Of a DNA stretch of 64,000 nucleotides, positions 1 to 64,000 are shown piece by piece; the stretch's first letter is position 1, and every line of letters begins with the position of its first letter. The position numbers were made by a program, and so were the translations under genes. Source of the DNA: Gemmata massiliana (GTDB lineage: Bacteria; Planctomycetota; Planctomycetia; Gemmatales; Gemmataceae); the NCBI GenBank assembly GCA_000531095.1, contig HG799464.1:433472-497471 (forward strand), in the 5' to 3' direction. Under the pieces are notes generated by a model, which saw only the letters and a list, made by a program, of their open reading frames with translations, had not been told where the DNA came from and searched no databases.

Positions 1-1584
1 CCCCACAAGGACCCTAGTGTGCTTGAGGCTATGTCGGCCGACAATTCTTTCTCGCCCTTCCCTGACAGGAGGGGGTTGCAGGGGGAACCCGGAGGGGGTT
101 CCCCCTCACAAGAGGCGAGGGGGGATGGGGGGGTAGGTTCTTCGCCCCCCTCAGCGCACGCACACAGAGGCGGTTCCTCCTGGTTCCGGCTCCCAATTGA
201 TCGCTCGTTTGTGGTCCAGGGGCACGGTACGGTCGTGACCGGCTCGGTCGTTTCCGGCTCGATCGCAATCGGCGACGAACTGGAATGGCACCGCGGGGAC
301 GGAACGACGGAACTCGTCCGCGTGCGGGGGCTGAACAACCACGGCCATCCTGCAACGGAAGTGCATCGCGGGCAGCGTGCAGCTGTGAATCTCGCCGGAG
401 TGCCGCACGAACAGGTGCGCCGCGGACAGGAACTCGCTCGCCCCGGTTATCTCCTGCCGAGCAAGGTGGTCACCGTCCGGTTATTCGCCTCGGCCGAGGG
501 TAAGCACGGCATCAAACACCGCCTCCCGGTGCGCTTACACGTTGGAACTTCAGAAGTCATGGGAACCGTGTCGCTTCTCGACTGCGACACAATTGATCCG
601 GGGCAATGGGGGCTCGCACAACTGTTCCTCTCGGAGCCGGTCACAACGGTTTGGGGGCAACCGTTCGTGCTACGCGACTCGTCCGCGGAGCACACCCTGG
701 GCGGCGGGCAAGTTGTTCAGCCCACCGCGGCAAAAGTGCGCCGCAGACACATCGAAGCCATTGAACAGATTGAAAAGTTGTGGTCCGACAAACCCGAAAC
801 ACGGGCACTCGCGGTCGCATGGTTTGCGGGTACGCAAGGATTTGAACCGAATGATCTGGTGCGATCGGCCGGCGTTGAACCCAATCAAATCGAAGGACTT
901 GTTTCGCAACTCACCACAAACGGGAAACTCACGGAACTCGCGTTCGCGTCGAACCGTCGGCTTCTGATCCACACCGAGCGCGTCACGCAGTTAGAATCGC
1001 GCGTGCTCGACACACTCGGCGCGATGCACGCCGAAAACCCGCTGATGACGACGCACGACCGACAAAAAGTGCTCGCCCGGCTCGACTTCGTCGGCGACGA
1101 GCAGCTCCTTCAAGCGATCGCCGACCGGCTCATCCGCGCGAAGAAGATTGTGGGGGACACGCGCCGAATCGCTCGGGCCGATTTCAAACCCAAGCTCAGT
1201 GCGAACCAGCGCAAATTGAAAGATAAGATTGTTGAAGCACACGCCAACGCGGGCTTCGCCCCACCCGAACCCAAGGAGTTTGCGAACCAAGCGGGTGGGA
1301 ACGCGACCGCGCTCAAGGACATTTTCGAGGTCGCGTGTGCGGAAGGATTTTTGGTGCGTGTAACGGACGAGATCTACCTGTCGGCAGAAGCCGAAGCCGA
1401 AATGCGACGGCGCGTCACCCAACGCTTGCAAACTGGCCCGGGCGCGACCGTCGCAGAGATCCGCGACCTGCTCGGCACGACGCGGAAGTTCGCCGTGCCG
1501 GTGTGCGAGTATCTGGACTGGGTCGGGCTCACGAAGCGCGCGGGCGATCTGCGTGTTTTGGCAGAACCGGCCGCTACGGGATGA
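1..1584 (+). CDS. selB: Selenocysteine-specific elongation factor SelB, 3' part
   Basis: SelB brings selenocysteinyl-tRNA to UGA codons marked by a SECIS element. The frame is open to the left edge, so the N-terminal GTPase domain lies outside the window. What remains starts with the beta-barrel domain II (DRSFVVQGHGTVVTG, near base 199), continues through the second barrel (HRLPVRLHVGTSEVMGTVSLL, with GQWGLAQLFLSEPV), and ends in a long alpha-helical region of the size and position of SelB's winged-helix repeats, which bind the SECIS RNA. Between the GTPase domain and domain II there is a low-complexity insertion of about 40 residues encoded by a GC-rich repeat. It converges with the sigma factor gene with one base between them. 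Its presence implies a selenocysteine pathway; selA, selD and selC are not in the window. Confidence 0.9.
   Translation, partial: PHKDPSVLEAMSADNSFSPFPDRRGLQGEPGGGSPSQEARGDGGVGSSPPSAHAHRGGSSWFRLPIDRSFVVQGHGTVVTGSVVSGSIAIGDELEWHRGDGTTELVRVRGLNNHGHPATEVHRGQRAAVNLAGVPHEQVRRGQELARPGYLLPSKVVTVRLFASAEGKHGIKHRLPVRLHVGTSEVMGTVSLLDCDTIDPGQWGLAQLFLSEPVTTVWGQPFVLRDSSAEHTLGGGQVVQPTAAKVRRRHIEAIEQIEKLWSDKPETRALAVAWFAGTQGFEPNDLVRSAGVEPNQIEGLVSQLTTNGKLTELAFASNRRLLIHTERVTQLESRVLDTLGAMHAENPLMTTHDRQKVLARLDFVGDEQLLQAIADRLIRAKKIVGDTRRIARADFKPKLSANQRKLKDKIVEAHANAGFAPPEPKEFANQAGGNATALKDIFEVACAEGFLVRVTDEIYLSAEAEAEMRRRVTQRLQTGPGATVAEIRDLLGTTRKFAVPVCEYLDWVGLTKRAGDLRVLAEPAATG
46..175. repeat. GC-rich hairpin repeat translated in frame inside selB
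   Basis: A run of G- and C-tracts contains a perfect 10-bp stem (81-90 with 96-105, 5-nt loop). Read on the minus strand it encodes LPPHPPSPLVRGNPLRVP, the style of product made by dispersed 'PPSPLVRG' bacterial repeats. On the coding strand it adds Gly/Ser/Pro-rich residues just before domain II of SelB. Limits are approximate. Confidence 0.6.
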
Positions 1585-1585
1585 T

Positions 1586-2173
1586 TCAAACGCGATCGTC
1601 GCCGATGATTTCACGAATCCGCTCGCAGGCACGCGACCAGCGCCGGCGAATGGTGCGCTCGTCGACCTGGAATAGTTGCGCGATCCGAATTTGCGTCCAA
1701 CCGTGGTAGAACACCAGCCCCACGACCTCGCGTTCCTCAACCGGCAGTTCGTCCACGGCTTCGTGGAACCGCACCCACAGGTCGAAGTCCGGAGGGGCGT
1801 CCGCGGCCGGTTCAACGGGCGGGTGGGAATCACCGGGCACATCGAACGGCAACCACGCTTTCCCGCGGCACCGGCGAGCCAGATCGATTAACTCGCGCCG
1901 AATGTGGACCGCAGCGAGGTTGAAGAAATCCCGAGTCGTTTCCGGGTGCATCGTTCGGAGCGAGCGCAAGAGCCGGATGGTACTGTTTTGCAGCACGTCG
2001 CCCGTATCCGCCTGCGCACGGACGTTCGGGAACGATCGCGTCATCCGCCGGGCGAGCTTCTCCAGCCGCTTACCCGTTGCGCGAAGCAGCTCGTCCGCTG
2101 CTTCACGATCCCCCGAGCGCCACCGGGTCAGGCAGTCCTGAAGATTGATCGAGTCAAACGTGGTGTCTGCCAT
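1586..2173 (-). CDS. ECF-type RNA polymerase sigma factor
   Basis: 195 residues, the usual size of an extracytoplasmic-function sigma factor, which redirects RNA polymerase to a small regulon. The N-terminal region 2 (about residues 25-95) includes DTGDVLQNSTIRLLRSL, and the C-terminal region 4 (about 125-190) holds the helix-turn-helix GWTQIRIAQLFQVDERTIRRRWSRA. It resembles the planctomycete ECF group annotated 'sigma-70 family, ECF subfamily'. No anti-sigma factor or partner kinase is adjacent, so the signal and regulon are unknown. The ATG at 2173 begins MADTTFDSIN. It converges tail to tail with selB. Confidence 0.85.
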   Translation of the reverse strand: MADTTFDSINLQDCLTRWRSGDREAADELLRATGKRLEKLARRMTRSFPNVRAQADTGDVLQNSTIRLLRSLRTMHPETTRDFFNLAAVHIRRELIDLARRCRGKAWLPFDVPGDSHPPVEPAADAPPDFDLWVRFHEAVDELPVEEREVVGLVFYHGWTQIRIAQLFQVDERTIRRRWSRACERIREIIGDDRV

Positions 2174-2306
2174 ACGAGTGCCGCAAAAGGGGATTGGTGC
2201 GAGCAGAAATATCCTACCCGACCAGAACCCCCAGTGCCAAGCACGGCATTTAAAGTTTGAAATTTAAAACGCGGATCTCCCCTCAACACGCGACACACTC
2301 TTGCGA

Positions 2307-3158
2307 CTACGGGAATATCAGCACGGCCTCCGCTTTTCCGTCCGTGATCCACAGACTGACCTTTACCCCCTCCTTGATGTCACTCAGTTCGGCCGACGGG
2401 ACGAGTTTCCCCATTTGCTTGTGGATCGCCGTTACTTTGGTGATCGGAACGCCCTCCTCGCGGTCCTTCACGAACACGGTAGCGAGCACGTCCTTGTCCG
2501 ACTCTTTGGCGGGAACGACCTTCGACACCACCGCCTCGACGTCCGGTTTGCGGACCGGGATCGCGGGCCGGAGTTTGTACATCTTCTCCGCGGTCACCAC
2601 GTAATCGGCCATCGACATCAGCCCGAGTTCCTTGCGGCGCGCGTCCAATGTATCGGGGTCTTCCACGGGTCTGGGAACGAGTTTGCCATTCTTCTGTTCG
2701 AGCTGTGTGCCATATCGCTGTTTCTTACCCTCGGCCGACAGCACGCGATCGGTGAGGTACGCCAAGTCCGTCCCCGTAGCCTCATCCACCTTCACCGCGG
2801 CGCCGAGCAGTTCCAGGCACTTCTTCTGGAACGGCAGATCTGCATCAGAGTGCTGAACCAACAGCCACGCGGCGTGCGATCCGTCCACACCAACCAGTGT
2901 TTTGCCCGGCCAGCCGTGCTTCTCGACCACACCCTTGAACCACGCGCGGTTCGTGTCGTCCACTTTCTTGAGCGCTTCCAATATCTCTTTCGGGGGCGGG
3001 TTCCCCGCATTAATCAGCTTCATGCGGGCTTCCTGATCAGTCTTCACCCGCGAGAGCAGTTCCTCGCGCAGTGCCGGCTCTTTTGCCGCGTCGGGTGGCG
3101 CAGCTTGAAGCGTCGCTGCGAGGATCAATACAGCAGAAATCGCAATTCGTTGCATCAT
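2307..3158 (-). CDS. Secreted DUF6624-like protein
   Basis: 283 residues. A signal peptide is visible at 1-19 (MMQRIAISAVLILAATLQA). The middle (about 30-165) contains VDDTNRAWFKGVVEKHGWP, GVDGSHAAWLLVQHSDADLPFQ and ATGTDLAYLTDRVLSAEGKKQRYGT. This pattern of conserved W, H, D and Q/RYGT is what I associate with the DUF6624 family, whose function is unknown. The C-terminal third (about 200-283) is unlike that family in composition and ends in a beta-rich segment. It is monocistronic, divergent from the ternary-system operon beginning at 3291. Confidence 0.7.
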   Translation of the reverse strand: MMQRIAISAVLILAATLQAAPPDAAKEPALREELLSRVKTDQEARMKLINAGNPPPKEILEALKKVDDTNRAWFKGVVEKHGWPGKTLVGVDGSHAAWLLVQHSDADLPFQKKCLELLGAAVKVDEATGTDLAYLTDRVLSAEGKKQRYGTQLEQKNGKLVPRPVEDPDTLDARRKELGLMSMADYVVTAEKMYKLRPAIPVRKPDVEAVVSKVVPAKESDKDVLATVFVKDREEGVPITKVTAIHKQMGKLVPSAELSDIKEGVKVSLWITDGKAEAVLIFP

Positions 3159-3258
3159 GTTCGCTCCGAAGTGACGACGTATCTTCTCACGATCGCATCA
3201 GCTAGTCGAGAACCAATTGAACTCGAACTCGCTTCCCGCCCCAGGTGTCGTACCGCTG

Positions 3259-3267
3259 TGGTATGAT
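3259..3267 (+). promoter_or_regulatory. Possible extended -10 element of the ternary-system operon
   Basis: TGGTATGAT fits the extended -10 form TGnTATAAT with one mismatch and lies 23 bases upstream of the first ATG of the operon. No convincing -35 hexamer was found at normal spacing, so this is a tentative call. Confidence 0.25.
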
Positions 3268-3290
3268 GGCGGGACCAAACCAGGTTGCCC

Positions 3291-3914
3291 ATGCGCCCGT
3301 TTCATGATTGGCTCGATCGCGTACTCGACTCCGGCGAATCCGTTCAGGACGCGCCCCTACATCTCGCGCCGGCCGAACGCACCGCGGTCGAGGGTCGGTT
3401 GCGTTCCGCGTTCAATCTCCACGCGCTCGATGTTGCAGGACCGCCGGTCGCGTTCGATCCGGACACGGCACTTCGCGCGGCCACGGCCCTTGCACGTGCG
3501 TGCTGGCTGCTAGTTGGTGCAGAAGAGAACGAGCCAGTGGCACTCATACTTCCACCCACAGAGGCACCAGCCGCGAACCTTTCGGCCGATGTCACGCTCC
3601 GGTTCATGCCGGCCGTCTACCGTCGCGCGCGGGTGCGCGATCCCGAGAGCCCGCTCGTCACCGAACTGGACCGCCTGCTCCGAGCGTGGCCCCTTTCGGG
3701 TGTACTGGCCGACCTCGACGGCGCGGCGACCGCCCCACTCGATTTCGGTGGGCACGCGGGCCTCCAGTTGCTTTATGCTGAACGTCTCGTCGTCACGGCC
3801 CGGCCCGGCTGGATACCACCGGACGGTCCCGCGCGGGCGTGGGCCGAGCGGATATTTGCCGAACGCGGAACACAACTCCCTGTTGAACTTCCAAAAGGTG
3901 CCCCCCGTGCCTGA
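3291..3914 (+). CDS. MoxR-vWA-beta-propeller ternary system protein, bpX0-like
   Basis: 207 residues, soluble, no signal peptide. It is the first gene of a five-gene operon. I place it as bpX0-like from its position before the MoxR ATPase and from its size; I recognise no catalytic motif. Visible segments include MRPFHDWLDRVLDSGE at the start, a conserved-looking ARACWLLVG helix near residue 65, and PLDFGGHAGLQLLYAERL near 150, ending in a Trp/Pro-rich tail. The ATG at 3291 has only a weak AGG upstream. Its stop overlaps the GTG of the ATPase gene by 8 bases, implying coupled translation. The bpX families are thought to link the ATPase and the vWA and propeller proteins, but no biochemical role is established. 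Confidence 0.65.
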   Translation: MRPFHDWLDRVLDSGESVQDAPLHLAPAERTAVEGRLRSAFNLHALDVAGPPVAFDPDTALRAATALARACWLLVGAEENEPVALILPPTEAPAANLSADVTLRFMPAVYRRARVRDPESPLVTELDRLLRAWPLSGVLADLDGAATAPLDFGGHAGLQLLYAERLVVTARPGWIPPDGPARAWAERIFAERGTQLPVELPKGAPRA

Positions 3915-5043
3915 TGCGCCCGCCGACCGCCTCCGCCACTCGGCAACCGATCGACTCAAAGCACGATTCGTGGGGCGCGACGAGGTGATCGACCTCATCG
4001 CTCTGGCAGTCGTTGCGGGCGAACACCTGTTTCTGTTCGGCCCACCGGGGACCGCAAAGTCGCTCCTTGTTCGCGAGTTTGCCGGAGCTGTTCACTGCCG
4101 CTACTTCGAGTACCTGCTCACACGGTTCTCCGAACCCACGGAACTGTTCGGCCCCGTTGATCTGGCCCGGTTGCGAGAAGGCGTGGTCGCCACCGTCACT
4201 ACCGGGATGCTCCCGGAAGCCGAGTTCGCGTTCCTCGACGAACTCTTCAACGCGAACAGTGCGATCCTGAACAACCTGCTCACGGTGCTCAACGAGCGCG
4301 TGTACCGGCGCGGCGCGGAAACGCACCGGTTACCGCTGTTGAGTGCGTTCGCGGCGTCCAATCACCTACCGGAAGACGATGCCCTTCAAGCACTGTTCGA
4401 CCGGTTCCTGCTCCGGTGTAAGGTCGACGCCCTCCCCCGCACACAACTGCCCGCGTTGCTCGCCGCGGGATGGGCGATCGAGCGGAACGGGAAGCCCACT
4501 ACTGACAGGAGCGACGCTCTGACTGCGGACGACCTACACGCAATGGGCCGGCTCGTCAAAGACGTGGTTCTCGAACCAATACTGGAACCCTACGCCGACG
4601 CAGTCGAGAAGGTGCGCGACCTCGGTGTCACGCTTTCCGACCGGCGGGCGGTGAAGGTACTGAAGTTGGTCGCAGCATCGGCGGTAATGTGCGGTCGCGC
4701 GACGGCTAACGTATCGGATCTGTGGGTGCTTCGGTACGTGTGGGACCGTGTGGAACAAATTGGACCACTCGGATCGCTGGTGGCCGGTATCCTCGATCAC
4801 GCCGGTAAATCAGACACTCCTCACCCGCGTGCGGCCCAACCCGAAGCGGTCGATGTCGAGGCTCTCGCCGCGGAACTGGCCGAGGCCGAGCGCGAACTTG
4901 CGATCGGACCAAAGCTCGTGGAAATCGCGCGCCTGCGCGAGCGCGTCCAAGCCGTGGCAGACCGAAGCTCGTGGGTGACCGATGCGACCGGCCGGAGCCA
5001 CCTTCTGACCCAAGCGGGCGCTCTCCTGAAGAGGCTCGGATGA
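3907..5043 (+). CDS. MoxR-family AAA+ ATPase of the ternary system
   Basis: 378 residues. MoxR AAA+ proteins act as ATP-driven chaperones that remodel partner complexes, usually with a vWA protein. Walker A is LFGPPGTAKSLL (about residues 42-53), Walker B FAFLDELFN (about 110), sensor I AFAASNHLPEDD (about 148), and the arginine-finger region LFDRFLLRC (about 165). A helical lid follows, then a C-terminal coiled region rich in Glu and Arg (about 315-378) that ends in HLLTQAGALLKRLG. I chose the GTG at 3907 because AAAGGTG lies 7 bases upstream and the frame overlaps the previous stop; a longer upstream frame exists but would overlap bpX0 heavily. The stop overlaps the next ATG (ATGA at 5040). 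Confidence 0.9.
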   Translation: MPDAPADRLRHSATDRLKARFVGRDEVIDLIALAVVAGEHLFLFGPPGTAKSLLVREFAGAVHCRYFEYLLTRFSEPTELFGPVDLARLREGVVATVTTGMLPEAEFAFLDELFNANSAILNNLLTVLNERVYRRGAETHRLPLLSAFAASNHLPEDDALQALFDRFLLRCKVDALPRTQLPALLAAGWAIERNGKPTTDRSDALTADDLHAMGRLVKDVVLEPILEPYADAVEKVRDLGVTLSDRRAVKVLKLVAASAVMCGRATANVSDLWVLRYVWDRVEQIGPLGSLVAGILDHAGKSDTPHPRAAQPEAVDVEALAAELAEAERELAIGPKLVEIARLRERVQAVADRSSWVTDATGRSHLLTQAGALLKRLG

Positions 5044-5774
5044 CCGTACCCACACACGACCCGTGGGCCGGTGTCTCGGCCGCCCGTTTGCCCCAAGAGC
5101 ACCTCGCCGCGCTCGCCGCGGTCCGCCACTTCACGGACGTCCGCGTGCTCCTGGCCGACGGCGTTGCGTGGGTGCGCTGGCCCGGGGGTCGAAGTGAAGT
5201 CGTGCGCGGCCTCCTCCCGGTCCCCGGCGCGGTGTTTTACAGCAAGCGCGCGGGGGCATGGGTCCGCTTCGGGCACCTCGTCCCTACCGACGACGCACCG
5301 CCCGCCACAGAAGGCAAGCCGATCGCGGAAGTGCTGGTACCCGCGCGGTTCGAGCCGATCCCGCTGAACACAGCGCTCCCGGCGCCCGTCGTTCTCACCG
5401 TGGTTCGTGGTGGCAGTCCAAAACCCGCAACGGCCCTTATTTGCACAATTGCGGAACTCGCAGAATGGGCCGACACCGCGACCACTGCAGAACTCGCCCG
5501 CGTGCGCGGGGCACGAACCGGGGATCGCGTAGCACTGATCGGGGAGCAACTCCCGACAATTCCCCGCGCCAAGCGATTCTGGGGACGCGACGTCTTCGTA
5601 CCCGTCGGGTTTCGGCCCGAACCGAACCTACCGACGCCCGCGCTCCTCGCGGCAACCGGAACGACCCCCAAAGAGTTCCTGTTTCTGGACGAAACTGGGG
5701 CAGACGTGATCCCTCGCGGCGCATTCGAGCCGCTCACGCGCGCGGGGATACGGTTGGGGGTGTCCGAACGATGA
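5040..5774 (+). CDS. bpX-type protein of the ternary system
   Basis: 244 residues, soluble, not recognised outside this context. It begins MTVPTHDPWAGVSAARLPQ; the middle is beta-rich with VRVLLADGVAWVRWPGG and LLPVPGAVFYSKRAGAWVRFG (about 35-80), and the end has FWGRDVFVPVGFRPEPNLP and FLFLDETGADVIPRGAF. Its place between the MoxR ATPase and the vWA protein, with ATGA overlaps at both ends, makes it one of the bpX linker families of MoxR-vWA-beta-propeller systems. Which bpX family it is would need a profile search. No catalytic residues are evident. Confidence 0.6.
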   Translation: MTVPTHDPWAGVSAARLPQEHLAALAAVRHFTDVRVLLADGVAWVRWPGGRSEVVRGLLPVPGAVFYSKRAGAWVRFGHLVPTDDAPPATEGKPIAEVLVPARFEPIPLNTALPAPVVLTVVRGGSPKPATALICTIAELAEWADTATTAELARVRGARTGDRVALIGEQLPTIPRAKRFWGRDVFVPVGFRPEPNLPTPALLAATGTTPKEFLFLDETGADVIPRGAFEPLTRAGIRLGVSER

Positions 5775-8653
5775 ACACGCTCGATCGGGCCGAACAGTAC
5801 CTCGCCATCCCGCCCCAATACGGTGCCGATCTGGGCGGGTTGTGGTGGTCGTCGCGCCGCGACGCTATCGAACGACGCGACGGAAATACGCTCGCCGTCG
5901 CCGACGAGGTCCGCACGGTTCTCGACGGCGCACTCACACCCGTCACAGTGCCAGCGTTCGCGTTTGTATTGAACGTGCTTTTGCTGATGAAATCGAACGG
6001 CGGTACCAGGTTCGAGTCGCTCCACCAGGCCTACGCTGCCACACGCGGGGTCGCGACCCGGGGGCGAAACGTCGGGCTGCTGATCGCCCGATTGTGCCGC
6101 GCCCTTCCTCCCGTTCCGGGCAGGATCACAACAGAGGACATCACGGTCGCTCTCCGCTCGCTCCGGCTCTACGGACCGCACGCGCGCGCGGAATCGGCCG
6201 AAGAACCGCCGCTCACGCGCGCCGAATTCGAGCAACACCTCGCGGACCAGCTCGCCCGTTTCGACCGGGCGGCGCTGATTCACTGGCTCTCACACGGATG
6301 CCCACCCGACACGGCGGGGCAACAACTCGCCGAGCGCGCCGAAACGCTACCGGGACGTGTAACGCAGCTCCTGTTGCTCGCCCGCAAGCGCGCGCGACTC
6401 GTCGGCGCGGCGTCGCTGGTGTCGGCGCTCGATGCCGCCCTCACGCTCCCGCCGCGCGGCCGGCCGCCCAACGCCCTGCCGCTCGGCGGGTACTGCGACG
6501 TCACGACCCGCGGCGACCCGGAGCGCCTGCTCCCGGGGCAATTCGCGCTCGACCCGGACGAGTTCGTGCGCCGGTTCGCTGCGAGCGAGCTGCTGTACTT
6601 CAAGCGCGAGGAACCGCACGAAGCGGTGCGCCCGGAACGCATCATCCTGCTCGATCAGGGCGTGCGAACGTGGGGGAGCGTCCGCCTCGCGCTCGCCGCC
6701 GCCGCGCTCGCTTTGCTCCGTGTGGACGCGAAACGGTCCGGTCCCGCGCGACTCTTCACCACGTCCGGCGCGGTCGACCTCCTGCACCCGAACCCGGCCG
6801 TGGTCGCGGACCGATTGGAAGCGAGCGACCTGACCCCGAACCCCAGCGACACCCTCGAACGACTGCTGCAAACGGGCGAAGGAGAACCGCGCGACATCAT
6901 CGTGTTGACACACCTGCGGAACTGGCGCGAGCCGAACATCACCTCGGCCGCGGCGAAACACGCCGCCAACGATCGATTGTTCGCGGTCACCGTCGACGAA
7001 ACCGGGCGAGCCGAGCTCTCACAGTGGGTGCCATACGGCGCGCGGGCACTGCGTTCGTTCCGAGTCGACCTCGTCGCGGCCGAAGCCGCGCGCCCCGACT
7101 CAGATGCCCCACGCCCAAAACTCGGTCCGACGCCCTCGGCCGTCGGCTGGAGCGGCGACGTCGAACCGGTGCCCTTCCCGTTTCGGCCGGGCGTGGTCAG
7201 CGAACCGCAGCACTTTGGGTTCGCCACGCACTGCAGTTGGCTCGTCGCCGCCGGGCGCGACGGGGTGCTTCACGGCTTCGCGTTTGACGGTACACCGCCG
7301 GAAGTGCTCCCGCGCCCGTACCGAAGCGGCATTGTGCTGAGGCACGTGGACGCGGTCCTCGGCGTGACCGGTGGGGTGGTCGTGTGCGGTCGGATGGCGG
7401 TGCTGAACGCACCGACCGTTTCGGCCCCGGCACCCCACGCCGTAACGCTGCATACGAGCGATTCCCCGGTGATGGCCTCCGGCGCGTCCGACGATCCCCT
7501 GCCGGAACAGTTGATCGCGGCCCACTACGACTGGGCGACTCGGCACGTCACTCTGCACGTACTTGGTCCGGTTTCGAGCGGTGCGCGCTGGTCGGCCTAC
7601 CCGGATCTCCATTCCGTCACGGTGCGCACAAGTGGGGGAGCCGGCTGTGCCCTGGATCTCAGCACACACAGCCTTTTCCCTCAACCCAATCCGTCCCCGT
7701 CCACTATTGTCAGTCGCGCGCGCCACGCATGGGACCGCGTTGCGAAAGGCTCACCGCCCTATGAGTTACCGATCTTGACCAGATTTCCCGGCGAGGGCGT
7801 TTGGGACGCGCCGTTCGTGCTCCACACGAATCGGGGCGCGCTAACGATCCAACAACCACCGACGCCCTGGCAAACAATTGCCCCGCTCCGCGACGGCAAG
7901 GTGTTTCTCACCGGTGCGCAATTCAATCGCGCTCAACTCGCCGGTGACGTTCTGGCCCTGTCGCACTCGAACGCCACAGAATCGAATCTGCTGCTGCTCC
8001 GCGGACCGGACGGCGCGATTCTCGGCGAGGTTCCACACACCCAGGGAAAGCCCTTCGCGTTGTCCGCCGATGGGATGCTCCTCGCTCGGTGCGACGGGTC
8101 GCATACGGTCAACATCACGGACACGGCCGCGCCCGCGCGACCGTTCGTGACCGGAACTCATGCCGCGCTGCACAACGGATTGCAGGTCAAACTCAACGCG
8201 GCCCCGTTCGAGCTAACGATCATAATCGGCGGGTACCAGCACCAGTTCCGGATCGAATCCGGCGCGCTGCACTATGGATCCCGCTGGGAAATGTCCGAGC
8301 AAGCAAAACCGCTCAAAACGCCGGCTTATTACTCCCCGGCAAACTACGACCCCGTTCGGTTCCCGATCCGCGAATCCGTGTTCATAGGCGGGTGGATCGC
8401 AGTCGTTGACCGACTCGGACAGGTTCTGCTGTTCCGGCGCGAGGGGGCACTGGTCGCGGCGTTCGTGGTCCGGCGCGAGCGCGTGGCCGTGTGGGTTCCG
8501 GGTGGGGTGTTTTGGGGCGATGCGCGATTGATCGGCGGCCCGACTACTCCGGACGCGGCCGAAAAAATTGGTCGGGCGATTTCCGAAGCGGGAGGCACCA
8601 GTGGAGATACCGTTCCGGTTGGTCCGGCGCGACGCTCCGGTCAGCGCGGCTGA
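5771..8653 (+). CDS. vWA and beta-propeller-like protein of the ternary system
   Basis: 960 residues. The N-terminal 280 residues are helical. A von Willebrand A-like fold starts near residue 288 with ERIILLDQGVRTWGSVRLAL: the strand-then-DxxxR pattern sits where a MIDAS DxSxS motif would be, but both serines are missing, so metal binding through MIDAS is doubtful. RDIIVLTHLRNW (about 375) matches a later vWA strand. From about residue 470 to the end the sequence is a series of short beta-strand repeats (for example HCSWLVAAGRDGVLHGFAF, and GGWIAVVDRLGQVLLFRR) consistent with a beta-propeller. ATG at 5771 overlaps the previous stop; the 3' end overlaps the next gene by 53 bases. Confidence 0.75.
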   Translation: MNTLDRAEQYLAIPPQYGADLGGLWWSSRRDAIERRDGNTLAVADEVRTVLDGALTPVTVPAFAFVLNVLLLMKSNGGTRFESLHQAYAATRGVATRGRNVGLLIARLCRALPPVPGRITTEDITVALRSLRLYGPHARAESAEEPPLTRAEFEQHLADQLARFDRAALIHWLSHGCPPDTAGQQLAERAETLPGRVTQLLLLARKRARLVGAASLVSALDAALTLPPRGRPPNALPLGGYCDVTTRGDPERLLPGQFALDPDEFVRRFAASELLYFKREEPHEAVRPERIILLDQGVRTWGSVRLALAAAALALLRVDAKRSGPARLFTTSGAVDLLHPNPAVVADRLEASDLTPNPSDTLERLLQTGEGEPRDIIVLTHLRNWREPNITSAAAKHAANDRLFAVTVDETGRAELSQWVPYGARALRSFRVDLVAAEAARPDSDAPRPKLGPTPSAVGWSGDVEPVPFPFRPGVVSEPQHFGFATHCSWLVAAGRDGVLHGFAFDGTPPEVLPRPYRSGIVLRHVDAVLGVTGGVVVCGRMAVLNAPTVSAPAPHAVTLHTSDSPVMASGASDDPLPEQLIAAHYDWATRHVTLHVLGPVSSGARWSAYPDLHSVTVRTSGGAGCALDLSTHSLFPQPNPSPSTIVSRARHAWDRVAKGSPPYELPILTRFPGEGVWDAPFVLHTNRGALTIQQPPTPWQTIAPLRDGKVFLTGAQFNRAQLAGDVLALSHSNATESNLLLLRGPDGAILGEVPHTQGKPFALSADGMLLARCDGSHTVNITDTAAPARPFVTGTHAALHNGLQVKLNAAPFELTIIIGGYQHQFRIESGALHYGSRWEMSEQAKPLKTPAYYSPANYDPVRFPIRESVFIGGWIAVVDRLGQVLLFRREGALVAAFVVRRERVAVWVPGGVFWGDARLIGGPTTPDAAEKIGRAISEAGGTSGDTVPVGPARRSGQRG

Positions 8654-11342
8654 TGCGTTTCTGCTGTTCGCGAACGACGCGGGCACGTTAGCCACAGCCT
8701 GCGCGCTGTTTGGTGAACTCCCCACAGTGTTCGCGCTCCAGAACGGCTTCCTGCTCCTACCGAGCATTTCGGAGACGCGCGCGCTACCCGGTACGATCCG
8801 GTTGCGCCGACTGGCCGGTGATCTGTTCGTGCCGACCGACGCAAACCTGCTCCCGGCACTGCTCCCGGACGAAGCGTCCGGTTTAACGCGGGACCGCGGG
8901 CTGGTGATTCTGGCGGGCGGAACCGTCCTCGCGTTCGATGTCACGCGCCCGCTACCGGTCACGAGTTGGCTCAAGCCCAGTGCGCGGCGACGAGCGGATT
9001 GGCGTCCGTATCCCGAACGCCCCGAGCGCCCCAACACGCTGATGGTGATCGAGCGCCCGGTACCGCCGGTCACAGCAGTGATCGAGATCCTCGGCGCGGG
9101 CGCACCTGATGGCACGCGCCCCCATTCCGGAACGGGAGAAGACGAAAATGCCGACGCGGGCGTTCCCGAAGAAGCGCGGCCGCGTAAGGGTGGGTCGATG
9201 TTGGGCCGGGCTGCTGCGGGCGCCGGGCTTGTGGCCGGTGGGTTCCTCGCGTGGCTCGGCAAACAGTTTGGTTCAAATAAGTTGGCCCGGATCGGTGGTG
9301 ATCTCGCGCGCAAGGCACTCGAACGTGTTCCGCGGTTGAGTGAGAAACTGTTCGGCGAGCAAGAAGCCGCGCTCCGCGAGGTGCTGCGGCAGTTGCAATC
9401 AGGCGACATCGAGAAGGGACTTCAGCACGCTCCGATCGCGGTAGCCGATCCCGACCAACCGGCCAGCGTCGGTACGAACGCAAAACTCGCGCGCCGCGAC
9501 CCGCGGTACTCACTCCGCGACTTGGTGGGGACCGGCAGGGGCGGCGGAACGGCGTGGTTGGGCGGCGGGGACGTGTGGTTGGAATTGGCACGCGAGTACC
9601 GCAGGCTCGCCGCCGAAGCGAGCGCACGCGGCGACCACCGCCGCGCCGCGTACCTGTACGGGGTGCTGCTCCGCGACCTGCGCGGCGCGGCGAACGCGCT
9701 CGTCGCCGGGGGGCTGTTCCGCGACGCCGCGGTGCTGTTTCGCGACCGACTGAACGACCCGCGCGCCGCGGCGAGTGCGTTCGAGCGCGCCGGGATTCAC
9801 GACGAGGCGCTGCGACTCTTTGAGAAATTAGCGCTCTACGAGGAAGCCGGCGATTTACTCCGGCGCCTCGGTGACGAGGACCGCGCGGTGGCGTTCTACC
9901 TCCGCGCCGCGAACCGGTTACGCAACGATCGGAAGTTCCTGGCCGCCGGCGACCTCGCGCTGTCTAAGGCGTACCACCGAGACGTGGCGGCGGACCTTTA
10001 TCGACTCGGGTGGCAGCACTCCGGCAGCGCGGAATCCATTACGTGTGCAACGCGGCTACTCGATGGGTACGCTGCCACGAACGACCGATCTGCTTTCGAT
10101 CACTTCTTGAACGAGGCCGAAAGCGCGCTCGCCGACCGACCGCGTGACGGGGGGCGGTTCTTCAATTACGCCCTGAGTTCGAGCACCGAGTTTCTTCCCG
10201 AGGACGCTCGCGCGGATCTCACGGACCGGGTACGATTAATGTTCGCAGCACACTTACGCACACACGCCCTCATCGGCGGAGCCAGTGGGCTGGTCGGCGA
10301 GTTGTTCCGGGCCGATCGTGTCTGGTCGGCGCCCGTTCATCGAGACGCGGCGTTCGCCGCGCACAGTCGCTCAGCGCCCTCCGAACCACCCAAGCCGGCT
10401 CCACCTCGGGAACCGGACCGGCGCCTCGTCACCGGTCCTGTCACAGCCGTAGTTGCCGTTCGCGGAACATTTGACGCTGTCGTCGCTGGGGCAGGTGAGA
10501 TCGTCTGCTGGCGCGTGACAGATGGAATCGTCCAATCGATCGCAACAAAGAGTGAGCGAGTTACAGCGCTATCGGCATCCGCGCGGGGTGACGTGATTTA
10601 TGCCATCACCACCAGCACCGACGGGACGTGGCGGCTCCGTTGTTTCGCCGCGGACCGCGGAGGTACGTTCCGACCCACAACTCAGTACACGCTCGCAACC
10701 AACGAAAGCGCCGGCTTCTCTGTTTACCTGCAAGCAGCCGCGACGTTTCATGCTGGCGAACACCGCGTCGTGGTTTCGACTCCCGAAGAGCACCTTGCAT
10801 TCGTCGGCCCGTACCTCCAGTCCGACCTGATGAACCCGTTTATTGGCGACGACGGAACGGTGCATCTGCTCGTAGAAACCGGGGACGGAGGAATCTGGTG
10901 TTGGGAGGGACAGCGCATCTGGCACCGCTCCAGTACGGACCCCACGCTGTGCTTATGGAACGCACCCGCTGTCGGCAGCCACGTCGATTGGCTCGCGCCG
11001 ACACCGTCGGTTCTGGAGATCGCAATGGCGGCTTCGACCGGTCAAGTTTGCTGGGCCGAATTCGACGCGCACGATACGAAAAAAGGTCAAAATCGTAGCG
11101 CCTTCACCGCCCCGTCAACCTTTTACAGAGCAGCTTGTTTGGTCGCACCAAACACAATCGTCGCTGCCGCAGACCCGAACGAAGTGCACTGGCTACGTGT
11201 TGCGGGAAATCAATTAATCGTGTCAGCCACAGTCACCCTCTCAATACCCACCGTTGTGGTCTCACTGATTGCGCGACCCGATCCCAACGAGGTGGTGGCA
11301 ATTCTGTCGGATGGAGGAGGATGCCGGATTCAGCGGCCGTGA
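8601..11342 (+). CDS. bpX6-like protein with helical repeats and beta-propeller
   Basis: 913 residues. Residues 1-160 (IPFRLVRRDAPVSAADAFLL onward) look like the N-terminal bpX6 module. A Gly/Ala-rich hydrophobic stretch follows at about 205-230 (GRAAAGAGLVAGGFLAWLG), too weak to be called a transmembrane helix with certainty. Residues 320-530 are TPR-like helical repeats (AREYRRLAAEASARGDHRRAA, DAAVLFRDRLNDPRAAASAF, DEALRLFEKLALYEEAGDLL). Residues 600-913 form a probable beta-propeller with GxxxCW and WEGQRIWHR strands. GTG at 8601 is preferred because GGAGG sits 5 bases upstream (8591-8595). It is the last and largest operon member and converges with the GntR gene. Confidence 0.7.
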   Translation: MEIPFRLVRRDAPVSAADAFLLFANDAGTLATACALFGELPTVFALQNGFLLLPSISETRALPGTIRLRRLAGDLFVPTDANLLPALLPDEASGLTRDRGLVILAGGTVLAFDVTRPLPVTSWLKPSARRRADWRPYPERPERPNTLMVIERPVPPVTAVIEILGAGAPDGTRPHSGTGEDENADAGVPEEARPRKGGSMLGRAAAGAGLVAGGFLAWLGKQFGSNKLARIGGDLARKALERVPRLSEKLFGEQEAALREVLRQLQSGDIEKGLQHAPIAVADPDQPASVGTNAKLARRDPRYSLRDLVGTGRGGGTAWLGGGDVWLELAREYRRLAAEASARGDHRRAAYLYGVLLRDLRGAANALVAGGLFRDAAVLFRDRLNDPRAAASAFERAGIHDEALRLFEKLALYEEAGDLLRRLGDEDRAVAFYLRAANRLRNDRKFLAAGDLALSKAYHRDVAADLYRLGWQHSGSAESITCATRLLDGYAATNDRSAFDHFLNEAESALADRPRDGGRFFNYALSSSTEFLPEDARADLTDRVRLMFAAHLRTHALIGGASGLVGELFRADRVWSAPVHRDAAFAAHSRSAPSEPPKPAPPREPDRRLVTGPVTAVVAVRGTFDAVVAGAGEIVCWRVTDGIVQSIATKSERVTALSASARGDVIYAITTSTDGTWRLRCFAADRGGTFRPTTQYTLATNESAGFSVYLQAAATFHAGEHRVVVSTPEEHLAFVGPYLQSDLMNPFIGDDGTVHLLVETGDGGIWCWEGQRIWHRSSTDPTLCLWNAPAVGSHVDWLAPTPSVLEIAMAASTGQVCWAEFDAHDTKKGQNRSAFTAPSTFYRAACLVAPNTIVAAADPNEVHWLRVAGNQLIVSATVTLSIPTVVVSLIARPDPNEVVAILSDGGGCRIQRP

Positions 11343-11353
11343 TTCGACCTTCC

Positions 11354-12001
11354 CTATGCGCCGCTCACGGGAGTTGGTTCTGCCGGAGGTGCAAAGGCTT
11401 CTGCGTGCTCCCGGAGGAGTTGACCGGCCGCAACGCCGTCACCGCGTTCCAGAGCCGCGAGAATCCGAGCGTAAGACGTTTCGGCCACTTTACGATTAAT
11501 CTCGCCCCATCCGAGCCGGATGCGTACCCACGTCTCGAACGCAAGTGATTCCCACAGCCGGAGAAGCGTCGCGTTCCCGGAGGCCGCGACGATCATTCGG
11601 TGGAGCGTGTAAACGTGGGCCGCTTGATCCGGGTAATCCTTCGCATCCGCCGCTCGAAGAATGCAGGCGACCTCGACACGCAGTTCTTCAACGCCGTTCA
11701 CAAACGCCGCCGCAGCCGTTCCCGCAGCAGCCTGTTCTAACAATCCGCGTGCTGCATATGCTTCGCGGATCTCCGGCACACCCACAATCCGGACCCGCGT
11801 GCCACGATGGGGTGTGGTTTCTACCAGATGGGTCGCTTCCAGTTCGCGCAGCGCTTCGCGGACCGATCCCTGACTCGTGCCCAGTTCTCGGGCAATTTGA
11901 AGCTCAATGAGCCGCTCTCCCGGCTGGTAGTGACCGGCCAGAATGCGCTCCGTCAAGGTTCGGCGGACCTGATCCCGAACGCTCGCCTTTTTCACGGCCA
12001 T
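11354..12001 (-). CDS. GntR-family regulator, FadR/FCD subfamily
   Basis: 215 residues. The winged helix-turn-helix lies at about 8-75 (YQPGERLIELQIARELGTSQGSVREALRELEATHLVE contains the recognition helix SQGSVREAL). The C-terminal helical FCD domain (about 85-205) carries R-Q/L-E-aaA (AARGLLEQAAAG) and FHxxI-like LHRMIVAASGN, typical of ligand- and metal-binding FCD regulators. It is divergent from the RND pump genes, with a palindrome between, so it probably controls the pump and itself; the inducer is unknown. ATG at 12001, 12 bases of convergent spacing from the ternary-system operon. Confidence 0.85.
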   Translation of the reverse strand: MAVKKASVRDQVRRTLTERILAGHYQPGERLIELQIARELGTSQGSVREALRELEATHLVETTPHRGTRVRIVGVPEIREAYAARGLLEQAAAGTAAAAFVNGVEELRVEVACILRAADAKDYPDQAAHVYTLHRMIVAASGNATLLRLWESLAFETWVRIRLGWGEINRKVAETSYARILAALERGDGVAAGQLLREHAEAFAPPAEPTPVSGA

Positions 12002-12084
12002 CGCGCGAACCTCGGAGAGTAGGTCGTTGAAGTATTATTCGTGCCACGCAGCCTTTCCGCCAGCAAGCCGAATCACGAATTATC

Positions 12085-12098
12085 AATTATCGATAATT
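12085..12098. promoter_or_regulatory. Candidate operator of the divergent GntR regulator
   Basis: AATTATCGATAATT is a perfect 14-bp palindrome. The half-site AATTATC occurs again immediately upstream (12078-12084), giving an overlapping direct repeat. It stands out as AT-rich in a GC-rich region and lies midway between the divergent GntR and RND start codons. Function is inferred from position only. Confidence 0.45.
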
Positions 12099-12197
12099 CC
12101 TGACAGCCCACTGAGCCGGGCTGGTATCCCTTAACCGAACGGGTTCATTCGCGTTTGTTGCTTCGTTGCGGGTGACCCGTGATTGAGGGGCCGGGAG

Positions 12198-15100
12198 ATG
12201 TGGATCGTTAGGCTCGCCCTTGATCGGCCGTACACGTTCGTCGTCACGTCCCTCCTTATGCTCGTGGTCGGGATGGTGGCCATCCGCAAGATGCCCGTGG
12301 ACAACTTCCCGGACATCGACATCCCGGTCGTAACAGTCGTCTACCTCTACCCCGGGATGCCGCCGGACGACGTGGAGAAGCGCATTCTTCTCGTGACCGA
12401 GCGGGTGCTCACTGCGTCCGTGAACGACATCGAGCACATGGAGAGTCAGGCGTACACCGGCACTGGGGTGATCCGCATCTACTTCCAGCCGAACGCCAAG
12501 ATCGAAGCCGCCACCGCACAAGTCACCGCGACCTGTCAGACCGTTCTGAGCAACATGCCCCCCGGCACGACACCGCCGTACATCGTCCGCTATAGCGCGA
12601 CGAGCGTACCGGTCGCCCAGATCGCGGTTTCGAGCGACACGCTGACCGAAGCCGAACTGTACGACTTCGCGGCCAACTTCATCATTCAGCGCCTCGGTAC
12701 CGTGCAAGGCGCTCGGGTGCCGCAACCTTACGGCGGGAAGCCGCGCCAGATCATGGTGGACCTCCAGCCGGACCAGCTCTACGCACGCGGACTGTCCGCG
12801 GCCGACGTCAGTGCGGCGGTAAACGCCCAGAACCTCATTCTCCCGGCCGGGACCGCGAAGATCGGCGACACCGACTTCAACATCAAGGTGAACAGCAGCC
12901 CGGAAGTCGTGGATGCGTTCAATCAGATCCCGGTGAAGACGGTGAACGGCGCACCGGTGTACCTGCGCGACGTTGCTCAAGTGCGGGACGGGTACGCGGT
13001 CCAAACGAACGTGGTCCGGCGCGACGGGAAGCGGGCGGTGCTACTACCGATCCTCAAGAGCGAGGGGGCATCTACACTGGATGTCGTGACCCGCGTGCGC
13101 GCGGCACTGCCGGGGATTCAGGCGCAACTGCCACCGGAACTGAAACTGGAAATTCTCTTCGACCAGTCGGTGTTCGTCCGCGAATCGGTGGACGGGGTGT
13201 TGAAAGAAGGTGCGATCGCAGCGGGGTTGACCGCGATCCTGATCCTGGTCTTCCTCGGGTCGTGGCGCTCGACGCTCATCATCATCATCTCGATTCCGCT
13301 GTCGGTTCTGTGCTCGATCGTCACGCTGTGGGCGTTCGGCGAGACGCTCAACGTGATGACACTCGGCGGGCTGGCTCTGGCGGTCGGTATCCTGGTCGAC
13401 GACGCGACGGTCGAAATCGAAAACGTCCACCGCAACCTCGGGATGCGAAAGCCGCTGCGCGAGGCCATTCTCGATGGTGCGGCCCAAATTGCGGTCCCGG
13501 CTCTCGTCTCGACGCTGTCGATCTGCATCGTGTTCGTCCCGGTCGTGTTCCTCACGGGTCCGGCCGCGTACCTGTTCATCCCGCTCGCGCTGGCCGTGAT
13601 CTTCGCCATGCTCGCGAGCTATTTCCTGTCGCGGACGCTTGTACCGACGCTGATGCTGTTCCTGTTGGGCCGCGAGGCCGACCAGTACGCGAGCGGGCAC
13701 CACGAATCGGGCGGGTTCTTCGGGCGGCTGCACGCCCGGTTCGAGCACACGTTCGAGTGGGTGCGCCAGGCGTACCGCGGGCTGTTGGACTGGACCCTCG
13801 CCAACCGCGGAATCACGGTCGTGGTCATGCTGGTGTTCGCGGCCGGGTCGTTCGCGCTCGTGCCGTTCATCGGGCGGGACTTCTTCCCGACGGTCGACGC
13901 GGGCCAGATCCGGCTTCACGTTCGAGCGCCGGTCGGCACTCGCATCGAGGAAACGGAACGAATCTTCGGACAGATTGAAGATGTGATTCGCAAAGAAGTG
14001 CCGGACGAGGAACGCGACTCGATCATCGACAACATGGGCGTGTCGCCGTTTTACACGAACACGGCGTACATCAACAACGAACTCGTCAGTGTCTACGACG
14101 GCGAGATACTGGTTTCGCTCAAGCACGACCACAAGCCCACAGCAGAACACATTCGCCGACTGCGGCAGGAGTTGCCGAAGCGGTTCCCGGGCTGCACGTT
14201 CGATTTCCTGCCGGCCGATGTGACCGGCCAGGTACTCACGTTCGGTAAGTCGGCGCCGATCAACGTCCAGGTGGTAGGCGTTCGGCGCGAAGAGAACCTC
14301 GCGGTTGCTAAGCGACTCCGGGAGCGGCTCGCTCGCATCCCGGGTGTAGTGGACGTCCGCATGCGGCAGATTCCCGACGCACCAGAACTGCGTATCGACG
14401 TGGACCGGGTGATGGCGAGCGGGCTGAACGTGACGCAGCAAGAAGCCGCGCGGTCGCTGCTCGTGTCGCTGAGTTCGTCTTTCCAGGGCACGCCGAACTT
14501 CTGGGTGAGCCCCAAGAACGGCGTGAACTATCGCGTCGCGGTTCAAACTCCGCAGGGGAAGATCGACTCCGTCGATGCCCTCTTAAGCACGCCGATCACG
14601 ACCTCCGGCGGGGTCGGCCAACCGCAACTATTAACCAACCTGGCTTCGCTGCGGCGCTCGGAATCGGCCGGTCTGATTAGCCACTACAACGTTCAGACCG
14701 TTTACGAAGTGTGCGCGACCGTTCAGGACCGCGACCTCGGCGGTGCGGCGACCGAGATCCGCTCGCTGGTCGAGGAGACACGCGGAACGCTGCCGAAGGG
14801 GAGCACGATCGCGATCCGCGGACAGATCGAGAGTATGGACGAATCGTTCGCGGGCCTCGGGTTCGGGCTGCTGTTCGCAGTGCTGTTGGTCTACCTGCTC
14901 ATGGTCGTCAACTTCCAATCGTGGATCGACCCGTTCATCATCCTCACCGCCCTTCCGGGTGCCGCTGGCGGTATCCTCTGGGCGCTGTTCAGCACGGGGA
15001 CCACGGTCAGCGTCCCGGCGCTAATGGGCGGGATCATGACCGTCGGCGTGGCGACCGCGAACAGCATCCTGATGGTGACGTTCGCCAACGAGCAGCGCGC

Positions 15101-15386
15101 CGCGGGCCTGGACGGGCGCAGTGCGGCCCTCGCCGCCGGTTCCACTCGCCTGCGACCCGTGCTCATGACCGCGATGGCGATGATCGTCGGGATGCTGCCA
15201 ATGTCCCTGGGTCACGGCGAAGGCGGCGAACAAAACGCCCCCCTCGGCCGGGCCGTGATCGGCGGTTTGAGCATCGCAACCATGTACACCCTGTTCTTCG
15301 TGCCCGTTATGTACAGCCTGCTTCGCCGCCGGTCGTCGAGCGACGCGGCGAGCCCTGATGCCAGCCCCGAAAGGAGCCAGTCGTGA
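12198..15386 (+). CDS. RND efflux pump inner-membrane transporter (HAE1/AcrB type)
   Basis: 1062 residues, full length for an AcrB-type proton/drug antiporter. TM1 lies at about 10-30, the first periplasmic domain carries DNFPDIDIPVVTV and FQPNAKIEAATAQVTA, and TM4 holds the paired aspartates of the proton relay (GILVDDATVEIENVH, about 403). The second half repeats the fold, ending near PVMYSLLRRR. The ATG at 12198 is chosen since GAGGGG lies 7 bases upstream; an earlier in-frame TTG adds five residues. The gene ends in a GTGA overlap with the membrane-fusion protein. Here the transporter comes before the fusion protein, the reverse of the common order, and no outer-membrane factor is adjacent. 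GntR is the likely regulator. Confidence 0.93.
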   Translation: MWIVRLALDRPYTFVVTSLLMLVVGMVAIRKMPVDNFPDIDIPVVTVVYLYPGMPPDDVEKRILLVTERVLTASVNDIEHMESQAYTGTGVIRIYFQPNAKIEAATAQVTATCQTVLSNMPPGTTPPYIVRYSATSVPVAQIAVSSDTLTEAELYDFAANFIIQRLGTVQGARVPQPYGGKPRQIMVDLQPDQLYARGLSAADVSAAVNAQNLILPAGTAKIGDTDFNIKVNSSPEVVDAFNQIPVKTVNGAPVYLRDVAQVRDGYAVQTNVVRRDGKRAVLLPILKSEGASTLDVVTRVRAALPGIQAQLPPELKLEILFDQSVFVRESVDGVLKEGAIAAGLTAILILVFLGSWRSTLIIIISIPLSVLCSIVTLWAFGETLNVMTLGGLALAVGILVDDATVEIENVHRNLGMRKPLREAILDGAAQIAVPALVSTLSICIVFVPVVFLTGPAAYLFIPLALAVIFAMLASYFLSRTLVPTLMLFLLGREADQYASGHHESGGFFGRLHARFEHTFEWVRQAYRGLLDWTLANRGITVVVMLVFAAGSFALVPFIGRDFFPTVDAGQIRLHVRAPVGTRIEETERIFGQIEDVIRKEVPDEERDSIIDNMGVSPFYTNTAYINNELVSVYDGEILVSLKHDHKPTAEHIRRLRQELPKRFPGCTFDFLPADVTGQVLTFGKSAPINVQVVGVRREENLAVAKRLRERLARIPGVVDVRMRQIPDAPELRIDVDRVMASGLNVTQQEAARSLLVSLSSSFQGTPNFWVSPKNGVNYRVAVQTPQGKIDSVDALLSTPITTSGGVGQPQLLTNLASLRRSESAGLISHYNVQTVYEVCATVQDRDLGGAATEIRSLVEETRGTLPKGSTIAIRGQIESMDESFAGLGFGLLFAVLLVYLLMVVNFQSWIDPFIILTALPGAAGGILWALFSTGTTVSVPALMGGIMTVGVATANSILMVTFANEQRAAGLDGRSAALAAGSTRLRPVLMTAMAMIVGMLPMSLGHGEGGEQNAPLGRAVIGGLSIATMYTLFFVPVMYSLLRRRSSSDAASPDASPERSQS

Positions 15387-16626
15387 GTGTGACACCCTCA
15401 GCGCATTCCGCGCACCATGAAGGACCAGAGGCCTCACCGGCGCGCCCGTCCTTCTTCCGACTGGCTTTCCTGGCCGTACTCGCTCTCGCCACGCTGGGCG
15501 CTCTCGGTGTCGCTGGTGTGCGGGCGCGAAACAAGCAACAGACCGACCGTACCGAAACCGCGGCCGCGGCTCGTGCGGACCGGCCGCGTGTACTCACGGT
15601 GACGGCCGAGCGCGCTCCGGCGCGGGTCGAGCAAGTGCTTCCCGGCACCGCATCACCGTTCCGCGAGACGGCCGTTTATGCCCGAACGAGCGGCTACCTC
15701 CGCCGGTGGTTGGTGGATAAAGGCGACCAAGTCAAAGAGGGTCAGTTACTCGCCGAAATCAAAACACCGGAAGTGGACGCGCAGTTACTCCAAGCACAGG
15801 CAGCTGTGGGCGAAGCGACCGCAACGCGGGACCGAAATCGGGCCAGCGCCGAACTCGCTCGCCTGAACTTGGTCCGCGTGCGGCAAACGTTCGAGACGGG
15901 CGTCGGTTCGCGCCAGGAGATGGACGAAGCGGAAGCGGCACTAAAGGTGGCAGAGGCCACGATCCGGCTGTCCGAGGCCAACATTCGTATAACTTCGTAT
16001 AATGTAAGCTGTTGGAAGATATCCAGCAGTTCCAGAAGGTCGTTGCCCCGTTCGACGGGGTCATCACGGCGCGGAACTACGACCCCGGGGCAATAGTTGT
16101 CGCAGACAGTTCAGCGGGGCCTGAAATGTTTCACATCGCACAAACTGACACGCTGCGCGTGCAAGTGGACGTGCCCCAAACGTTTGCCACTTCGGTTCAT
16201 GTTGGCCAGCCGGCACCCGTATCTCGGCGCGAGGAGCCGGGCCGGGAATACAAGGGGGCTGTGGGACGAACGACGAACGCCGTGAACGTCCAAACGCGCA
16301 CGCTGCGAGTGGAAGTCGATGTGCCGAACAAGGACCACGCCCTTCTGCAGGGGATGTATTTGCAAGTGAAGTTCCATTTGGATGCGCCGGCGAAAGTGAT
16401 CCGCGTCCCTGGGGCTGCCGTCGTCACTCGTGCTGAGGGCACGAAAGTGGCCGTCGTCGAATCGAACGGACGGATTGGGTACCGCACGGTGAAAGTGGGC
16501 CGCGATTACGGCACCATCGTTGAAGTCACCGAAGGATTGACTGGCGGAGAGAAACTCGTCGTGCGCCCCGGCGACGACCTCGCGGAAGGAACAGAAGTCG
16601 ACCCCGTCACCGCGACCGAACGCTAA
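15383..16626 (+). CDS. RND membrane-fusion protein (HlyD/AcrA type), broken by a linker remnant
   Basis: Periplasmic adaptor that joins the RND pump to an outer-membrane channel. GTG at 15383 has AAGGAG at 15371-15376 and overlaps the pump stop. Residues 25-45 are a membrane anchor (LAFLAVLALATLGALGVAG). The lipoyl half-motif TSGYLRRWLVDKGDQVKEGQ (about 96-115), the helical hairpin, the second half-motif QKVVAPFDGVITARNYDPG and the beta-barrel domain follow. The reading frame changes at 15987-16006, where 20 foreign bases match a sequencing linker. Removing exactly those 20 bases restores one frame of 407 codons reading SEANIQLLEDIQQFQKVVAP, a normal sequence for the family. I treat the gene as intact in the organism. 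Confidence 0.88.
15985..16022 (+). other. loxP-like sequence: remnant of 454 paired-end linker
   Basis: The 22 bases 15985-16006 match the start of the loxP-containing Roche 454 Titanium paired-end linker as I remember it. 15989-16001 equals one 13-bp loxP arm, 16002-16009 matches 7 of 8 spacer bases, and 16010-16022 only 9 of 13 bases of the other arm, which is the resumed genomic sequence. The frame break and the exact restoration by deleting 20 bases support an assembly artefact. Confidence 0.85.
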
Positions 16627-16642
16627 CCCAAGCATCTGCCAC

Positions 16643-16667
16643 GACCGGGGAGTTATGCTCCCCGGTC
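16643..16667. terminator. Hairpin terminator between convergent genes
   Basis: Perfect 9-bp stem (16643-16651 with 16659-16667), 7-nt loop, between the converging membrane-fusion and oxidoreductase genes. It lacks a long T-run, so the terminator role is inferred from position. Confidence 0.55.
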
Positions 16668-16679
16668 ATTGCAAGCGAC

Positions 16680-17831
16680 TTACCCCTTCGGCACGTCCAC
16701 CCACTTCTGACTCTTGGCCGAATCGAGGATCGCGTCCAGCACGCACTGCGTTTCGAGTGCGTCGCGGAACGTCGGTCCTTGCGGCTTACCGCTCTCAAGT
16801 CCCTGAATGAAGTCCGCAACCTGGTGTGTGAAGCTCGAATCGTAGCCGATCGCCAGCCCCGGCACCCACCAGTTCTGCATGTACGGGTGGTCGCCGCCGT
16901 TGTCGGTGACGTGGATGCTCGACCAGCCGCGGAGCTTCCCCTCCACCTTGTAGTCGAAGATCTGCAACCGGTGCAGGTCGTGGAGATCCCAGAACAGCGA
17001 CATGTCTTCGCCGTTGATCTCGAACGTGTACAGCGCCTTGTGCCCGCGTGCGTACCGGGTGCTCTCGAAGTTCGCCAGCGAGCCGTTCTCGTAGCGCCCC
17101 ATGAACGTGCAGGCGTCGTCGATGCCGACCTTCTCGACCTTCCCGGTCAGGTTGTGCATCCGCTCCTTCACGAACGTTTCCGTCATCGCGCACACACTGT
17201 CGAGCCGGCCGTTCAGCCAGAGGCTCGTGTCGATGCAGTGTGCCAGGAGGTCGCCGCTGACGCCGCTGCCGGCCACGGCCGCGTCGAGCCGCCACAGCCC
17301 CTGTCCGCCTTGCGGGAGGTCGGACTTGATCGTCCAGTCCTGGAGGAACTTCGCGCGGTAATGGAAGATCCGGCCGAGGCGCCCCTCGTCGATGAGCTTC
17401 TTCGCGAGCGTGACCGCGGGGATGCGGCGGTAGTTGTACCACACCATGTTCGGCACGCCGGCCTTCTCGACCGCGGCGACCATCTCGCGGCCCTCGGGCA
17501 CGTTCATCGCGAGCGGCTTCTCGCACAGGATCGCCTTACCCGCCGCGGCCGCGGCAAGGGCTATCTCCTTGTGCATGTTGTTCGGCGTGCAGATATCAAC
17601 GACGTCGATGTCCTTGCGCTCGATCAGCTTCCGCCAGTCGGTTTCGGTGGACTCGTAGCCCCACTGGTTTGCGAACGCTTTGATCTTCTCGGCGTCGCGG
17701 GCGCAAGCGGCTTTCAGCACCACTTCGTGCTGCGAGGGGAAGAACTGGCCCACCTGCTTGTACGCATTCGAGTGGGCACGGCCCATGAACCCGTACCCGA
17801 TCATGCCCACGCGAAGCTGTTTCTTGGCCAT
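16680..17831 (-). CDS. Gfo/Idh/MocA-family oxidoreductase
   Basis: 383 residues, NAD(P)-dependent dehydrogenase of sugars, inositols or related polyols. The N-terminal Rossmann fold shows [19 protein letters not shown] (about 5-23), and the family signature EKPLA occurs in [12 protein letters not shown] (about 100). The C-terminal alpha/beta domain contains HCIDTSLWL, where the His and Asp fit the usual catalytic positions, preceded by [11 protein letters not shown]. The start was set at the ATG at 17831 (MAKKQLRV) with GAGG upstream; an in-frame ATG 12 codons earlier would add an atypical leader. Substrate cannot be told. Planctomycetes carry many paralogues of this family. Confidence 0.88.
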
Positions 17832-17863
17832 TTGGAGAGACCTCAAGGAAAACAGAGACAGAG

Positions 17864-17892
17864 CCACGGATTAACACAGAAAACACGGATCA
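17864..17892. repeat. ATCCGTG-type flanking repeat, 5' side
   Basis: CCACGGATTAACACAGAAAA followed by CACGGAT. The same motif in the opposite orientation appears twice on the other side of the GxxExxY gene (18353-18384 and 18409-18441). Such repeats commonly accompany GxxExxY genes. Confidence 0.6.
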
Positions 17893-17894
17893 GA

Positions 17895-18329
17895 TCAAGC
17901 AGATTCGATCTTCGGCCGCGACCGCTTGCGCTCGTTGTCGAACACCAGGCGATTGAACCGCGGTTTCGGTCCGAAGTTGAGCAGCATTCCTACTTCGGCG
18001 GGCGAGGCTTTCAGGTAGTTCAGTAACTGCGAATTATGAGCGGGGTCTAACTCGTCCGCGGCCTTCAATTCGAGGATCACGGCACGTTCCACAAAGATAT
18101 CGGCGAAGAAATCTCCGACGAGGTGACCGCGAAAAAAGACGGGCAGATAGACTTGGGTTTCGGCCCTCAACCCCGCATCGACGAGTGCATGCAGCATCGC
18201 TTTGTGGTACACGCTCTCCAGAAACCCGAACCCCAGCTCGTTGTACACCTCGAAGAACACGCCGATGATTTTCTCAGTGATCTCGCCGCGTCGGAGGTCA
18301 CCGCGCGGGGCAGAGTCGGTCGCGTTCAT
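17895..18329 (-). CDS. GxxExxY protein
   Basis: 144 residues. The family name motif is visible as GFGFLESVY (about residues 33-41). The rest fits a small PD-(D/E)XK-like fold: LRAETQVYLPVFFRGHLVGDFFADIFVE followed by AVILELKA, where D...ExK could be the metal-binding triad. The NYLKASPAEVGMLLNFG segment near residue 105 is highly typical. The family has been suggested to be a nuclease or nucleic-acid-binding protein, but no function is proven. The gene is enclosed by short repeats on both sides, which suggests it moves or is copied together with them. Confidence 0.88.
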   Translation of the reverse strand: MNATDSAPRGDLRRGEITEKIIGVFFEVYNELGFGFLESVYHKAMLHALVDAGLRAETQVYLPVFFRGHLVGDFFADIFVERAVILELKAADELDPAHNSQLLNYLKASPAEVGMLLNFGPKPRFNRLVFDNERKRSRPKIESA

Positions 18330-18352
18330 GTGGCTGATCCGGGTGAATCTGT

Positions 18353-18384
18353 TCTGATCCGTGTTTTTCCGTGCTCATCCGTGG
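18353..18384. repeat. ATCCGTG-type flanking repeat, first 3'-side copy
   Basis: CTGATCCGTGTTTTTCCGTG followed by CTCATCCGTGG. Inverted relative to the copy at 17864-17892. Confidence 0.6.
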
Positions 18385-18408
18385 CGTTCGCACTCTCGAT
18401 TTCTCTTC

Positions 18409-18441
18409 TCTGATCCGTGTTTTCTGCGTTCATCCGTGGCT
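18409..18441. repeat. ATCCGTG-type flanking repeat, second 3'-side copy
   Basis: TCTGATCCGTGTTTTCTGCG followed by TTCATCCGTGGC. Its end touches the stop codon of the next gene, so the repeat forms part of that gene's 3' end. Confidence 0.6.
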
Positions 18442-19327
18442 ATTTCTTCTCTTCCTTCTTCTCCCCGTAGTGTTCGTAGACCTCCTTGGCGATCTTCCCG
18501 ATTAGCACTTGGGCCGCGTTATCGGCTACCCAGCGCTTGTCGTCGTTTCCGTCGGTCAGCACGCACAGCGCGACGGGGCCGGACTTCAGGTACACGATGC
18601 CGGCGTCGGTTTTGGAAGCGTTCACGGAGCCGGTCTTGTGGGCAACGACCGTGCCCGCCGGCAAATAGCGGGTCATCTTCTCTTTGTCGTCGCACGCCTT
18701 CAGGTGGCCGAGCATCTCCTTACAGGCTTCCGGCGACGCGACTTTGCCCGCTTCGATCAGTTCGAGGAGTTGCACCATTTCCTTTGCCGTGGTGCTGCCG
18801 AGGCCGTACTTGTCGGTGCGCGCCTTATCGATGCTCGTGGTACTCCCCTTGAACACCTTGGCGTGAACCTTGGTGTTCTTGAGCCCGAGCGTCTCCATGC
18901 GCGTGTTGGTCGACGGGATGCCGATCTGGTCGAGCACCATGTTGGTCGCGGTGTTATCGGAGTACACGATCATCAGCCGCACCGCGTCCTTGAGCGGGAA
19001 CGTGGCTCCGTCGCTGAAGTGCGACGTGAGGATACCGCTCCCGCCCACCTTGTCGTCTTTCGTGAGAGTCAGTTTCGTATCGAGCTTCACCTTCTCCTCG
19101 TGCGCCTGCCAGTACGTTTCCACCATCACGGGCAGTTTGATGAGGCTCGCGGTGGGCATCACTTCGTCCGCGTTGAGGTAGTATTCTTCACCGGTCTTCA
19201 GATGCTTCACCGCGACTGCGACTTTGCCCTTGTGGTCCTTCGCGAGCGGTGCGATGCGGCTTTCGAGATCGGCGGCGGATGCGGGTGCGGCAAAAAGCAT
19301 GGTGGCAGCGAGTGTAACCAGACGCAT
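18440..19327 (-). CDS. Class A beta-lactamase-like serine hydrolase
   Basis: 295 residues with a signal peptide (MRLVTLAATMLFAAPASA, 1-18), so periplasmic or secreted. The serine-enzyme motifs are present: SxxK in PTASLIKLPVM (about 62), SDN in VYSDNTATN (about 122), KTG in VVAHKTGSV (about 232). The omega-loop Glu-x-x-Leu-Asn that supplies the deacylating glutamate of true class A beta-lactamases is not found between SDN and KTG; that stretch reads KVFKGSTTSIDKARTDKYGLG. It may therefore be a DD-peptidase-like or other serine hydrolase rather than a resistance enzyme. The ATG at 19327 is preferred because the longer frame would bury the signal peptide. Confidence 0.8.
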   Translation of the reverse strand: MRLVTLAATMLFAAPASAADLESRIAPLAKDHKGKVAVAVKHLKTGEEYYLNADEVMPTASLIKLPVMVETYWQAHEEKVKLDTKLTLTKDDKVGGSGILTSHFSDGATFPLKDAVRLMIVYSDNTATNMVLDQIGIPSTNTRMETLGLKNTKVHAKVFKGSTTSIDKARTDKYGLGSTTAKEMVQLLELIEAGKVASPEACKEMLGHLKACDDKEKMTRYLPAGTVVAHKTGSVNASKTDAGIVYLKSGPVALCVLTDGNDDKRWVADNAAQVLIGKIAKEVYEHYGEKKEEKK

Positions 19328-19425
19328 GGAAGCTCCAAAAATGCAACGAGCCGCGACCGCAAAAGAGCGGTCACGGCCCACGAAATCCTACCGCGACGGA
19401 GCGATCGCGGCTCGTCAAAATCGGC

Positions 19426-20172
19426 TCACGCGGCGCTGGCGGCGTTAGCAAACGTGGTGAACAGTCGCTTCATCCCGGGCTGCGTTTCGGTCAGCTCCTC
19501 CGGGTGCCACTGCACCGCGACGAGGTACTGATCGTCCCGACCCTCAACGCCTTCGATAATGCCGTCCGGCGCGAACGCGGTCGCCGCCAGTCGCGGTGCG
19601 AGGTCTTTGATCGCCTGGTGGTGCATGCTGTTCACTGGCACCACACCGTCGCCCAGGATGTGTCCCAGGCGCGAACCGGCCTTCACCGTGATGTCGTGCG
19701 CGAGATACTTGCGGCTCGGTTGCTCGGGCGTGGGGAAGAAGTCGTGTTTGAGTGCAGCGGGTACCTGCGCGCTCACGTCCTGGTACAGCGTCCCACCGCA
19801 GGTGACGTTCAGAATCTGAATACCGCGGCACACCGCGAGTACGGGAAGTTGCCGATTCAGTGCGTGCTGAAGGAGCGCGATCTCAACTGCGTCGCGGTCC
19901 GGATCGATGGTACCGCACAGTTCCGTTTTGGGTTCACCGTAACGTGTGGGATCGACGTCAACCCCGCCCGTAATGAACACACCATCGAGCCGGTCGAAGA
20001 TTTCCTGGAGCGTGCCTGGGTCGTGGGGGATGAGTGGGATCACCCACGGCACCGCCCCGACCTTGCGCAGTTCTTCGATGTAGCTTCGCCCCATCAACCA
20101 ACACGGCTGCCGCTCACCCGGCTTACCGGGGAGTGTTTGCGTGGCGATTCCGATTACCGGTCGACGGGACAT
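19426..20172 (-). CDS. Class I glutamine amidotransferase, peptidase C26 (PuuD-like)
   Basis: 248 residues. The family hydrolyses gamma-glutamyl-gamma-aminobutyrate or related gamma-glutamyl compounds. RPVIGIATQT opens the fold; GVFITGGVDVDPTRYGE (about 72) is the conserved substrate loop; the nucleophile Cys is in LPVLAVCRGIQILNV (about 117); the catalytic His-x-Glu is in LVAVQWHPEEL (about 224). The start is placed at the ATG at 20172 (MSRRPVIG), eight codons inside the longest frame. No putrescine pathway genes are adjacent, so the substrate is uncertain. Confidence 0.87.
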   Translation of the reverse strand: MSRRPVIGIATQTLPGKPGERQPCWLMGRSYIEELRKVGAVPWVIPLIPHDPGTLQEIFDRLDGVFITGGVDVDPTRYGEPKTELCGTIDPDRDAVEIALLQHALNRQLPVLAVCRGIQILNVTCGGTLYQDVSAQVPAALKHDFFPTPEQPSRKYLAHDITVKAGSRLGHILGDGVVPVNSMHHQAIKDLAPRLAATAFAPDGIIEGVEGRDDQYLVAVQWHPEELTETQPGMKRLFTTFANAASAA

Positions 20173-20479
20173 AACGAGGCTCTCCAACACAAGCAAGCGC
20201 GCGGGGCTGCGCGAGAGGAGAGGAATGAGTACATGATATCAGATGGGTAAAGAGCCTGTCCAGAATATGAATGCCCGTAATGGAGTATAGGCCTGAAATT
20301 TGGGTAATTAGACACTGTCCCGGTAAGAGTCCGGAAACCCGCATTCACTACGATTGCACCGCATGTGCCGGTGGTAGGGGCGAACTTCGTTCTACACGAA
20401 ATATTCATCCGGAAACGGCTAAAGATCGCCGATATTCCCCGGACCCAACTGCCCAACGCGACACACGAGCGAGACGATC
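20173..20479. other. Intergenic region between amidotransferase and porin genes
   Basis: About 307 bases between two divergently oriented genes, noticeably more AT-rich than the flanks (for example GAGTATAGGCCTGAAATTTG near 20283). It should hold both promoters. I see no small gene, RNA or clear repeat in it. Confidence 0.5.
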
Positions 20480-22086
20480 ATGCGATTGCCCGTCCCCCTC
20501 TTCCGACTGCGCTACGGAACCCGTGCGGTTCTCTGCGCGCTCTTGGGAACGGCAACGGCAACGGCCCAAGATTTTCCTCCGAGCACACCAAGTGTCGGGA
20601 TACCGACCCCGGGAGCAACCGTCCTGCCCCTCCGCCCAGCGGACGGTCCCGCGCTGCCCGTATCCCCCACGCCACCCGCACTCGGAACGAGCGTCGCCCC
20701 CCAACGGGTACTCCTCCCCCAACAGTAGGGGGCGCTGCGCCCGCGGGTGATCCGATGCAGACACTCGACGCCCTGCGTGCGCCGCCACCAGCCCCGGCAA
20801 GTGCTCCGCCTTCTAGTAACACCCCGCTCAGCGATTTCTGGCGGAACGGGCTGCGGTTCGAGTCCGCGGACAAAGCGTTCTCCATCGCCGTCGGCGGGCG
20901 CGTCCAGTTCGACGCGGTGAGTTACCTCACGACAACGGGGATGCGGCGCAACGTCCCGGGGAACAACCCGCTCGAAGACGGCGTATCGTTCCGTCGGTTC
21001 CGCTTCGACGTGGGCGGTACGATCTACAAGAACATCGAGTTCTACGCACAGATCGACTTCGTCAACGGGTTCGTGACGTCCGTCGCGGACAACCGGCAGT
21101 CCAACGTGCCCGCCCCGACCGACTTGTGGGTGACGTACAAGGATCTGCCGTGGGTCGGCAACATCCGCGTCGGTAACCAGAAACAACTGTACTCGTTCGA
21201 GCACCTCACGAGCAGCCGCTTCCTGACCTTCCTGGAACGGTCACTCGGGTTCGATGCGTTCGCCGAAGGGTTCAACAACGGCTTCTCGCCCGGTATCACG
21301 GTGTTCGACACCTTCGCAGAGAAGCGCGGTACCTGGGGCGTGGGCGTGTTCAAGAACACTCGCAGCGCGTTCGCGTACAACGTCGGGCGGAACGAAACGG
21401 AAGTGAACGGGCGCGTCACGTACCTGCCGATTTACGAGGACGACGGGAAGCTCCTCGTACACGTCGGCCTCGGTGCAGCGGCGCGCGATCTCGACCAGGA
21501 CCAAGCCCGGTTCCGCGCCCGCCTGGACGCCCGCAACAGCCCCAGTGCGTTCTCCCCGCTCGTGGCCGATACGGGGTTGTTCTTCGGGAACCACCAGCAG
21601 ATCCTCGTCCCCGAACTGGTGGCCGTAATGGGGTCGTGGTCGTTCCAGAGCGAATACTATGCGAGCTGGGTCGGTCACGCCCAGGCGGTCGGCGCGAACA
21701 ATCAGCGGTTGGCCGATCAGGGGACGGTCTTCATGCAGTCGGCTTACGGCGAAGTGGCTTACTTCCTGACCGGCGAGCACCGCGAGTACAACCGCGAAAC
21801 CGGCACGTTCACCCGCGTCACCCCGCGCACTCCAGTTACTTGGACGCGGGCCGGGTTCACCGGGTGCGGCGCGTGGCAGGTCGCCGCACGATACACGTAC
21901 CTGGACCTGAACGACAAGGTGGTTCGCGGGGGCCAGATCCACGACATGACGCTGGGGCTGAACTGGTTCCTCAACCCGAACATGAAGATCCAGTCCAACT
22001 ATTTCCTGACGGCGCGGAACGCCGTCGGCGGCGCGGGCGACGGCCTGATCCACGGGTTCGCGGTGCGCACCGCGATCGACTTCTGA
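20480..22086 (+). CDS. Phosphate-selective-type porin (porin O/P), one-base frameshift
   Basis: Outer-membrane beta-barrel of about 535 residues. The signal peptide is at 1-30 (LCALLGTATATAQ). A proline-rich linker follows, then the barrel from about residue 115 (ESADKAFSIAVGGRVQFDAV, FRRFRFDVGGTIYKNIEFYAQIDF, WVGNIRVGNQKQLYSFEHLT), ending with the usual aromatic C terminus (IDF). The frame breaks in the C-run at 20697-20702: one more C gives GTSVAPPTGTPPPTVGGAA and one continuous frame. This is most simply a homopolymer undercall. A strong hairpin terminator follows. It could serve phosphate or anion uptake, but the family also includes less specific porins. Confidence 0.82.
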
Positions 22087-22107
22087 TCCCACCTCGAATT
22101 ACTTGCA

Positions 22108-22154
22108 GCGCCGTGCGGGGAGGGACATACTGCCCCTCCCCGCACGGCGCTTTT
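22108..22154. terminator. Strong bidirectional hairpin terminator
   Basis: A perfect 17-bp stem (22108-22124 with 22134-22150), 9-nt loop, followed by TTTT. It sits between the converging porin and ATP-grasp genes. Confidence 0.85.
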
Positions 22155-22160
22155 ACGTTT

Positions 22161-23360
22161 CTAAATCGAGACTTTATCCGAAGCTGGTAGAACCGCGTGG
22201 AAGTCGCGTGTGATGCGATCCATGTATTGCGTGAGCAGTTCCTCGACGCGCTGAGGGATGTCGGCCGCGACGACGAACCCGATGTGGTTCTTCGACGTCA
22301 TCCGGTACACGATCTCCGGGTCGGTGAAGCCGGACGTGTCCGGCCACTCCTGGCGCGCGAGTGAGATTACTACCCCACCGAATCGCTGCTTCAACGGCGG
22401 GACCGCATACGATTGCGTCCCGCGACACGTCTCCAGCTTCGCCCACTCGGACCAGAGGTTTACGCCGGTCGCGTGCTCGACCATTTCCGCCGTGTTCGCC
22501 CCCCCAACACGAGCACTTGTCTCGATGAAGTAATACTGCCCGTCCGCGTGGGCCTTCATGAACTCGGTGTGAGACGCGCCCCACCCTAGCCCGAAGCCCT
22601 CTAATACTTGCGCATTGGCGCGTTTCAACTCGTCCACTTCCGGGCGGTCGCGCGGCACCGTGCGCGTCGCGTACACGCCGCCACCCTGGTATACATCGAG
22701 CAACGGGCGCCAGTATGCATTGACCTCCGCGAAAACCACGCGCCCGTCCGCACAGAGCGAATCGACGTGGAACAGGTCGCCGGGCACCATTTGCTCGATC
22801 AGACAGAACGATTGGTCGTCGCCCAGTTCATCAATGCGCTTCCAGACCTCGTCGGCAGTTTTCAGTTTGCGGATTCCGGCAGCGGACGCTTCGGAGCGCG
22901 GTTTGATGAGCCACGGCCCCGGTACGCTGGCGAGGAACGCCCGAACATCGTCGTGATTAAAGATCGGACAGAAGTCTGGAATGCGAACGCCGATCTCGCG
23001 GGCCTTGGTGCGCATCGCGAGCTTGTCGCGGAAGAAACGCGCGACCGATTCGCCGTGCCCGGTGTCCGTCATCCGGAAGTGCTCGCGCAGGTGTGCGCCC
23101 ACTTCCACATCGAAATCGTCCAGGGCTACGATGCGATCGATCTTGCGCGCCCGGTTGAGGTACGCGACCGCGTTGATGAGCGCGCGCCGATCGTGGAAGT
23201 TGCCGACCGCGAACACTTCGTCACAGGCGTGTCGCGCCCACGGCTCTTTGAGAGCGGACTCAACCGTGAGCAGGTAAACCGTACACCCTTCGGCCTTGAG
23301 GCGCTCCAGGAACCGGTTGCCCTTGAAGTACGACGCGAGTGCGAGGACGGTGATTGACAT
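22161..23360 (-). CDS. ATP-grasp family ligase of unknown substrate
   Basis: 399 residues. ATP-grasp enzymes join a carboxylate to an amine or thiol through an acyl-phosphate. The N-terminal preATP-grasp domain starts MSITVLALASYFKGNRFLER. The ATP-binding region includes DKLAMRTKAREIGVRIPDF (about 128), the lysine strand GPWLIKPRSEASAAGI (about 170), and the metal-binding ETSARVGGANTAEMVE (about 285). It resembles carbamoyl-phosphate synthase-like or biotin-carboxylase-like stand-alone members. ATG at 23360 is chosen over an upstream in-frame ATG since the beta-strand starts there. No pathway partner is adjacent. Confidence 0.8.
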   Translation of the reverse strand: MSITVLALASYFKGNRFLERLKAEGCTVYLLTVESALKEPWARHACDEVFAVGNFHDRRALINAVAYLNRARKIDRIVALDDFDVEVGAHLREHFRMTDTGHGESVARFFRDKLAMRTKAREIGVRIPDFCPIFNHDDVRAFLASVPGPWLIKPRSEASAAGIRKLKTADEVWKRIDELGDDQSFCLIEQMVPGDLFHVDSLCADGRVVFAEVNAYWRPLLDVYQGGGVYATRTVPRDRPEVDELKRANAQVLEGFGLGWGASHTEFMKAHADGQYYFIETSARVGGANTAEMVEHATGVNLWSEWAKLETCRGTQSYAVPPLKQRFGGVVISLARQEWPDTSGFTDPEIVYRMTSKNHIGFVVAADIPQRVEELLTQYMDRITRDFHAVLPASDKVSI

Positions 23361-23415
23361 GACACCCAGAATACGGCTCCTCGCGCGGCCTGTCACCCAG
23401 AAGAACGAGTGACCG

Positions 23416-23444
23416 CCGGCGCGCGGAACCGGTCCGCGCGCCGG
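23416..23444. terminator. GC-rich hairpin after the carboxymuconolactone decarboxylase gene
   Basis: Perfect 12-bp stem (23416-23427 with 23433-23444), 5-nt loop, directly downstream of the minus-strand gene ending at 23452. No T-run follows on that strand, so termination is likely but not certain. Confidence 0.5.
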
Positions 23445-23451
23445 GGCGTTC

Positions 23452-24834
23452 TTACTTCTCCAACTGGAGCCCGGCGGACTCGGTGATGCGGTCGAAGGAC
23501 GCGCGAGTGGTCACGTAGCTGATGAGCTGCACCACGTCGCGCGGGCCGACCAGCTTCACCGCCGCGGCCACGTCATCGTCCGTCAGCACGACCGGCGACG
23601 CGGCCAGTTTCTTCGCGAGCATGAACTGCGCGCGTTCGGCCGCGGTGTAGTCCTTCCACTCGCCGTCGAGCTTGTAAACCTGGTCTTCTGACTGGCCGAG
23701 CGCGATCAAGCGCTTCTTCGCCTGCCCGGTCGCGTACCACGCGCGGTCCTGGCGCGCGATGATCCAGGACACCTGGGCCTTGAGGAGCGGCTTCAGGTCG
23801 CCCTTCTCGTCCGCGTTCACCTGGCTCGCGACCCGGGCCTTACCCTGGACCGGGAACGTCGCGAGCAGCCGGACCCATTGCGGCACGTCGCCCTTCGGGA
23901 AGTCGTCCGGCACGATTGCACGGGCCTTGTCCTGGTCCACCAGCGGGAGCCGGGGCTTGCGGGCACGGGCCTTTTCGAGTTCCTTCTCCACCACGTCGCG
24001 CGGTTCCAGTTCGGGCCGGCGACAAATCGTCTGGCGCGTGGGTTCGCCGGTCTTCGCGTCGATCGCGAGTGGCGCGACCTTCGTGACGAGGGTCTTGTTC
24101 TTCTCCGCGGTCGGGGTGAGGTAGGTGTGCTTCGCGGTCGGGTCGGCCGGTTCCTTGCCGCCGAAGCCGCCACCGCCCTGCGATTGCGGTACGCCCGCGC
24201 CCTCTTTCCACCGGTTGATGGCGTTGTTGCCCGCCATCGAGAGGATCATTTCCAGGATCTCCGCGTCCTTGTAGTGCTTCCGCAGTCCCTCAATGTCCGC
24301 GTCGTTGAGCCGGTTCGGTTCGTAAGTGAACTTCCGGGCGAACGTGAACGCGGCTTGTTGGGCTTCGGTGAAACTCTTCCAGTCGCCGTCGAGGGCCGCG
24401 ATCTCGTCCTCTTTTTGCCCGGCGCGGAGCAACTTGCTCTCCTGGTGCCCCTGGCAGTATTGGCAGTTGTTGGTGCGGCACACGATCCAGAACAGTTGCA
24501 CCTTGAAGGTGTTGTCCAGCGTGGCCTCGGTACCCGCGGGGCCGAAGCTGAAGCCGCTGCCACCGCGTCCGTCGCCGCTGTTGGGCATGTAGTGGTAGCG
24601 GAGCCGGCCCTCGTAGCCCTGACCGCGGTCGCCGAGCTTCTTCTTGTCTTCCTCGGTCAGTTCCGGGAGCGGGATGCGCGGCTTGCGGAGCTTCATGTCT
24701 TCGAGGTACTGCTTCATCTCCGGGCGCGTGAGCGGGATGGGCAGCGGCGCGTCCGTCGGCTTGGGATCGGCCGCGAACACGGAGTCGAACGGGACGAAGA
24801 TCAGTCCCGTTAAAAGTGCGAGCGCGAAACGCAT
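23452..24834 (-). CDS. Secreted two-domain carboxymuconolactone decarboxylase-like protein (cassette B)
   Basis: 460 residues with a signal peptide (MRFALALLTGLIFVPFDSVFA). Two AhpD/CMD-like helical domains are present. The first (about 105-210) keeps the redox pair: NNCQYCQGHQ, a CxxC followed by His as in AhpD. The second (about 330-445) aligns in pattern (WIIARQDRAWYATGQAKKRL) but both cysteines are gone, so it is probably structural. A Gly-rich linker (QSQGGGGFGG) lies between. It has a paralogue at 26390-27673 with the same two-domain layout. It follows a lipoprotein gene and a DUF1559 gene in the same order as that paralogue. Role unknown; peroxidase or thiol chemistry in the periplasm is an inference. 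Confidence 0.8.
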   Translation of the reverse strand: MRFALALLTGLIFVPFDSVFAADPKPTDAPLPIPLTRPEMKQYLEDMKLRKPRIPLPELTEEDKKKLGDRGQGYEGRLRYHYMPNSGDGRGGSGFSFGPAGTEATLDNTFKVQLFWIVCRTNNCQYCQGHQESKLLRAGQKEDEIAALDGDWKSFTEAQQAAFTFARKFTYEPNRLNDADIEGLRKHYKDAEILEMILSMAGNNAINRWKEGAGVPQSQGGGGFGGKEPADPTAKHTYLTPTAEKNKTLVTKVAPLAIDAKTGEPTRQTICRRPELEPRDVVEKELEKARARKPRLPLVDQDKARAIVPDDFPKGDVPQWVRLLATFPVQGKARVASQVNADEKGDLKPLLKAQVSWIIARQDRAWYATGQAKKRLIALGQSEDQVYKLDGEWKDYTAAERAQFMLAKKLAASPVVLTDDDVAAAVKLVGPRDVVQLISYVTTRASFDRITESAGLQLEK

Positions 24835-24885
24835 TGTCGGTTCCTCGGGGTAAAAGAGAGGGAGGAGGTCGTCAATGATCCGGGG

Positions 24886-25257
24886 CTATTCGTTGCGAAC
24901 CACAACAGTCGCCGACCCGATGCCGACGGTGTAATTCACCTTCTTTTCCTGGGTCCGGCCGTCGCTGCGGGTCAGAGAGAGTTTCACGGTCAGGACCAGA
25001 TCCACACCGGCCCGACCGTCCTCGTCGGCGATCTCGTAACTGGTCAACTTGCTCCCGGCGCTCCAGTCCGGATCGCGAGCGGTAACGGACGGGGAGCCGT
25101 TCTTCAGTTCTTCGACGGTGCCGCCCTGTTTCCAGGTGTCCAGCACCCGTTTCATTACCTCGCGCCCCTTCGCGGAATCGGTTTGGGGCGGGAGCGACGA
25201 ATCACATCCCATTGCGGCGATGCAAACGATCGCCGGGACCAGCAGGATCGAGCGCAT
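24886..25257 (-). CDS. Small lipoprotein of unknown function (cassette B)
   Basis: 123 residues. The lipobox IAAMGC gives a mature N-terminal cysteine at about residue 18, so the protein should be lipid-anchored. The body shows WKQGGTVEELKNGSPSVTARDPDWSAGSKLTSYEI and a beta-rich end (VDLVLTVKLSLTR, KKVNYTVGIG). The paralogue at 27670-28056 has the same pattern (DGWAAGKTFQELTAASPPVQFLDDD, GTKLLSYKI, PPKKVAYAVV). Both sit between a DUF1559 gene and a CMD gene. Confidence 0.8.
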   Translation of the reverse strand: MRSILLVPAIVCIAAMGCDSSLPPQTDSAKGREVMKRVLDTWKQGGTVEELKNGSPSVTARDPDWSAGSKLTSYEIADEDGRAGVDLVLTVKLSLTRSDGRTQEKKVNYTVGIGSATVVVRNE

Positions 25258-25318
25258 GGGAACTCGTAGTTGAGAGTGACGGCCCGCGCCCTGAAACTCG
25301 GGGCGCGGGAGAAGTGTG

Positions 25319-26284
25319 TTAGTAGTTGCTGATCACTTCGCCCAAACCGCGGCTGCCCAGCGCCCGCCAAGTGACGAGGCTGATGTTGCTGCTGACCGAA
25401 CGGACCGAACCGTCGCACAGAAGAACGTTCACGCCGTTGGTGTGCGCGCTACCGGCCAGCGTCGCGACGCGCCCGCTCGGTTTCTTGCAGGACCGCTTGT
25501 TCGGCAGGTTCGTGTGGTAGTACGAAGAGTCCGAGTGCGAGCCCTGGAGCCACTCCTGACCGATGTCGGAGTTCGCCTGCCGCGAGAGGTCGGTGATGTC
25601 CAGCGAGTCGCAACTGGTGTTCCACCAGTCCGGGTTGTTCGGGTAGTCGTTCAGGAGGAACGTGTCGGACCGCTCCGACACCGTCGCGTTGCTCCAGTCG
25701 CCCTTCAGTTTCTCGCTCATCGCCGCAGTGTTCGACGTCCCGTCGGTGATGTCCGTGAGCTTCACAGTGCTGTTGTCCCAGAACGGGCCGTCAGCCGGCT
25801 GCATCCCGTAGTTGGACTTGCTCGGATCGGTGTCCGGGATGCCGCTGTACAGGATGTTGTAGCCCTGGTTGAACCGGTAGTTGGTACCGGCCGACCCTGC
25901 CGGCACCGCGCTCTGCGGGTCGGACGGGCACAACAGGATCTTAATTTCGGCCACGCGAGCCGCGTTGTTCGCGGCATTGCTGGCCTTAACGCTGAAGTTA
26001 ATCAGGTTGTAAACGTTCTGCTGTTCGATGTACGGGAGCAAGTAGGCCATCCCCGAGAACCCGTTCGAGTCCTTGCCCGGGGGCAGCGCACCACGAGCGT
26101 CGTGGTGGCTGTGCAGGGCCAGTCCGAGTTGCTTGAGGTTGTTCTGGCACTTCATGCGCGCGGCAGCCTCGCGCACCTTCTGGACCGCGGGGAGCAGCAA
26201 ACCAATTAAAATCGCAATAATCGCAATAACGACGAGGAGTTCGATCAGAGTGAACCCTGATTTACGAGAGATTGAGCGATTCAT
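25319..26284 (-). CDS. DUF1559 pseudopilin-like protein (cassette B)
   Basis: 321 residues. The N terminus is a type IV prepilin-like signal: basic leader MNRSISRKSG, then [18 protein letters not shown] (about 11-28), with Glu at position 5 of the mature form. The DUF1559 body follows ([21 protein letters not shown]), and near the C terminus is the H-x9-D-G signature (HTNGVNVLLCDGSVRSV). DUF1559 proteins are expanded in planctomycetes and are often linked to pilus-like or surface fibres; exact function is unproven. ATG at 26284 was chosen because the leader must begin just before the hydrophobic helix. Confidence 0.9.
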   Translation of the reverse strand: MNRSISRKSGFTLIELLVVIAIIAILIGLLLPAVQKVREAAARMKCQNNLKQLGLALHSHHDARGALPPGKDSNGFSGMAYLLPYIEQQNVYNLINFSVKASNAANNAARVAEIKILLCPSDPQSAVPAGSAGTNYRFNQGYNILYSGIPDTDPSKSNYGMQPADGPFWDNSTVKLTDITDGTSNTAAMSEKLKGDWSNATVSERSDTFLLNDYPNNPDWWNTSCDSLDITDLSRQANSDIGQEWLQGSHSDSSYYHTNLPNKRSCKKPSGRVATLAGSAHTNGVNVLLCDGSVRSVSSNISLVTWRALGSRGLGEVISNY

Positions 26285-26389
26285 GTTCCGTTCCCGAATG
26301 AGTTTATGATCGATATGAGACCCATAACCTGAAGTCCCGGTGCGCGGATCATCCGCACACCGGTCAAGAATCACACCAGCAAGAACGAC

Positions 26390-27673
26390 TCACTTGTCCA
26401 ACGGGAGCCCAGCGACTTCTGTCACGCGATCGAAGAACGCCGCGTTGCACGTGTGGTAGAAGATCTCCGCTACTTCCGCGTCCTTGAACGACTTGCGGCA
26501 CCGTTCGACCATCTCGTCGGTCACCTTCCACGGGGCCACGGTGAGCGTCTCGGCCAGTACGAGCGCGGCCTGTTCCGCTTCGGGCAGATCCTTGCGATCG
26601 CCGTCGAGCTTCCAGATGTCGTTTTCGCTCACACCAGCCTTTTTGAGCCGTTCGCGGGCGATCGCGAGGGCGTACCACGCGCGATCGTTGCGCGCGGCTA
26701 CCCACGCAATTTCGGCCTTCAGCTTCGCGCTGAGGGCGCCCTTCTCCATCCCCGCACGCAGCCCCTCGACGCGCCCCTTCGTGGACTTCGGGAACGTGGC
26801 GAGCAGCGCGGCCCAGTTGGGAGCCGCGCCGTTGGTCCACACTTCGGCCGTTGCTTTCGCATCAGCCAGTGGGAGCGTCGCAGTGCGCTTTTCCTTCCAG
26901 ATCGCCTCGACCTTGTCGCGCGCTTCGAGCGGCGGGCGCGCGGCCAGTTTGACCGGCGCGACCGTGGTGGTCTGCTTGGCGTACTTGTCCGAGGTCGGGG
27001 TCTTGAAGGTGCTGAAATCGGCCCGGATGTCGTCCTTCTTGAACCGCGCGCCGTCGGTCTCGGCCGGAATGTTCAGCCCGTCGGTCCAGCGGTTCGTCGA
27101 GTTGTACCCGGCGACCGTGACGAGGATCTCCGCGACTTGCGTCGCGGTGTAGTGCTTTTTGAGCGCCTCAACGTCGGCCGCGGTGACGAGGTGCGGTGTG
27201 TGTGTGAGTTTCCGGGTGAACTCATACGCGGCCCGCTCCTTCGGGGTCGCCTCGCGCCAGTCGCCGTCGAGCGCGGCGATATCGTTGTCGCTCACCCCCG
27301 CCCCGAGGAGCTTGTACTCCTGGTGGCCGAGACAGTAGTAGCAGTTGTTCGCCCGGGACGCGATCCAGAACAACTTCACCTTGAAGGTGTTGTCCAGGGT
27401 CATCGCCGGGTCCGCGTCGCGCCCGGGAGTCGCCCCTGCGGGGCGGGTTTCACGGAGTTCGGCCGGCAGGTAGTAGGCCCGGAACGCGCCGTTGTTAACG
27501 CGCGCGAGCGGGTTCGTCGGGTCGGCCGGGGGCATCGGCAAGCGCGGGGTCGCCTTCTTGTGCTTCTCCAGGAGCGCCTTTTCCTCGTCGCGGGTCAGGC
27601 CGACGGGCTTGGACGTTTCTGGTGGTTCGGCCCCGGGCGCGGAGAGAGCGAGCGCGAGCGTAAGAGTCATCAT
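26390..27673 (-). CDS. Two-domain carboxymuconolactone decarboxylase-like protein (cassette A)
   Basis: 427 residues, paralogous to the protein at 23452-24834. It opens with a hydrophobic stretch MMTLTLALALSAPGAEPP, probably a signal peptide. Domain one (about 95-205) has NNCYYCLGHQ, the AhpD-type CxxC with downstream His. Domain two (about 280-400) reads AEIAWVAARNDRAWYALAIARERL, where the cysteine pair is lost. The start overlaps the stop of the upstream lipoprotein gene by 4 bases (ATGA), which suggests translational coupling and a stable complex or shared function. Confidence 0.82.
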   Translation of the reverse strand: MMTLTLALALSAPGAEPPETSKPVGLTRDEEKALLEKHKKATPRLPMPPADPTNPLARVNNGAFRAYYLPAELRETRPAGATPGRDADPAMTLDNTFKVKLFWIASRANNCYYCLGHQEYKLLGAGVSDNDIAALDGDWREATPKERAAYEFTRKLTHTPHLVTAADVEALKKHYTATQVAEILVTVAGYNSTNRWTDGLNIPAETDGARFKKDDIRADFSTFKTPTSDKYAKQTTTVAPVKLAARPPLEARDKVEAIWKEKRTATLPLADAKATAEVWTNGAAPNWAALLATFPKSTKGRVEGLRAGMEKGALSAKLKAEIAWVAARNDRAWYALAIARERLKKAGVSENDIWKLDGDRKDLPEAEQAALVLAETLTVAPWKVTDEMVERCRKSFKDAEVAEIFYHTCNAAFFDRVTEVAGLPLDK

Positions 27674-28056
27674 GGCTGACGGTCCTCGCGTGTGACAGCG
27701 TATTTGGGTTCGGTAACGACGGCGTAGGCGACCTTTTTCGGGGGCCGCGTGGTCCCGGACTTGTCCTGCATGGTTAGCGTGACGACGTAGCTGTAGCCGG
27801 TCCCACTCTCGCGCGGGTCGCCCTCGATCTTGTAACTGAGCAATTTGGTCCCGCGGTTCAGATCGTCGTCGAGGAACTGGACCGGCGGCGAGGCCGCGGT
27901 GAGTTCCTGGAACGTCTTACCCGCCGCCCACCCGTCGAGCGCCGCGGTGAGTGCGGTGCGGGACGACTCGGGCGTAGCGGCCATCGGGAGCGCTTGAGAG
28001 CCGCCGCACCCGGACGAGCCGAGTGCGGCGATCAGCAGAATCGCGTACTTGCGCAT
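27670..28056 (-). CDS. Small lipoprotein of unknown function (cassette A)
   Basis: 128 residues. MRKYAILLIAALGSSGCGG carries a lipobox (GSSGC), so the mature protein starts at a lipidated cysteine. The start was placed at the ATG at 28056; the frame extends upstream but would overlap the DUF1559 gene. It is paralogous to 24886-25257. Spacing to the DUF1559 gene is 20 bases and it overlaps the CMD gene by 4, so the three genes are very likely one operon. Confidence 0.82.
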   Translation of the reverse strand: MRKYAILLIAALGSSGCGGSQALPMAATPESSRTALTAALDGWAAGKTFQELTAASPPVQFLDDDLNRGTKLLSYKIEGDPRESGTGYSYVVTLTMQDKSGTTRPPKKVAYAVVTEPKYAVTREDRQP

Positions 28057-28076
28057 GGTCTGATCCTTTGGGTGGG

Positions 28077-29048
28077 TCACTGGTTGGCGAGCACTTCGCC
28101 CCCGGCCATCGAACCCATCCCGCGCCAGGTCGCGAGCTGAATCGAGTTGTTCACGAACCGGACCGACCCGTCGCACATGGCGAGGTTCACGCCGTTGGTG
28201 TGCGTGCTGCGGGCCGCCGTACCGATGCGCCCGCCCGGGTACATGCAGGACCGCGAGTTCGGCGGGCCGACGTGGAAATAGACCGTCGTGGAGTGGTACC
28301 CGTAGATCCACGGGGCGCCCGTGTTGTACATCCCGTTGTACTGTGCGTTTTGATAGCCCACCGATTCGCACATCTGAACCGCTTCGTCCGCGTTCGCCGG
28401 GTACAGGCCCACCGACTGCCCGAGCCGCTGTGTGTTGTGCGGGGAGAACGCGCCGGCGTTAAAGCTGCCCACCGGGTGCTCGCTGACCATCGCGGTGTTG
28501 CTGGTGCCGTCCGTGATGGCCGTAATCTTCGTCGCGCTGTTGACAAAGAACGGGCCGTTCGGCGCCGGGAACCCGTAGTTCGTGTTCGACGGGTCGGTGG
28601 ACGGCATGCCCCAGAGGAGGCCGCTGCCCTGGTTCACGCGGTAGTTGTTCTGCGCCCACGCGGCCGGCACGGAACTGCCCGAGTCGGACGGGCAGACGAA
28701 GGTCTTGATCTTCGTAGCCGCGGCGGTCGCGTTCGCCGCGTTGTCATACGGAAGGGTGAAATTAATCAGTTTGTAGACGTTGTCCTGCTCGATGTAGGGC
28801 AGGATGTAAGCGTGGGCCGAGAAGTTGTTGTTGTCCCGGGCCGCGGGGAGCTTATTGACCGCATCGTGGTACGAGTGCAGCGCGATGGCCATTTGCTTGA
28901 GGTTGTTCGAGCACTGCATGCGCGCGGCGGCCTCGCGCACCTTCTGAACCGCCGGGAGGAGCAAACCGATAAGAATCGCGATAATGGCAATTACGACGAG
29001 CAGTTCGATCAGTGTAAAACCGGCCCTACGAGAGAATGAGCGCAACAT
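28077..29048 (-). CDS. DUF1559 pseudopilin-like protein (cassette A)
   Basis: 323 residues. Leader [10 protein letters not shown] precedes the prepilin-like helix [21 protein letters not shown]1559 follows ([23 protein letters not shown]) and the H-x9-D-G signature is [17 protein letters not shown] near residue 295. It is a clear paralogue of 25319-26284 but diverges in the middle ([25 protein letters not shown]). The longest frame would add 62 residues, but the leader fixes the start at 29048. It is the first gene of cassette A. Confidence 0.9.
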
Positions 29049-29245
29049 AATGGAGACTCTGTCAGAGTAAATGAAGAAGAACAATCGACACGTGAATACC
29101 CAACCCGGCAGCCGGGCGCGCGGAGAGGCTTCCAAGTCAGAAAGGGAACGTTTGCCGTCAACGCGAACGGGCGAGTGTCCAATGTGCGCGGCCAAACCGA
29201 TCCGAAATCGGCGCAGCGGCGCGCAATGGAGCAAAGTTGACGGGA

Positions 29246-29650
29246 TTAGCCAAGTCGCGGTGGATGGAAGATCGAGAATGACCGAAGGATAGGTCGCGGA
29301 GAAGACGGGTCGCGGTCAAACGATTGATCTGGCGCTCCCCCTTCGGACAGGGAGAAACACTGAACTTGGTCTTTAGCCTGAATCGAAGTCGTTGGCGCCG
29401 ACGACACCGGGAACGAATCACGCAACGGAGCGCCGGAACAATTCGGCCCCTGGCACGGACACGGTGCCGGTACCGAATCGGATCGTTCGGCGGGCACGGC
29501 TTGTGAGCTCGAGTTCGATTCGAGAAGTGGCGAGAATCCCCCCGACGAATGCCCCCCACACCGGGCTTCGGCCCGGTTCGGAGACAGGCAGGCGAGCGCG
29601 ATCAGCGCAATGCCCCACCCGCAACGGCGGAGGAGAAAGGGAGAGATCAT
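29246..29650 (-). CDS. Small secreted cysteine-containing protein
   Basis: 134 residues, not recognised. A signal peptide is evident ([29 protein letters not shown], cleavage near 29). The mature part is Ser/Pro-rich with several Cys ([21 protein letters not shown]) and no clear domain. It lies upstream of the DUF1559 cassette with a 197-base gap, so it is probably separate. Coding status rests on the signal peptide and the uninterrupted frame; opposite-strand frames here have no such support. Confidence 0.55.
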
Positions 29651-29793
29651 CGTCTTCTTGCGAGAATTACTTGCACCGCAAATCTAGCCAGAACCCGGAC
29701 GAGATACAACTAGAAATTCGTCTACGCCTCCAATTCTCTGGTTGCGATCCCTTCCTGACCTGTCGGAGTTCCCGGCTATTTGCTCCGTATTGC

Positions 29794-30258
29794 TCAGGCG
29801 TCCGGGCGCCCGCGATCGGCGAATGTGCGGAGGACCGCGTACAGCTCGTTCGGCGGCAGCGGTTTGGCGAAGTGCAAGTCGAATCCGGCGTCGGCCATTC
29901 GCTCCAACGAGTTGTAGTCCCCCAGAGCGGTCAGCGCGACCAGGAGCTGGGACTCGCTGCCCGGTCGATCTCGGAGCCGGCGTGCCAGTTCGCACCCGTC
30001 GATCCGCGGCATGGAGATATCGAGTACGCAGACTTGGGGATTGAACTGCTCGACTCGCGCGAGTGCGGTCGCGGCGTCGTGGGCCACGAGCACCTCGCAC
30101 CCGACCATTTCGAGGATGGTGCCGAGTGAATCGGCCGCGTCGACGTTATCGTCTACACACAGAACGCGCAGACCGCGCGGGGGTAGCGCGGGGCCTTCGA
30201 TTGTGTTTTCGGCCGGGGCGGGGACTATCGTGGAACCGGTCGAGGTGGAAATGCTCAT
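29794..30258 (-). CDS. Single-domain response regulator (CheY-like receiver)
   Basis: 154 residues. A Ser/Thr/Pro-rich leader of about 28 residues precedes the receiver domain: LRVLCVDDNVDAADSL has the acidic pair, VCVLDISMPRIDG has the phosphoacceptor Asp and the following Met-Pro, LLVALTAL the conserved Thr, and FAKPLPPNEL the Lys-Pro switch. No output domain follows, so it acts through protein contacts, as in phosphorelays or hybrid-kinase partners. No histidine kinase is adjacent. Confidence 0.88.
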   Translation of the reverse strand: MSISTSTGSTIVPAPAENTIEGPALPPRGLRVLCVDDNVDAADSLGTILEMVGCEVLVAHDAATALARVEQFNPQVCVLDISMPRIDGCELARRLRDRPGSESQLLVALTALGDYNSLERMADAGFDLHFAKPLPPNELYAVLRTFADRGRPDA

Positions 30259-30367
30259 CGTCTGATCGATCCGAGTAAGCGGGCGCCCGTTCGGGCCAGT
30301 TCACCCGCGCCGAATGCCGGCACAGGACGGAACCACGAACGAAGCAACCCGCGCGCCGACAAGCGCC

Positions 30368-31822
30368 TCACGCGATCAGATCCTTGATAACGTGCTGCTC
30401 CTCCACGCCAGTAAGCCGTTGGTCGAGCCCCTGGAACTTGTACGTGAACTTCGAGTGATCGATCCCCATCAGGTGCAGAACGGTCGCGTTGATGTCGTTC
30501 ACATGGGCCGGCTTCTCGGTCACGTTGTAGCTGAAGTCGTCCGTCTCGCCGTAGACTTGCCCGCCCTTAATCCCCCCTCCGGCGAGCCACATGCAGAAGT
30601 TCCGTGGGTGGTGATCGCGGCCGTAGTTCGTCTTCGACAGCCCGCCCTGACTGTACACCGTGCGCCCGAACTCGCCGCCGCACACAACGAGCGTGCTATC
30701 GAGCAGCCCCTTCTGCTTTAAGTCCGCGAGCAGGGCGGCTGTTGGCTGGTCCGTGTCCTTGCACTGCGAACGGATCTCGCCGGGCAAATTGCCGTGCTGG
30801 TCCCACCCACGGTGAAGGATCTGCACCGCACGGACTCCACGTTCCACCAGCCGGCGCGCGAGGAGCGCACTTGCGGCGAACGAACCAGGCTTTTTCACGT
30901 CTGGGCCGTACATTTCGAGCGTCTTCGCCGGCTCTTTCGAGAGATCGGTGAGATCGGGAACGCTCGTCTGCATCCGAAACGCCATCTCGTAAGCGGACGT
31001 CCGCGTGAGCGTTTCCGGATCGCCGTACTTATCGAACGCCTTCTTGTTCAGCGAGCCGAGCGTGTCGAGCATCGCGCGGCGGCTCGCTTCGCTGACGCCG
31101 TCGGGGTTCTGCACGTACAGAACCGGGTCGCCCACACTCCGAAGCGCGACGCCGCTGTACTTACCCGGCAGGAACCCGCTGGCCCACATGCGCGAGAACA
31201 GCGCTTGCGCCGCAGCGCCCGAACTCCAGTACGGCGTGAACACCACGAACGCGGGGAGGTCGTTGCTCTCGCTCCCCAGCCCGTAAGAGAGCCACGAGCC
31301 GATACTCGGCTTCCCCGGCACTTCGCTCCCGGTCATCACGAACGTGCAAGCCGGGTCGTGGTTGATCGCGTTCGTGTGAACGCTCTTCACGAGCGCGATC
31401 TCGTCGACCCACTTTGCGGTGTGTGGAAGCAGTTCACTTGCCCACATCCCGCACTTCCCGTGCTGCGCGAACTTGAACATCGACGGCGCGACCGGCAGAC
31501 GTGATTGCCCGCTCGTCATGGTTGTGATGCGCTGGCCCTTGCGGACACTCTCCGGCAAGTCCTTGTCGAACTGGTCGATGAGTTTGGGCTTGTGGTCCCA
31601 CGTATCGAGCTGGCTCGGCCCACCGTTCAAGTGGAGGTAAATGACGGCCTTGGCCTTCGGCGCGTGGTGCGGGTAACCGGGCAGAGGTGGGTGAACGGGG
31701 GCAACCGCCTTCGGCGCAGCGCCGCTCGCGCGATTCCCCGCGAGTAGCGCCATCGCCAGCCCACCGATCTGTAACCCGGAGGTACCGAAGAACTGCCGGC
31801 GCGTAAGGTCGAAAGGGTGCAT
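30368..31822 (-). CDS. DUF1501 protein (secreted, Tat-type leader)
   Basis: 484 residues. The leader [21 protein letters not shown] carries the twin-arginine pattern RRQFF, so the folded protein is probably exported by Tat. The DUF1501 body belongs to the alkaline-phosphatase/sulfatase-like superfamily: [23 protein letters not shown] (about 55), [29 protein letters not shown] (about 145), and a late [15 protein letters not shown] with [19 protein letters not shown]. It is downstream of, and cotranscribed with, the PSCyt1/DUF1549/DUF1553 gene (45-base gap), a pairing found throughout planctomycetes. Confidence 0.92.
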
Positions 31823-31867
31823 TCGAGTTCTCTTTGTTTTGTGAGGCGGACAGCGACGGCGCACCGA

Positions 31868-34800
31868 CTAATTCCGTGTGACGGCTTCGTCCAAGTTCAG
31901 CACGAGGTTCGCGATCATCGTCCACGCGGCCGTGTCCGCGTCCGACGCGATGCCCTTCGGCTTCGATTCGCCCGCGAGCACGACCTTTTTGGCCAGTTCC
32001 GGCTTCGCCGCGAACATCTCGCGTTGCGTGGCGAGCGCCTCCGTGACGAGCTTGAGTTCGTCCGCGTCCGGCTTGCGACTCAGCACGGTTCGGTAAAGGA
32101 ACGCGACGCGGTCCTCGGTCGTTTTCCCGCCTTCGGCCAGTGCCAGTTCCGCGAGCGCGCGGGCGGCCTCGAAGTGCTGCACATCGTTCATCAGTTGCAA
32201 TGCCTGGAGCGGCGTGTTGGTACGGTCGCGCCCGGCGCAGAGTTGTTCGCGGTTGGTCGCGTCGAAGTTTGTGAGGAACGGCGCTGGAGCAGTGCGCTTG
32301 ATGAAGACGTACAGGCTGCGCCGGTAAAGCGCTTCGCCGTGATCCTGGAGGTAGTATCGCGTGTTGCTGTCCGCGTAGCCGACCGGCTCCCAGATGTTCG
32401 GTGGCTGGTACGGGTTCACCCCGCGCCCGCCCATCTGGTTGCTCATCAGCCCGCTCACGAACAGTGCGTTGTCGCGGAGTTGCTCGGCGTCGAGTCGGAA
32501 CCGCGGTCCGCGTGACAGGAACCGGTTCGCCGGGTCTTTCGCACGCACTTCAGCGGATTGACTCGCGTCGCGCTTGAACGCCTCGGTCATCACCAGGAGC
32601 TTCACAAGTTTCTTGGTGTCCCAGTGGGACGCATATTCACTCGCGAGCCAGTCGAGCAATTCCGGGTGGCTCGGTGGTTCGCCCTGTGAACCGAAATCGG
32701 AACTCGTCTTCACGAGTCCGGTACCAAAGAACTGCTGCCACAACCGATTCGCTGCGACACGGGCCGTGAGTGGATTTTCGGGAGCCGTGATCCAGTTGGC
32801 GAGGTCGAGCCGGGTCGCGCGCTTCTTGGGATCGGCCGGTTTGAGCGGCGGGAGCACATTCGGGACACCGGGGACGACCTTATCGCCCTTTTTGTCGTAC
32901 TGACCGCGGAGCATCACGAACGCGTCGCGCGGAACGGGCAAATCGCGGAACACCATCGTGCCCGGAATCGCGTCGGCCGCGATGAAGTGCTCCGCCCGCG
33001 CCTTTTCCCATTCCGCACGGCGCAGGTTCAGTTCCTCCGTGGCGGGGCGCGCGACGTGAGCGAGGTAAAACGCTCGGAGTTTGGCCGCGTCCGTTTCCGC
33101 GTGCGGCTTCGACGGACCATTGACCGCGATCGTTTTCAGGTCCGCGGGGAGTTCGGGTGGAGCCTTCCCGTTCAGCGACTTCCACCACACCTGGAACGAC
33201 GCCAGCACATCGGTAGACGGAACGCTCTGTCCCTTAAAGGCCACCGCGTCCCAATAAACGACCCCGCTGTGCTCCTGGAGCGTGAGCGAGGAGACGGATT
33301 GCCCCTCTTTTAGCCCGAGATCAGCGAGAGACACACTCAACTTCGCCCACTCGCCCGCCTTCGGGAGCGCTCCGAGTCGCGTTCCGAGGCTCCCAGGAGT
33401 GGATTCGTTCCCCCACCAGAGTTTCTTGCCGCCCGAAAGCTGTAACGTGATCGCGTGAGGCGGTTGCTTCGGGTCGATGTAAACCCAGGCTTCCAGAGTC
33501 GCGGCCCCGGGCACTCGGATCGCACTGCGGAACTGAATCACGTCCTCATGAAAGAACGTGTTCGCTTGCCGCAGCACTCGGCGCCCGGAGTGCGCCCGGA
33601 ACGGCGGGTCGGTCACCCAATCGGCCGAATTACGGGTCGTGTTCCGGTTCGTTGCGCCGGGCGGGAATGCGTCATCAAACAGAACGTCGCGTACCTCAAC
33701 GGGCTTCGCAGAAGCAGTTGTTGCAGGATCGGCGTATTTCACGGATCCTGCGACCTTTTCCAGCGCGACGCGGGCATCCTGCTCCGCTTTCGCTGCCGCT
33801 TCGAGCGCGGTCTTTTGGGTCGGAGTCGGCACTTTTACGAACGGTCCGGTTGTGCTGACGTTGCTGTCGAGCGCGGGGTCGGCCCCGGAGTAGAAGAACG
33901 CATAGAGCGAGTAGTATTCCTTCGTCGAAATCGGATCGAACTTGTGGTCATGACAGACCGCACACCCGGCCGTGAGCCCGAGGAACGCCTGCGTCGCGGT
34001 CGTGGCTCGATCGACCGCGTTGCGGTACAGCCACTCTTCATCGATCGAACCGCCCTCCCCCGTCGTCACGTTGCACCGGCTAAACCCGGTCGCGGTGAGT
34101 TGGTCGTTCGTCGGGTTCGGGAGCAGATCGCCCGCGAGTTGATAAACGGTGAACTTGTCGAACGGCAGGTTCTCGTTGAACGCCTTGACCACCCAGTCGC
34201 GGTACTTCCACATCAGCCGTTCGTTGTCGAGGTGCAGCCCGTGCGTGTCGGCGTACCGGGCCACATCGAGCCAGTGGCGCGCCATCTCCTCGCCGAACCG
34301 CGGCGATGCGAGGTAGCGGTCCACCATCTTCTCGTAAGCGTTCGGGGCCTTGTCCGCGAGGAACTCGTCCAGTTCCTTGACCGTGGGCGGCAACCCGGTT
34401 AGCGCGAACGACACACGGCGGATCAGCGTCTCGCGGTTCGCTTCCGGAGTCGGCTTCAGCCCCTCTTTCCGGAGCCGGTTGAGAAGGAACGCATCGATCG
34501 GGTTGCGACCCTCGGGCGCCTTCGGGCGCTGAATCGTTTCAAACGACCAGTGTTTCTGGTACTTCGCCCCCTGTGCGATCCAGAGACGCAGCGTCTCTTT
34601 TTGGGCGGCGCTGAGCTTCTTGTTAGTGTGCGGGGGCGGCATCACGCTTTCGGCGTCGTCGGTCATGATGCGAGCCCAGACCTCACTTTTCTTCAAATCG
34701 CCGGGCTTGATCGGGAACGTGCCCTCGCGCGCGGCGAATGCGTCTTCGGGGACGTCTAGCCGCAATTTGGCCTTGCGCGATTTAGGATCGAACCCGTGGC

Positions 34801-35038
34801 ACGCGAAACACGCATCTGAGAGAATCGGTCGCACGTCGCGGTTGAACTCGATCACGCGCTCGGGCGCCGGAGCCTTGGAAGAACCTCTCCCCCCGGCCCC
34901 CTCCCCTAAAAAGGGAGGGGGAAAAATACCAACGTTGGTGCTTCCAATCCCTCCCTTTTGAGGGGTAATCGGGGCGGGTTCTGCGCCGCGCACAGCAACG
35001 AGGCACAATAGAAGCGCGATCAGTGACAAGTATTTCAT
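31868..35038 (-). CDS. PSCyt1-DUF1549-DUF1553 planctomycete cytochrome
   Basis: 1056 residues with a signal peptide (MKYLSLIALLLCLVAVRG). A single haem c motif CFACH lies in RPILSDACFACHGFDPKSRKAKLRLD (about 78-103), the planctomycete-type PSCyt1. DUF1549 follows (about 170-370, with FGEEMARHWLDVARYADTHG), then a carbohydrate-binding-like middle domain (AATLEAWVYIDPKQPPHAIT) and DUF1553 (about 770-1040, NPLTARVAANRLWQQFFGTGLVKTSSDFG). Residues about 25-55 come from a translated GC-rich repeat between the signal peptide and PSCyt1. The start at 35038 is fixed by the signal peptide. Operon partner is the DUF1501 gene. Confidence 0.92.
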   Translation of the reverse strand: MKYLSLIALLLCLVAVRGAEPAPITPQKGGIGSTNVGIFPPPFLGEGAGGRGSSKAPAPERVIEFNRDVRPILSDACFACHGFDPKSRKAKLRLDVPEDAFAAREGTFPIKPGDLKKSEVWARIMTDDAESVMPPPHTNKKLSAAQKETLRLWIAQGAKYQKHWSFETIQRPKAPEGRNPIDAFLLNRLRKEGLKPTPEANRETLIRRVSFALTGLPPTVKELDEFLADKAPNAYEKMVDRYLASPRFGEEMARHWLDVARYADTHGLHLDNERLMWKYRDWVVKAFNENLPFDKFTVYQLAGDLLPNPTNDQLTATGFSRCNVTTGEGGSIDEEWLYRNAVDRATTATQAFLGLTAGCAVCHDHKFDPISTKEYYSLYAFFYSGADPALDSNVSTTGPFVKVPTPTQKTALEAAAKAEQDARVALEKVAGSVKYADPATTASAKPVEVRDVLFDDAFPPGATNRNTTRNSADWVTDPPFRAHSGRRVLRQANTFFHEDVIQFRSAIRVPGAATLEAWVYIDPKQPPHAITLQLSGGKKLWWGNESTPGSLGTRLGALPKAGEWAKLSVSLADLGLKEGQSVSSLTLQEHSGVVYWDAVAFKGQSVPSTDVLASFQVWWKSLNGKAPPELPADLKTIAVNGPSKPHAETDAAKLRAFYLAHVARPATEELNLRRAEWEKARAEHFIAADAIPGTMVFRDLPVPRDAFVMLRGQYDKKGDKVVPGVPNVLPPLKPADPKKRATRLDLANWITAPENPLTARVAANRLWQQFFGTGLVKTSSDFGSQGEPPSHPELLDWLASEYASHWDTKKLVKLLVMTEAFKRDASQSAEVRAKDPANRFLSRGPRFRLDAEQLRDNALFVSGLMSNQMGGRGVNPYQPPNIWEPVGYADSNTRYYLQDHGEALYRRSLYVFIKRTAPAPFLTNFDATNREQLCAGRDRTNTPLQALQLMNDVQHFEAARALAELALAEGGKTTEDRVAFLYRTVLSRKPDADELKLVTEALATQREMFAAKPELAKKVVLAGESKPKGIASDADTAAWTMIANLVLNLDEAVTRN
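34881..34972. repeat. GC-rich hairpin repeat translated in frame in the PSCyt1 gene
   Basis: Contains a perfect 9-bp stem (34897-34905 with 34913-34921) and a second CCCTCCC/GAGGGG near 34948-34965. In the gene it gives PQKGGIGSTNVGIFPPPFLG and EGAGGRG. It is of the same general type as the insert in selB. Boundaries are approximate. Confidence 0.6.
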
Positions 35039-35247
35039 GGTCGCGAATGTCGGAAGAGGGCGCACCGGTGGTGGGAAGTTGATGGAAACAGTTTCTGGGG
35101 CGGTTGTCAATAAAGATCGAGTCGAGATGTTGTTCCGGTGGCGTCGGCGCGGACGGGTCCGCGCGGTTGGGTTCCCCCAAATCACCCCTTCTTCGCCCGG
35201 GCGTTATTCTTAAGATTGCCTCCGACAAACCCTCCCGGAGACCTCAC

Positions 35248-36339
35248 ATGACGCCGTTACAGTCACTCGCCGCCACCGGCACCAAATTGTGGCTCGATTC
35301 CGTCGACCCGGAACTGATTAAGTTGAACCGGTCGCAGGGCGCCACGGGCGCGACCTCGAACCCGATCATCATCGCCGGGCTGCTCGAAGACAAGAAGAAC
35401 CTGGACGCGGGCAAGCCCGGCCGGTTCGATGCGGACATGAAGACGTTCTTCGACCAGGGCCTCAACGACGAGGCCGTCGCGTGGGCCATGACCGACAAGC
35501 TGGTGAAGCAGGCCCAGGACGTCTTCACCGACGTGTGGGCCAGCACCAACGGGGACGACGGCTGGGTGAGCTTCGAGCTGGACCCGCTGCTCGAAGATAA
35601 GGCCCAGACGAAGAACACCGCGGAGCGCACGGAAGAGTACATCCGGCTCGGGAAGAAGTGGGCCGCGGGCCACACGAACCGCATGATTAAGGTTCCCGCC
35701 ACGCCGGGCGGTTTGGGGGCGATCGAAGAACTGGTCGCGTCCGGGGTCGCGGTCAACATCACGCTGATTTTCAGCGAGCGCCAGTACAAGCTCGCTCAAC
35801 AGGCCGCGTGGCGCGGGGTCCAGCGCCGCAGCGACAAGCAGAACGTGAAGACCGTGTACAGCATCTTCGTGAGCCGCGTGGACGTGTACACCGAAGAGCA
35901 CGTTCCGAACCTCTCGCCCGCGGCGCAGGGCCAGGTCGGGATCGTGAACGCCAAGCGCATCTGGAAGATGAACAAGGACTTCTGGGCCGACAAGGGGCTG
36001 GCCCGCAAGCAGGAACTGATCTTCGCCAGCACCGGCGCGAAGAAGACCGCGAAGAACCCCAACCCGGACCCGGTCAAGTACGTCGCCGCGTTCGCCGGGT
36101 CGGACATCGAAACGAACCCGCCGGAAACCAACGACGCCGTCGCGAAGACCAACCCGCCGCACGTGTTCACCCGGCAAGTCGATCAGATGCCGCCGGCCGA
36201 AGTGCTGGCCGACATCGACGCGAAGGTCGACAACGCAAAGATGGAAGAGACGCTGATGTCCGAAGGGCTGGCCAAGTTCGCCGACCCGCACAAGAAGCTG
36301 ATCGAGCTGATCGGTAAGAAGCGCGCCGCGCTGAAGTAA
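35248..36339 (+). CDS. tal: Transaldolase
   Basis: 363 residues, the size of TalA/B-type and actinobacterial Tal enzymes. It transfers a dihydroxyacetone unit between sugar phosphates in the non-oxidative pentose phosphate pathway, in the cytoplasm. Signature segments: [14 protein letters not shown] and [16 protein letters not shown] near the N terminus; the Schiff-base lysine is in [15 protein letters not shown] (about 147); [15 protein letters not shown] follows (about 168). ATG at 35248 has GGAG 9 bases upstream; the longer frame upstream runs into the divergent cytochrome gene's promoter region. It ends before a strong hairpin. Confidence 0.92.
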
Positions 36340-36354
36340 TCGTGTGCAAACGAT

Positions 36355-36392
36355 AACGGGGCGCGGGACGAAGAATCGTCCCGCGCCCCGTT
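36355..36392. terminator. Strong bidirectional hairpin terminator
   Basis: Perfect 16-bp stem (36355-36370 with 36377-36392), 6-nt loop, then TTGTTATT. It separates the transaldolase gene from the minus-strand tRNA and RNA-ligase group. Confidence 0.82.
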
Positions 36393-36401
36393 GTTATTGA
36401 G

Positions 36402-36470
36402 AGACGCCGTTGGGAGTTGAACCCACTCCGAACGCTTTGCAGGCGCCCGCCCGACCCGTCGGTCGGCGTC
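36402..36470 (-). tRNA. tRNA-Cys(GCA)-like gene with an unusual D-arm
   Basis: Read on the minus strand: a perfect 7-bp acceptor stem (36464-36470 with 36403-36409), an anticodon loop CTGCAAA giving anticodon GCA on a stem with two G-U pairs, a T-loop TTCAACT with four of five stem pairs, and discriminator U73, which is invariant in tRNA-Cys. The D-arm is abnormal: only 16 bases separate the acceptor and anticodon stems, and they fold best as CGAC/GTCG with a 2-nt loop. No CCA is encoded. It may be a divergent, decayed or mis-sequenced tRNA-Cys. Confidence 0.5.
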
Positions 36471-36486
36471 TTTGCTGCTCGGGCTG

Positions 36487-36753
36487 TCAACCCTTCGGGG
36501 CGGTTTCGGCGTCGCCGGTCGCTCGCAAGTGCGCTTTGCTCAGCACGTGGAAGTCCGGAACCTGATCCGCTGGCAACCGGTTCTGACCTGCACCCGCAAC
36601 GACCCAACCGTCGTCCCACACGCCGTTCTCGCGCAACTTCACCACGCGACCGGTCGTTGCATACGGCTCCGGAATCCACGACACCTGAACCCACTCGCCA
36701 TTTTCGACGCGCTTGACTAATCGGCACTGTCGATAGAACACGACCTTCGCCAT
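36487..36753 (-). CDS. 88-residue protein of unknown function between two tRNA genes
   Basis: Not recognised. It is small and beta-rich: MAKVVFYRQCRLVKRVENGE, then WVQVSWIPEPYATTGRVVKLRENGVWDDGWVVAGAG, ending LRATGDAETAPKG. No signal peptide or membrane segment. It lies 27 bases after tRNA-Arg and 16 bases before the tRNA-Cys-like gene on the same strand. The ATG at 36753 is the only good start; a weak GGAG lies upstream. The conserved-looking WxxxGWVVAGAGxNRLPxDQVP pattern suggests a real protein. Confidence 0.65.
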   Translation of the reverse strand: MAKVVFYRQCRLVKRVENGEWVQVSWIPEPYATTGRVVKLRENGVWDDGWVVAGAGQNRLPADQVPDFHVLSKAHLRATGDAETAPKG

Positions 36754-36780
36754 CGTAATCTCCACTAACGCCCCGAACAG

Positions 36781-36851
36781 TGTCCCCGCCAGGAATCGAA
36801 CCTGGTCTGCGACCTTCGCAGAGTCGCGTGCATCCACCACACCCCGAGGAC
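36781..36851 (-). tRNA. tRNA-Arg(GCG)
   Basis: A full cloverleaf on the minus strand: acceptor stem of 7 bp (36845-36851 with 36782-36788, one G-U), D-stem GTG/CAC with a loop containing GGTGGA, anticodon stem CGACT/GGTCG with loop CTGCGAA giving anticodon GCG (codon CGC), T-stem CCAGG/CCTGG with loop TTCGATT, discriminator A. CCA is not encoded. GCG is less usual than ACG for arginine in bacteria; the call rests on taking a 7-nt anticodon loop. Confidence 0.8.
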
Positions 36852-36907
36852 GGGTACGCAAGAAGGGATGTGGGACCGGCGTTTCAGGTTCGCGCGGGAC
36901 TGATTTT

Positions 36908-38191
36908 TCAGGGCGTTCCGGGCAAAGTGGCGACCGCGTCTTTTGCTTCGTCGGGCGTGCGGACAGTTTGGCGCACAACGGCGATATCGAGCCGACCGTC
37001 GAACGCGGCGAACAGAAGCGGCTTCATCGGTAGTTTCACAGCCCGCGCCGCAAAGCACTTCCGCAAGAGCCGGTCGTTCCCCAGTCCGGCCTCGGCCTCG
37101 GCCTCTTTACGGAGGTCCGCGCCTACGACCTGCGCCCAATCACGCAGGCGCACGCAGTTCGCGATGTACCCGGCGAACACGTCGTAGTGTTCGCGGTAGA
37201 AATCGAGCACCTCTTCCGGAACTTGCTCTCGCCCAAGCGAACGTAGGTGTGCGGCCACGTCCGCCCAACTCGTCCAGTGCGGGTGCGCGTCGATCATCTC
37301 GACCGTTCGGTCATACGTGCAAGTAACAACGAGTTTCAGCACGCGCAGGTAGTCCGGCCCCTTCACCTTCACACGGTACACCACGCGGTGCCCGTGCTCG
37401 ATGGTGATAACCGTCCCCTCCTGGTCCGTTCCCGCGATGGCCGCCAATAGGCTCTCGATCTGCTCGCCGATGTTGTTCCCCGCAGGCGTGAATTCGTCGA
37501 CGTGTGCGAGCGCGTGTGCCGTAGCGAGTGTTTTCACCTCGGCGTAGGTGCGGTAGCGGTGGTCCGTGCGGTCGAAGCACGCGAGCAGCACCAAGTCTTC
37601 GCGGTCACCGTAGTTCGTAATGACGCGCGTTTCTGGGTGAATGAACTCGAACACGAGCGTGGTGTTCTCGAACTCCGGCCGCGCCTCGCACAGTGCCGGG
37701 TACTTCACTTCCGCGAGTCGGCGCGCGGTGCCGAGGAAGTCGAATCCCTTCGCGCGTTCGGGTGCATCCTCATCCTGCGAGCCGTAGCACGGGCCGCCCT
37801 CGATCATCCCGCGCGTCGTGAAGTACACGCGCCCGTTGTGCTGGAATCGCTGGAGCAGCGTGCCATCGAGCTTGTGAAGGAAGTGCAGCCGGGCGTTTCC
37901 GGGTTCGGCCACGATCCCCGTGAGGTCGGCCGCAGACACGTCCTTCTCGCCGAGGTTGTAAATCTTCACGAGCGGCAGCGACACCAGCTCGAACGGGTCG
38001 CGCCGGTACACAATGCCCTTCGCGAACAACTGGTGCGGCAACTGCGGCGTGAACAGCATCCCGCCCGCGTTCGCGAGCACGAGCACGCCGGACTGGCGCT
38101 TCACGAGGAGTGGATCGGCGTCGATGGCACGTAAGATGTCCGCGCCGTTCGTGCGTAACTCTTCCAACAAGTGATCGAGACGAAGGTTCAT
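36908..38191 (-). CDS. RNA ligase, T4 Rnl1-like
   Basis: 427 residues. RNA ligases seal 5'-phosphate and 3'-hydroxyl RNA ends through a lysyl-AMP intermediate. Nucleotidyltransferase motifs are visible: motif I with the adenylated lysine in RLHFLHKLDGTLLQRF (KxDG, about residue 108), motif III/IIIa-like TLVFEFIHPETRVITNYGDREDLVLLA (about 178), motif IV EGTVITIEHG (about 260) and motif V YRVKVKGPDYL (about 275). The C-terminal third is helical, as in Rnl1. The start was set at the ATG at 38191 (MNLRLDHLLEEL), though a start 21 codons upstream is possible. Directly downstream on the same strand are tRNA-Arg, a small protein and a tRNA-Cys-like gene, suggesting a link to tRNA repair. Confidence 0.85.
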   Translation of the reverse strand: MNLRLDHLLEELRTNGADILRAIDADPLLVKRQSGVLVLANAGGMLFTPQLPHQLFAKGIVYRRDPFELVSLPLVKIYNLGEKDVSAADLTGIVAEPGNARLHFLHKLDGTLLQRFQHNGRVYFTTRGMIEGGPCYGSQDEDAPERAKGFDFLGTARRLAEVKYPALCEARPEFENTTLVFEFIHPETRVITNYGDREDLVLLACFDRTDHRYRTYAEVKTLATAHALAHVDEFTPAGNNIGEQIESLLAAIAGTDQEGTVITIEHGHRVVYRVKVKGPDYLRVLKLVVTCTYDRTVEMIDAHPHWTSWADVAAHLRSLGREQVPEEVLDFYREHYDVFAGYIANCVRLRDWAQVVGADLRKEAEAEAGLGNDRLLRKCFAARAVKLPMKPLLFAAFDGRLDIAVVRQTVRTPDEAKDAVATLPGTP

Positions 38192-38287
38192 ATGTGCGAT
38201 GAAATTAGACACTTCCGAACGTGGCCCGGACGCTTTGACCCGAGCCACTGACACATCAGGACACCAACAGGTTCTAAGCGCTCCGCC

Positions 38288-38746
38288 CTACTTCGGATCG
38301 GCCGGTGGCGGTTCGGGTACGGCGTAAGGTAGCGGCATGAACACGAACACGGTGTTGTCTTTGAACAGTGTGCGGTGCTTGTCCGCGAGCGGGCCAATCA
38401 GCAACACGACCGGTGTCGGCTCCTTCAGCAACTCCGCGAGCTTATCGGCACCGATCGCCTTCCCCTTCACGTCCGTAGCATTCAGGTTCTTCAGTTCGTG
38501 TGCTTGAGTCACGGTACTGGTCGTGTACTCGAGCACTGTGCGCTTCTCGATCACGTTCTTCCCGTTGATGTTTACGGTCACCTCAACGACCCTGGCGACC
38601 GGAACCGCTTTCTCTTCACTCCAAGTGAGCTTGCCCTTCTCGACCTTCGCGTCGACGATTTGGAACCCGAGCGCCCCTTGTGCGGATATGCGACCAGGGA
38701 GAGACACAAGCGCGAGCATCGCGAGCACCACAACGATTCGCCGCAT
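38288..38746 (-). CDS. Small secreted protein of unknown function
   Basis: 152 residues with a signal peptide (MRRIVVVLAMLALVSLPGRISAQ). The mature part is beta-rich (VARVVEVTVNINGKNVIEKRTVLEYTTS) and ends TPVVLLIGPLADKHRTLFKDNTVFVFMPLP. The segment LNATDVKGKAIGADKLAELLKEPTPVVL resembles the 'TADGKKLDTEEAIKKLAKGGTVVV' pattern of the secreted proteins at 42356 and 43080, so they may share a small domain. No known function. Confidence 0.72.
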   Translation of the reverse strand: MRRIVVVLAMLALVSLPGRISAQGALGFQIVDAKVEKGKLTWSEEKAVPVARVVEVTVNINGKNVIEKRTVLEYTTSTVTQAHELKNLNATDVKGKAIGADKLAELLKEPTPVVLLIGPLADKHRTLFKDNTVFVFMPLPYAVPEPPPADPK

Positions 38747-39010
38747 GTTTGAAATCCTCGAAAACTGGGGACCGTACTCAACGGTATCGCGGTCGCCAGA
38801 TCGAGTCAACGGCGCGCCAAATCGAGCACGAGGTCCACAACACAGTACCCGCGCGCATAGACACCCAACTCGCGGCGGTGGTTCAGCGAGCTGTCGCACC
38901 CGACGTCTTCGCGTTTGCCAGGGAGCGCGGAGTCCACAGTTGCGATTGACGGCGCTGACGAAGGAATCTCACAATGCCCGCCCGTAACAGGTCTGCGATC
39001 GGAGGTGCCC

Positions 39011-40183
39011 ATGCGTGCCGTTCTTGCCGTTCTCTTCGCGCTCGTCGCCGCACCCGCGTTCGGCGAAGAAAAAGCCAACAAAGCGAAGAAACCGGAGCCG
39101 AAGTACGAAGGAAAGCCGCTCGGGTACTGGGTTTCGCAGTTCCTGAAGAGCGACACCCCCGAACAGCGGCTGCCGGCAGTTGCAGCGCTGCGCTCGTTCG
39201 GTCCGGACGCGGCACCGGCACTGCCGACGTTCACCGAGATGCTTTGGGACCATTCCGAGGCGTACCGGCTGCAAGTGCTCAGCATCGTGAAAGAGATCGG
39301 TCCGGCAGCAAAAGATGCCCGGCCAATCCTTCTGAAGATGTTGAAAAACAAGAAGACGTCGCCTACGCATGTCGTCGAAGCACTTGTTGCGATCAGCCCG
39401 GAACCAAAAGACGCGGCTCTCACTCTCGCCCCATTGCTCGAAGATCCGCCTCTGTACTGCCAGGACACTGTTTACCGAGCGCTCTGTAATATCGGTCCCG
39501 CTGCCAAGGACGCGATCCCGGCCATTCAGCGATTTGTAATGGAGCAACTCGCTAAAAACCCAGGGGTCGGAATCGATTTGGCTCTGCTACACCAGTTGGG
39601 ACCGGACGTGGTCCCGCTGTTGGTGGAGGTGCTGGACGCAACGAACTCGGAGCGCAACATTGTGCTCGATCAACTGGAAAAACTCGGCCCCAAGGCGGCG
39701 CGTGCCGCGCCCGCGCTGTCAAAACTCTTGAAGGACGAAAACCCGTACACACGGTATCGTGCAGCGACCCTTCTGTGGAAGTGCGCGGAGAACGCCACCG
39801 GTGTGCCCGTGCTCACCGAACTGTTGACACAATTACCACCTGTGAAAAGTGCTTGGCCTTACGACGATCGCTCGAAGGAACCCAAGTTCTTCGCATCCGA
39901 CGCGGCCGACGCACTCGGCGAGATCGGGCCGAAGGCGAGCGCGGCGCTCCCCGCACTTCGCACGCAGTTCGTGGTAGGTCTGGGTGCTGCAGTAAAATCG
40001 GGGGCGTGTCTCAGTGTGCCGAACCTCGACTCGTTCGGCAAAGTTTTCCCGGTCATCAAATACAGATCGCTCGCTCCCAGCGGCGAGGCGGGCGAAGTTT
40101 ACACGTGGTACCACGATCTCGTAATGCTCGGACAAGCCGTAGAAGGGGCCATCACTAAGATCGAGCAGGGACTGAAGAAGTAG
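39011..40183 (+). CDS. Secreted HEAT-repeat protein
   Basis: 390 residues with a signal peptide (MRAVLAVLFALVAAPAFGEE). Repeated helical units follow from about residue 45: LPAVAALRSFGPDAAPALPTFTEML, LQVLSIVKEIGPAAKDARPILLKML, TVYRALCNIGPAAKDAIPAIQRF, VLDQLEKLGPKAARAAPALSKLL and AADALGEIGPKASAALPALRTQF. The repeated G-P-x-A core is the HEAT/PBS-type pattern seen in many planctomycete secreted proteins. A perfect GGAGGTG at 39001-39007 fixes the ATG at 39011. Probably a scaffold for protein contacts; partner unknown. Confidence 0.85.
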   Translation: MRAVLAVLFALVAAPAFGEEKANKAKKPEPKYEGKPLGYWVSQFLKSDTPEQRLPAVAALRSFGPDAAPALPTFTEMLWDHSEAYRLQVLSIVKEIGPAAKDARPILLKMLKNKKTSPTHVVEALVAISPEPKDAALTLAPLLEDPPLYCQDTVYRALCNIGPAAKDAIPAIQRFVMEQLAKNPGVGIDLALLHQLGPDVVPLLVEVLDATNSERNIVLDQLEKLGPKAARAAPALSKLLKDENPYTRYRAATLLWKCAENATGVPVLTELLTQLPPVKSAWPYDDRSKEPKFFASDAADALGEIGPKASAALPALRTQFVVGLGAAVKSGACLSVPNLDSFGKVFPVIKYRSLAPSGEAGEVYTWYHDLVMLGQAVEGAITKIEQGLKK

Positions 40184-40201
40184 CCAAGCCCCGGGTACCC
40201 G

Positions 40202-40741
40202 ATGAACGTTCCCCTGCCGAAATACGTTGAGCGCGGACCGATCCACGACGTCGCGTGGGTGCCACTGAAGTTCTTCACCGACCCGCGCGGGTGGCTCGTT
40301 GAGTTGTTCCGCAACGACCTCGTGCCGCCCCAATTCCATCCGGTCATGGCCTACGTGTCGATGACCAAGCCCGGCGTCGCGCGCGGACCGCACGAGCACA
40401 TCGACCAAGCCGACTACTTCTGCTTCACCGGGCCATCCACGTTCCGGGTGTATTTGTGGGACGCGCGCAAGGACTCGCCCACGTTCGGCGCGAAGGAGGT
40501 GCGCGAGGTGGGCGAGAGTGCCCCGTTCGCACTCATCGAAGTTATACGAGAGGTGGGCGAGAGTGCCCCGTTCGCACTCATCGTGCCGCCGGGGGTCGTT
40601 CACGCCTACAAGAACGTCGGCGACAAGGACGGGTGGGTGTTCAACGCGGCGAACCAGCTCTACGCCGGGTGGCTCAAACAGGAACCCGTGGACGAGATCC
40701 GCCACGAAAAAGACCCGAACAGCCCCTATCAACTGGATTGA
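40202..40741 (+). CDS. dTDP-4-dehydrorhamnose 3,5-epimerase-like protein with artefactual duplication
   Basis: 179 codons as written. Cupin-fold RfbC-like protein: RGWLVELFRNDLVPPQFHPVMAYVSMTKPGVARGPHEH carries the conserved pattern in which RGPHEH supplies active-site His, and GVVHAYKNVGD matches the later conserved His-x-Tyr/Phe segment. In the middle, REVGESAPFALI occurs twice, joined by EVI: a 34-base repeat (40505-40538 and 40550-40583) with 11 bases of linker between. Removing 45 bases keeps the frame and gives a normal 164-residue protein. ATG at 40202 is 18 bases after the HEAT gene. It may act in sugar nucleotide synthesis for surface glycans; substrate unproven. Confidence 0.82.
   Translation: MNVPLPKYVERGPIHDVAWVPLKFFTDPRGWLVELFRNDLVPPQFHPVMAYVSMTKPGVARGPHEHIDQADYFCFTGPSTFRVYLWDARKDSPTFGAKEVREVGESAPFALIEVIREVGESAPFALIVPPGVVHAYKNVGDKDGWVFNAANQLYAGWLKQEPVDEIRHEKDPNSPYQLD
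40505..40583 (+). repeat. 34-bp direct duplication flanking a loxP-linker remnant
   Basis: Copies at 40505-40538 and 40550-40583 are identical. The 11 bases between them (AAGTTATACGA), together with the preceding CG, match the last 13 bases of the loxP-containing 454 paired-end linker. Best read as two overlapping contig ends joined without merging. Confidence 0.82.
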
Positions 40742-40755
40742 GTCTCCAATTCCAA

Positions 40756-40783
40756 TGAGACCGCGCCCCGCGGCGCGGTCTCA
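40756..40783. terminator. Hairpin terminator after the epimerase-like gene
   Basis: Perfect 12-bp stem (40756-40767 with 40772-40783), 4-nt loop, 15 bases after the stop codon. No T-run, as is common in this window. Confidence 0.6.
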
Positions 40784-40913
40784 CGAGTGTTCACCTCACG
40801 TCGCGGTTTCTGTCGGACAAATCTACTCGTGAGAACGATGTGACGGCATTGGGGGTGGTATTCCGCTCGCGCGGGGTGCCAACTGCGTGACGCAACCGCC
40901 CTCAAACGGTAGC

Positions 40914-41414
40914 ATGAATCGCATGACACACGCGACCACTGGCCCGTCGGAGTCACTCGCAGCCGCGCTCGGCCGCGTACCGAGCGGGTTGTACGTCCTC
41001 ACCGCACGCAACGGCGACGACGAAACCGGGATGCTCGCGTCCTGGGTGCAGCAGTGCTCCTTCGATCCGCCCCAAGTATCGGTCGCGGTGAACAACCAGC
41101 GATACGTGCTCGACTGGTTGCAGGACGGGGCTACGTTCGTGCTGAACGTCGTTCCGGAGGGCGGGAAGGCACTCGTCGCGCACTTCGGGAAGGGGTTCTC
41201 GTCGGGCGAACCGGCCTTCGAGGGGCTAGAAGTGACGCGCGAGCGCGGAATCCCCCCTGTGTTGTTGGCGGCCCACGCCTATCTCGTGTGCCACGTCGCG
41301 AACCGCATCACAGTCGGTGACCACACTCTCATCATCGGCCGCGTCACTGCAGGGGCCGTGCTCCACGACAGCAAGCCCACTGTTCACGTGCGTAAAAACG
41401 GGCTGAAATACTGA
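40914..41414 (+). CDS. Flavin reductase-like, FMN-binding split-barrel protein
   Basis: 166 residues. The family reduces flavin for partner oxygenases or binds FMN. ALGRVPSGLYVLTARNGDDETGMLASWVQQCSFDPPQVSVAVNN (about 18-60) is the typical N-terminal FMN-binding pattern, with the later RFxVNVL-like FVLNVVPEGGKALVAHFGKGF and HTLIIGRVTAG. Its start is uncertain: ATGs at 40914 and 40923 are both plausible and neither has a good ribosome site; a GTG at 40887 is also in frame. No oxygenase partner is adjacent. This subgroup may instead be a flavodiiron-type domain-like reductase. Confidence 0.82.
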   Translation: MNRMTHATTGPSESLAAALGRVPSGLYVLTARNGDDETGMLASWVQQCSFDPPQVSVAVNNQRYVLDWLQDGATFVLNVVPEGGKALVAHFGKGFSSGEPAFEGLEVTRERGIPPVLLAAHAYLVCHVANRITVGDHTLIIGRVTAGAVLHDSKPTVHVRKNGLKY

Positions 41415-41545
41415 GGCGACTATCAGTCAATTTCGCCGAAAGGTACTTCCGGAGCGACCCGCGAGCGACGCAACGGTGCAGGATTTGCTGACTTAAGACT
41501 CGTGCCCCAAGTGCCTTTGGTCGTGAGATATCTTTGGAACCCCTC

Positions 41546-42193
41546 ATGGCCGACGAGCCGATCATCAGTTCGGATACGCAGCGCGAGAACCGTGTGCCCC
41601 CGCGCCAGGTTCTCACGCAGAAGTGGCCGGTACTGCACGCCGGAAGCGTCCCGCCGTTCGACCCGTCGAAGTGGACGCTTTCGCTGTTCCCCGCCCCACT
41701 CATTGGCGCCATCAAGCAGTTCACCTGGGCCGAGTTCAACGTCCTCCCGCGCCGCCGCGTGTTCGCAGACATGCACTGCGTCACGCGCTGGAGCAGGCTC
41801 GACAACTTGTGGGAGGGCATCGTCACCCGCGAGTTGCTGAACCACATCACGCTGTCTCCGCGTGCGAAGTTCGTGATGGTTCACAGCGAGTACGGGTTCT
41901 CCACGAACCTGCCGATCGACGACTTCTTTGCAGAGGATTGCCTCTTCGCCACGCACCACAACGGCGAACCGCTCACGCCGGAGCACGGTTACCCGGTCCG
42001 GTTAGTCGTTCCGCGGCTGTACACCTGGAAGAGCGCGAAGTGGGTCCGCGGAATCGAGTTCATGGAAGAAGATCGGCCCGGGTACTGGGAAAGTTTGGAA
42101 AACGGCGGCTACCACATGCGCGGCGACCCGTGGACGGGCGGTCCCGATGGGGATGGTCAACGCTTCCGGCCCGAAGTTGAAAACGGGCACTGA
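41546..42193 (+). CDS. Sulfite oxidase-like molybdopterin oxidoreductase
   Basis: 215 residues. The molybdopterin-binding sulfite-oxidase fold is shown by FADMHCVTRWSRLDNLWEGI (about 68-87): the Cys is the expected molybdenum ligand. HSEYGFSTNLPIDDFFAEDCLFATHHNGEPLTPEHGYPVRLVVPRLYTWKSAKWVRGIEF matches the second half of the family. No signal peptide or haem domain is present, so it belongs to the small cytoplasmic-type group rather than to MsrP or full sulfite oxidase. Start is the ATG at 41546 (MADEPI). The physiological substrate cannot be inferred. Confidence 0.85.
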   Translation: MADEPIISSDTQRENRVPPRQVLTQKWPVLHAGSVPPFDPSKWTLSLFPAPLIGAIKQFTWAEFNVLPRRRVFADMHCVTRWSRLDNLWEGIVTRELLNHITLSPRAKFVMVHSEYGFSTNLPIDDFFAEDCLFATHHNGEPLTPEHGYPVRLVVPRLYTWKSAKWVRGIEFMEEDRPGYWESLENGGYHMRGDPWTGGPDGDGQRFRPEVENGH

Positions 42194-42355
42194 TCTGCGA
42201 ACGTAAAATCTCGTCCTAACGCAACTTCTGACGATCCTGAACGGTACTTGAGACAAATCGGGATTTCTCCAAACTCGCGCCGCCGGTATCTCGTCGTATA
42301 TGAATACCCGCAACTCGCGCGGGTCACCCTCAAGCCCTCTCCCGGAGTGCTGCCG

Positions 42356-42913
42356 ATGCTGACTTCGCTGGTTCTGTCGATGACCCTCGCGGCCCCGGTT
42401 CCCGCTCCCGCTCCACCAGTACCCGCTGGCCCGGCTCCTCACGTTCTCGAACTGAAAGCCAATGCTGACGGCAAGATCATGGTCACAGTGACCCGAACGG
42501 AAAAGCCCCAACCCGTCGCGGGTGCCAACCCGAACCGCAGGCTACCGATCGCAGCCCTCGCGAAGCAGGTCGAACTGAACGAAGTGAAGGATCTCACCGT
42601 CACCACCGCCGACGGCAAGAAACTCGATACCGAAGAGGCGATCAAGAAACTCGCGAAGGGCGGAACTGTAGTCGTCTCCGCGGACGGCAAGCCGGTTAGC
42701 CCGACCTTCCTGAAGGTGTTCAAGGACGACGTGCTCGTGCTCACTTCGCCCGAACTGGTGAACCTCCGTCACGATCCGTTGGTGCCCGGTGGCGTTCGCC
42801 CGCCGATCCAGATCCAACCGGTGGCCCCCGGTGTCCAAATCCAACCCGGCGTGATCCAGATCCAGGTCGCGCCCGCTCTGCCGGCCCCCGTCCCGGCCGC
42901 GCCGGTGAAGTAA
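42356..42913 (+). CDS. Secreted protein of unknown function, related to 43080-44105
   Basis: 185 residues. The start at 42356 (MLTSLVLSMTLAAPVPAP) gives a short signal peptide. The domain at about 30-135 has VLELKANADGKIMVTVTRTEKP, TTADGKKLDTEEAIKKLAKGGTVVVSADGKPVSPTFLKVFKDDVLVL. The same order of motifs occurs in the next gene. The C terminus is a Pro/Ile/Gln repeat (PIQIQPVAPGVQIQPGVIQIQ). A hairpin terminator separates the two genes, so each is likely transcribed alone. Confidence 0.72.
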   Translation: MLTSLVLSMTLAAPVPAPAPPVPAGPAPHVLELKANADGKIMVTVTRTEKPQPVAGANPNRRLPIAALAKQVELNEVKDLTVTTADGKKLDTEEAIKKLAKGGTVVVSADGKPVSPTFLKVFKDDVLVLTSPELVNLRHDPLVPGGVRPPIQIQPVAPGVQIQPGVIQIQVAPALPAPVPAAPVK

Positions 42914-42937
42914 CTCGCCACACAACAGACTGAATGA

Positions 42938-42987
42938 CGAAACGCACGCCGGCGGGAATACCCCCTGCCAGCGTGCGTTTCGCTTTT
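42938..42987. terminator. Hairpin terminator after 42356-42913
   Basis: Perfect 12-bp outer stem (42938-42949 with 42971-42982) continuing partly inward, followed by CTTTT. Confidence 0.78.
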
Positions 42988-43079
42988 GGAACGCGAACCA
43001 ACTCCTTTACCCGTCCCTTTCGCTCGGTTATCCTTATTTCGATTGCCGTTTCGCCAATTCAACGACGGAGTCACACCAC

Positions 43080-44105
43080 ATGTATTCCTCGCTGGTGCTC
43101 TCGACGGCACTGCTCGCCCCGGCCGCACCGATCCCGCGCGACTCCGGCCCGAATGCGACCGGCCCGGCGCCGCGCGTGCTGGCGCTGAAAGCCGACGAGA
43201 GTGGCACGGTCCGCGTGATTTACACGGTGCCCATCAAGCAGACCGTCACGAGTGTCTACTTCGAGATGGAAGGGAACCAGCAGGTCCAAAAGCAGATCGA
43301 ACACGACGTCGTCAACAACCAGTACTTCAACAGGTCTCTGTCGGAGTTCAACGGCAAGTTCACGACGGCCGATGGCACCCCTCTGACAGCCGACGAAGCC
43401 GCAGCGCGCGTGAAGAAGGGCGCGACCGTACTGGCCTCCTCGGACGGAAAACCGATCGGCAAGACGTGGCTCCGGTCCGTCGCACCAGAGACGGTGATTA
43501 TGGTCGCCGACGGCCTCTCGCACGCGAACATTCAGTGGGGCGGTGCGCCGTACCCCAGCACCCCGGCCCCGCAACTCACGATGCTCACGACCGACGACAA
43601 GGGCACAGTTACCGTCCCAACCACCAGTCAGCCCACGAACAACAACGGGTACGACGAAGTGATGTGGGACGGTGGCGGCCGGGCGATCCGCATTCGGGGC
43701 GGGCGCTTCATCGGCAACGGCTACTACGGCGACGGGCAGACGACCGATGCGAAGGTCGTTCCCAAGCCCCTGAACGAAGTAAAATTCGACGCTTACGACA
43801 TCAAGGGTAAGCTCGTCCCCAGGGGCGAAGTGCAAAAACGCCTCGCCGCGGGCGGTATGGCGATCGTGGCCGGCGACGGACAAATGCCCGACGAAACCTA
43901 CCTCAAAGGCTTCCACGACGACGTGCTCGTGCTGGTCGGGTCCGAACTCGTGATCCCGATCACACCCATCGACCAGACCAAGAAGAAGCAGAACGAAAGC
44001 TTCATCAAACGCAACATCCTGCCCATCGAGCAAAAGGCTCCGACCGCGGACCTGCCCCGGTTACGAGCGGCCCCGGTCCTGAGAGTCGGCGTGATAAAGG
44101 GCTGA
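43080..44105 (+). CDS. Secreted protein of unknown function with two copies of a small domain
   Basis: 341 residues. MYSSLVLSTALLAPAAPIP is a signal peptide. Copy one (about 35-145) has VLALKADESGTVRVIYTVP, TADGTPLTADEAAARVKKGATVLASSDGKPIGKTWLRSVAPETVIMV. Copy two (about 160-300) has LTMLTTDDKGTVTVPTTS and DAYDIKGKLVPRGEVQKRLAAGGMAIVAGDGQMPDETYLKGFHDDVLVLVG. Each copy pairs a beta-rich strand with a DGxxxxxxEAxxxLxxGxxVVxSxDGxP segment, also found singly in 42356-42913. Function unknown; a periplasmic or surface role is inferred from the leader. Confidence 0.75.
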   Translation: MYSSLVLSTALLAPAAPIPRDSGPNATGPAPRVLALKADESGTVRVIYTVPIKQTVTSVYFEMEGNQQVQKQIEHDVVNNQYFNRSLSEFNGKFTTADGTPLTADEAAARVKKGATVLASSDGKPIGKTWLRSVAPETVIMVADGLSHANIQWGGAPYPSTPAPQLTMLTTDDKGTVTVPTTSQPTNNNGYDEVMWDGGGRAIRIRGGRFIGNGYYGDGQTTDAKVVPKPLNEVKFDAYDIKGKLVPRGEVQKRLAAGGMAIVAGDGQMPDETYLKGFHDDVLVLVGSELVIPITPIDQTKKKQNESFIKRNILPIEQKAPTADLPRLRAAPVLRVGVIKG

Positions 44106-44130
44106 TCTCGTTCCCACGACACAATCGTTA

Positions 44131-44160
44131 CGCCCGGCGCACTCGCGCCGGGCGTTGTTG
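44131..44160. terminator. Hairpin terminator after 43080-44105
   Basis: Perfect 10-bp stem (44131-44140 with 44145-44154), 4-nt loop, followed by TTGTTGTTT. Confidence 0.75.
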
Positions 44161-44324
44161 TTTCCCGACCGAAAATCCCGCGCAAGAACCCGTTACCGCA
44201 ACAGTCCGAACCGTGTCAGGTCGGATTGCAGGGGGCGGGGAACTCCGGTATACCGGCCGACCCAGGTTATCACATCACGCGGCGCCAACCTGGAGGGCGC
44301 CGTTTGCCAGAGGGGGAGGGAGCC

Positions 44325-45266
44325 GTGATTCAGAGGCGGGACGAGCAGGACACGGACGATCTGAGCCGCACAACCGAACTAATGGCCTACGAGTCCACGC
44401 GGTCCGCGTCCGAACCGGCATCGGAAAAGGGCGCGGAGCCCAAAAAGGAAGAAGAACAGATCTCGCTCTTCTGGCGCGTGTTCGGCGGTACCATTTTGAG
44501 TATCGTCGCGCTGGTCTCGATCACGCTCTTCAACAACATGTCGTCGAGCATCACGGAGCTCCGCACGGCGCTGAGCAACGAGCGCGAGGCGCGGGCCGAA
44601 CTCGTGAAGAAGGACGAGTTCAACACCCGCGTGACCGCGCAATACGAACGGATGCGGGCCATCGACACGGTGAAGGTCGAACTCGAAGGGCTGAAAGAAA
44701 AGATCAGCACGAACACCGCCGCGGTGGACGGCGTCAAGCGCGACACCAACGCCACGATCGAGTCCATCAAAAAGGACGCCGCGACCTCCGCCGATGCGAT
44801 GAAGAAGGACGCCACGGCCCTCGAAATCCTCAAGGAACGGGTCGTTCTTCTGGAGGGCATTAAGAAGGACGTCGCGAGCCTGGACACCATTAAAGAGAAA
44901 ATGGTGGCGACCGCGGCCGATCTGAAGACGATGCGCGACGACCTGCAGAAGCTCTCCGGTGAAGTGGACCGGAACAAGAACTCGGACCTGGAGCGCAAGG
45001 CCCTCCGCGACTCGCAGCACAAGCAAGTGGACGAGTCACTGAAGGAGCTTCAGAAGGGGCTTCAGGATTGCCGCGAGAAGCTCGCGCGATTGGAAGGTGC
45101 TCAGCCGAAACCCTCGGCCGACGTGCCGGTTCCGTTCTCGCGCCCGGTCGAACCGAGCAAGCCGAAACCCTCGGGTACGGCGTCCCCGGCGAAGCCGAGC
45201 GAAATCAAACCCGCCGGGGGCACTTCCGATCCGGGTTCGTCGAAATCCGGTCCCGAAGGTGAGTAA
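44325..45266 (+). CDS. Membrane-anchored coiled-coil protein
   Basis: 313 residues, not recognised. GTG at 44325 is chosen because a very strong GGGGGAGGGAG (44312-44322) precedes it; the frame continues upstream without a good start. An acidic N terminus of about 45 residues is followed by one transmembrane helix (VFGGTILSIVALVSITLF, about 57-74). Residues 85-255 are a long coiled coil of repeated K/D/T units (GVKRDTNATIESIKKDAATSADAMKKDATALEILKER). The tail is Pro/Lys/Ser-rich. It looks like a structural or spacer protein with the coiled coil outside the membrane. Confidence 0.72.
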   Translation: MIQRRDEQDTDDLSRTTELMAYESTRSASEPASEKGAEPKKEEEQISLFWRVFGGTILSIVALVSITLFNNMSSSITELRTALSNEREARAELVKKDEFNTRVTAQYERMRAIDTVKVELEGLKEKISTNTAAVDGVKRDTNATIESIKKDAATSADAMKKDATALEILKERVVLLEGIKKDVASLDTIKEKMVATAADLKTMRDDLQKLSGEVDRNKNSDLERKALRDSQHKQVDESLKELQKGLQDCREKLARLEGAQPKPSADVPVPFSRPVEPSKPKPSGTASPAKPSEIKPAGGTSDPGSSKSGPEGE

Positions 45267-45369
45267 CCGCGCTTTGCTCCCGACCGCGTCTGATTGCACA
45301 ACTCCAGGGTCGCTGGGTGCCTCAAGCACCCAGCGATTGATTCTTTTCTACCCACTTCGACCGACCACG

Positions 45370-46221
45370 CTATCGCTTCACAGCCACGCGCTTGGCGGGC
45401 TTCGGCATCACCGGTTGTGCGTCGGCCACGCCCTCGGCGAATTCGACCATTTGCAACCGCTTGCGCACGCCGTCCGCATACTGTTCGGACAGTTCGACGC
45501 CGAGATACTGGCGCCCCAGTTTCTTGGCGACCGCGAGCGTGGTCCCGCTGCCCGCGAACGGGTCGAGCACCAAATCCCCCTTCTCCGACGCGACGCGGAT
45601 GATGCGTTCCAGCACCGCTTCGGGCATCTGGCACGGGTGCCCGGTACGCTCACTGAAAGTGCCACACACGCGCGGGACGTGCCATGTGTCTGAACCCGAC
45701 TGGAAGTGAACGTCGCTCTCCTGCGGCCGCAGCACCCACGTGTCATCGGGCAACTTGCCGACGGGGTTCGCGCGCCGGTCCGCGTAGGTCGTCATGCGGG
45801 CGCTGGGCACGCGGACCGCGTCTGGGAAGAATTTATAATTCTTCGGGTCGCGCACGTAATACAGGATGTGCGCGTGGCTCCGGTTAAACTTCTTGCTACA
45901 GTTCACGCCGAAGGTGTAGTGCCACACGATCCAGTTACGCATCGTCAGCCCGAGTGCGTCGAGGCGGACCTTGTGCTCGGCCACGAACTCGTCGCCGATG
46001 GCCAGGAACAGCGACCCGTGCGGCGCGAGCGCCCGGACGGACGCGGCGAGCCACTTCTCGGTCCACGCGAGGTAGTCCTCCTTCGCGCGCCGGTCGTCGT
46101 ACACGTCGTATTGGTAGCCGATGTTGAACGGCGGGTCGGCGAACACGAGGTCCGCGCACCCCGCCGGCAGATCGGCCAGAACTTGAATGCAATCGCCTTC
46201 GAGCACGTCGTTCGTCCGCAT
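45370..46221 (-). CDS. DNA adenine/cytosine-N4 methyltransferase, beta class, solitary
   Basis: 283 residues. Amino-methyltransferase with catalytic motif DPPFNIG (about 30) ahead of the S-adenosylmethionine-binding motif DPFAGSGTTLAVAKKLGRQYLGVE (about 219), the order of beta-class enzymes. LVFADPPFN and GSLFLAIGDEF complete the N-terminal half; the target-recognition region (about 100-200) contains RNWIVWHYTFGVNCSKKFNRSHAHILYYVRD. No restriction endonuclease gene lies nearby, so it may be a regulatory orphan methylase of the CcrM kind or a remnant of a restriction system. The recognition sequence cannot be told from sequence alone. Confidence 0.88.
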   Translation of the reverse strand: MRTNDVLEGDCIQVLADLPAGCADLVFADPPFNIGYQYDVYDDRRAKEDYLAWTEKWLAASVRALAPHGSLFLAIGDEFVAEHKVRLDALGLTMRNWIVWHYTFGVNCSKKFNRSHAHILYYVRDPKNYKFFPDAVRVPSARMTTYADRRANPVGKLPDDTWVLRPQESDVHFQSGSDTWHVPRVCGTFSERTGHPCQMPEAVLERIIRVASEKGDLVLDPFAGSGTTLAVAKKLGRQYLGVELSEQYADGVRKRLQMVEFAEGVADAQPVMPKPAKRVAVKR

Positions 46222-46518
46222 CGCCGCACCTGTACCGAGTACAACCGTGTCCCCTTAGCTTATCGGTATAGCTAGGACGCCCAACACAATCGCGCACAGC
46301 GGCTTCACCGTAACTGTGAAAAATTGGGGAACCGGCGTTAGTCTGTAGCGATCGCGCGACGTGTGCGGGAAAGTTGGGCTAGCGAGACTGGAGCGGGCTC
46401 GCTACTCTCTCCACCCTCTGTCGGGCCGATCGGCACGGGGTTCTCGCGGGCGCGAACCGCTGATGAACCCGTTGCCCGAGGGTCGTTAGGGTCGTTTCGT
46501 TCGCCTGTGGGATCACGG

Positions 46519-47322
46519 ATGTTCCGTCACCTGTCCTCGCTCTGGACCGCTCGCCACTTCCTGCTCGCGCTGGTCAAGCTGGACTTGCGCTTGCGCTACC
46601 GGCGCTCGGTCCTGGGGGTGGGGTGGTCGCTGCTGAACCCGATCGCCATGACCATCGTGTTCACGGTGGTCTTCAGCCAGTTGTTCGGGAACGGGAACCC
46701 GGTCGAGTACGCGGCGTTCGCACTGGCGGGGTTGGCCGTGTGGAGCTTCCTGCGCGACGCGGCCACGATGGGCAGCAAGGCCCTGCTGATGAACGAGTCC
46801 TACATCCGGCAAAGCCCAATGCCGTACACGATTTACACGCTCCGCACGGTTCTGGGACAGGCGATCCACTCGTGCATGGCGCTCTCTGTAGTGGTCGCAC
46901 TTGTTGTGATCTGGCGGGGGAACGCGAGCGCGTTCATGGGCCTGGCGGTCGCGATCCCGGGGTTACTACTCGCGCTCGTTGCGGCGTGGGCGGTGGCGAC
47001 CATCGGCGCGTTCATTACCGCGTTCTTCCATGACACCGCGCACCTGCTCGAAGTGGGCGCGCAGATCGGGTTCTTCCTCACGCCGATCATGTACCGCCGG
47101 GACATTCTGGACGACCGCGGGCTAAGCTGGCTCGCGGACATCAACCCGGTGAACCTGTACCTCACGCTGATCCGCGAACCGCTGCTCGCGCCGGACCCGG
47201 TCGCGCTGGTCTCGCACTTCGGCCCCCAGTACCTCTCGGCCATTGCACTTACCGTTGGGCTCGGCGCGCTGGCTATCGGCGTCGTGAGCTGGCTGCACAA
47301 GAAAGTGATCTTCCACCTATAA
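46519..47322 (+). CDS. Polysaccharide ABC exporter permease (Wzm/TagG-like)
   Basis: 267 residues, ABC-2 type permease with six predicted membrane helices. The N-terminal LVKLDLRLRYRRSVLGVGWSLLNPIAMTIVF is typical of polysaccharide and teichoic-acid exporters, as is GFFLTPIMYRRDIL late in the protein and INPVNLYLTLIREPLL. ATG at 46519; an open frame upstream has no leader-like sequence. It is followed 79 bases later by its ATPase and then a glycosyltransferase, so the three probably make and export a surface glycan. Confidence 0.87.
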   Translation: MFRHLSSLWTARHFLLALVKLDLRLRYRRSVLGVGWSLLNPIAMTIVFTVVFSQLFGNGNPVEYAAFALAGLAVWSFLRDAATMGSKALLMNESYIRQSPMPYTIYTLRTVLGQAIHSCMALSVVVALVVIWRGNASAFMGLAVAIPGLLLALVAAWAVATIGAFITAFFHDTAHLLEVGAQIGFFLTPIMYRRDILDDRGLSWLADINPVNLYLTLIREPLLAPDPVALVSHFGPQYLSAIALTVGLGALAIGVVSWLHKKVIFHL

Positions 47323-47401
47323 ACCGGCCCCGCGCCGCTCGGTGCCCGCCCGCGGGATGGAGCGCCGATTCGATATTCCCAACTTCCCGAGACGCGCTTT
47401 C

Positions 47402-48178
47402 ATGGCGAAGATCGAACTTCAGGACGTGTCGGTCACGTTCAACGCGCACCAGCAGAAGCGCGTGAGCTTCAAAGAGTACCTCGTGAGCGGGCTGTTCTTG
47501 CGTTCGATGAACCCGCCGCTCCGGGTCCACGCGCTGCAGGGGATCAACCTGTCCGCGCGCGACGGCGACCGCATCGGCATCATCGGCCACAACGGGGCCG
47601 GTAAGAGTACGCTGCTGAAGACGCTCGCGGGCATCTACCCCCCGACGAACGGCACGCGCGACGTCGAGGGAAAGATCTGCTCGCTGTTCGACATTACGCT
47701 CGGCTTCGAGTTCGAGGCGACGGGCTGGGACAACATCATGTACCGCGCGTACCTGCAGGGCGAGACGCCGAGCAGCATCCGCGGGAAACTGGACGCGATC
47801 GCGGAGTTCTCGGAACTCGGCGACTTCCTCAACATCGCGGTGCGGAACTACTCGGCCGGCATGCAGATGCGCCTCGCGTTCTCGATCGCCACCGCGATCG
47901 ACCCCGAGGTGCTCCTGATCGACGAGGTGCTCGCGGTCGGCGACCTCGCGTTCCAGAACAAGGCCAAGGCCCGGATGAAGGAGCTAATGAAATCCTCGCG
48001 GCTCATGGTCATCGTCGCCCACGACCTGAACGCGATTCTGGACATGTGCACCCACGTCATCTGGATGGAACACGGCCGCGTTCGTGCCGAGGGCGCGCCG
48101 GGAATTGTCGTAGAGCAGTACATCGCGGCGGCGGCCGCGGCTTCCGGTCAGCTACCCGAAGCGTTAAAGGCGGCGTAA
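47402..48178 (+). CDS. Polysaccharide ABC exporter ATPase (Wzt/TagH-like)
   Basis: 258 residues. Walker A is IGHNGAGKSTLLK (about 62), the ABC signature YSAGMQMRLAF (about 151), Walker B EVLLIDEVLAVGD (about 171), and the switch His is in VIVAHDLNAI. The insertion RVSFKEYLVSG before the Walker A region is seen in Wzt proteins. The C-terminal carbohydrate-binding domain of O-antigen Wzt types is absent, so it resembles TagH or short Wzt. ATG at 47402. Partner permease is directly upstream. Confidence 0.9.
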   Translation: MAKIELQDVSVTFNAHQQKRVSFKEYLVSGLFLRSMNPPLRVHALQGINLSARDGDRIGIIGHNGAGKSTLLKTLAGIYPPTNGTRDVEGKICSLFDITLGFEFEATGWDNIMYRAYLQGETPSSIRGKLDAIAEFSELGDFLNIAVRNYSAGMQMRLAFSIATAIDPEVLLIDEVLAVGDLAFQNKAKARMKELMKSSRLMVIVAHDLNAILDMCTHVIWMEHGRVRAEGAPGIVVEQYIAAAAAASGQLPEALKAA

Positions 48179-48193
48179 CCCAGAGGGCTCCGC

Positions 48194-49384
48194 GTGCGCG
48201 TGCTGTTCAACGGGGTCACGACCCTCAAGCCGAAGACCGGGATCGCGCACGCCGCGGCGAACCTGCACGCGGCGCTCGTCTCCACGTTCCCGCGCGACAC
48301 GTTCTGGATGTACCCCGGCGCCCGCGCCGCGGATTTCGCGCGCCGGTTCTTCAAGCCCGCGAACAAGTCCGGCGCGCCCGCGAGCAAGTCCGCGAACCCG
48401 CTCAAAAGTCTGGCGAAGAAAACCGTCGGCGCGGTCGCGAAGATCGGGTTCGCGGCCCACTTCCAGGCGGTTGCACGCACCGGAAAGTTCGACCTGTATC
48501 ACGAACCGAACTTCGTTCCGTTCCGGACCGGGTTGCCGCTCGTCGTCACAGTGTTCGACCTCTCGGTGCTGCTGTACCCGCAGTGGCACCCGCCCGAGCG
48601 CGTGAAAGCACACGAGGCTGCGTTCGCGCGCGGGATCGAACTCGCGGACCACATCATCGTCGGCACCGAGGCCGTGCGCACCGAAGCTCAACAGCACCTC
48701 GGGCTCGCGCCGGACCGCGTGACCGCGATGCTCTGCGGCGTCGGCCCGCAATTCCGACCTCAAGCACCGAGTGCCATCGCCGCACTCCGCGCGAAGCACA
48801 ACCTCCCGGCGCGCTACACGCTGTACGTCGGCACGATCGAGCCGCGCAAGAACATCGGGACGCTCCTCCGCGCGTTCTGCGCATTACCCGCGCGAGCACG
48901 TGAAGCGTGCCCGCTCGTGCTGGCCGGTGGGTGGGGCTGGAAGACGGAAACCGAGCGCGCGATATTCGATTCCGAAGCCAAGTCCCTCGGCGCGATCCAC
49001 CTAGGTTACGTGCCCGATGAAGACTTGCCCGCACTCTATGCAGGTGCGGAAGCCCTGCTCTACCCGAGCTTCTACGAAGGATTCGGGATGCCACCGGTCG
49101 AGGCAATGGCGTGTGGCACCGCAGCCGTGACATCGACCGCCGACGCGGTGCGCGAGGTGGTCGGAACGAACGCCCTCACGATCGACCCGAACAACCTCGA
49201 TGGCTGGCGCGACGCGCTGGCCCGCATCGCCGCGGACCGCGAGTTCCTGGCGTACTATCGCCGGCGCGGGATCGAGCACGCGGCCGGATTTTCGTGGGAA
49301 GCTTGCGCCCGGATCACGCACGGCGTGTACCGCAAGGTACTGGGGCTCCAGCAAGAAGAGCCACAATTGCGCCGAGCAGCGTAA
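48194..49384 (+). CDS. Family 4 glycosyltransferase
   Basis: 396 residues. GT-B fold with a C-terminal GT4 domain: LYVGTIEPRKNIGTLLRAF (about 213), LVLAGGWGWKTE (about 243), IHLGYVPDEDLPALYAGAEALLYPSFYEGFGMPPVEAMACGTAAV (about 275-320), where the EGFGMPPVEAMACG segment holds the conserved E-x7-E retaining motif. The N-terminal half is the acceptor domain, with FDLYHEPNFVPFRTGLPLVVTVFDLSVL. GTG at 48194 has AGAGGG upstream. It follows the ABC exporter by 15 bases and likely adds sugars to the exported glycan. Mannosyltransferase-like in sequence. Confidence 0.88.
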   Translation: MRVLFNGVTTLKPKTGIAHAAANLHAALVSTFPRDTFWMYPGARAADFARRFFKPANKSGAPASKSANPLKSLAKKTVGAVAKIGFAAHFQAVARTGKFDLYHEPNFVPFRTGLPLVVTVFDLSVLLYPQWHPPERVKAHEAAFARGIELADHIIVGTEAVRTEAQQHLGLAPDRVTAMLCGVGPQFRPQAPSAIAALRAKHNLPARYTLYVGTIEPRKNIGTLLRAFCALPARAREACPLVLAGGWGWKTETERAIFDSEAKSLGAIHLGYVPDEDLPALYAGAEALLYPSFYEGFGMPPVEAMACGTAAVTSTADAVREVVGTNALTIDPNNLDGWRDALARIAADREFLAYYRRRGIEHAAGFSWEACARITHGVYRKVLGLQQEEPQLRRAA

Positions 49385-49398
49385 CCCACACCACATAC

Positions 49399-49423
49399 CC
49401 CCGCCCTTGCGGGCGGGGTTCAC
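49399..49423. repeat. GCCCTTGCGGGC repeat with hairpin, copy A
   Basis: Perfect 8-bp stem (49399-49406 with 49411-49418), 4-nt loop. Bases 49403-49423 match 20 of 21 with 59653-59673. It lies between the glycosyltransferase and SRPBCC genes, which converge, and may also act as a terminator. Confidence 0.6.
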
Positions 49424-49436
49424 AGAACCACTACAC

Positions 49437-49925
49437 CTATACTGCGACACCCATGAGGTACTCGTCCAGCCGGTCGTAACCCGCGGCCATGCCGTGCTCC
49501 ATGCCGGACGCCAGTGCCCCGTCGCGGGCCTCCTTCGACGGGTACAGGACGGTGATCGTCAGGAGCGTTTGCTCCCCTCGGTCCGCAAGTACGAGCGTCG
49601 TGAGCTGTTCGCCCATTTGCGGAATGCACCCCGTCTCGAAACACTCGGTGCGCACGCTCCGCTCGGGCGGAACGATCTCGCGGTACACGCCGCTCATCGT
49701 CATCCCGGCGCCGTCCGGTCCGCTCCACGCCCAGCGGAACTTCCCTCCCACGCGCGGATCTTCCTCGCATACTGTCATCTCCCAGCCGGGCGGCCCGAAC
49801 AGCCAGCGCTTGAGCAGCTCGGGCTTCGACATCGTCTCCCACACCAGCTCGCGCGGTGCGTTGAACGTGCGAGTAATCACGATCTCGCGCTCACCGGACG
49901 TGGTAACACTCAACTTGTTCTTCAT
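49437..49925 (-). CDS. SRPBCC (Aha1/START-like) domain protein
   Basis: 162 residues, a hydrophobic-pocket fold found in lipid-, hormone- or stress-related small-molecule binding. VITRTFNAPRELVWETMSKPELLKRWLFGPPGWEM (about 15-50) is the typical Aha1-like start, with DPRVGGKFRWAW and YPSKEARDGALASGMEHGMAAGYDRLDEYL at the end. It lies 12 bases after the ArsR-type repressor gene on the same strand. This ArsR plus SRPBCC pair is common in bacteria and suggests the regulator controls it. Ligand unknown. Confidence 0.9.
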   Translation of the reverse strand: MKNKLSVTTSGEREIVITRTFNAPRELVWETMSKPELLKRWLFGPPGWEMTVCEEDPRVGGKFRWAWSGPDGAGMTMSGVYREIVPPERSVRTECFETGCIPQMGEQLTTLVLADRGEQTLLTITVLYPSKEARDGALASGMEHGMAAGYDRLDEYLMGVAV

Positions 49926-49937
49926 GGTCGCACTCCA

Positions 49938-50282
49938 TCAGTCTTTCTTGGGTTTCTTCGCGGACTTCAACTCTTCCAACAGGTCGTCGAGGCGCTCGAA
50001 GTTCGCCTCCCACAGCGCGCGGTAGTTCTCCAGCCACTCGTTGGCCTCGGCCAGCGGTTCGGGCGCGATCCGGCACGGGCGCTTCTGGGCGTCGCGCCCC
50101 CGTGAGATCAGTCCCGCTTTCTCCAACACTTTCAGGTGCTTGGAGATCGCGGGCTGGCTCAATTTGAAGGGCGCGACCAGTTCCGTGACCGTGGCCTCTC
50201 CTTGTGCGAGACGAGCCAAGATCGCGCGCCGGGTCGGGTCGGCCAGCGCCGCAAATGTGGCGTCGAGCCGGGCGGTCGCCAT
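49938..50282 (-). CDS. ArsR-family transcriptional regulator
   Basis: 114 residues. Winged helix-turn-helix: FAALADPTRRAILARLAQGEATVTELVAPFKLSQPAISKHLKVLEKAGLI (about 10-59), where SQPAISKHLKVLE is the recognition helix. The metal-binding Cys of ArsR (ELCVC) is absent; this is the SRPBCC-linked subgroup without metal sensing. First gene of the two-gene operon with the SRPBCC gene. ATG at 50282. Confidence 0.92.
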   Translation of the reverse strand: MATARLDATFAALADPTRRAILARLAQGEATVTELVAPFKLSQPAISKHLKVLEKAGLISRGRDAQKRPCRIAPEPLAEANEWLENYRALWEANFERLDDLLEELKSAKKPKKD

Positions 50283-50451
50283 TGGTGCATAACCTCCGAG
50301 TTGTATAACCGAATGGAAATATAACTAGCGCGCGGAACCCGGTCAATCACCGTAGGTCGCGTTTCAAAAAACGTGTTGGGCAACAACGGGTTGAACCGGT
50401 CAGAACGCAGATGTGTTCTGTGAGAAGTGCTCGTGCGCTGAGAGGATTTGC

Positions 50452-50511
50452 TTGTGGAACAGGCCGCTGACCTGTGGAGACGTCTCCACAGGTCAGCGGC
50501 CTGTTCCACAA
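50452..50511. repeat. Perfect 60-bp palindrome
   Basis: Two 30-base arms with no loop, centred between 50481 and 50482, between the ArsR and EamA genes (both on the minus strand). It ends TTGTGGAACAGG at the left and its complement at the right. Perfect symmetry over 60 bases is far beyond a normal terminator and suggests a mobile or recombination-related repeat. Confidence 0.85.
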
Positions 50512-50519
50512 AACCGAAG

Positions 50520-51488
50520 TTACTCCCCAGCACCAACAGCCGCGACTTCGGTCGGCTCGGTCGAGCGTTCTTGTTGCGCAGCTTCGGGCTTCTTCCGCGG
50601 CCACACGAGCAGCATCACCCCGAGCACAACCAACCCCGCCGCAATGCCGGTTCGTTCGCTCACGATCTCGTCGGCCACAACCCAACCGAGTAGCGCGGCA
50701 CCCCAACCGAGGAACACCGCGACCACCGGATTCACGAACGCATACGTACCGACCAGCGCGGGCGACGTGACGGTCAGGAGCCATGTGTATGCTGGGATCG
50801 CAACCAGGGCCGCAACTGCGAGGTACACCCATGCGGCCATCGATTTCACGGATATGGCAGCCAAATTCAGGCGCTGAGTCTCACCGAGCGCTAGCCCGAG
50901 CACCACCATGACCAACCCGCCGATCAGCATCTGCATCCCCGCGACACGAACCGGCGACGGGGGAAGTTCGGAGTATCGATTCAGCAGCGAACCCACGGCC
51001 CATGCGATCGCTGCGAACAGGAGCACGCCGATACCGATGGGATTGATGCCCCCCGGCGCAGATAGAACTGCGACGCCACTGAGTCCGATCCCGAGTCCGA
51101 GCAACTCCACGAGGCGCGGCACGGACCGCCCGCCGTACCCCCAATCGAGTAACAGTAACCATGCGGGGAGAGTCGCGATCACGAGCGACGCGGCGCCGGA
51201 CGGAACCGCTTGCTCGGCCCACGTCACACCGCCGTTGCCGAACACGAACAACGGGATCGCGGCGAGGGCCGCGTTGCGCCAGTGCAAACGAGTGGGTCGC
51301 GGATGCCCCGCTCGCACTCCAAGTGCGTAGAGAATCGCGCCCGCGGTGAAGAGTCGAGAACCGGCCATCAGGAAGGGAGGAATGGTGTCGATCGCGATCC
51401 GAATTGCGAGGTAGGTCGAGCCCCACAGGATGTAGATCGCGGCGAAAGCAAAGAACAACTTGATGCGAGACGGAGGTTCCGATCCCAT
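50520..51488 (-). CDS. EamA/DMT-family transporter
   Basis: 322 residues with about ten membrane helices in two EamA halves. The first half starts KLFFAFAAIYILWGSTYLAIRIAID (about 10-34) and contains NGGVTWAEQAVPSGAASLVIATLPAWLLLL; the second half contains VAALVAIPAYTWLLTVTSPALVGTYAFVNPVVAVFLGW (about 240-277). The family exports metabolites, commonly amino acids or drugs. It has the RhaT/YedA-like arrangement. ATG at 51488. The tail is acidic. A perfect 60-bp palindrome lies 9 bases downstream of its stop. Confidence 0.87.
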   Translation of the reverse strand: MGSEPPSRIKLFFAFAAIYILWGSTYLAIRIAIDTIPPFLMAGSRLFTAGAILYALGVRAGHPRPTRLHWRNAALAAIPLFVFGNGGVTWAEQAVPSGAASLVIATLPAWLLLLDWGYGGRSVPRLVELLGLGIGLSGVAVLSAPGGINPIGIGVLLFAAIAWAVGSLLNRYSELPPSPVRVAGMQMLIGGLVMVVLGLALGETQRLNLAAISVKSMAAWVYLAVAALVAIPAYTWLLTVTSPALVGTYAFVNPVVAVFLGWGAALLGWVVADEIVSERTGIAAGLVVLGVMLLVWPRKKPEAAQQERSTEPTEVAAVGAGE

Positions 51489-51729
51489 TTCATTCCCCAA
51501 TCGGCGAAGTCCGAATTCGTTACGGCGCAAGGACTACCACCGGGTGGCCCCGGCCTTTCAACAGAGAGTCCACAGACACACGTGCGGCACGCGAGGTTCG
51601 ATGCAGGCGCGGAATCGCGGGTGAGTCCCGGATGAGAGGCGCGTCCGGCCCGCGCAACGCCACCGAACCCATCCGTTCTACTCACACGAGGGCCGAACAG
51701 AACCCGGCCCGCGACAAAGGAGAACGACC

Positions 51730-51996
51730 ATGATCCGCAAGCTCATCCTGTCTGCTGTGATTGCCACCGGGACGCTGACCGGCCTGACCGCCGGCTCCTC
51801 GACTGCCGAAGCCGCGGCGCCTGCCACCTTCGATCGCGATCGCCACGGGGTGCGGTTCGAGGTGCAAGTCCGGTACCGCGGGTTCTGGAAGACCTACGGC
51901 ACCTACCGCGACCGCGACGACGCCCAGCGGGTCGTGCGGATGCTGGAACGCCAGGGCCGCGACGCCCGGATCGAAGTTGAACGCGACCGCTGGTAA
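51730..51996 (+). CDS. Small secreted protein, 88 residues
   Basis: MIRKLILSAVIATGTLTGLTAG with AEAAAP gives a signal peptide cleaved near residue 30. The mature part of about 58 residues is basic and Arg/Asp-rich: VRFEVQVRYRGFWKTYGTYRDRDDAQRVVRMLERQGRDARIEV. The last portion resembles a SPOR-like or small peptidoglycan-binding fold, but this is a weak similarity. AAAGGAG at 51718-51724 fixes the ATG at 51730. A strong terminator follows. Confidence 0.8.
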   Translation: MIRKLILSAVIATGTLTGLTAGSSTAEAAAPATFDRDRHGVRFEVQVRYRGFWKTYGTYRDRDDAQRVVRMLERQGRDARIEVERDRW

Positions 51997-52014
51997 GCTC
52001 CCGATCCGCAACAC

Positions 52015-52050
52015 ACGGCTCGTGAAGTCAATGGCTTCACGAGCCGTTTT
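52015..52050 (+). terminator. Intrinsic terminator of the small secreted protein gene
   Basis: Perfect 13-bp stem (52015-52027 with 52035-52047), 7-nt loop, ending in TTTT. Confidence 0.88.
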
Positions 52051-52178
52051 CGTGACGCGATGGAATGATTTCAGGAAGACCATTTCGAGGCGAGAATTTC
52101 CGTGAGTGTTGAGCGGGTCCGGCGTCTACTTTCTAATGTGAGACGCCTCGAACCGGCTCCTTCATTGAGGTTCCGCCA

Positions 52179-54626
52179 ATGGCTGCCCGTCCCGGGTCGT
52201 GGATCTTAGCGGGAGTGTTGTCGTGCGGCGCAGCCGGCCTCGCGTTCGGGCAAAAAGACCCACCCGCCCCTGCCCCGCCCCCGAAGCTATCACCCAAACA
52301 ACCCGCGAAGGGACCGAACGGGCTGGCCGAAGGCGTGATCGCGCGGCTCGGAAAGACGCGGCTGCGCCACGCCGAGCGCCCCACGTGTGTCGCATTCGCA
52401 CCGGACGGCAAGACGTTCGTTACGGGAGGCGAGGACGGCACCGTTCGCGCGTGGTCGGTCGCGACCGGCGATCAGGTCGGTATCGTCCAGCGCCCGGCCA
52501 TGAGCGTGGAAACGCTCCGGTACGTCCACGGTGGGACTAAGCTCGCGGTTCACCACAGCTCCGAAACCGTGATCCGGTTACTCGACGCGAAGACGCTCCG
52601 CGAAATCGATTCCGTGCCGTTCCCCAACCCACACCGGTTCGGGTTCAGTACCGATGGCTCGATGGTCATCACGTCCGAACCCACCGGCAACGCGGTCGTC
52701 ACGGAGGTAGAAGGCAACCTCCCGAAACTGGAACTGACTCCCGCCGACTACTTCGATTTCCGGCCCGACGGCAAGGCGGTCGCGGTGGCCAGTGCGAAGG
52801 GCACTCTGACAGTTCACCTCATCACCGGTGGGAAACCGGTGTTCTCCCTCAAGGATCTCGGGAACATCTCCGGCGTCGCGTACAGCCCGGATGGAAAGCG
52901 CATCGCGATCGGCTCGCGTACCCCCGCGGGTGTGGATACGGTGCGGATTTTCGCGGAGAACAATCCCAAGCCGCTCACCGAAATCGCCGGCGCGAACCTT
53001 CCGCGTGCGTGGATCAGTGGGGACGTGCTCGCGGTCGGCAACGGCAGCGACGCGGGGGTGTACAACCTCAAAACCAACGAGTGGGCCGGGCGCATCAGCG
53101 GGGCGTTCGGCGAGTTCGCGGTATCTCCGGACGGGACGAAACTCGTTGCCACAGGGAACGGCGGGCTGCGTGTGCGCTTGTGGGATCTGACCACGGGCAA
53201 GCAACTGCACGCAGAAGACGACAGCTTCCCCGACCCGGCGCTCATGCTCGGGTGCGCCGACGGCAAATCACTGTTCCTGCTCACCACGGAGACCGCGTAC
53301 CTGTGGCCCGTCGGCGCGGATAAGGCCAAAGTCGTCGGAACCCTTCCCGGGCGCGCTGTTTCGGCAGCAGTGAATGGCAGCACGCTCGCGATCGCCACCC
53401 CCGACGCGGTCGTCGCGTTCACCGACTTCGACCCGCTCAAAGGGCTACCCTCGAAGCCGGCCGTCACGTTCGAGGGAAGCGCGGGAGCGAAAGTCGTTGC
53501 TATTTCACCAGATGGCAAGCGCGTCGCCTGGACCGTCGATGGCGGTAAAGTGGTGATTGCGAGCGCGACGGGCAGTACACGAGTGGAACTCCCACCCACC
53601 ACAACGTCGATCATGGCACTGGCGTTCGACCCGTCCGGCGAGAAGCTCGCACAAATCGGGCGCGACGGGTTCGTTCGACTCTGGAGCCTGACCGAAAGCG
53701 ACAAAAAGCCCAAGGAACTGTGGATCGTCCGGATCGGGCGGGGGCAGCGCGCCGCGCTCGCATTCAGCCCGGACGGAAAGCTAATCGCTGCAGCATCGCA
53801 GGCCCAGGTTCCGGTGTTCAACACGGCGGACGGGTCCGAGGTCTTCAAGGCGGACCGCTACAGCGAAGACGGCTACGCGCACCACGTGGCCTTCAGCCCC
53901 GACAGCAAGCTGCTGATGTTTGGTTCCAGCGGAACGGCCGGCCGCGTGGAAGTGTGGGAGCTGGCCACGCAGGGGCTGGTCCGAAGCTACACCACCGGGT
54001 ACGGCGGAATCTCGCGGCTCGCCGTCTTCCCGGACGGAACGCTCGTCGCGTCCGCGGGCGCGGAAGAAGCCGTAACGGTCTGGGATCTGACGTTCCGCAG
54101 TACGAAACCCGCACCAACCGCCGATGAGTTACGCACCGCGTGGATCAGCCTGGAATCGCCCGATGCGGCCGTGGGGTACCCTGCAACGAAGCTCCTCGCG
54201 GCAGCGGGTGAAGCCGGCACCGAGACCATTGCCCGGAGTGCAAAGGATCTGCTCACGACGCAGCAGAAAATTCAGAGTTGGGTCGATGATCTCGCGTCCG
54301 AAACCCTTGCCGTCCGCGAAGTCGCGTCGAAACAGTTGTTCGATCTCGGCACGCGCGCGATACCCACACTCACCGCCGCGTCGAAATCAAAGAACACCGA
54401 CCTGCGCGACCGCGCTCAGGCGCTTTTAAGCAAGATGGAAGAAAAGGGGTTGAGCACACCCGCACACGGCTTCGTCGGCGATTCGATTCGTCTCTACCGT
54501 GCTGTGCAAGCACTCGAAGCGATCGGCACTCCCAAGGCGCAAACGGTACTCAGTGAAATCGCGACCACGAGCGGGCGCCCGGGCGACGAGGCCAAAGCCG
54601 CACTCGCGCGGCTCAAGAAGAAGTAA
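52179..54626 (+). CDS. Secreted WD40 and HEAT-like repeat protein
   Basis: 815 residues. A signal peptide (MAARPGSWILAGVLSCGAAGLAFGQ) and a Pro-rich linker precede WD40-type blades from about residue 55 to 650: VAFAPDGKTFVTGGEDGTVRAWSVATGD, VAYSPDGKRIAIGS, LAFDPSGEKLAQIGRDGFVRLWSL, LAFSPDGKLIAAASQAQVPVF and VFPDGTLVASAGAEEAVTVWDL. The C-terminal 160 residues are helical (DLASETLAVREVASKQLFDLGTRAIPTLTAASKSKNTDLRDRAQALLSKME), the HEAT-like module often fused to such propellers in planctomycetes. Expected to act in protein interactions outside the cytoplasm; partner unknown. ATG at 52179. Confidence 0.88.
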   Translation: MAARPGSWILAGVLSCGAAGLAFGQKDPPAPAPPPKLSPKQPAKGPNGLAEGVIARLGKTRLRHAERPTCVAFAPDGKTFVTGGEDGTVRAWSVATGDQVGIVQRPAMSVETLRYVHGGTKLAVHHSSETVIRLLDAKTLREIDSVPFPNPHRFGFSTDGSMVITSEPTGNAVVTEVEGNLPKLELTPADYFDFRPDGKAVAVASAKGTLTVHLITGGKPVFSLKDLGNISGVAYSPDGKRIAIGSRTPAGVDTVRIFAENNPKPLTEIAGANLPRAWISGDVLAVGNGSDAGVYNLKTNEWAGRISGAFGEFAVSPDGTKLVATGNGGLRVRLWDLTTGKQLHAEDDSFPDPALMLGCADGKSLFLLTTETAYLWPVGADKAKVVGTLPGRAVSAAVNGSTLAIATPDAVVAFTDFDPLKGLPSKPAVTFEGSAGAKVVAISPDGKRVAWTVDGGKVVIASATGSTRVELPPTTTSIMALAFDPSGEKLAQIGRDGFVRLWSLTESDKKPKELWIVRIGRGQRAALAFSPDGKLIAAASQAQVPVFNTADGSEVFKADRYSEDGYAHHVAFSPDSKLLMFGSSGTAGRVEVWELATQGLVRSYTTGYGGISRLAVFPDGTLVASAGAEEAVTVWDLTFRSTKPAPTADELRTAWISLESPDAAVGYPATKLLAAAGEAGTETIARSAKDLLTTQQKIQSWVDDLASETLAVREVASKQLFDLGTRAIPTLTAASKSKNTDLRDRAQALLSKMEEKGLSTPAHGFVGDSIRLYRAVQALEAIGTPKAQTVLSEIATTSGRPGDEAKAALARLKKK

Positions 54627-54708
54627 CAAACGCACAATCGGCGCTCGCCGCTCCAGTTCCCGGATGTATGATCGGGGCAGCCCAGCTTCCGCGGAGCGAG
54701 CATCGGCC

Positions 54709-55709
54709 ATGACCACTCTGACCTGCCCGAAGTGCCGACAGGGGATGCCCGAAACTGCACTGGACACGGGCCAATGCCCGGCGTGCGGATTCCCGCTCGA
54801 AGGACCGGTCGTTCTCAACGAGCAGCAACGCCAAGAGAGCCGCCCGTTCCCGGTCCTGATACTGTCGATTGCGGTGGGTGTCCTCGCGATCGGGACTTAC
54901 GCTTACTTCAAACGGCCCGAAATTCCCCCGCGAAGCCTCCCGCCGGAACGCCCTCTCGCAACGCCGGAACCAGAAAGTGCGGTCGCGAAGCACATCCTGC
55001 CGTTCACGCCGTCATCGCTAACCAACAACGCACCGAGAAGCGAGCGGGGTGCCCACAACCCCGCCGACCCGTCCGATGACAAGAACGCGCAAGAACGCAC
55101 CGCGGTCGTGGAGCCGAGAAAAGAACCCCCGCGGCCAACCGGCATTGTGATGAAGATCGACCCCAAGATCGCGCCGAAGCGCGACTTCGACAACCCCGAC
55201 GACACGGCCACCCTTCCCGACCTCGCCACCGGCGATCGGGTCACCCTCACGGGGAAATTGCGTGTGCTCAAGATCGGTTCGGTGAACGGGAAAGCCTCGA
55301 TCGATGCCACGGGCTTGGTGGCCGAGGAGATCGTCATTTCGGGCGATCTAAACGGCGAAGCGGTCGTGCAACTCAACGCACCGAACGGAAAAGTGACTAT
55401 CGGCGGTACGTCGGTGGCTCCTCGAAAATCACCATCGTCGCGCCTGGGGGCGAGGTGATTGTTCTGGAGTCATCCGGGCGCTTGACGGATCGCTCAACCA
55501 CGGTCGTCACCGCAAAGCGCCTGGAAATCGCCGGGAAAATGCTCGGGAACTCGCGGTTAGTTGCGACGCTGACAACGGATGGGTTACTGAAGGTGACCGC
55601 CGCCGAAGACAACGCGACGCTGACCTACAAAAAGGCCGCCGAGAGCGACCCGCCGATCACTATCGAGAAGGGCGCAATTCGCGGTGGAGCGAAGGTCATC
55701 GGAGAATGA
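54709..55709 (+). CDS. Zinc-ribbon membrane protein with beta-rich domain, one-base frameshift
   Basis: About 333 residues if corrected. It begins with a zinc ribbon (LTCPKCRQGMPETALDTGQCPACGFPL, four Cys at about 6-27), has one membrane helix (PVLILSIAVGVLAIGTYAYF, about 48-67), a Pro/Ser-rich spacer, and a beta-repeat domain (GDRVTLTGKLRVLKIGSVNGKASIDATGLVAEEIVISGDLNGEAVVQL) like polymer-forming or DUF4097-like domains. The frame breaks at 55405-55406: one extra G gives VTIGGYVGGSSKITIVAPGGEVIVLESSGR and runs to 55709. The two open frames are therefore one gene with a probable base-calling error. It follows the WD40 gene by 82 bases. Confidence 0.75.
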
Positions 55710-55730
55710 CTCAGCCGCGGAAGTTGAAAA

Positions 55731-56399
55731 TCACTTCCGGCGCAAGCGCTCGGCGTCCGCATGCTGAGCAACTAGCGCGCGGTGCAGGTCATCGAGCATC
55801 GCATCGCGTTTCATGTTCTGGTAGCGCAGGGGGTCGATGGGTTCGCCCACCGAAATCGCGATCGTACTCGCTTCCGGCGGCAGCATGAGCGGAGACAGCT
55901 TCGGCACCTTCATGTGCCGCGACCACGCCGCGAACGCCCCCGCGATGCCGACCGGCACGATCGGGCAGTTCACGCGCTTGATGAGCAGCGACACACCGGC
56001 CTTAAGCGGCTCCACAGAGCCGTCCTGCGTGCGCTCGCCCTCCGGGAACACGAGCACCGCCTGCCCCTGCCCCAGCGCGTCCAACACCGCCTGGATGCCG
56101 TCCTTCCCCATGCTCCGATCGATCGGGATCGCGTTCAGGCTGCGGATAATGGGAGCCAGTCCGCGCTGCTCGAATAGGTTCTTGCGCGCGAGGTACGAGA
56201 GGTAGCGCCGCGACGACAGCCCCACCATCACCGGGTCGAACATCGACTGGTGGTTCGCGAGCACCAGCACCGGCCCGCGGAGCGGCATGTTCTTCCACCC
56301 GCTGCGCCGGATGCTGAACCCGAACGTGAAGAAAGTGAACGAGGACCAGAAGACGGTGTCGTACCACATGCGGCCGACGAAATTCGGGCGGTCTGCCAT
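55731..56399 (-). CDS. plsC: 1-acyl-sn-glycerol-3-phosphate acyltransferase
   Basis: 222 residues. Makes phosphatidic acid from lysophosphatidic acid in membrane phospholipid synthesis. Motif I NHQSMFD (about 50) holds the catalytic His-x4-Asp; motif III VFPEGERTQDG (about 123) binds the glycerol phosphate; NAIPIDRS lies between. An N-terminal hydrophobic stretch (FWSSFTFFTFGFSI) associates with the membrane. ATG at 56399 (MADRPNF) is preferred; an in-frame ATG 14 codons upstream would overlap cmk. It follows cmk by 26 bases, the usual operon order cmk-plsC. Confidence 0.9.
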   Translation of the reverse strand: MADRPNFVGRMWYDTVFWSSFTFFTFGFSIRRSGWKNMPLRGPVLVLANHQSMFDPVMVGLSSRRYLSYLARKNLFEQRGLAPIIRSLNAIPIDRSMGKDGIQAVLDALGQGQAVLVFPEGERTQDGSVEPLKAGVSLLIKRVNCPIVPVGIAGAFAAWSRHMKVPKLSPLMLPPEASTIAISVGEPIDPLRYQNMKRDAMLDDLHRALVAQHADAERLRRK

Positions 56400-56425
56400 A
56401 TCCGAAGTGCTTTCTGTTCTGGCGG

Positions 56426-57087
56426 TCAGAGCCGCGGACATGTGCGGAGGTCGCGGACGACGTTCTCTAAGCGGTTAATGACTTCGTTCGTGGTGAGGCG
56501 CGTGGTATCGAGGACCATCGCGTCGGGAGCAGGAGTCATCGGAGCGAGTTCGCGGAGGGCGTCGCGCCGGTCGCGTTCTTCCTGATCGCGCATCACGTCT
56601 TCGACGCTCACCACGTCGCCCTTGGCCGCGAGTTCGGCCGCGCGGCGCTCGGCCCGCACCCGCGCGTCAGCGACCAAAAGAACTTGCAATCAGCAGTCGG
56701 GAACACGAACGAACCCTGGTCGCGCCCGTCGCAGATCATGTCGTGCCCGGTCGCAGCTGCGCGCTGAGCGGCCACGAGCATCAGGCGCACCGCCCGATGA
56801 ACGGCCACCTCACTCGCGCCACGCGACACTTCCGGCGTGCGGATCGCCGTCGTCACGTTCTCGCCATTCAGCAAGATGCAGCCCGGCGGAACTTCGACGC
56901 GAACCTCTGGCAACGCGGCCGTGACCGCAGTCTCTTCGCTGGGGCGAATGCCCAACCGCAGGACCGCGAGCGCGACAGCGCGGTACATCGCGCCCGTATT
57001 CAAGTACTCGAACCCCAAGCGGGCCGCGAGTTCTTTCGTAACGGTGCTCTTCCCGACCCCGGACGGGCCGTCGATAGTAACGATCAT
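56426..57087 (-). CDS. cmk: Cytidylate kinase, one-base frameshift
   Basis: About 220 residues if corrected. Phosphorylates CMP and dCMP. The P-loop is VTIDGPSGVGKSTVTKELA (about 3-21), then FEYLNTGAMYRAVAL, the CMP-binding region, and CDGRDQGSFVFPTADCKFF (about 130). The frame then breaks in the A-run at 56676-56679 (plus strand): one more A yields CKFFLVADARVRAERRAAELAAKG, the normal continuation, to the stop at 56426. The missing base in a homopolymer points to a sequencing error in an essential gene. Start at 57087 (MIVTIDGPSG). Downstream plsC is cotranscribed. Confidence 0.87.
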
Positions 57088-57178
57088 GTCTCGCGCGGGA
57101 TGCGGAGTGCGGAACTGAAAACCAAGAACGGAAGACAATCGTCTTCCGTTCTGAGTATCGTGCCCGCGCTTCTCGGAG

Positions 57179-58744
57179 TTACTTGATTCGCAGCGTAACG
57201 GTTTCCTTGTCCTTGATGACGCTCCGCGTGGCCGCGGCGCCGGACTGAAGGAGTTGGTAGGTGAACTCTCCGGCCGGCACTTCGACATCGATCTTCGTGT
57301 TCGGTGCGATCCGGTGCGACTTCTCGTTGATGACCATCGAGATCTCAACCGGGTACTCGTTCACCACCTTCACGATGCCCCGCGGCTTCGCTTCGGGGAC
57401 GATCGCCGGCTTCAACGCGGTTTGCGTCTTCAGCGATTTGAGTTCGTTGTCGAGTTCCGCAATGCGGTTCCTCAACCGCTTGATGTCCTCAACCGCACCG
57501 GGATCACTCGGAAGCGTGATGCCGACACTATCTTTCTTACCGGTCAGCAGTTCGGTAAGTTTCTCCACTTTCGTTTCGAGTTCCGCGATTCTTTTGGTCG
57601 CCGCAGTCAGATCTTTTTTGAGTTTTTCTGTCTCGGTTTCTTCAGCTTTGACGGGGACCGTCGGGATCACCGGCACGACGGGCGGAGCGGCCCGGGCCTG
57701 CTCCGCGGTAAGCATCGCCCCGCTAAGGACCGCGAGGGCGGCCGTCTGTTTGAAGTTGAGCATGGCGGTGTCTCGTGGTGTCGAATTCAGTGGGTTGCCC
57801 GCCGGGGCCGGGTACACGGACTTATCAGTCGAACCGAACGACAATTCCGGCGGCTTCGACTGATTGGTCGGCAGCGCCGGCACGTCGCGCCCGCCCGGAC
57901 TGGTGGGCGGGAACCCTGCGGGTACCGCTGGCGCAATCGGCGTTGGATTGAGCGTATTCCCTGGAATAGCCGGGTTCAAGCCAGAATCCGGTTTGCCCGG
58001 TAACATCGGCTGCGACGGTTCGGTATTTTGTACCGGTGGTAACGACGGCGCAATCCCCGCAGGTGAGGGAAGGACCGGCACTACCGGCGCGGGCGGTGTT
58101 GGAACCATTAGCGACTTTTGCGGCTCGGCTTTGTCTTTTTCACCCGGGAATGGAGGAAGCGCTGGCGGCGCGCTCGGGCCGCTCGGCTTCGGCACTGGCA
58201 AGACGGAAGCGGGCGGCACAACCGGGGCCGGTGGCATCAGGTCCGCGGGCGGGGCCGGAATCGTCAGCTTCGCATCTGGCAGCGTCGGCGCGCTGGGGAG
58301 TTTCGGCAAATCAATTGGCGGAAGTGACGGAACGGGAGGCAGCAGGTTCTTGTCCGCTCCCGCACCAGCTTCGGGCGCACGCGGACCAGCCCCGACCGGT
58401 TCGAGGTTCGGCGGAAATGGTGCGGGCGGAGCGGGAATGGCAGGCACGGTCGGAACGGCGGGCACAACCGGGCTGGGAGTCGTGGGTGTGGGGATCGGGA
58501 GCGCGGCCCCGGCCGGAACAACACCCTCGCTGGATGCGGGGGGCGTGTCGCGTCGGTCCACTTCCGCGACCGCCGGCGCTGCGGGAGCCGCTGAACGCGA
58601 CCAAGCCGCGTCTTCGATCACTGGCGCGGACGGTTCTTGCGACCCGGCACGCGCCCGAACGCCGATCAGCCCGCCCGCAACGACGCTCCCGCCGACCGCG
58701 ATCGCCGCAACCTTGCGCCACCACTGTTTGCGTTCCGTCGTCAT
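57179..58744 (-). CDS. Proline-rich envelope protein with an internal signal-like segment
   Basis: 521 residues, not recognised. N terminus: basic MTTERKQWWRK followed by a membrane helix (VAAIAVGGSVVAGGLIGV). Residues 40-325 are Pro/Ala/Val-rich with no fold. At residue 328 comes MLNFKQTAALAVLSGAMLTAEQARAAPP, which looks like a complete signal peptide, followed by a coiled coil (EKLKKDLTAATKRIAELETKVEKLTELL) and a beta-rich end (VKVVNEYPVEISMVINEKSHRIAPNTKIDVEVPAGEFTYQLL). The last 194 residues (57179-57763) could be a gene of their own that has fused with or lies in frame after the first part. Confidence 0.65.
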   Translation of the reverse strand: MTTERKQWWRKVAAIAVGGSVVAGGLIGVRARAGSQEPSAPVIEDAAWSRSAAPAAPAVAEVDRRDTPPASSEGVVPAGAALPIPTPTTPSPVVPAVPTVPAIPAPPAPFPPNLEPVGAGPRAPEAGAGADKNLLPPVPSLPPIDLPKLPSAPTLPDAKLTIPAPPADLMPPAPVVPPASVLPVPKPSGPSAPPALPPFPGEKDKAEPQKSLMVPTPPAPVVPVLPSPAGIAPSLPPVQNTEPSQPMLPGKPDSGLNPAIPGNTLNPTPIAPAVPAGFPPTSPGGRDVPALPTNQSKPPELSFGSTDKSVYPAPAGNPLNSTPRDTAMLNFKQTAALAVLSGAMLTAEQARAAPPVVPVIPTVPVKAEETETEKLKKDLTAATKRIAELETKVEKLTELLTGKKDSVGITLPSDPGAVEDIKRLRNRIAELDNELKSLKTQTALKPAIVPEAKPRGIVKVVNEYPVEISMVINEKSHRIAPNTKIDVEVPAGEFTYQLLQSGAAATRSVIKDKETVTLRIK

Positions 58745-58840
58745 CGGGGCGTCCTTTCACGTTAGTCGCGTAGGTCAGTCGCGTTCGCCGGAAACACGGG
58801 TCGGGCGGATGCGCTCCGCCCGACCGCTAGCTCGTCGCTC

Positions 58841-59395
58841 TCAGCTCTCTTCAAACATCGCGACGCGGTTCACCGGTTCGCCGCCGAACTCGGCCCATTC
58901 CTCTTCCGCCGGCTTGTATTCCATCAGGTAGGCGTCTTCGCCGCTGTCCTCGTAGTAGTTCCGGAGGACGCGAGCCGCCTTGAACCGGTGCGACCGGAAG
59001 AACAGTTGCGCGGCCGTGTTTCCTTCGCGCACCGCGAGCGTGAGCTTCTGCCGGCGGTGGCTGCACAACTTGTAGATCAGTTTGCCGATGAGCAGCCCGC
59101 CCACCCCGCTCCGGCGAACCGCCGGGGCCACGGCGAAGTTCAACAGTTGCAGGCGCGCGCGGTGCAACTCATAAATCATGAACCCGATGATCGTGTCGCC
59201 GCGCTCGGCGACCATTCCGATGCAGTTCCGCTGGCGCAGGCACCGGAGGAAATCGTCCTCGGTCCAGGCGTACTCGAAACTCGACAGCTCGATCCCCATC
59301 ACGTCGGGCATGTCCCGCCGGATCATCCAGCGGATGTGGATCGCGTTCGCGTCCGTCTCGACCCGGTCCCTGCGCGGCGCACGACTAATGCTCAT
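58841..59395 (-). CDS. GNAT acetyltransferase (RimI-like)
   Basis: 184 residues. Acetyl-CoA-dependent N-acetyltransferase. IRWMIRRDMPDVMGIELSSFEYAWTEDDFLRCLRQ is the typical RimI-like start (about 20-54), IIGFMIYELHRARLQLLNFAVAPAVRRSGVGGLLIGKL (about 72-110) contains motif A with R-R-S-G-V-G for the pyrophosphate, and FFRSHRFKAARVLRNYYEDSGEDAYLMEY matches the C-terminal motif. RimI acetylates ribosomal protein S18, but paralogues have other substrates. ATG at 59395 (MSISRAPRRD); a longer frame has no ribosome site. Neighbours do not indicate the substrate. Confidence 0.85.
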   Translation of the reverse strand: MSISRAPRRDRVETDANAIHIRWMIRRDMPDVMGIELSSFEYAWTEDDFLRCLRQRNCIGMVAERGDTIIGFMIYELHRARLQLLNFAVAPAVRRSGVGGLLIGKLIYKLCSHRRQKLTLAVREGNTAAQLFFRSHRFKAARVLRNYYEDSGEDAYLMEYKPAEEEWAEFGGEPVNRVAMFEES

Positions 59396-59545
59396 GAACG
59401 GACTCCCTCCCCCGACCGGCCCCGCAGCGCATCCCGCGGACCCGGCATGAAGCCGTCGGACTGTAGCAACCCCCGCCATTCCCTTCCACTGCACCTCGCC
59501 TCGTGCCCCCGCACGACCGAGGTTCTCTCGCGAACCCGACTTACC

Positions 59546-59673
59546 GCCTCCGCATTAACAGCGGAGGCATGGTCACTGCCCTGTTTCTTCACGCCCCTCG
59601 TGGGCACCCCTGCCCACGCGGAGCACTCCCTATCCTGCTTGCGATACCCACTGCCCTTGCGGGCAGGGTTCAC
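59546..59673. repeat. Cluster of three hairpins including GCCCTTGCGGGC repeat copy B
   Basis: Within the 292-base gap between the GNAT and DUF11 genes: perfect 8-bp stems at 59546-59553/59561-59568 and 59599-59606/59611-59618, and a 6-bp stem at 59651-59656/59661-59666. The last lies in 59653-59673, which matches 49403-49423 at 20 of 21 positions. No gene is seen here. Confidence 0.65.
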
Positions 59674-59687
59674 CGCTCGCTTGTGGG

Positions 59688-61847
59688 TCACTCCTTGTAG
59701 AACCGCGTGCTCTCTTCCTTGACCACCGGCGTGCGAACCTGATCGCAGGTGAGTTGCACCCGGAACCGTTGGTCGCCGGCCGCGGCCCCGCGGACCCGCA
59801 CGCGGTAGACCGTCTCGCCCTTCACCGCCAGCGTCGGGATCGGCTCGAACACCAGCGTCTGCCCGGTGGCCTTCGCCTGCGTCGGGCCGTTCGAGTTCGT
59901 GAACGTGGTCCCTTCGGCAAGAGCGGCCATGATTTGCACGTTGGTGCAGGCGCCCGTGCCCTGGTTCACGATCCGGATCTCGTAGACCGCTTCCTTGCCA
60001 ACCTCGACAGGGTTCTCGAGCCCGGCCACATCGAACCGCAGAGCGGCCACGCCCTCGGCCTTGATCGCGGTGTCGGCCTTCGCCTCTAGCACACGTCCGG
60101 CCCGGACCGCAACGCCACCCGCAGGAGCCACGCCGCCCGGCTGAACTTCCGGTGCGGCCGTCGCGGTGGTCCGCAGAGCCACGTCGCCCGCGGCTCCGGC
60201 CCGCAGCTTGATACCGACGGCCTTGGTGCCGCCCGCGGCCAGCCCGTTCAGCTTCCAGGTCACCACGCGGTTGGTCGCATTGAAGGCGCCGCTGTCACTC
60301 GCTTGCACGAAGTCGAAGCCATCCGGCAGCACCGAGTGAACCGTGATCGTGTCCGTCGCGGCCGTACCCGGGTTCGAGAGCTTGATTTCGTAGGTCGGCT
60401 CGGCCCGAACGAGGCACTTCGCCGGACCCGATTGCGCGATCTGGAGCAGCGGTTCGACCACGTTCACGGACGCCCGCGCGGTCGCTTCCGAACTGCCCTC
60501 AGCAGCCACAGACACCTGGCACGATTGCAATCCGGCTTTGAGCGCACTCAATTGCAGCTCGACCGTCCGCGATTCGCCCGCGGGCAAGCTCGCGAGCTTG
60601 GTCACGAGTTCCTTACCCTGGTCGCGATAGTCCAGCCCTTCCGACAGGAGCGCACGGAACACTAGCTGTTGCGCGGGACCGGTCCCGGAGTTCGTGACCT
60701 TGATCTTGAACACCGGCTCTTCGCCCGCACGAGCCACTTCGGGGCACCCGACGGTGACCGCGAGGCGCGGGCGGGTCACTTTGGTCTTCGCGTCGACGGA
60801 CGCGGAGTACGTCACCGTTGCGCGGCTGCGGAGTTCGCCCTCTTCAGTCGGCCGCACCCGCACGGCGATCCGCTTCTCGGTAGCGCCGTCCATCGAGCCG
60901 AGCGCCCAAACCAACTTGTCGCCGCTCACTTCGGCGGGCGGATCGCTGCCGATGTACTGGGCGCCGGCCGGGATGTCGTCTTCCACGCGGACGTTCTGCA
61001 CCACGACGTTGCCCGTGTTGCGAACGACGATCTCGTAGCGCCATTCGGAGTTGAACACGACCGAATCGGGGCAGACCGCGTCGATCGTCACGCTCTGCGA
61101 CACGCGGCTCGGGAGCGGTGCGCCAGCGGGCGCAGTGGACACACTCGGCCCCGGGGGAACAAGCGGCGCCACACTACCCGGCGCGGGAATCGATGGCCGA
61201 ACGGCGCCTCCCGGCGGAGCGACCGGCGTGGGCGGGAATGCGGGCGGGGTGGACGGACCGGCCGGCGGCGGGATCAAGCCCCCGGGCGCGGGCGGTACCG
61301 GAACGAACGGCGGAGCGGACGGGGCAGTCGGCGCGCCGCCAGTGGCTGGCGGAATCGCGGGGCCACCGGGCGCTGGGGCGAACTTGTTGTCCCCCGGTTC
61401 GACGCTCAGACTCGGCGGCGGGAGCGGGCGCGTCGGTGGGGTGACAGATCCGGGCATCTCCATACTCGGTGCCGGGATGTCAAACGCAGCGGCCGGGCGA
61501 ACCGGATCGGCCCCCGCGATGCCGGGCCGCGGGCGGTTTACGGGTTGGTTACCGGCCGGGTACACGCCGTTTTGCGGTTGAGCGCCCGAAGCCGGGTACG
61601 TGCCGCCCGCGGGTCGGGTTCCCTGTTGGTTCGGGTTGCCGAGTCCCGCAGCCGGTGAGGGGATGGGCTGGTTCGAGTTCGGTGTCCACTCGTTGTAGGG
61701 GCGCGTCGTACCCGAAGTCGTGCCGCTGGCCGGCACCACCTTGGGCTGTGTGTACCCGCTACTCGGCTGTTGGGCCACCACCGTCCCCAGCACGGCTAGG
61801 CCCGCGACCGCAACAGCGGCCGTGAGCACAATCGGTCGTTTACGCAC
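59688..61847 (-). CDS. Secreted DUF11-repeat protein with proline-rich N terminus
   Basis: 719 residues. A signal peptide is present (MRKRPIVLTAAVAVAGLAVLGTVVAQQ). Residues 30-255 are low-complexity Pro/Gly/Ala. From about 265 come four beta-sandwich repeats of the DUF11 kind: VRNTGNVVVQNVRVEDDIPAGAQYIGSDPP, VTNSGTGPAQQLVFRALLSEGLDYRDQG, LSNPGTAATDTITVHSVLPDGFDFVQ and IVNQGTGACTNVQIMAALAEGTTFTNSNG. The stop is at 59688. GTG at 61847 has GGGGGAGAAGG upstream. Such proteins are common on planctomycete cell surfaces. It parallels the Pro-rich protein at 57179-58744 in architecture. Confidence 0.82.
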   Translation of the reverse strand: MRKRPIVLTAAVAVAGLAVLGTVVAQQPSSGYTQPKVVPASGTTSGTTRPYNEWTPNSNQPIPSPAAGLGNPNQQGTRPAGGTYPASGAQPQNGVYPAGNQPVNRPRPGIAGADPVRPAAAFDIPAPSMEMPGSVTPPTRPLPPPSLSVEPGDNKFAPAPGGPAIPPATGGAPTAPSAPPFVPVPPAPGGLIPPPAGPSTPPAFPPTPVAPPGGAVRPSIPAPGSVAPLVPPGPSVSTAPAGAPLPSRVSQSVTIDAVCPDSVVFNSEWRYEIVVRNTGNVVVQNVRVEDDIPAGAQYIGSDPPAEVSGDKLVWALGSMDGATEKRIAVRVRPTEEGELRSRATVTYSASVDAKTKVTRPRLAVTVGCPEVARAGEEPVFKIKVTNSGTGPAQQLVFRALLSEGLDYRDQGKELVTKLASLPAGESRTVELQLSALKAGLQSCQVSVAAEGSSEATARASVNVVEPLLQIAQSGPAKCLVRAEPTYEIKLSNPGTAATDTITVHSVLPDGFDFVQASDSGAFNATNRVVTWKLNGLAAGGTKAVGIKLRAGAAGDVALRTTATAAPEVQPGGVAPAGGVAVRAGRVLEAKADTAIKAEGVAALRFDVAGLENPVEVGKEAVYEIRIVNQGTGACTNVQIMAALAEGTTFTNSNGPTQAKATGQTLVFEPIPTLAVKGETVYRVRVRGAAAGDQRFRVQLTCDQVRTPVVKEESTRFYKE

Positions 61848-61960
61848 GGCCTTCTCCCCCTCAGACAGGTCGATCCGCTACTCAGTGCCGGCGCACCGGC
61901 TCCGCGTCGCATTCCCCGGCTCCCCCGAGCCGCACCGCTTATGAATCCGCCCCCGCCCCG

Positions 61961-62290
61961 TTAGATGGGAGGCGGGTACTTGATCGCGTTCTTCGTCATC
62001 TTCGCCGCGATCGCCTCGGACAAATCGATCCCGGTGTGAGCGCTGAGCAGGAACACGATGTTCGCGACGTCCGCCAGTTCGTCCGCGACCGCCTCGCGCG
62101 TCGCCGGGTTCGCGGCCACGGCGACCGACTCCTCGGCCGTCAGCCAGCGGAAGATGTCGCACAACTCGCCGACCTCGCTCGCCAGAGCCATCGTGAGGTT
62201 CTTCGGCGTGTGGTACGGCTCCCAGCCGCGCACGGTGGCGAACCGGCGAATACCGTCTTTGAGCGATTCCACCGGAGTGGTCGCGTCCAT
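61961..62290 (-). CDS. MazG-like nucleotide pyrophosphohydrolase
   Basis: 109 residues. All-alpha NTP pyrophosphatase of the dCTPase (RS21-C6/XTP3TPA-like) group, which removes pyrophosphate from dCTP-like or damaged nucleotides. The metal-binding pairs are visible: ALASEVGELCDIF (ExxE, about 36-48) and ADELADVANIVFLL (ExxD, about 71-84); GWEPYHTPKNLTMAL is also typical. ATG at 62290; the frame continues upstream but without leader features. It is divergent from the glycosyltransferase gene. Confidence 0.88.
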   Translation of the reverse strand: MDATTPVESLKDGIRRFATVRGWEPYHTPKNLTMALASEVGELCDIFRWLTAEESVAVAANPATREAVADELADVANIVFLLSAHTGIDLSEAIAAKMTKNAIKYPPPI

Positions 62291-62631
62291 TGTGCCCTCC
62301 GGCCCTGTCAGCCGAGCGTCTCGCGGACCGGGGCGTTTCGGATTCGTGATTACTGGTGAACGGCTACCGGTCGTTTCCCCCGTCGATAGCCGTCCGATTT
62401 CGGCCACGAGGTATAGCGGTGGCGAGATGTGTGTCAACAGAAAATGAAAGGAAAACAAGCCGTTCGATGCGTAAAGGTGGGCAAGCGGAGCGGTCCGGTC
62501 TTCGCTGAATCACCCAAGCTGCGCGGCTATCCGCCAACGAGAAAATATTCGACCGAAACCTCACTTGCTCTCGCCGAAGCACACCGTTATTGCACGCGCT
62601 GAACCAAACTATCCCTATCGTTCGGTGAAGC
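62291..62631. other. Divergent intergenic region of about 340 bases
   Basis: Between the MazG-like gene (minus) and the family 2 glycosyltransferase gene (plus). It must hold both promoters. I see an AT-richer stretch near 62440-62460 and an imperfect inverted repeat (GGCTACCGG near 62352 with CGATAGCCG near 62383). No coding sequence or RNA was recognised. Confidence 0.45.
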
Positions 62632-63714
62632 ATGGTCGCCACGACCGGGCTTCTGGCGTGCCTCGTCCTGGCGACGGTGGCGTGCCTGGGCTATCTCGTC
62701 CCCACGCTCGCGGGGCTTCGGCGCCGGCGCACGTACTTGCGTGCGCCGACGTGTACGTTCACGGTCCTCGTCCCCGCGCACAATGAGGAGGACGCGCTGC
62801 CGCGAACGCTGCGGAGCTTGGCCGCACTCGATTACCCGCGCGAACTGGTGCGAGTTTGTGTCGTCGCGGACAACTGCACCGACGACACCGCACGGGTCGC
62901 TCGCGAAGCGGCCGTCACGTGCCTCGTGCGGTACGACCCGGTGAAGCGCGGGAAGGGGTACGCACTCGCGTTCGGTCTGGAGCGCGTGTTGAAGGGCGCG
63001 CCGGATGTCGTGTTCGTCCTTGATGCAGACTGCTCACTGAATCGCGATGCGCTCCAAGCACTTGACGCGACGTTCGCGACCAGCGCGGACGCGGCACAAG
63101 TGGCAGTGCGGTCCCGGAACGCGGACGACGGCCCGGCCGGGTTCGTCGCCGCGGTGGGGGCGGCATTCGATGATTCCACCGCAGCGGGTTGGGACCGGCT
63201 CGGCTTTTCCGTTCCACTACGCGGAACCGGCATGGCGTTTCGCCGGAGCGTTTTCGCGCGCGTTCCGTGGGAGGCGTTCGGGGCCACGGAAGACGCAGAA
63301 TACGCGCAGCGACTCAGGGCCGCGCGCATCCGCGTGCGCTATTGCGGCGGGGCAGAAGTGTCGTGTGAAGCGCCACCCTCGGTCGCGGATCTGTGCCAAC
63401 AGCGCCGGCGCTGGCGCGGGGCCGGCTTGCTCGCGAGCAAGCCACTCGTGCTTGCGTATCTTGCTTTTACGACGTTAGTTAGCATCGCGAGCAGCTTCGT
63501 TGTTTGGCCGGCTGCGATTGTGTCCGTGATCGCGATTCTGTACTTACGGGCGATGTGGATCGTGGGGCTATCGCCGAAGCGCCTCGGTTTACTGTTGAAG
63601 TCACCAGTCGTGGTGGCGCGATTGAGTTGGGTCACGCTGGCGGGCTTGGTGCGTCGCAGTTCAAGTTGGCAGCGCACCACGCGCCCGCTCGAAAGTACGA
63701 GACGCGCAGCATGA
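62632..63714 (+). CDS. Family 2 membrane glycosyltransferase
   Basis: 360 residues. GT-A fold: FTVLVPAHNEEDALPRTLRSLAAL (about 43-66), VVADNCTDDTARVA, the metal-binding DxD in VVFVLDADCSLN (about 128), the acceptor-site Glu-Asp in FGATEDAEYAQRL (about 220), and QQRRRWRGAGL (about 257), the QxxRW motif of processive synthases. Membrane helices at the N terminus (about 5-25) and C terminus (about 275-320) bracket the domain. The final ATGA overlaps the polysaccharide deacetylase gene, so the two probably act together on a GlcNAc- or related polymer. Confidence 0.87.
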   Translation: MVATTGLLACLVLATVACLGYLVPTLAGLRRRRTYLRAPTCTFTVLVPAHNEEDALPRTLRSLAALDYPRELVRVCVVADNCTDDTARVAREAAVTCLVRYDPVKRGKGYALAFGLERVLKGAPDVVFVLDADCSLNRDALQALDATFATSADAAQVAVRSRNADDGPAGFVAAVGAAFDDSTAAGWDRLGFSVPLRGTGMAFRRSVFARVPWEAFGATEDAEYAQRLRAARIRVRYCGGAEVSCEAPPSVADLCQQRRRWRGAGLLASKPLVLAYLAFTTLVSIASSFVVWPAAIVSVIAILYLRAMWIVGLSPKRLGLLLKSPVVVARLSWVTLAGLVRRSSSWQRTTRPLESTRRAA

Positions 63715-64000
63715 AGTTTGCCCGACGGACGAGTTGGCTCAAACGCACAGCACTAGCCCCCTTCAGCCGAACCCGCGTAGCGGGTTCCAGTGTGTGGCTC
63801 ACGTTCGATGACGGCCCGCACCCAGAACACACGCCCGCAGTGCTGGACCGACTCGCGGCGCTCAACGTGCGAGCGGCGTTCTTCCTCGTCGGCAGGCGCA
63901 TCGCTGATCCGACACTCGTGACACACATCACGTCCGCCGGACACACACTGGGGAACCACACGTTCGAGCACGAACTTCCGGGTTGGCTCGATATTCAGAA
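63711..64000 (+). CDS. Polysaccharide deacetylase (NodB domain), cut by right edge
   Basis: First 96 residues are visible. After a basic N terminus (MKFARRTSWLKRTALAPF), SSVWLTFDDGPHPEHTPAVL (about 26-45) is motif 1 of carbohydrate esterase family 4 with the Asp-Asp pair that binds the metal and starts catalysis. HTLGNHTFEHELPGWLD includes motif 2, H-x3-H (about 81-86). It overlaps the preceding glycosyltransferase stop by 4 bases. The 3' part is outside the window, so the length cannot be stated. Confidence 0.88.
   Translation, partial: MKFARRTSWLKRTALAPFSRTRVAGSSVWLTFDDGPHPEHTPAVLDRLAALNVRAAFFLVGRRIADPTLVTHITSAGHTLGNHTFEHELPGWLDIQ

Follow-up and report, generated by a model that had tools for sequence, protein, structure and literature searches.

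Introduction

Lox linkers serve to classify mate pairs, according to an excerpt of PMC3507753. One such sequence, CGTAATAACTTCGTATAGCATACATTATACGAAGTTATACGA, is printed as a Cre/lox mate-pair adapter in PMC5710592, and PMC5199103 prints an identical mate-pair adapter. The 13-base remnant described here agrees with the printed adapter at every position, and the consensus derived from its sister sites equals it over the full 42 bases. A second situation to which our locus can be compared is the overlap of contig ends that stays unmerged in a draft assembly. As there, we find an exact duplication at the junction that is absent from the relatives examined, but here a linker remnant lies between the two copies and there is no N gap at the junction.

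The draft genome of Gemmata massiliana consists of 22 scaffolds with 9,249,437 bp and 64.07 % G+C, as stated in PMC4672568. The same paper gives a 454 Titanium 3-kb paired-end library together with shotgun XL+ sequencing as the data source, and Newbler 2.8, set to 90 % identity and 40 bp overlap, as the assembler. From its 22 contigs and similar size we infer that the assembly analyzed here is probably this draft, although its 9,269,192 bases differ from the published length by about 20 kb. The four 16-kb stretches of the window, i.e., of the whole 64-kb stretch of DNA that was analyzed, have a G+C content of 62.5-65.2 %.

Results

The original prediction, made from the letters of the window, had claimed a perfect 34-base duplication on both sides of a 13-base linker end inside an epimerase-like gene. 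This arrangement was recovered (Table 1), and both the coordinates and the arithmetic proved exact. The maximal exact duplication is 34 bases long at an offset of 45 bases. The 64-kb window has no other exact direct repeat of 25 bases or longer whose copies lie within 300 bases of each other. The 13-mer, said to be the final part of the linker, shows 13/13 identity to the printed adapter. Since CG forms the last two bases of the first copy and at the same time the first two of the 13-mer, the insert that is not shared comprises 11 bases, and 34+11 gives 45. This is a multiple of three, for which reason the frame had been expected to stay open. Indeed, the ORF is uninterrupted, and its assembled translation around the repeat reads REVGESAPFALIEVIREVGESAPFALI.

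Table 1. Features of the two linker remnants and the genes around them (positions in the window).
Feature	Position	Strand	Basis or remark
Exact 34-base repeat, copy 1	40505..40538	+	Sequence read and repeat search
Exact 34-base repeat, copy 2	40550..40583	+	The 9 compared loci of the genus have one copy only
CGAAGTTATACGA, end of the 42-base Cre/lox mate-pair linker (its final 13 bases)	40537..40549	+	40539-40549 not shared with the first copy
ORF with 179 aa in the assembly, product distantly related to dTDP-4-dehydrorhamnose 3,5-epimerase (RmlC-like cupin)	40202..40741	+	PF00908
Remnant of 22 bases from the same linker end, oriented opposite to that at 40537, inside an HlyD-family gene	15985..16006	+	Locus L015
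Two ORFs of the HlyD-family gene, in different frames	15383-16096 and 16012-16626		ORF list and Pfam

Within the window the 13-mer occurs on the forward strand at 40537-40549, and its sole other exact place is 15985-15997 on the reverse strand. A search of the 64 kb for complete lox sites, in which three mismatches were tolerated, found none, and there is no run of N either. Shuffled versions of the window contained on average 0.75 matches to the 13-mer when up to two mismatches were permitted, and 22 out of 100 shuffles had at least two. The two matches within the window alone are not remarkable and provide weak evidence, although both are exact.

The search was extended to the entire assembly, G000, which comprises 22 contigs. 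Here, 39 exact copies of the 13-mer CGAAGTTATACGA and 35 copies of the lox-arm 14-mer TATAACTTCGTATA were counted, while the reversed-pattern control yielded none in either case. The 34-base lox core is present at 46 sites with at most three mismatches, and 24 of these are exact. Merging of the three scans resulted in 57 distinct linker-like sites on 12 contigs, at which the linker is either complete or truncated to various degrees and in some cases adjoins N gaps. In 58 related genomes (approximately 369 Mb, based on rounded sizes) the 13-mer has three occurrences, a single one in each of G008, G016 and G036, and hence in no relative more than one. Because the reversed control gives five matches in the same genomes, these three are background. 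At the rate seen in the relatives about 0.08 copies would be expected in a genome of this size, compared to the 39 observed. The genome-wide recurrence of the 13-mer is strong evidence for its origin from a linker. When the loci were lined up, the 42-base consensus CGTAATAACTTCGTATAGCATACATTATACGAAGTTATACGA emerged, which we take to be the Roche 454 Titanium paired-end linker.

Alignment with homologues had been proposed as a check, with the expectation that the second copy would be missing from them. We tested 69 homologous loci, 60 from one search and 9 from another, two sets that may share species. Exactly 15 residues fewer at the site were found in 63 of them. Another five (L113, L115, L116, L117 and L120) are shorter by 17-20 residues, which includes other gaps, and in the remaining locus (L121) the alignment ends before the site. 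Homologues carrying the same duplication had been named as the case against an artefact; none of the 68 loci that span the site contains the repeat or extra residues. Matches to the gene were obtained in 42 of 59 genomes, including the own one, and of the remaining 41 genomes 9 contributed a locus to this test. Among the matches from other genomes, 19 extend over residues 1-178 or 1-179; each of them is 489 or 492 bases long in the DNA, 15 codons short. The DNA comparison agrees with this, since BLAST over the gene placed 45 gap bases in all nine loci from the same genus, which form a single gap in four loci and are divided over two to three gap openings in five. MAFFT introduced one 45-base gap in all nine, a total that is not independent as the stretches had been pre-cut to a fixed length. 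The nearest relative, G008, whose protein is 99 % identical, has one copy only, and its single 13-mer lies elsewhere in the genome.

The protein encoded in the window scores above the gathering threshold of the RmlC family PF00908 (E 8.7e-08), but the match covers residues 13-103 only. In the homologues L152 and L153 it extends over residues 13-135 (E 2e-11) and 13-128 (E 3.1e-11), respectively. A match that stops early and has a weaker E value is expected from a false insertion. L152 also matches the solved epimerases 2b9u (E 7.9e-09) and 1wlt (E 1e-08) by sequence. However, the RmlC equivalog model TIGR01221 gives 22.4 bits for the window protein and 31.8 bits for L152, both far below its cut-off of 155.75. 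On these grounds, the protein is probably a cupin related to RmlC rather than RmlC itself.

The other remnant of the window lies in an HlyD-family gene that is read as two ORFs. For the ORF at 16012-16626, two models of the HlyD family score above cut-off (PF16576, E 1.5e-19; PF13437, E 2.3e-13), whereas the ORF at 15383-16096 stays under the cut-offs with its matches to PF16576 (E 6.6e-05) and to PF13533 (E 2e-06). The surroundings of this remnant are conserved in G008 and G012, in which the place of the linker is taken by ordinary sequence of almost the same length. From this comparison, the linker here seems to replace real bases, an error of another type than that at 40505.

We also looked for flanking repeats, up to 150 bases on each side, at 43 of the 57 linker sites. 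The three scans had yielded 90 loci, and these represent 43 distinct sites. At 41 of them the longest exact repeat across the linker is at most 12 bases, and the same ceiling was found at 215 control positions. A flanking duplication is present at two sites, the one at 40505-40583 and L019 (G000:C4:413032-413065). A flanking duplication as a general companion of linker remnants was rejected on this count. At L019 a 145-base exact direct repeat is found, the first copy of which ends exactly where the linker starts, and the second copy begins 42 bases further on. This is probably a second false duplication. N bases occur within 60 bases, on one side, at 9 of the 43 sites, consistent with linkers located at contig ends.

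Discussion

With a probability of about 0.985, we conclude that the repeat at 40505-40583 is an assembly artefact, namely a scrap of linker between two overlapping contig ends that has no biological content. This reading is carried by the observed identity of the linker, by its recurrence throughout the genome and by the examined relatives, all of which lack the 45 bases. The original prediction had proposed just such an artefactual duplication from unmerged contig ends, and it is borne out by a linker end between the copies and by the single copy in all 68 spanning homologues and all 9 same-genus DNA loci. We infer the exact history of contig joining, including the contig boundary itself, in a window that is free of N runs. 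A 454 Titanium paired-end read would have retained the last 13 bases of the Cre/lox circularization linker beside genomic sequence, and from it a contig might have arisen that starts with these untrimmed bases followed by 34 genomic bases. This contig would then have been joined to one ending in the same 34 bases without collapse of the overlap, leaving a gene with 34 bases twice and 11 linker bases. Since 45 can be divided by three, the reading frame stays open and a false repeat of 15 residues would appear in the protein; such a false repeat had been predicted, and it is indeed absent from all spanning homologues while the linker recurs genome-wide. Points against this explanation are that a long flanking duplication is unusual at linker remnants, being absent at 41 of the 43 sites, and that no run of N marks a contig boundary in the window.

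Why the overlap was not collapsed can be read in two ways. Instead of the linker blocking the merge, the 34-base overlap may simply have fallen short of a 40-base minimum of the assembler. This is a refinement of the linker-artefact explanation, with odds that overlap with it, and we regard it as quite possible, at somewhat below even odds. The setting of 90 % identity and 40 bp overlap stated in PMC4672568 speaks in its favor, since under it a 34-base overlap could stay unmerged without any blocking by the linker. However, the 145-base repeat at L019 was also left unmerged, which a 40-base threshold would not explain and a linker tail might.

The readings that grant the repeat a biological reality fare much worse. 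A true tandem duplication in this strain, in which the 11 bases arose by template slippage or as filler DNA and resemble the linker by chance, would agree with the open frame and with a window without N runs. Yet the filler matches the terminal bases of a linker for which the same genome has 57 linker-like sites, where the relatives let one expect about 0.08 chance 13-mers, and the duplication was found in no homologue examined. The homologues and the recurrence across the genome lead us to reject this reading, which we consider very improbable. Likewise very improbable is that the conserved cupin of this strain contains a real insertion of 15 residues with a filler that looks like the linker by chance. 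The least credible idea is a genuine lox-type recombination site, or an engineered lox scar, in the organism. In its favor, the 34-base core is found exactly at 24 other places, but at 40537-40549 only 13 bases remain, fewer than the 34 of the site. Moreover, the sites are spread over 12 contigs with differing truncations, N lies within 60 bases at 9 of 43 of them, and in each of the 58 relatives the 13-mer occurs at most once.

Returning to the assembly artefact, the finding is correct and ordinary and not a biological feature, and it matters for curation only. The draft, which is probably that of a type strain, contains 57 linker-like sites. A search of titles and abstract openings in the open-license literature, which says little about all that is in print, returned no report of linker contamination in this genome. 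Both remnants of the window are located inside genes, so that one protein is false within an open frame and one HlyD-family gene is split between frames. The false repeat at 40505-40583 is invisible to a check for stop codons. Repeats or indels that seem unique to this species should be compared with the linker first.

Pairs of linkers on the same strand were observed at two places, G000:C6:134061-134160 (L028) and G000:C5:600547-600693, where the distance between the two starts is 66 and 113 bases, respectively. They may stem from reads or junctions that contain two linkers.
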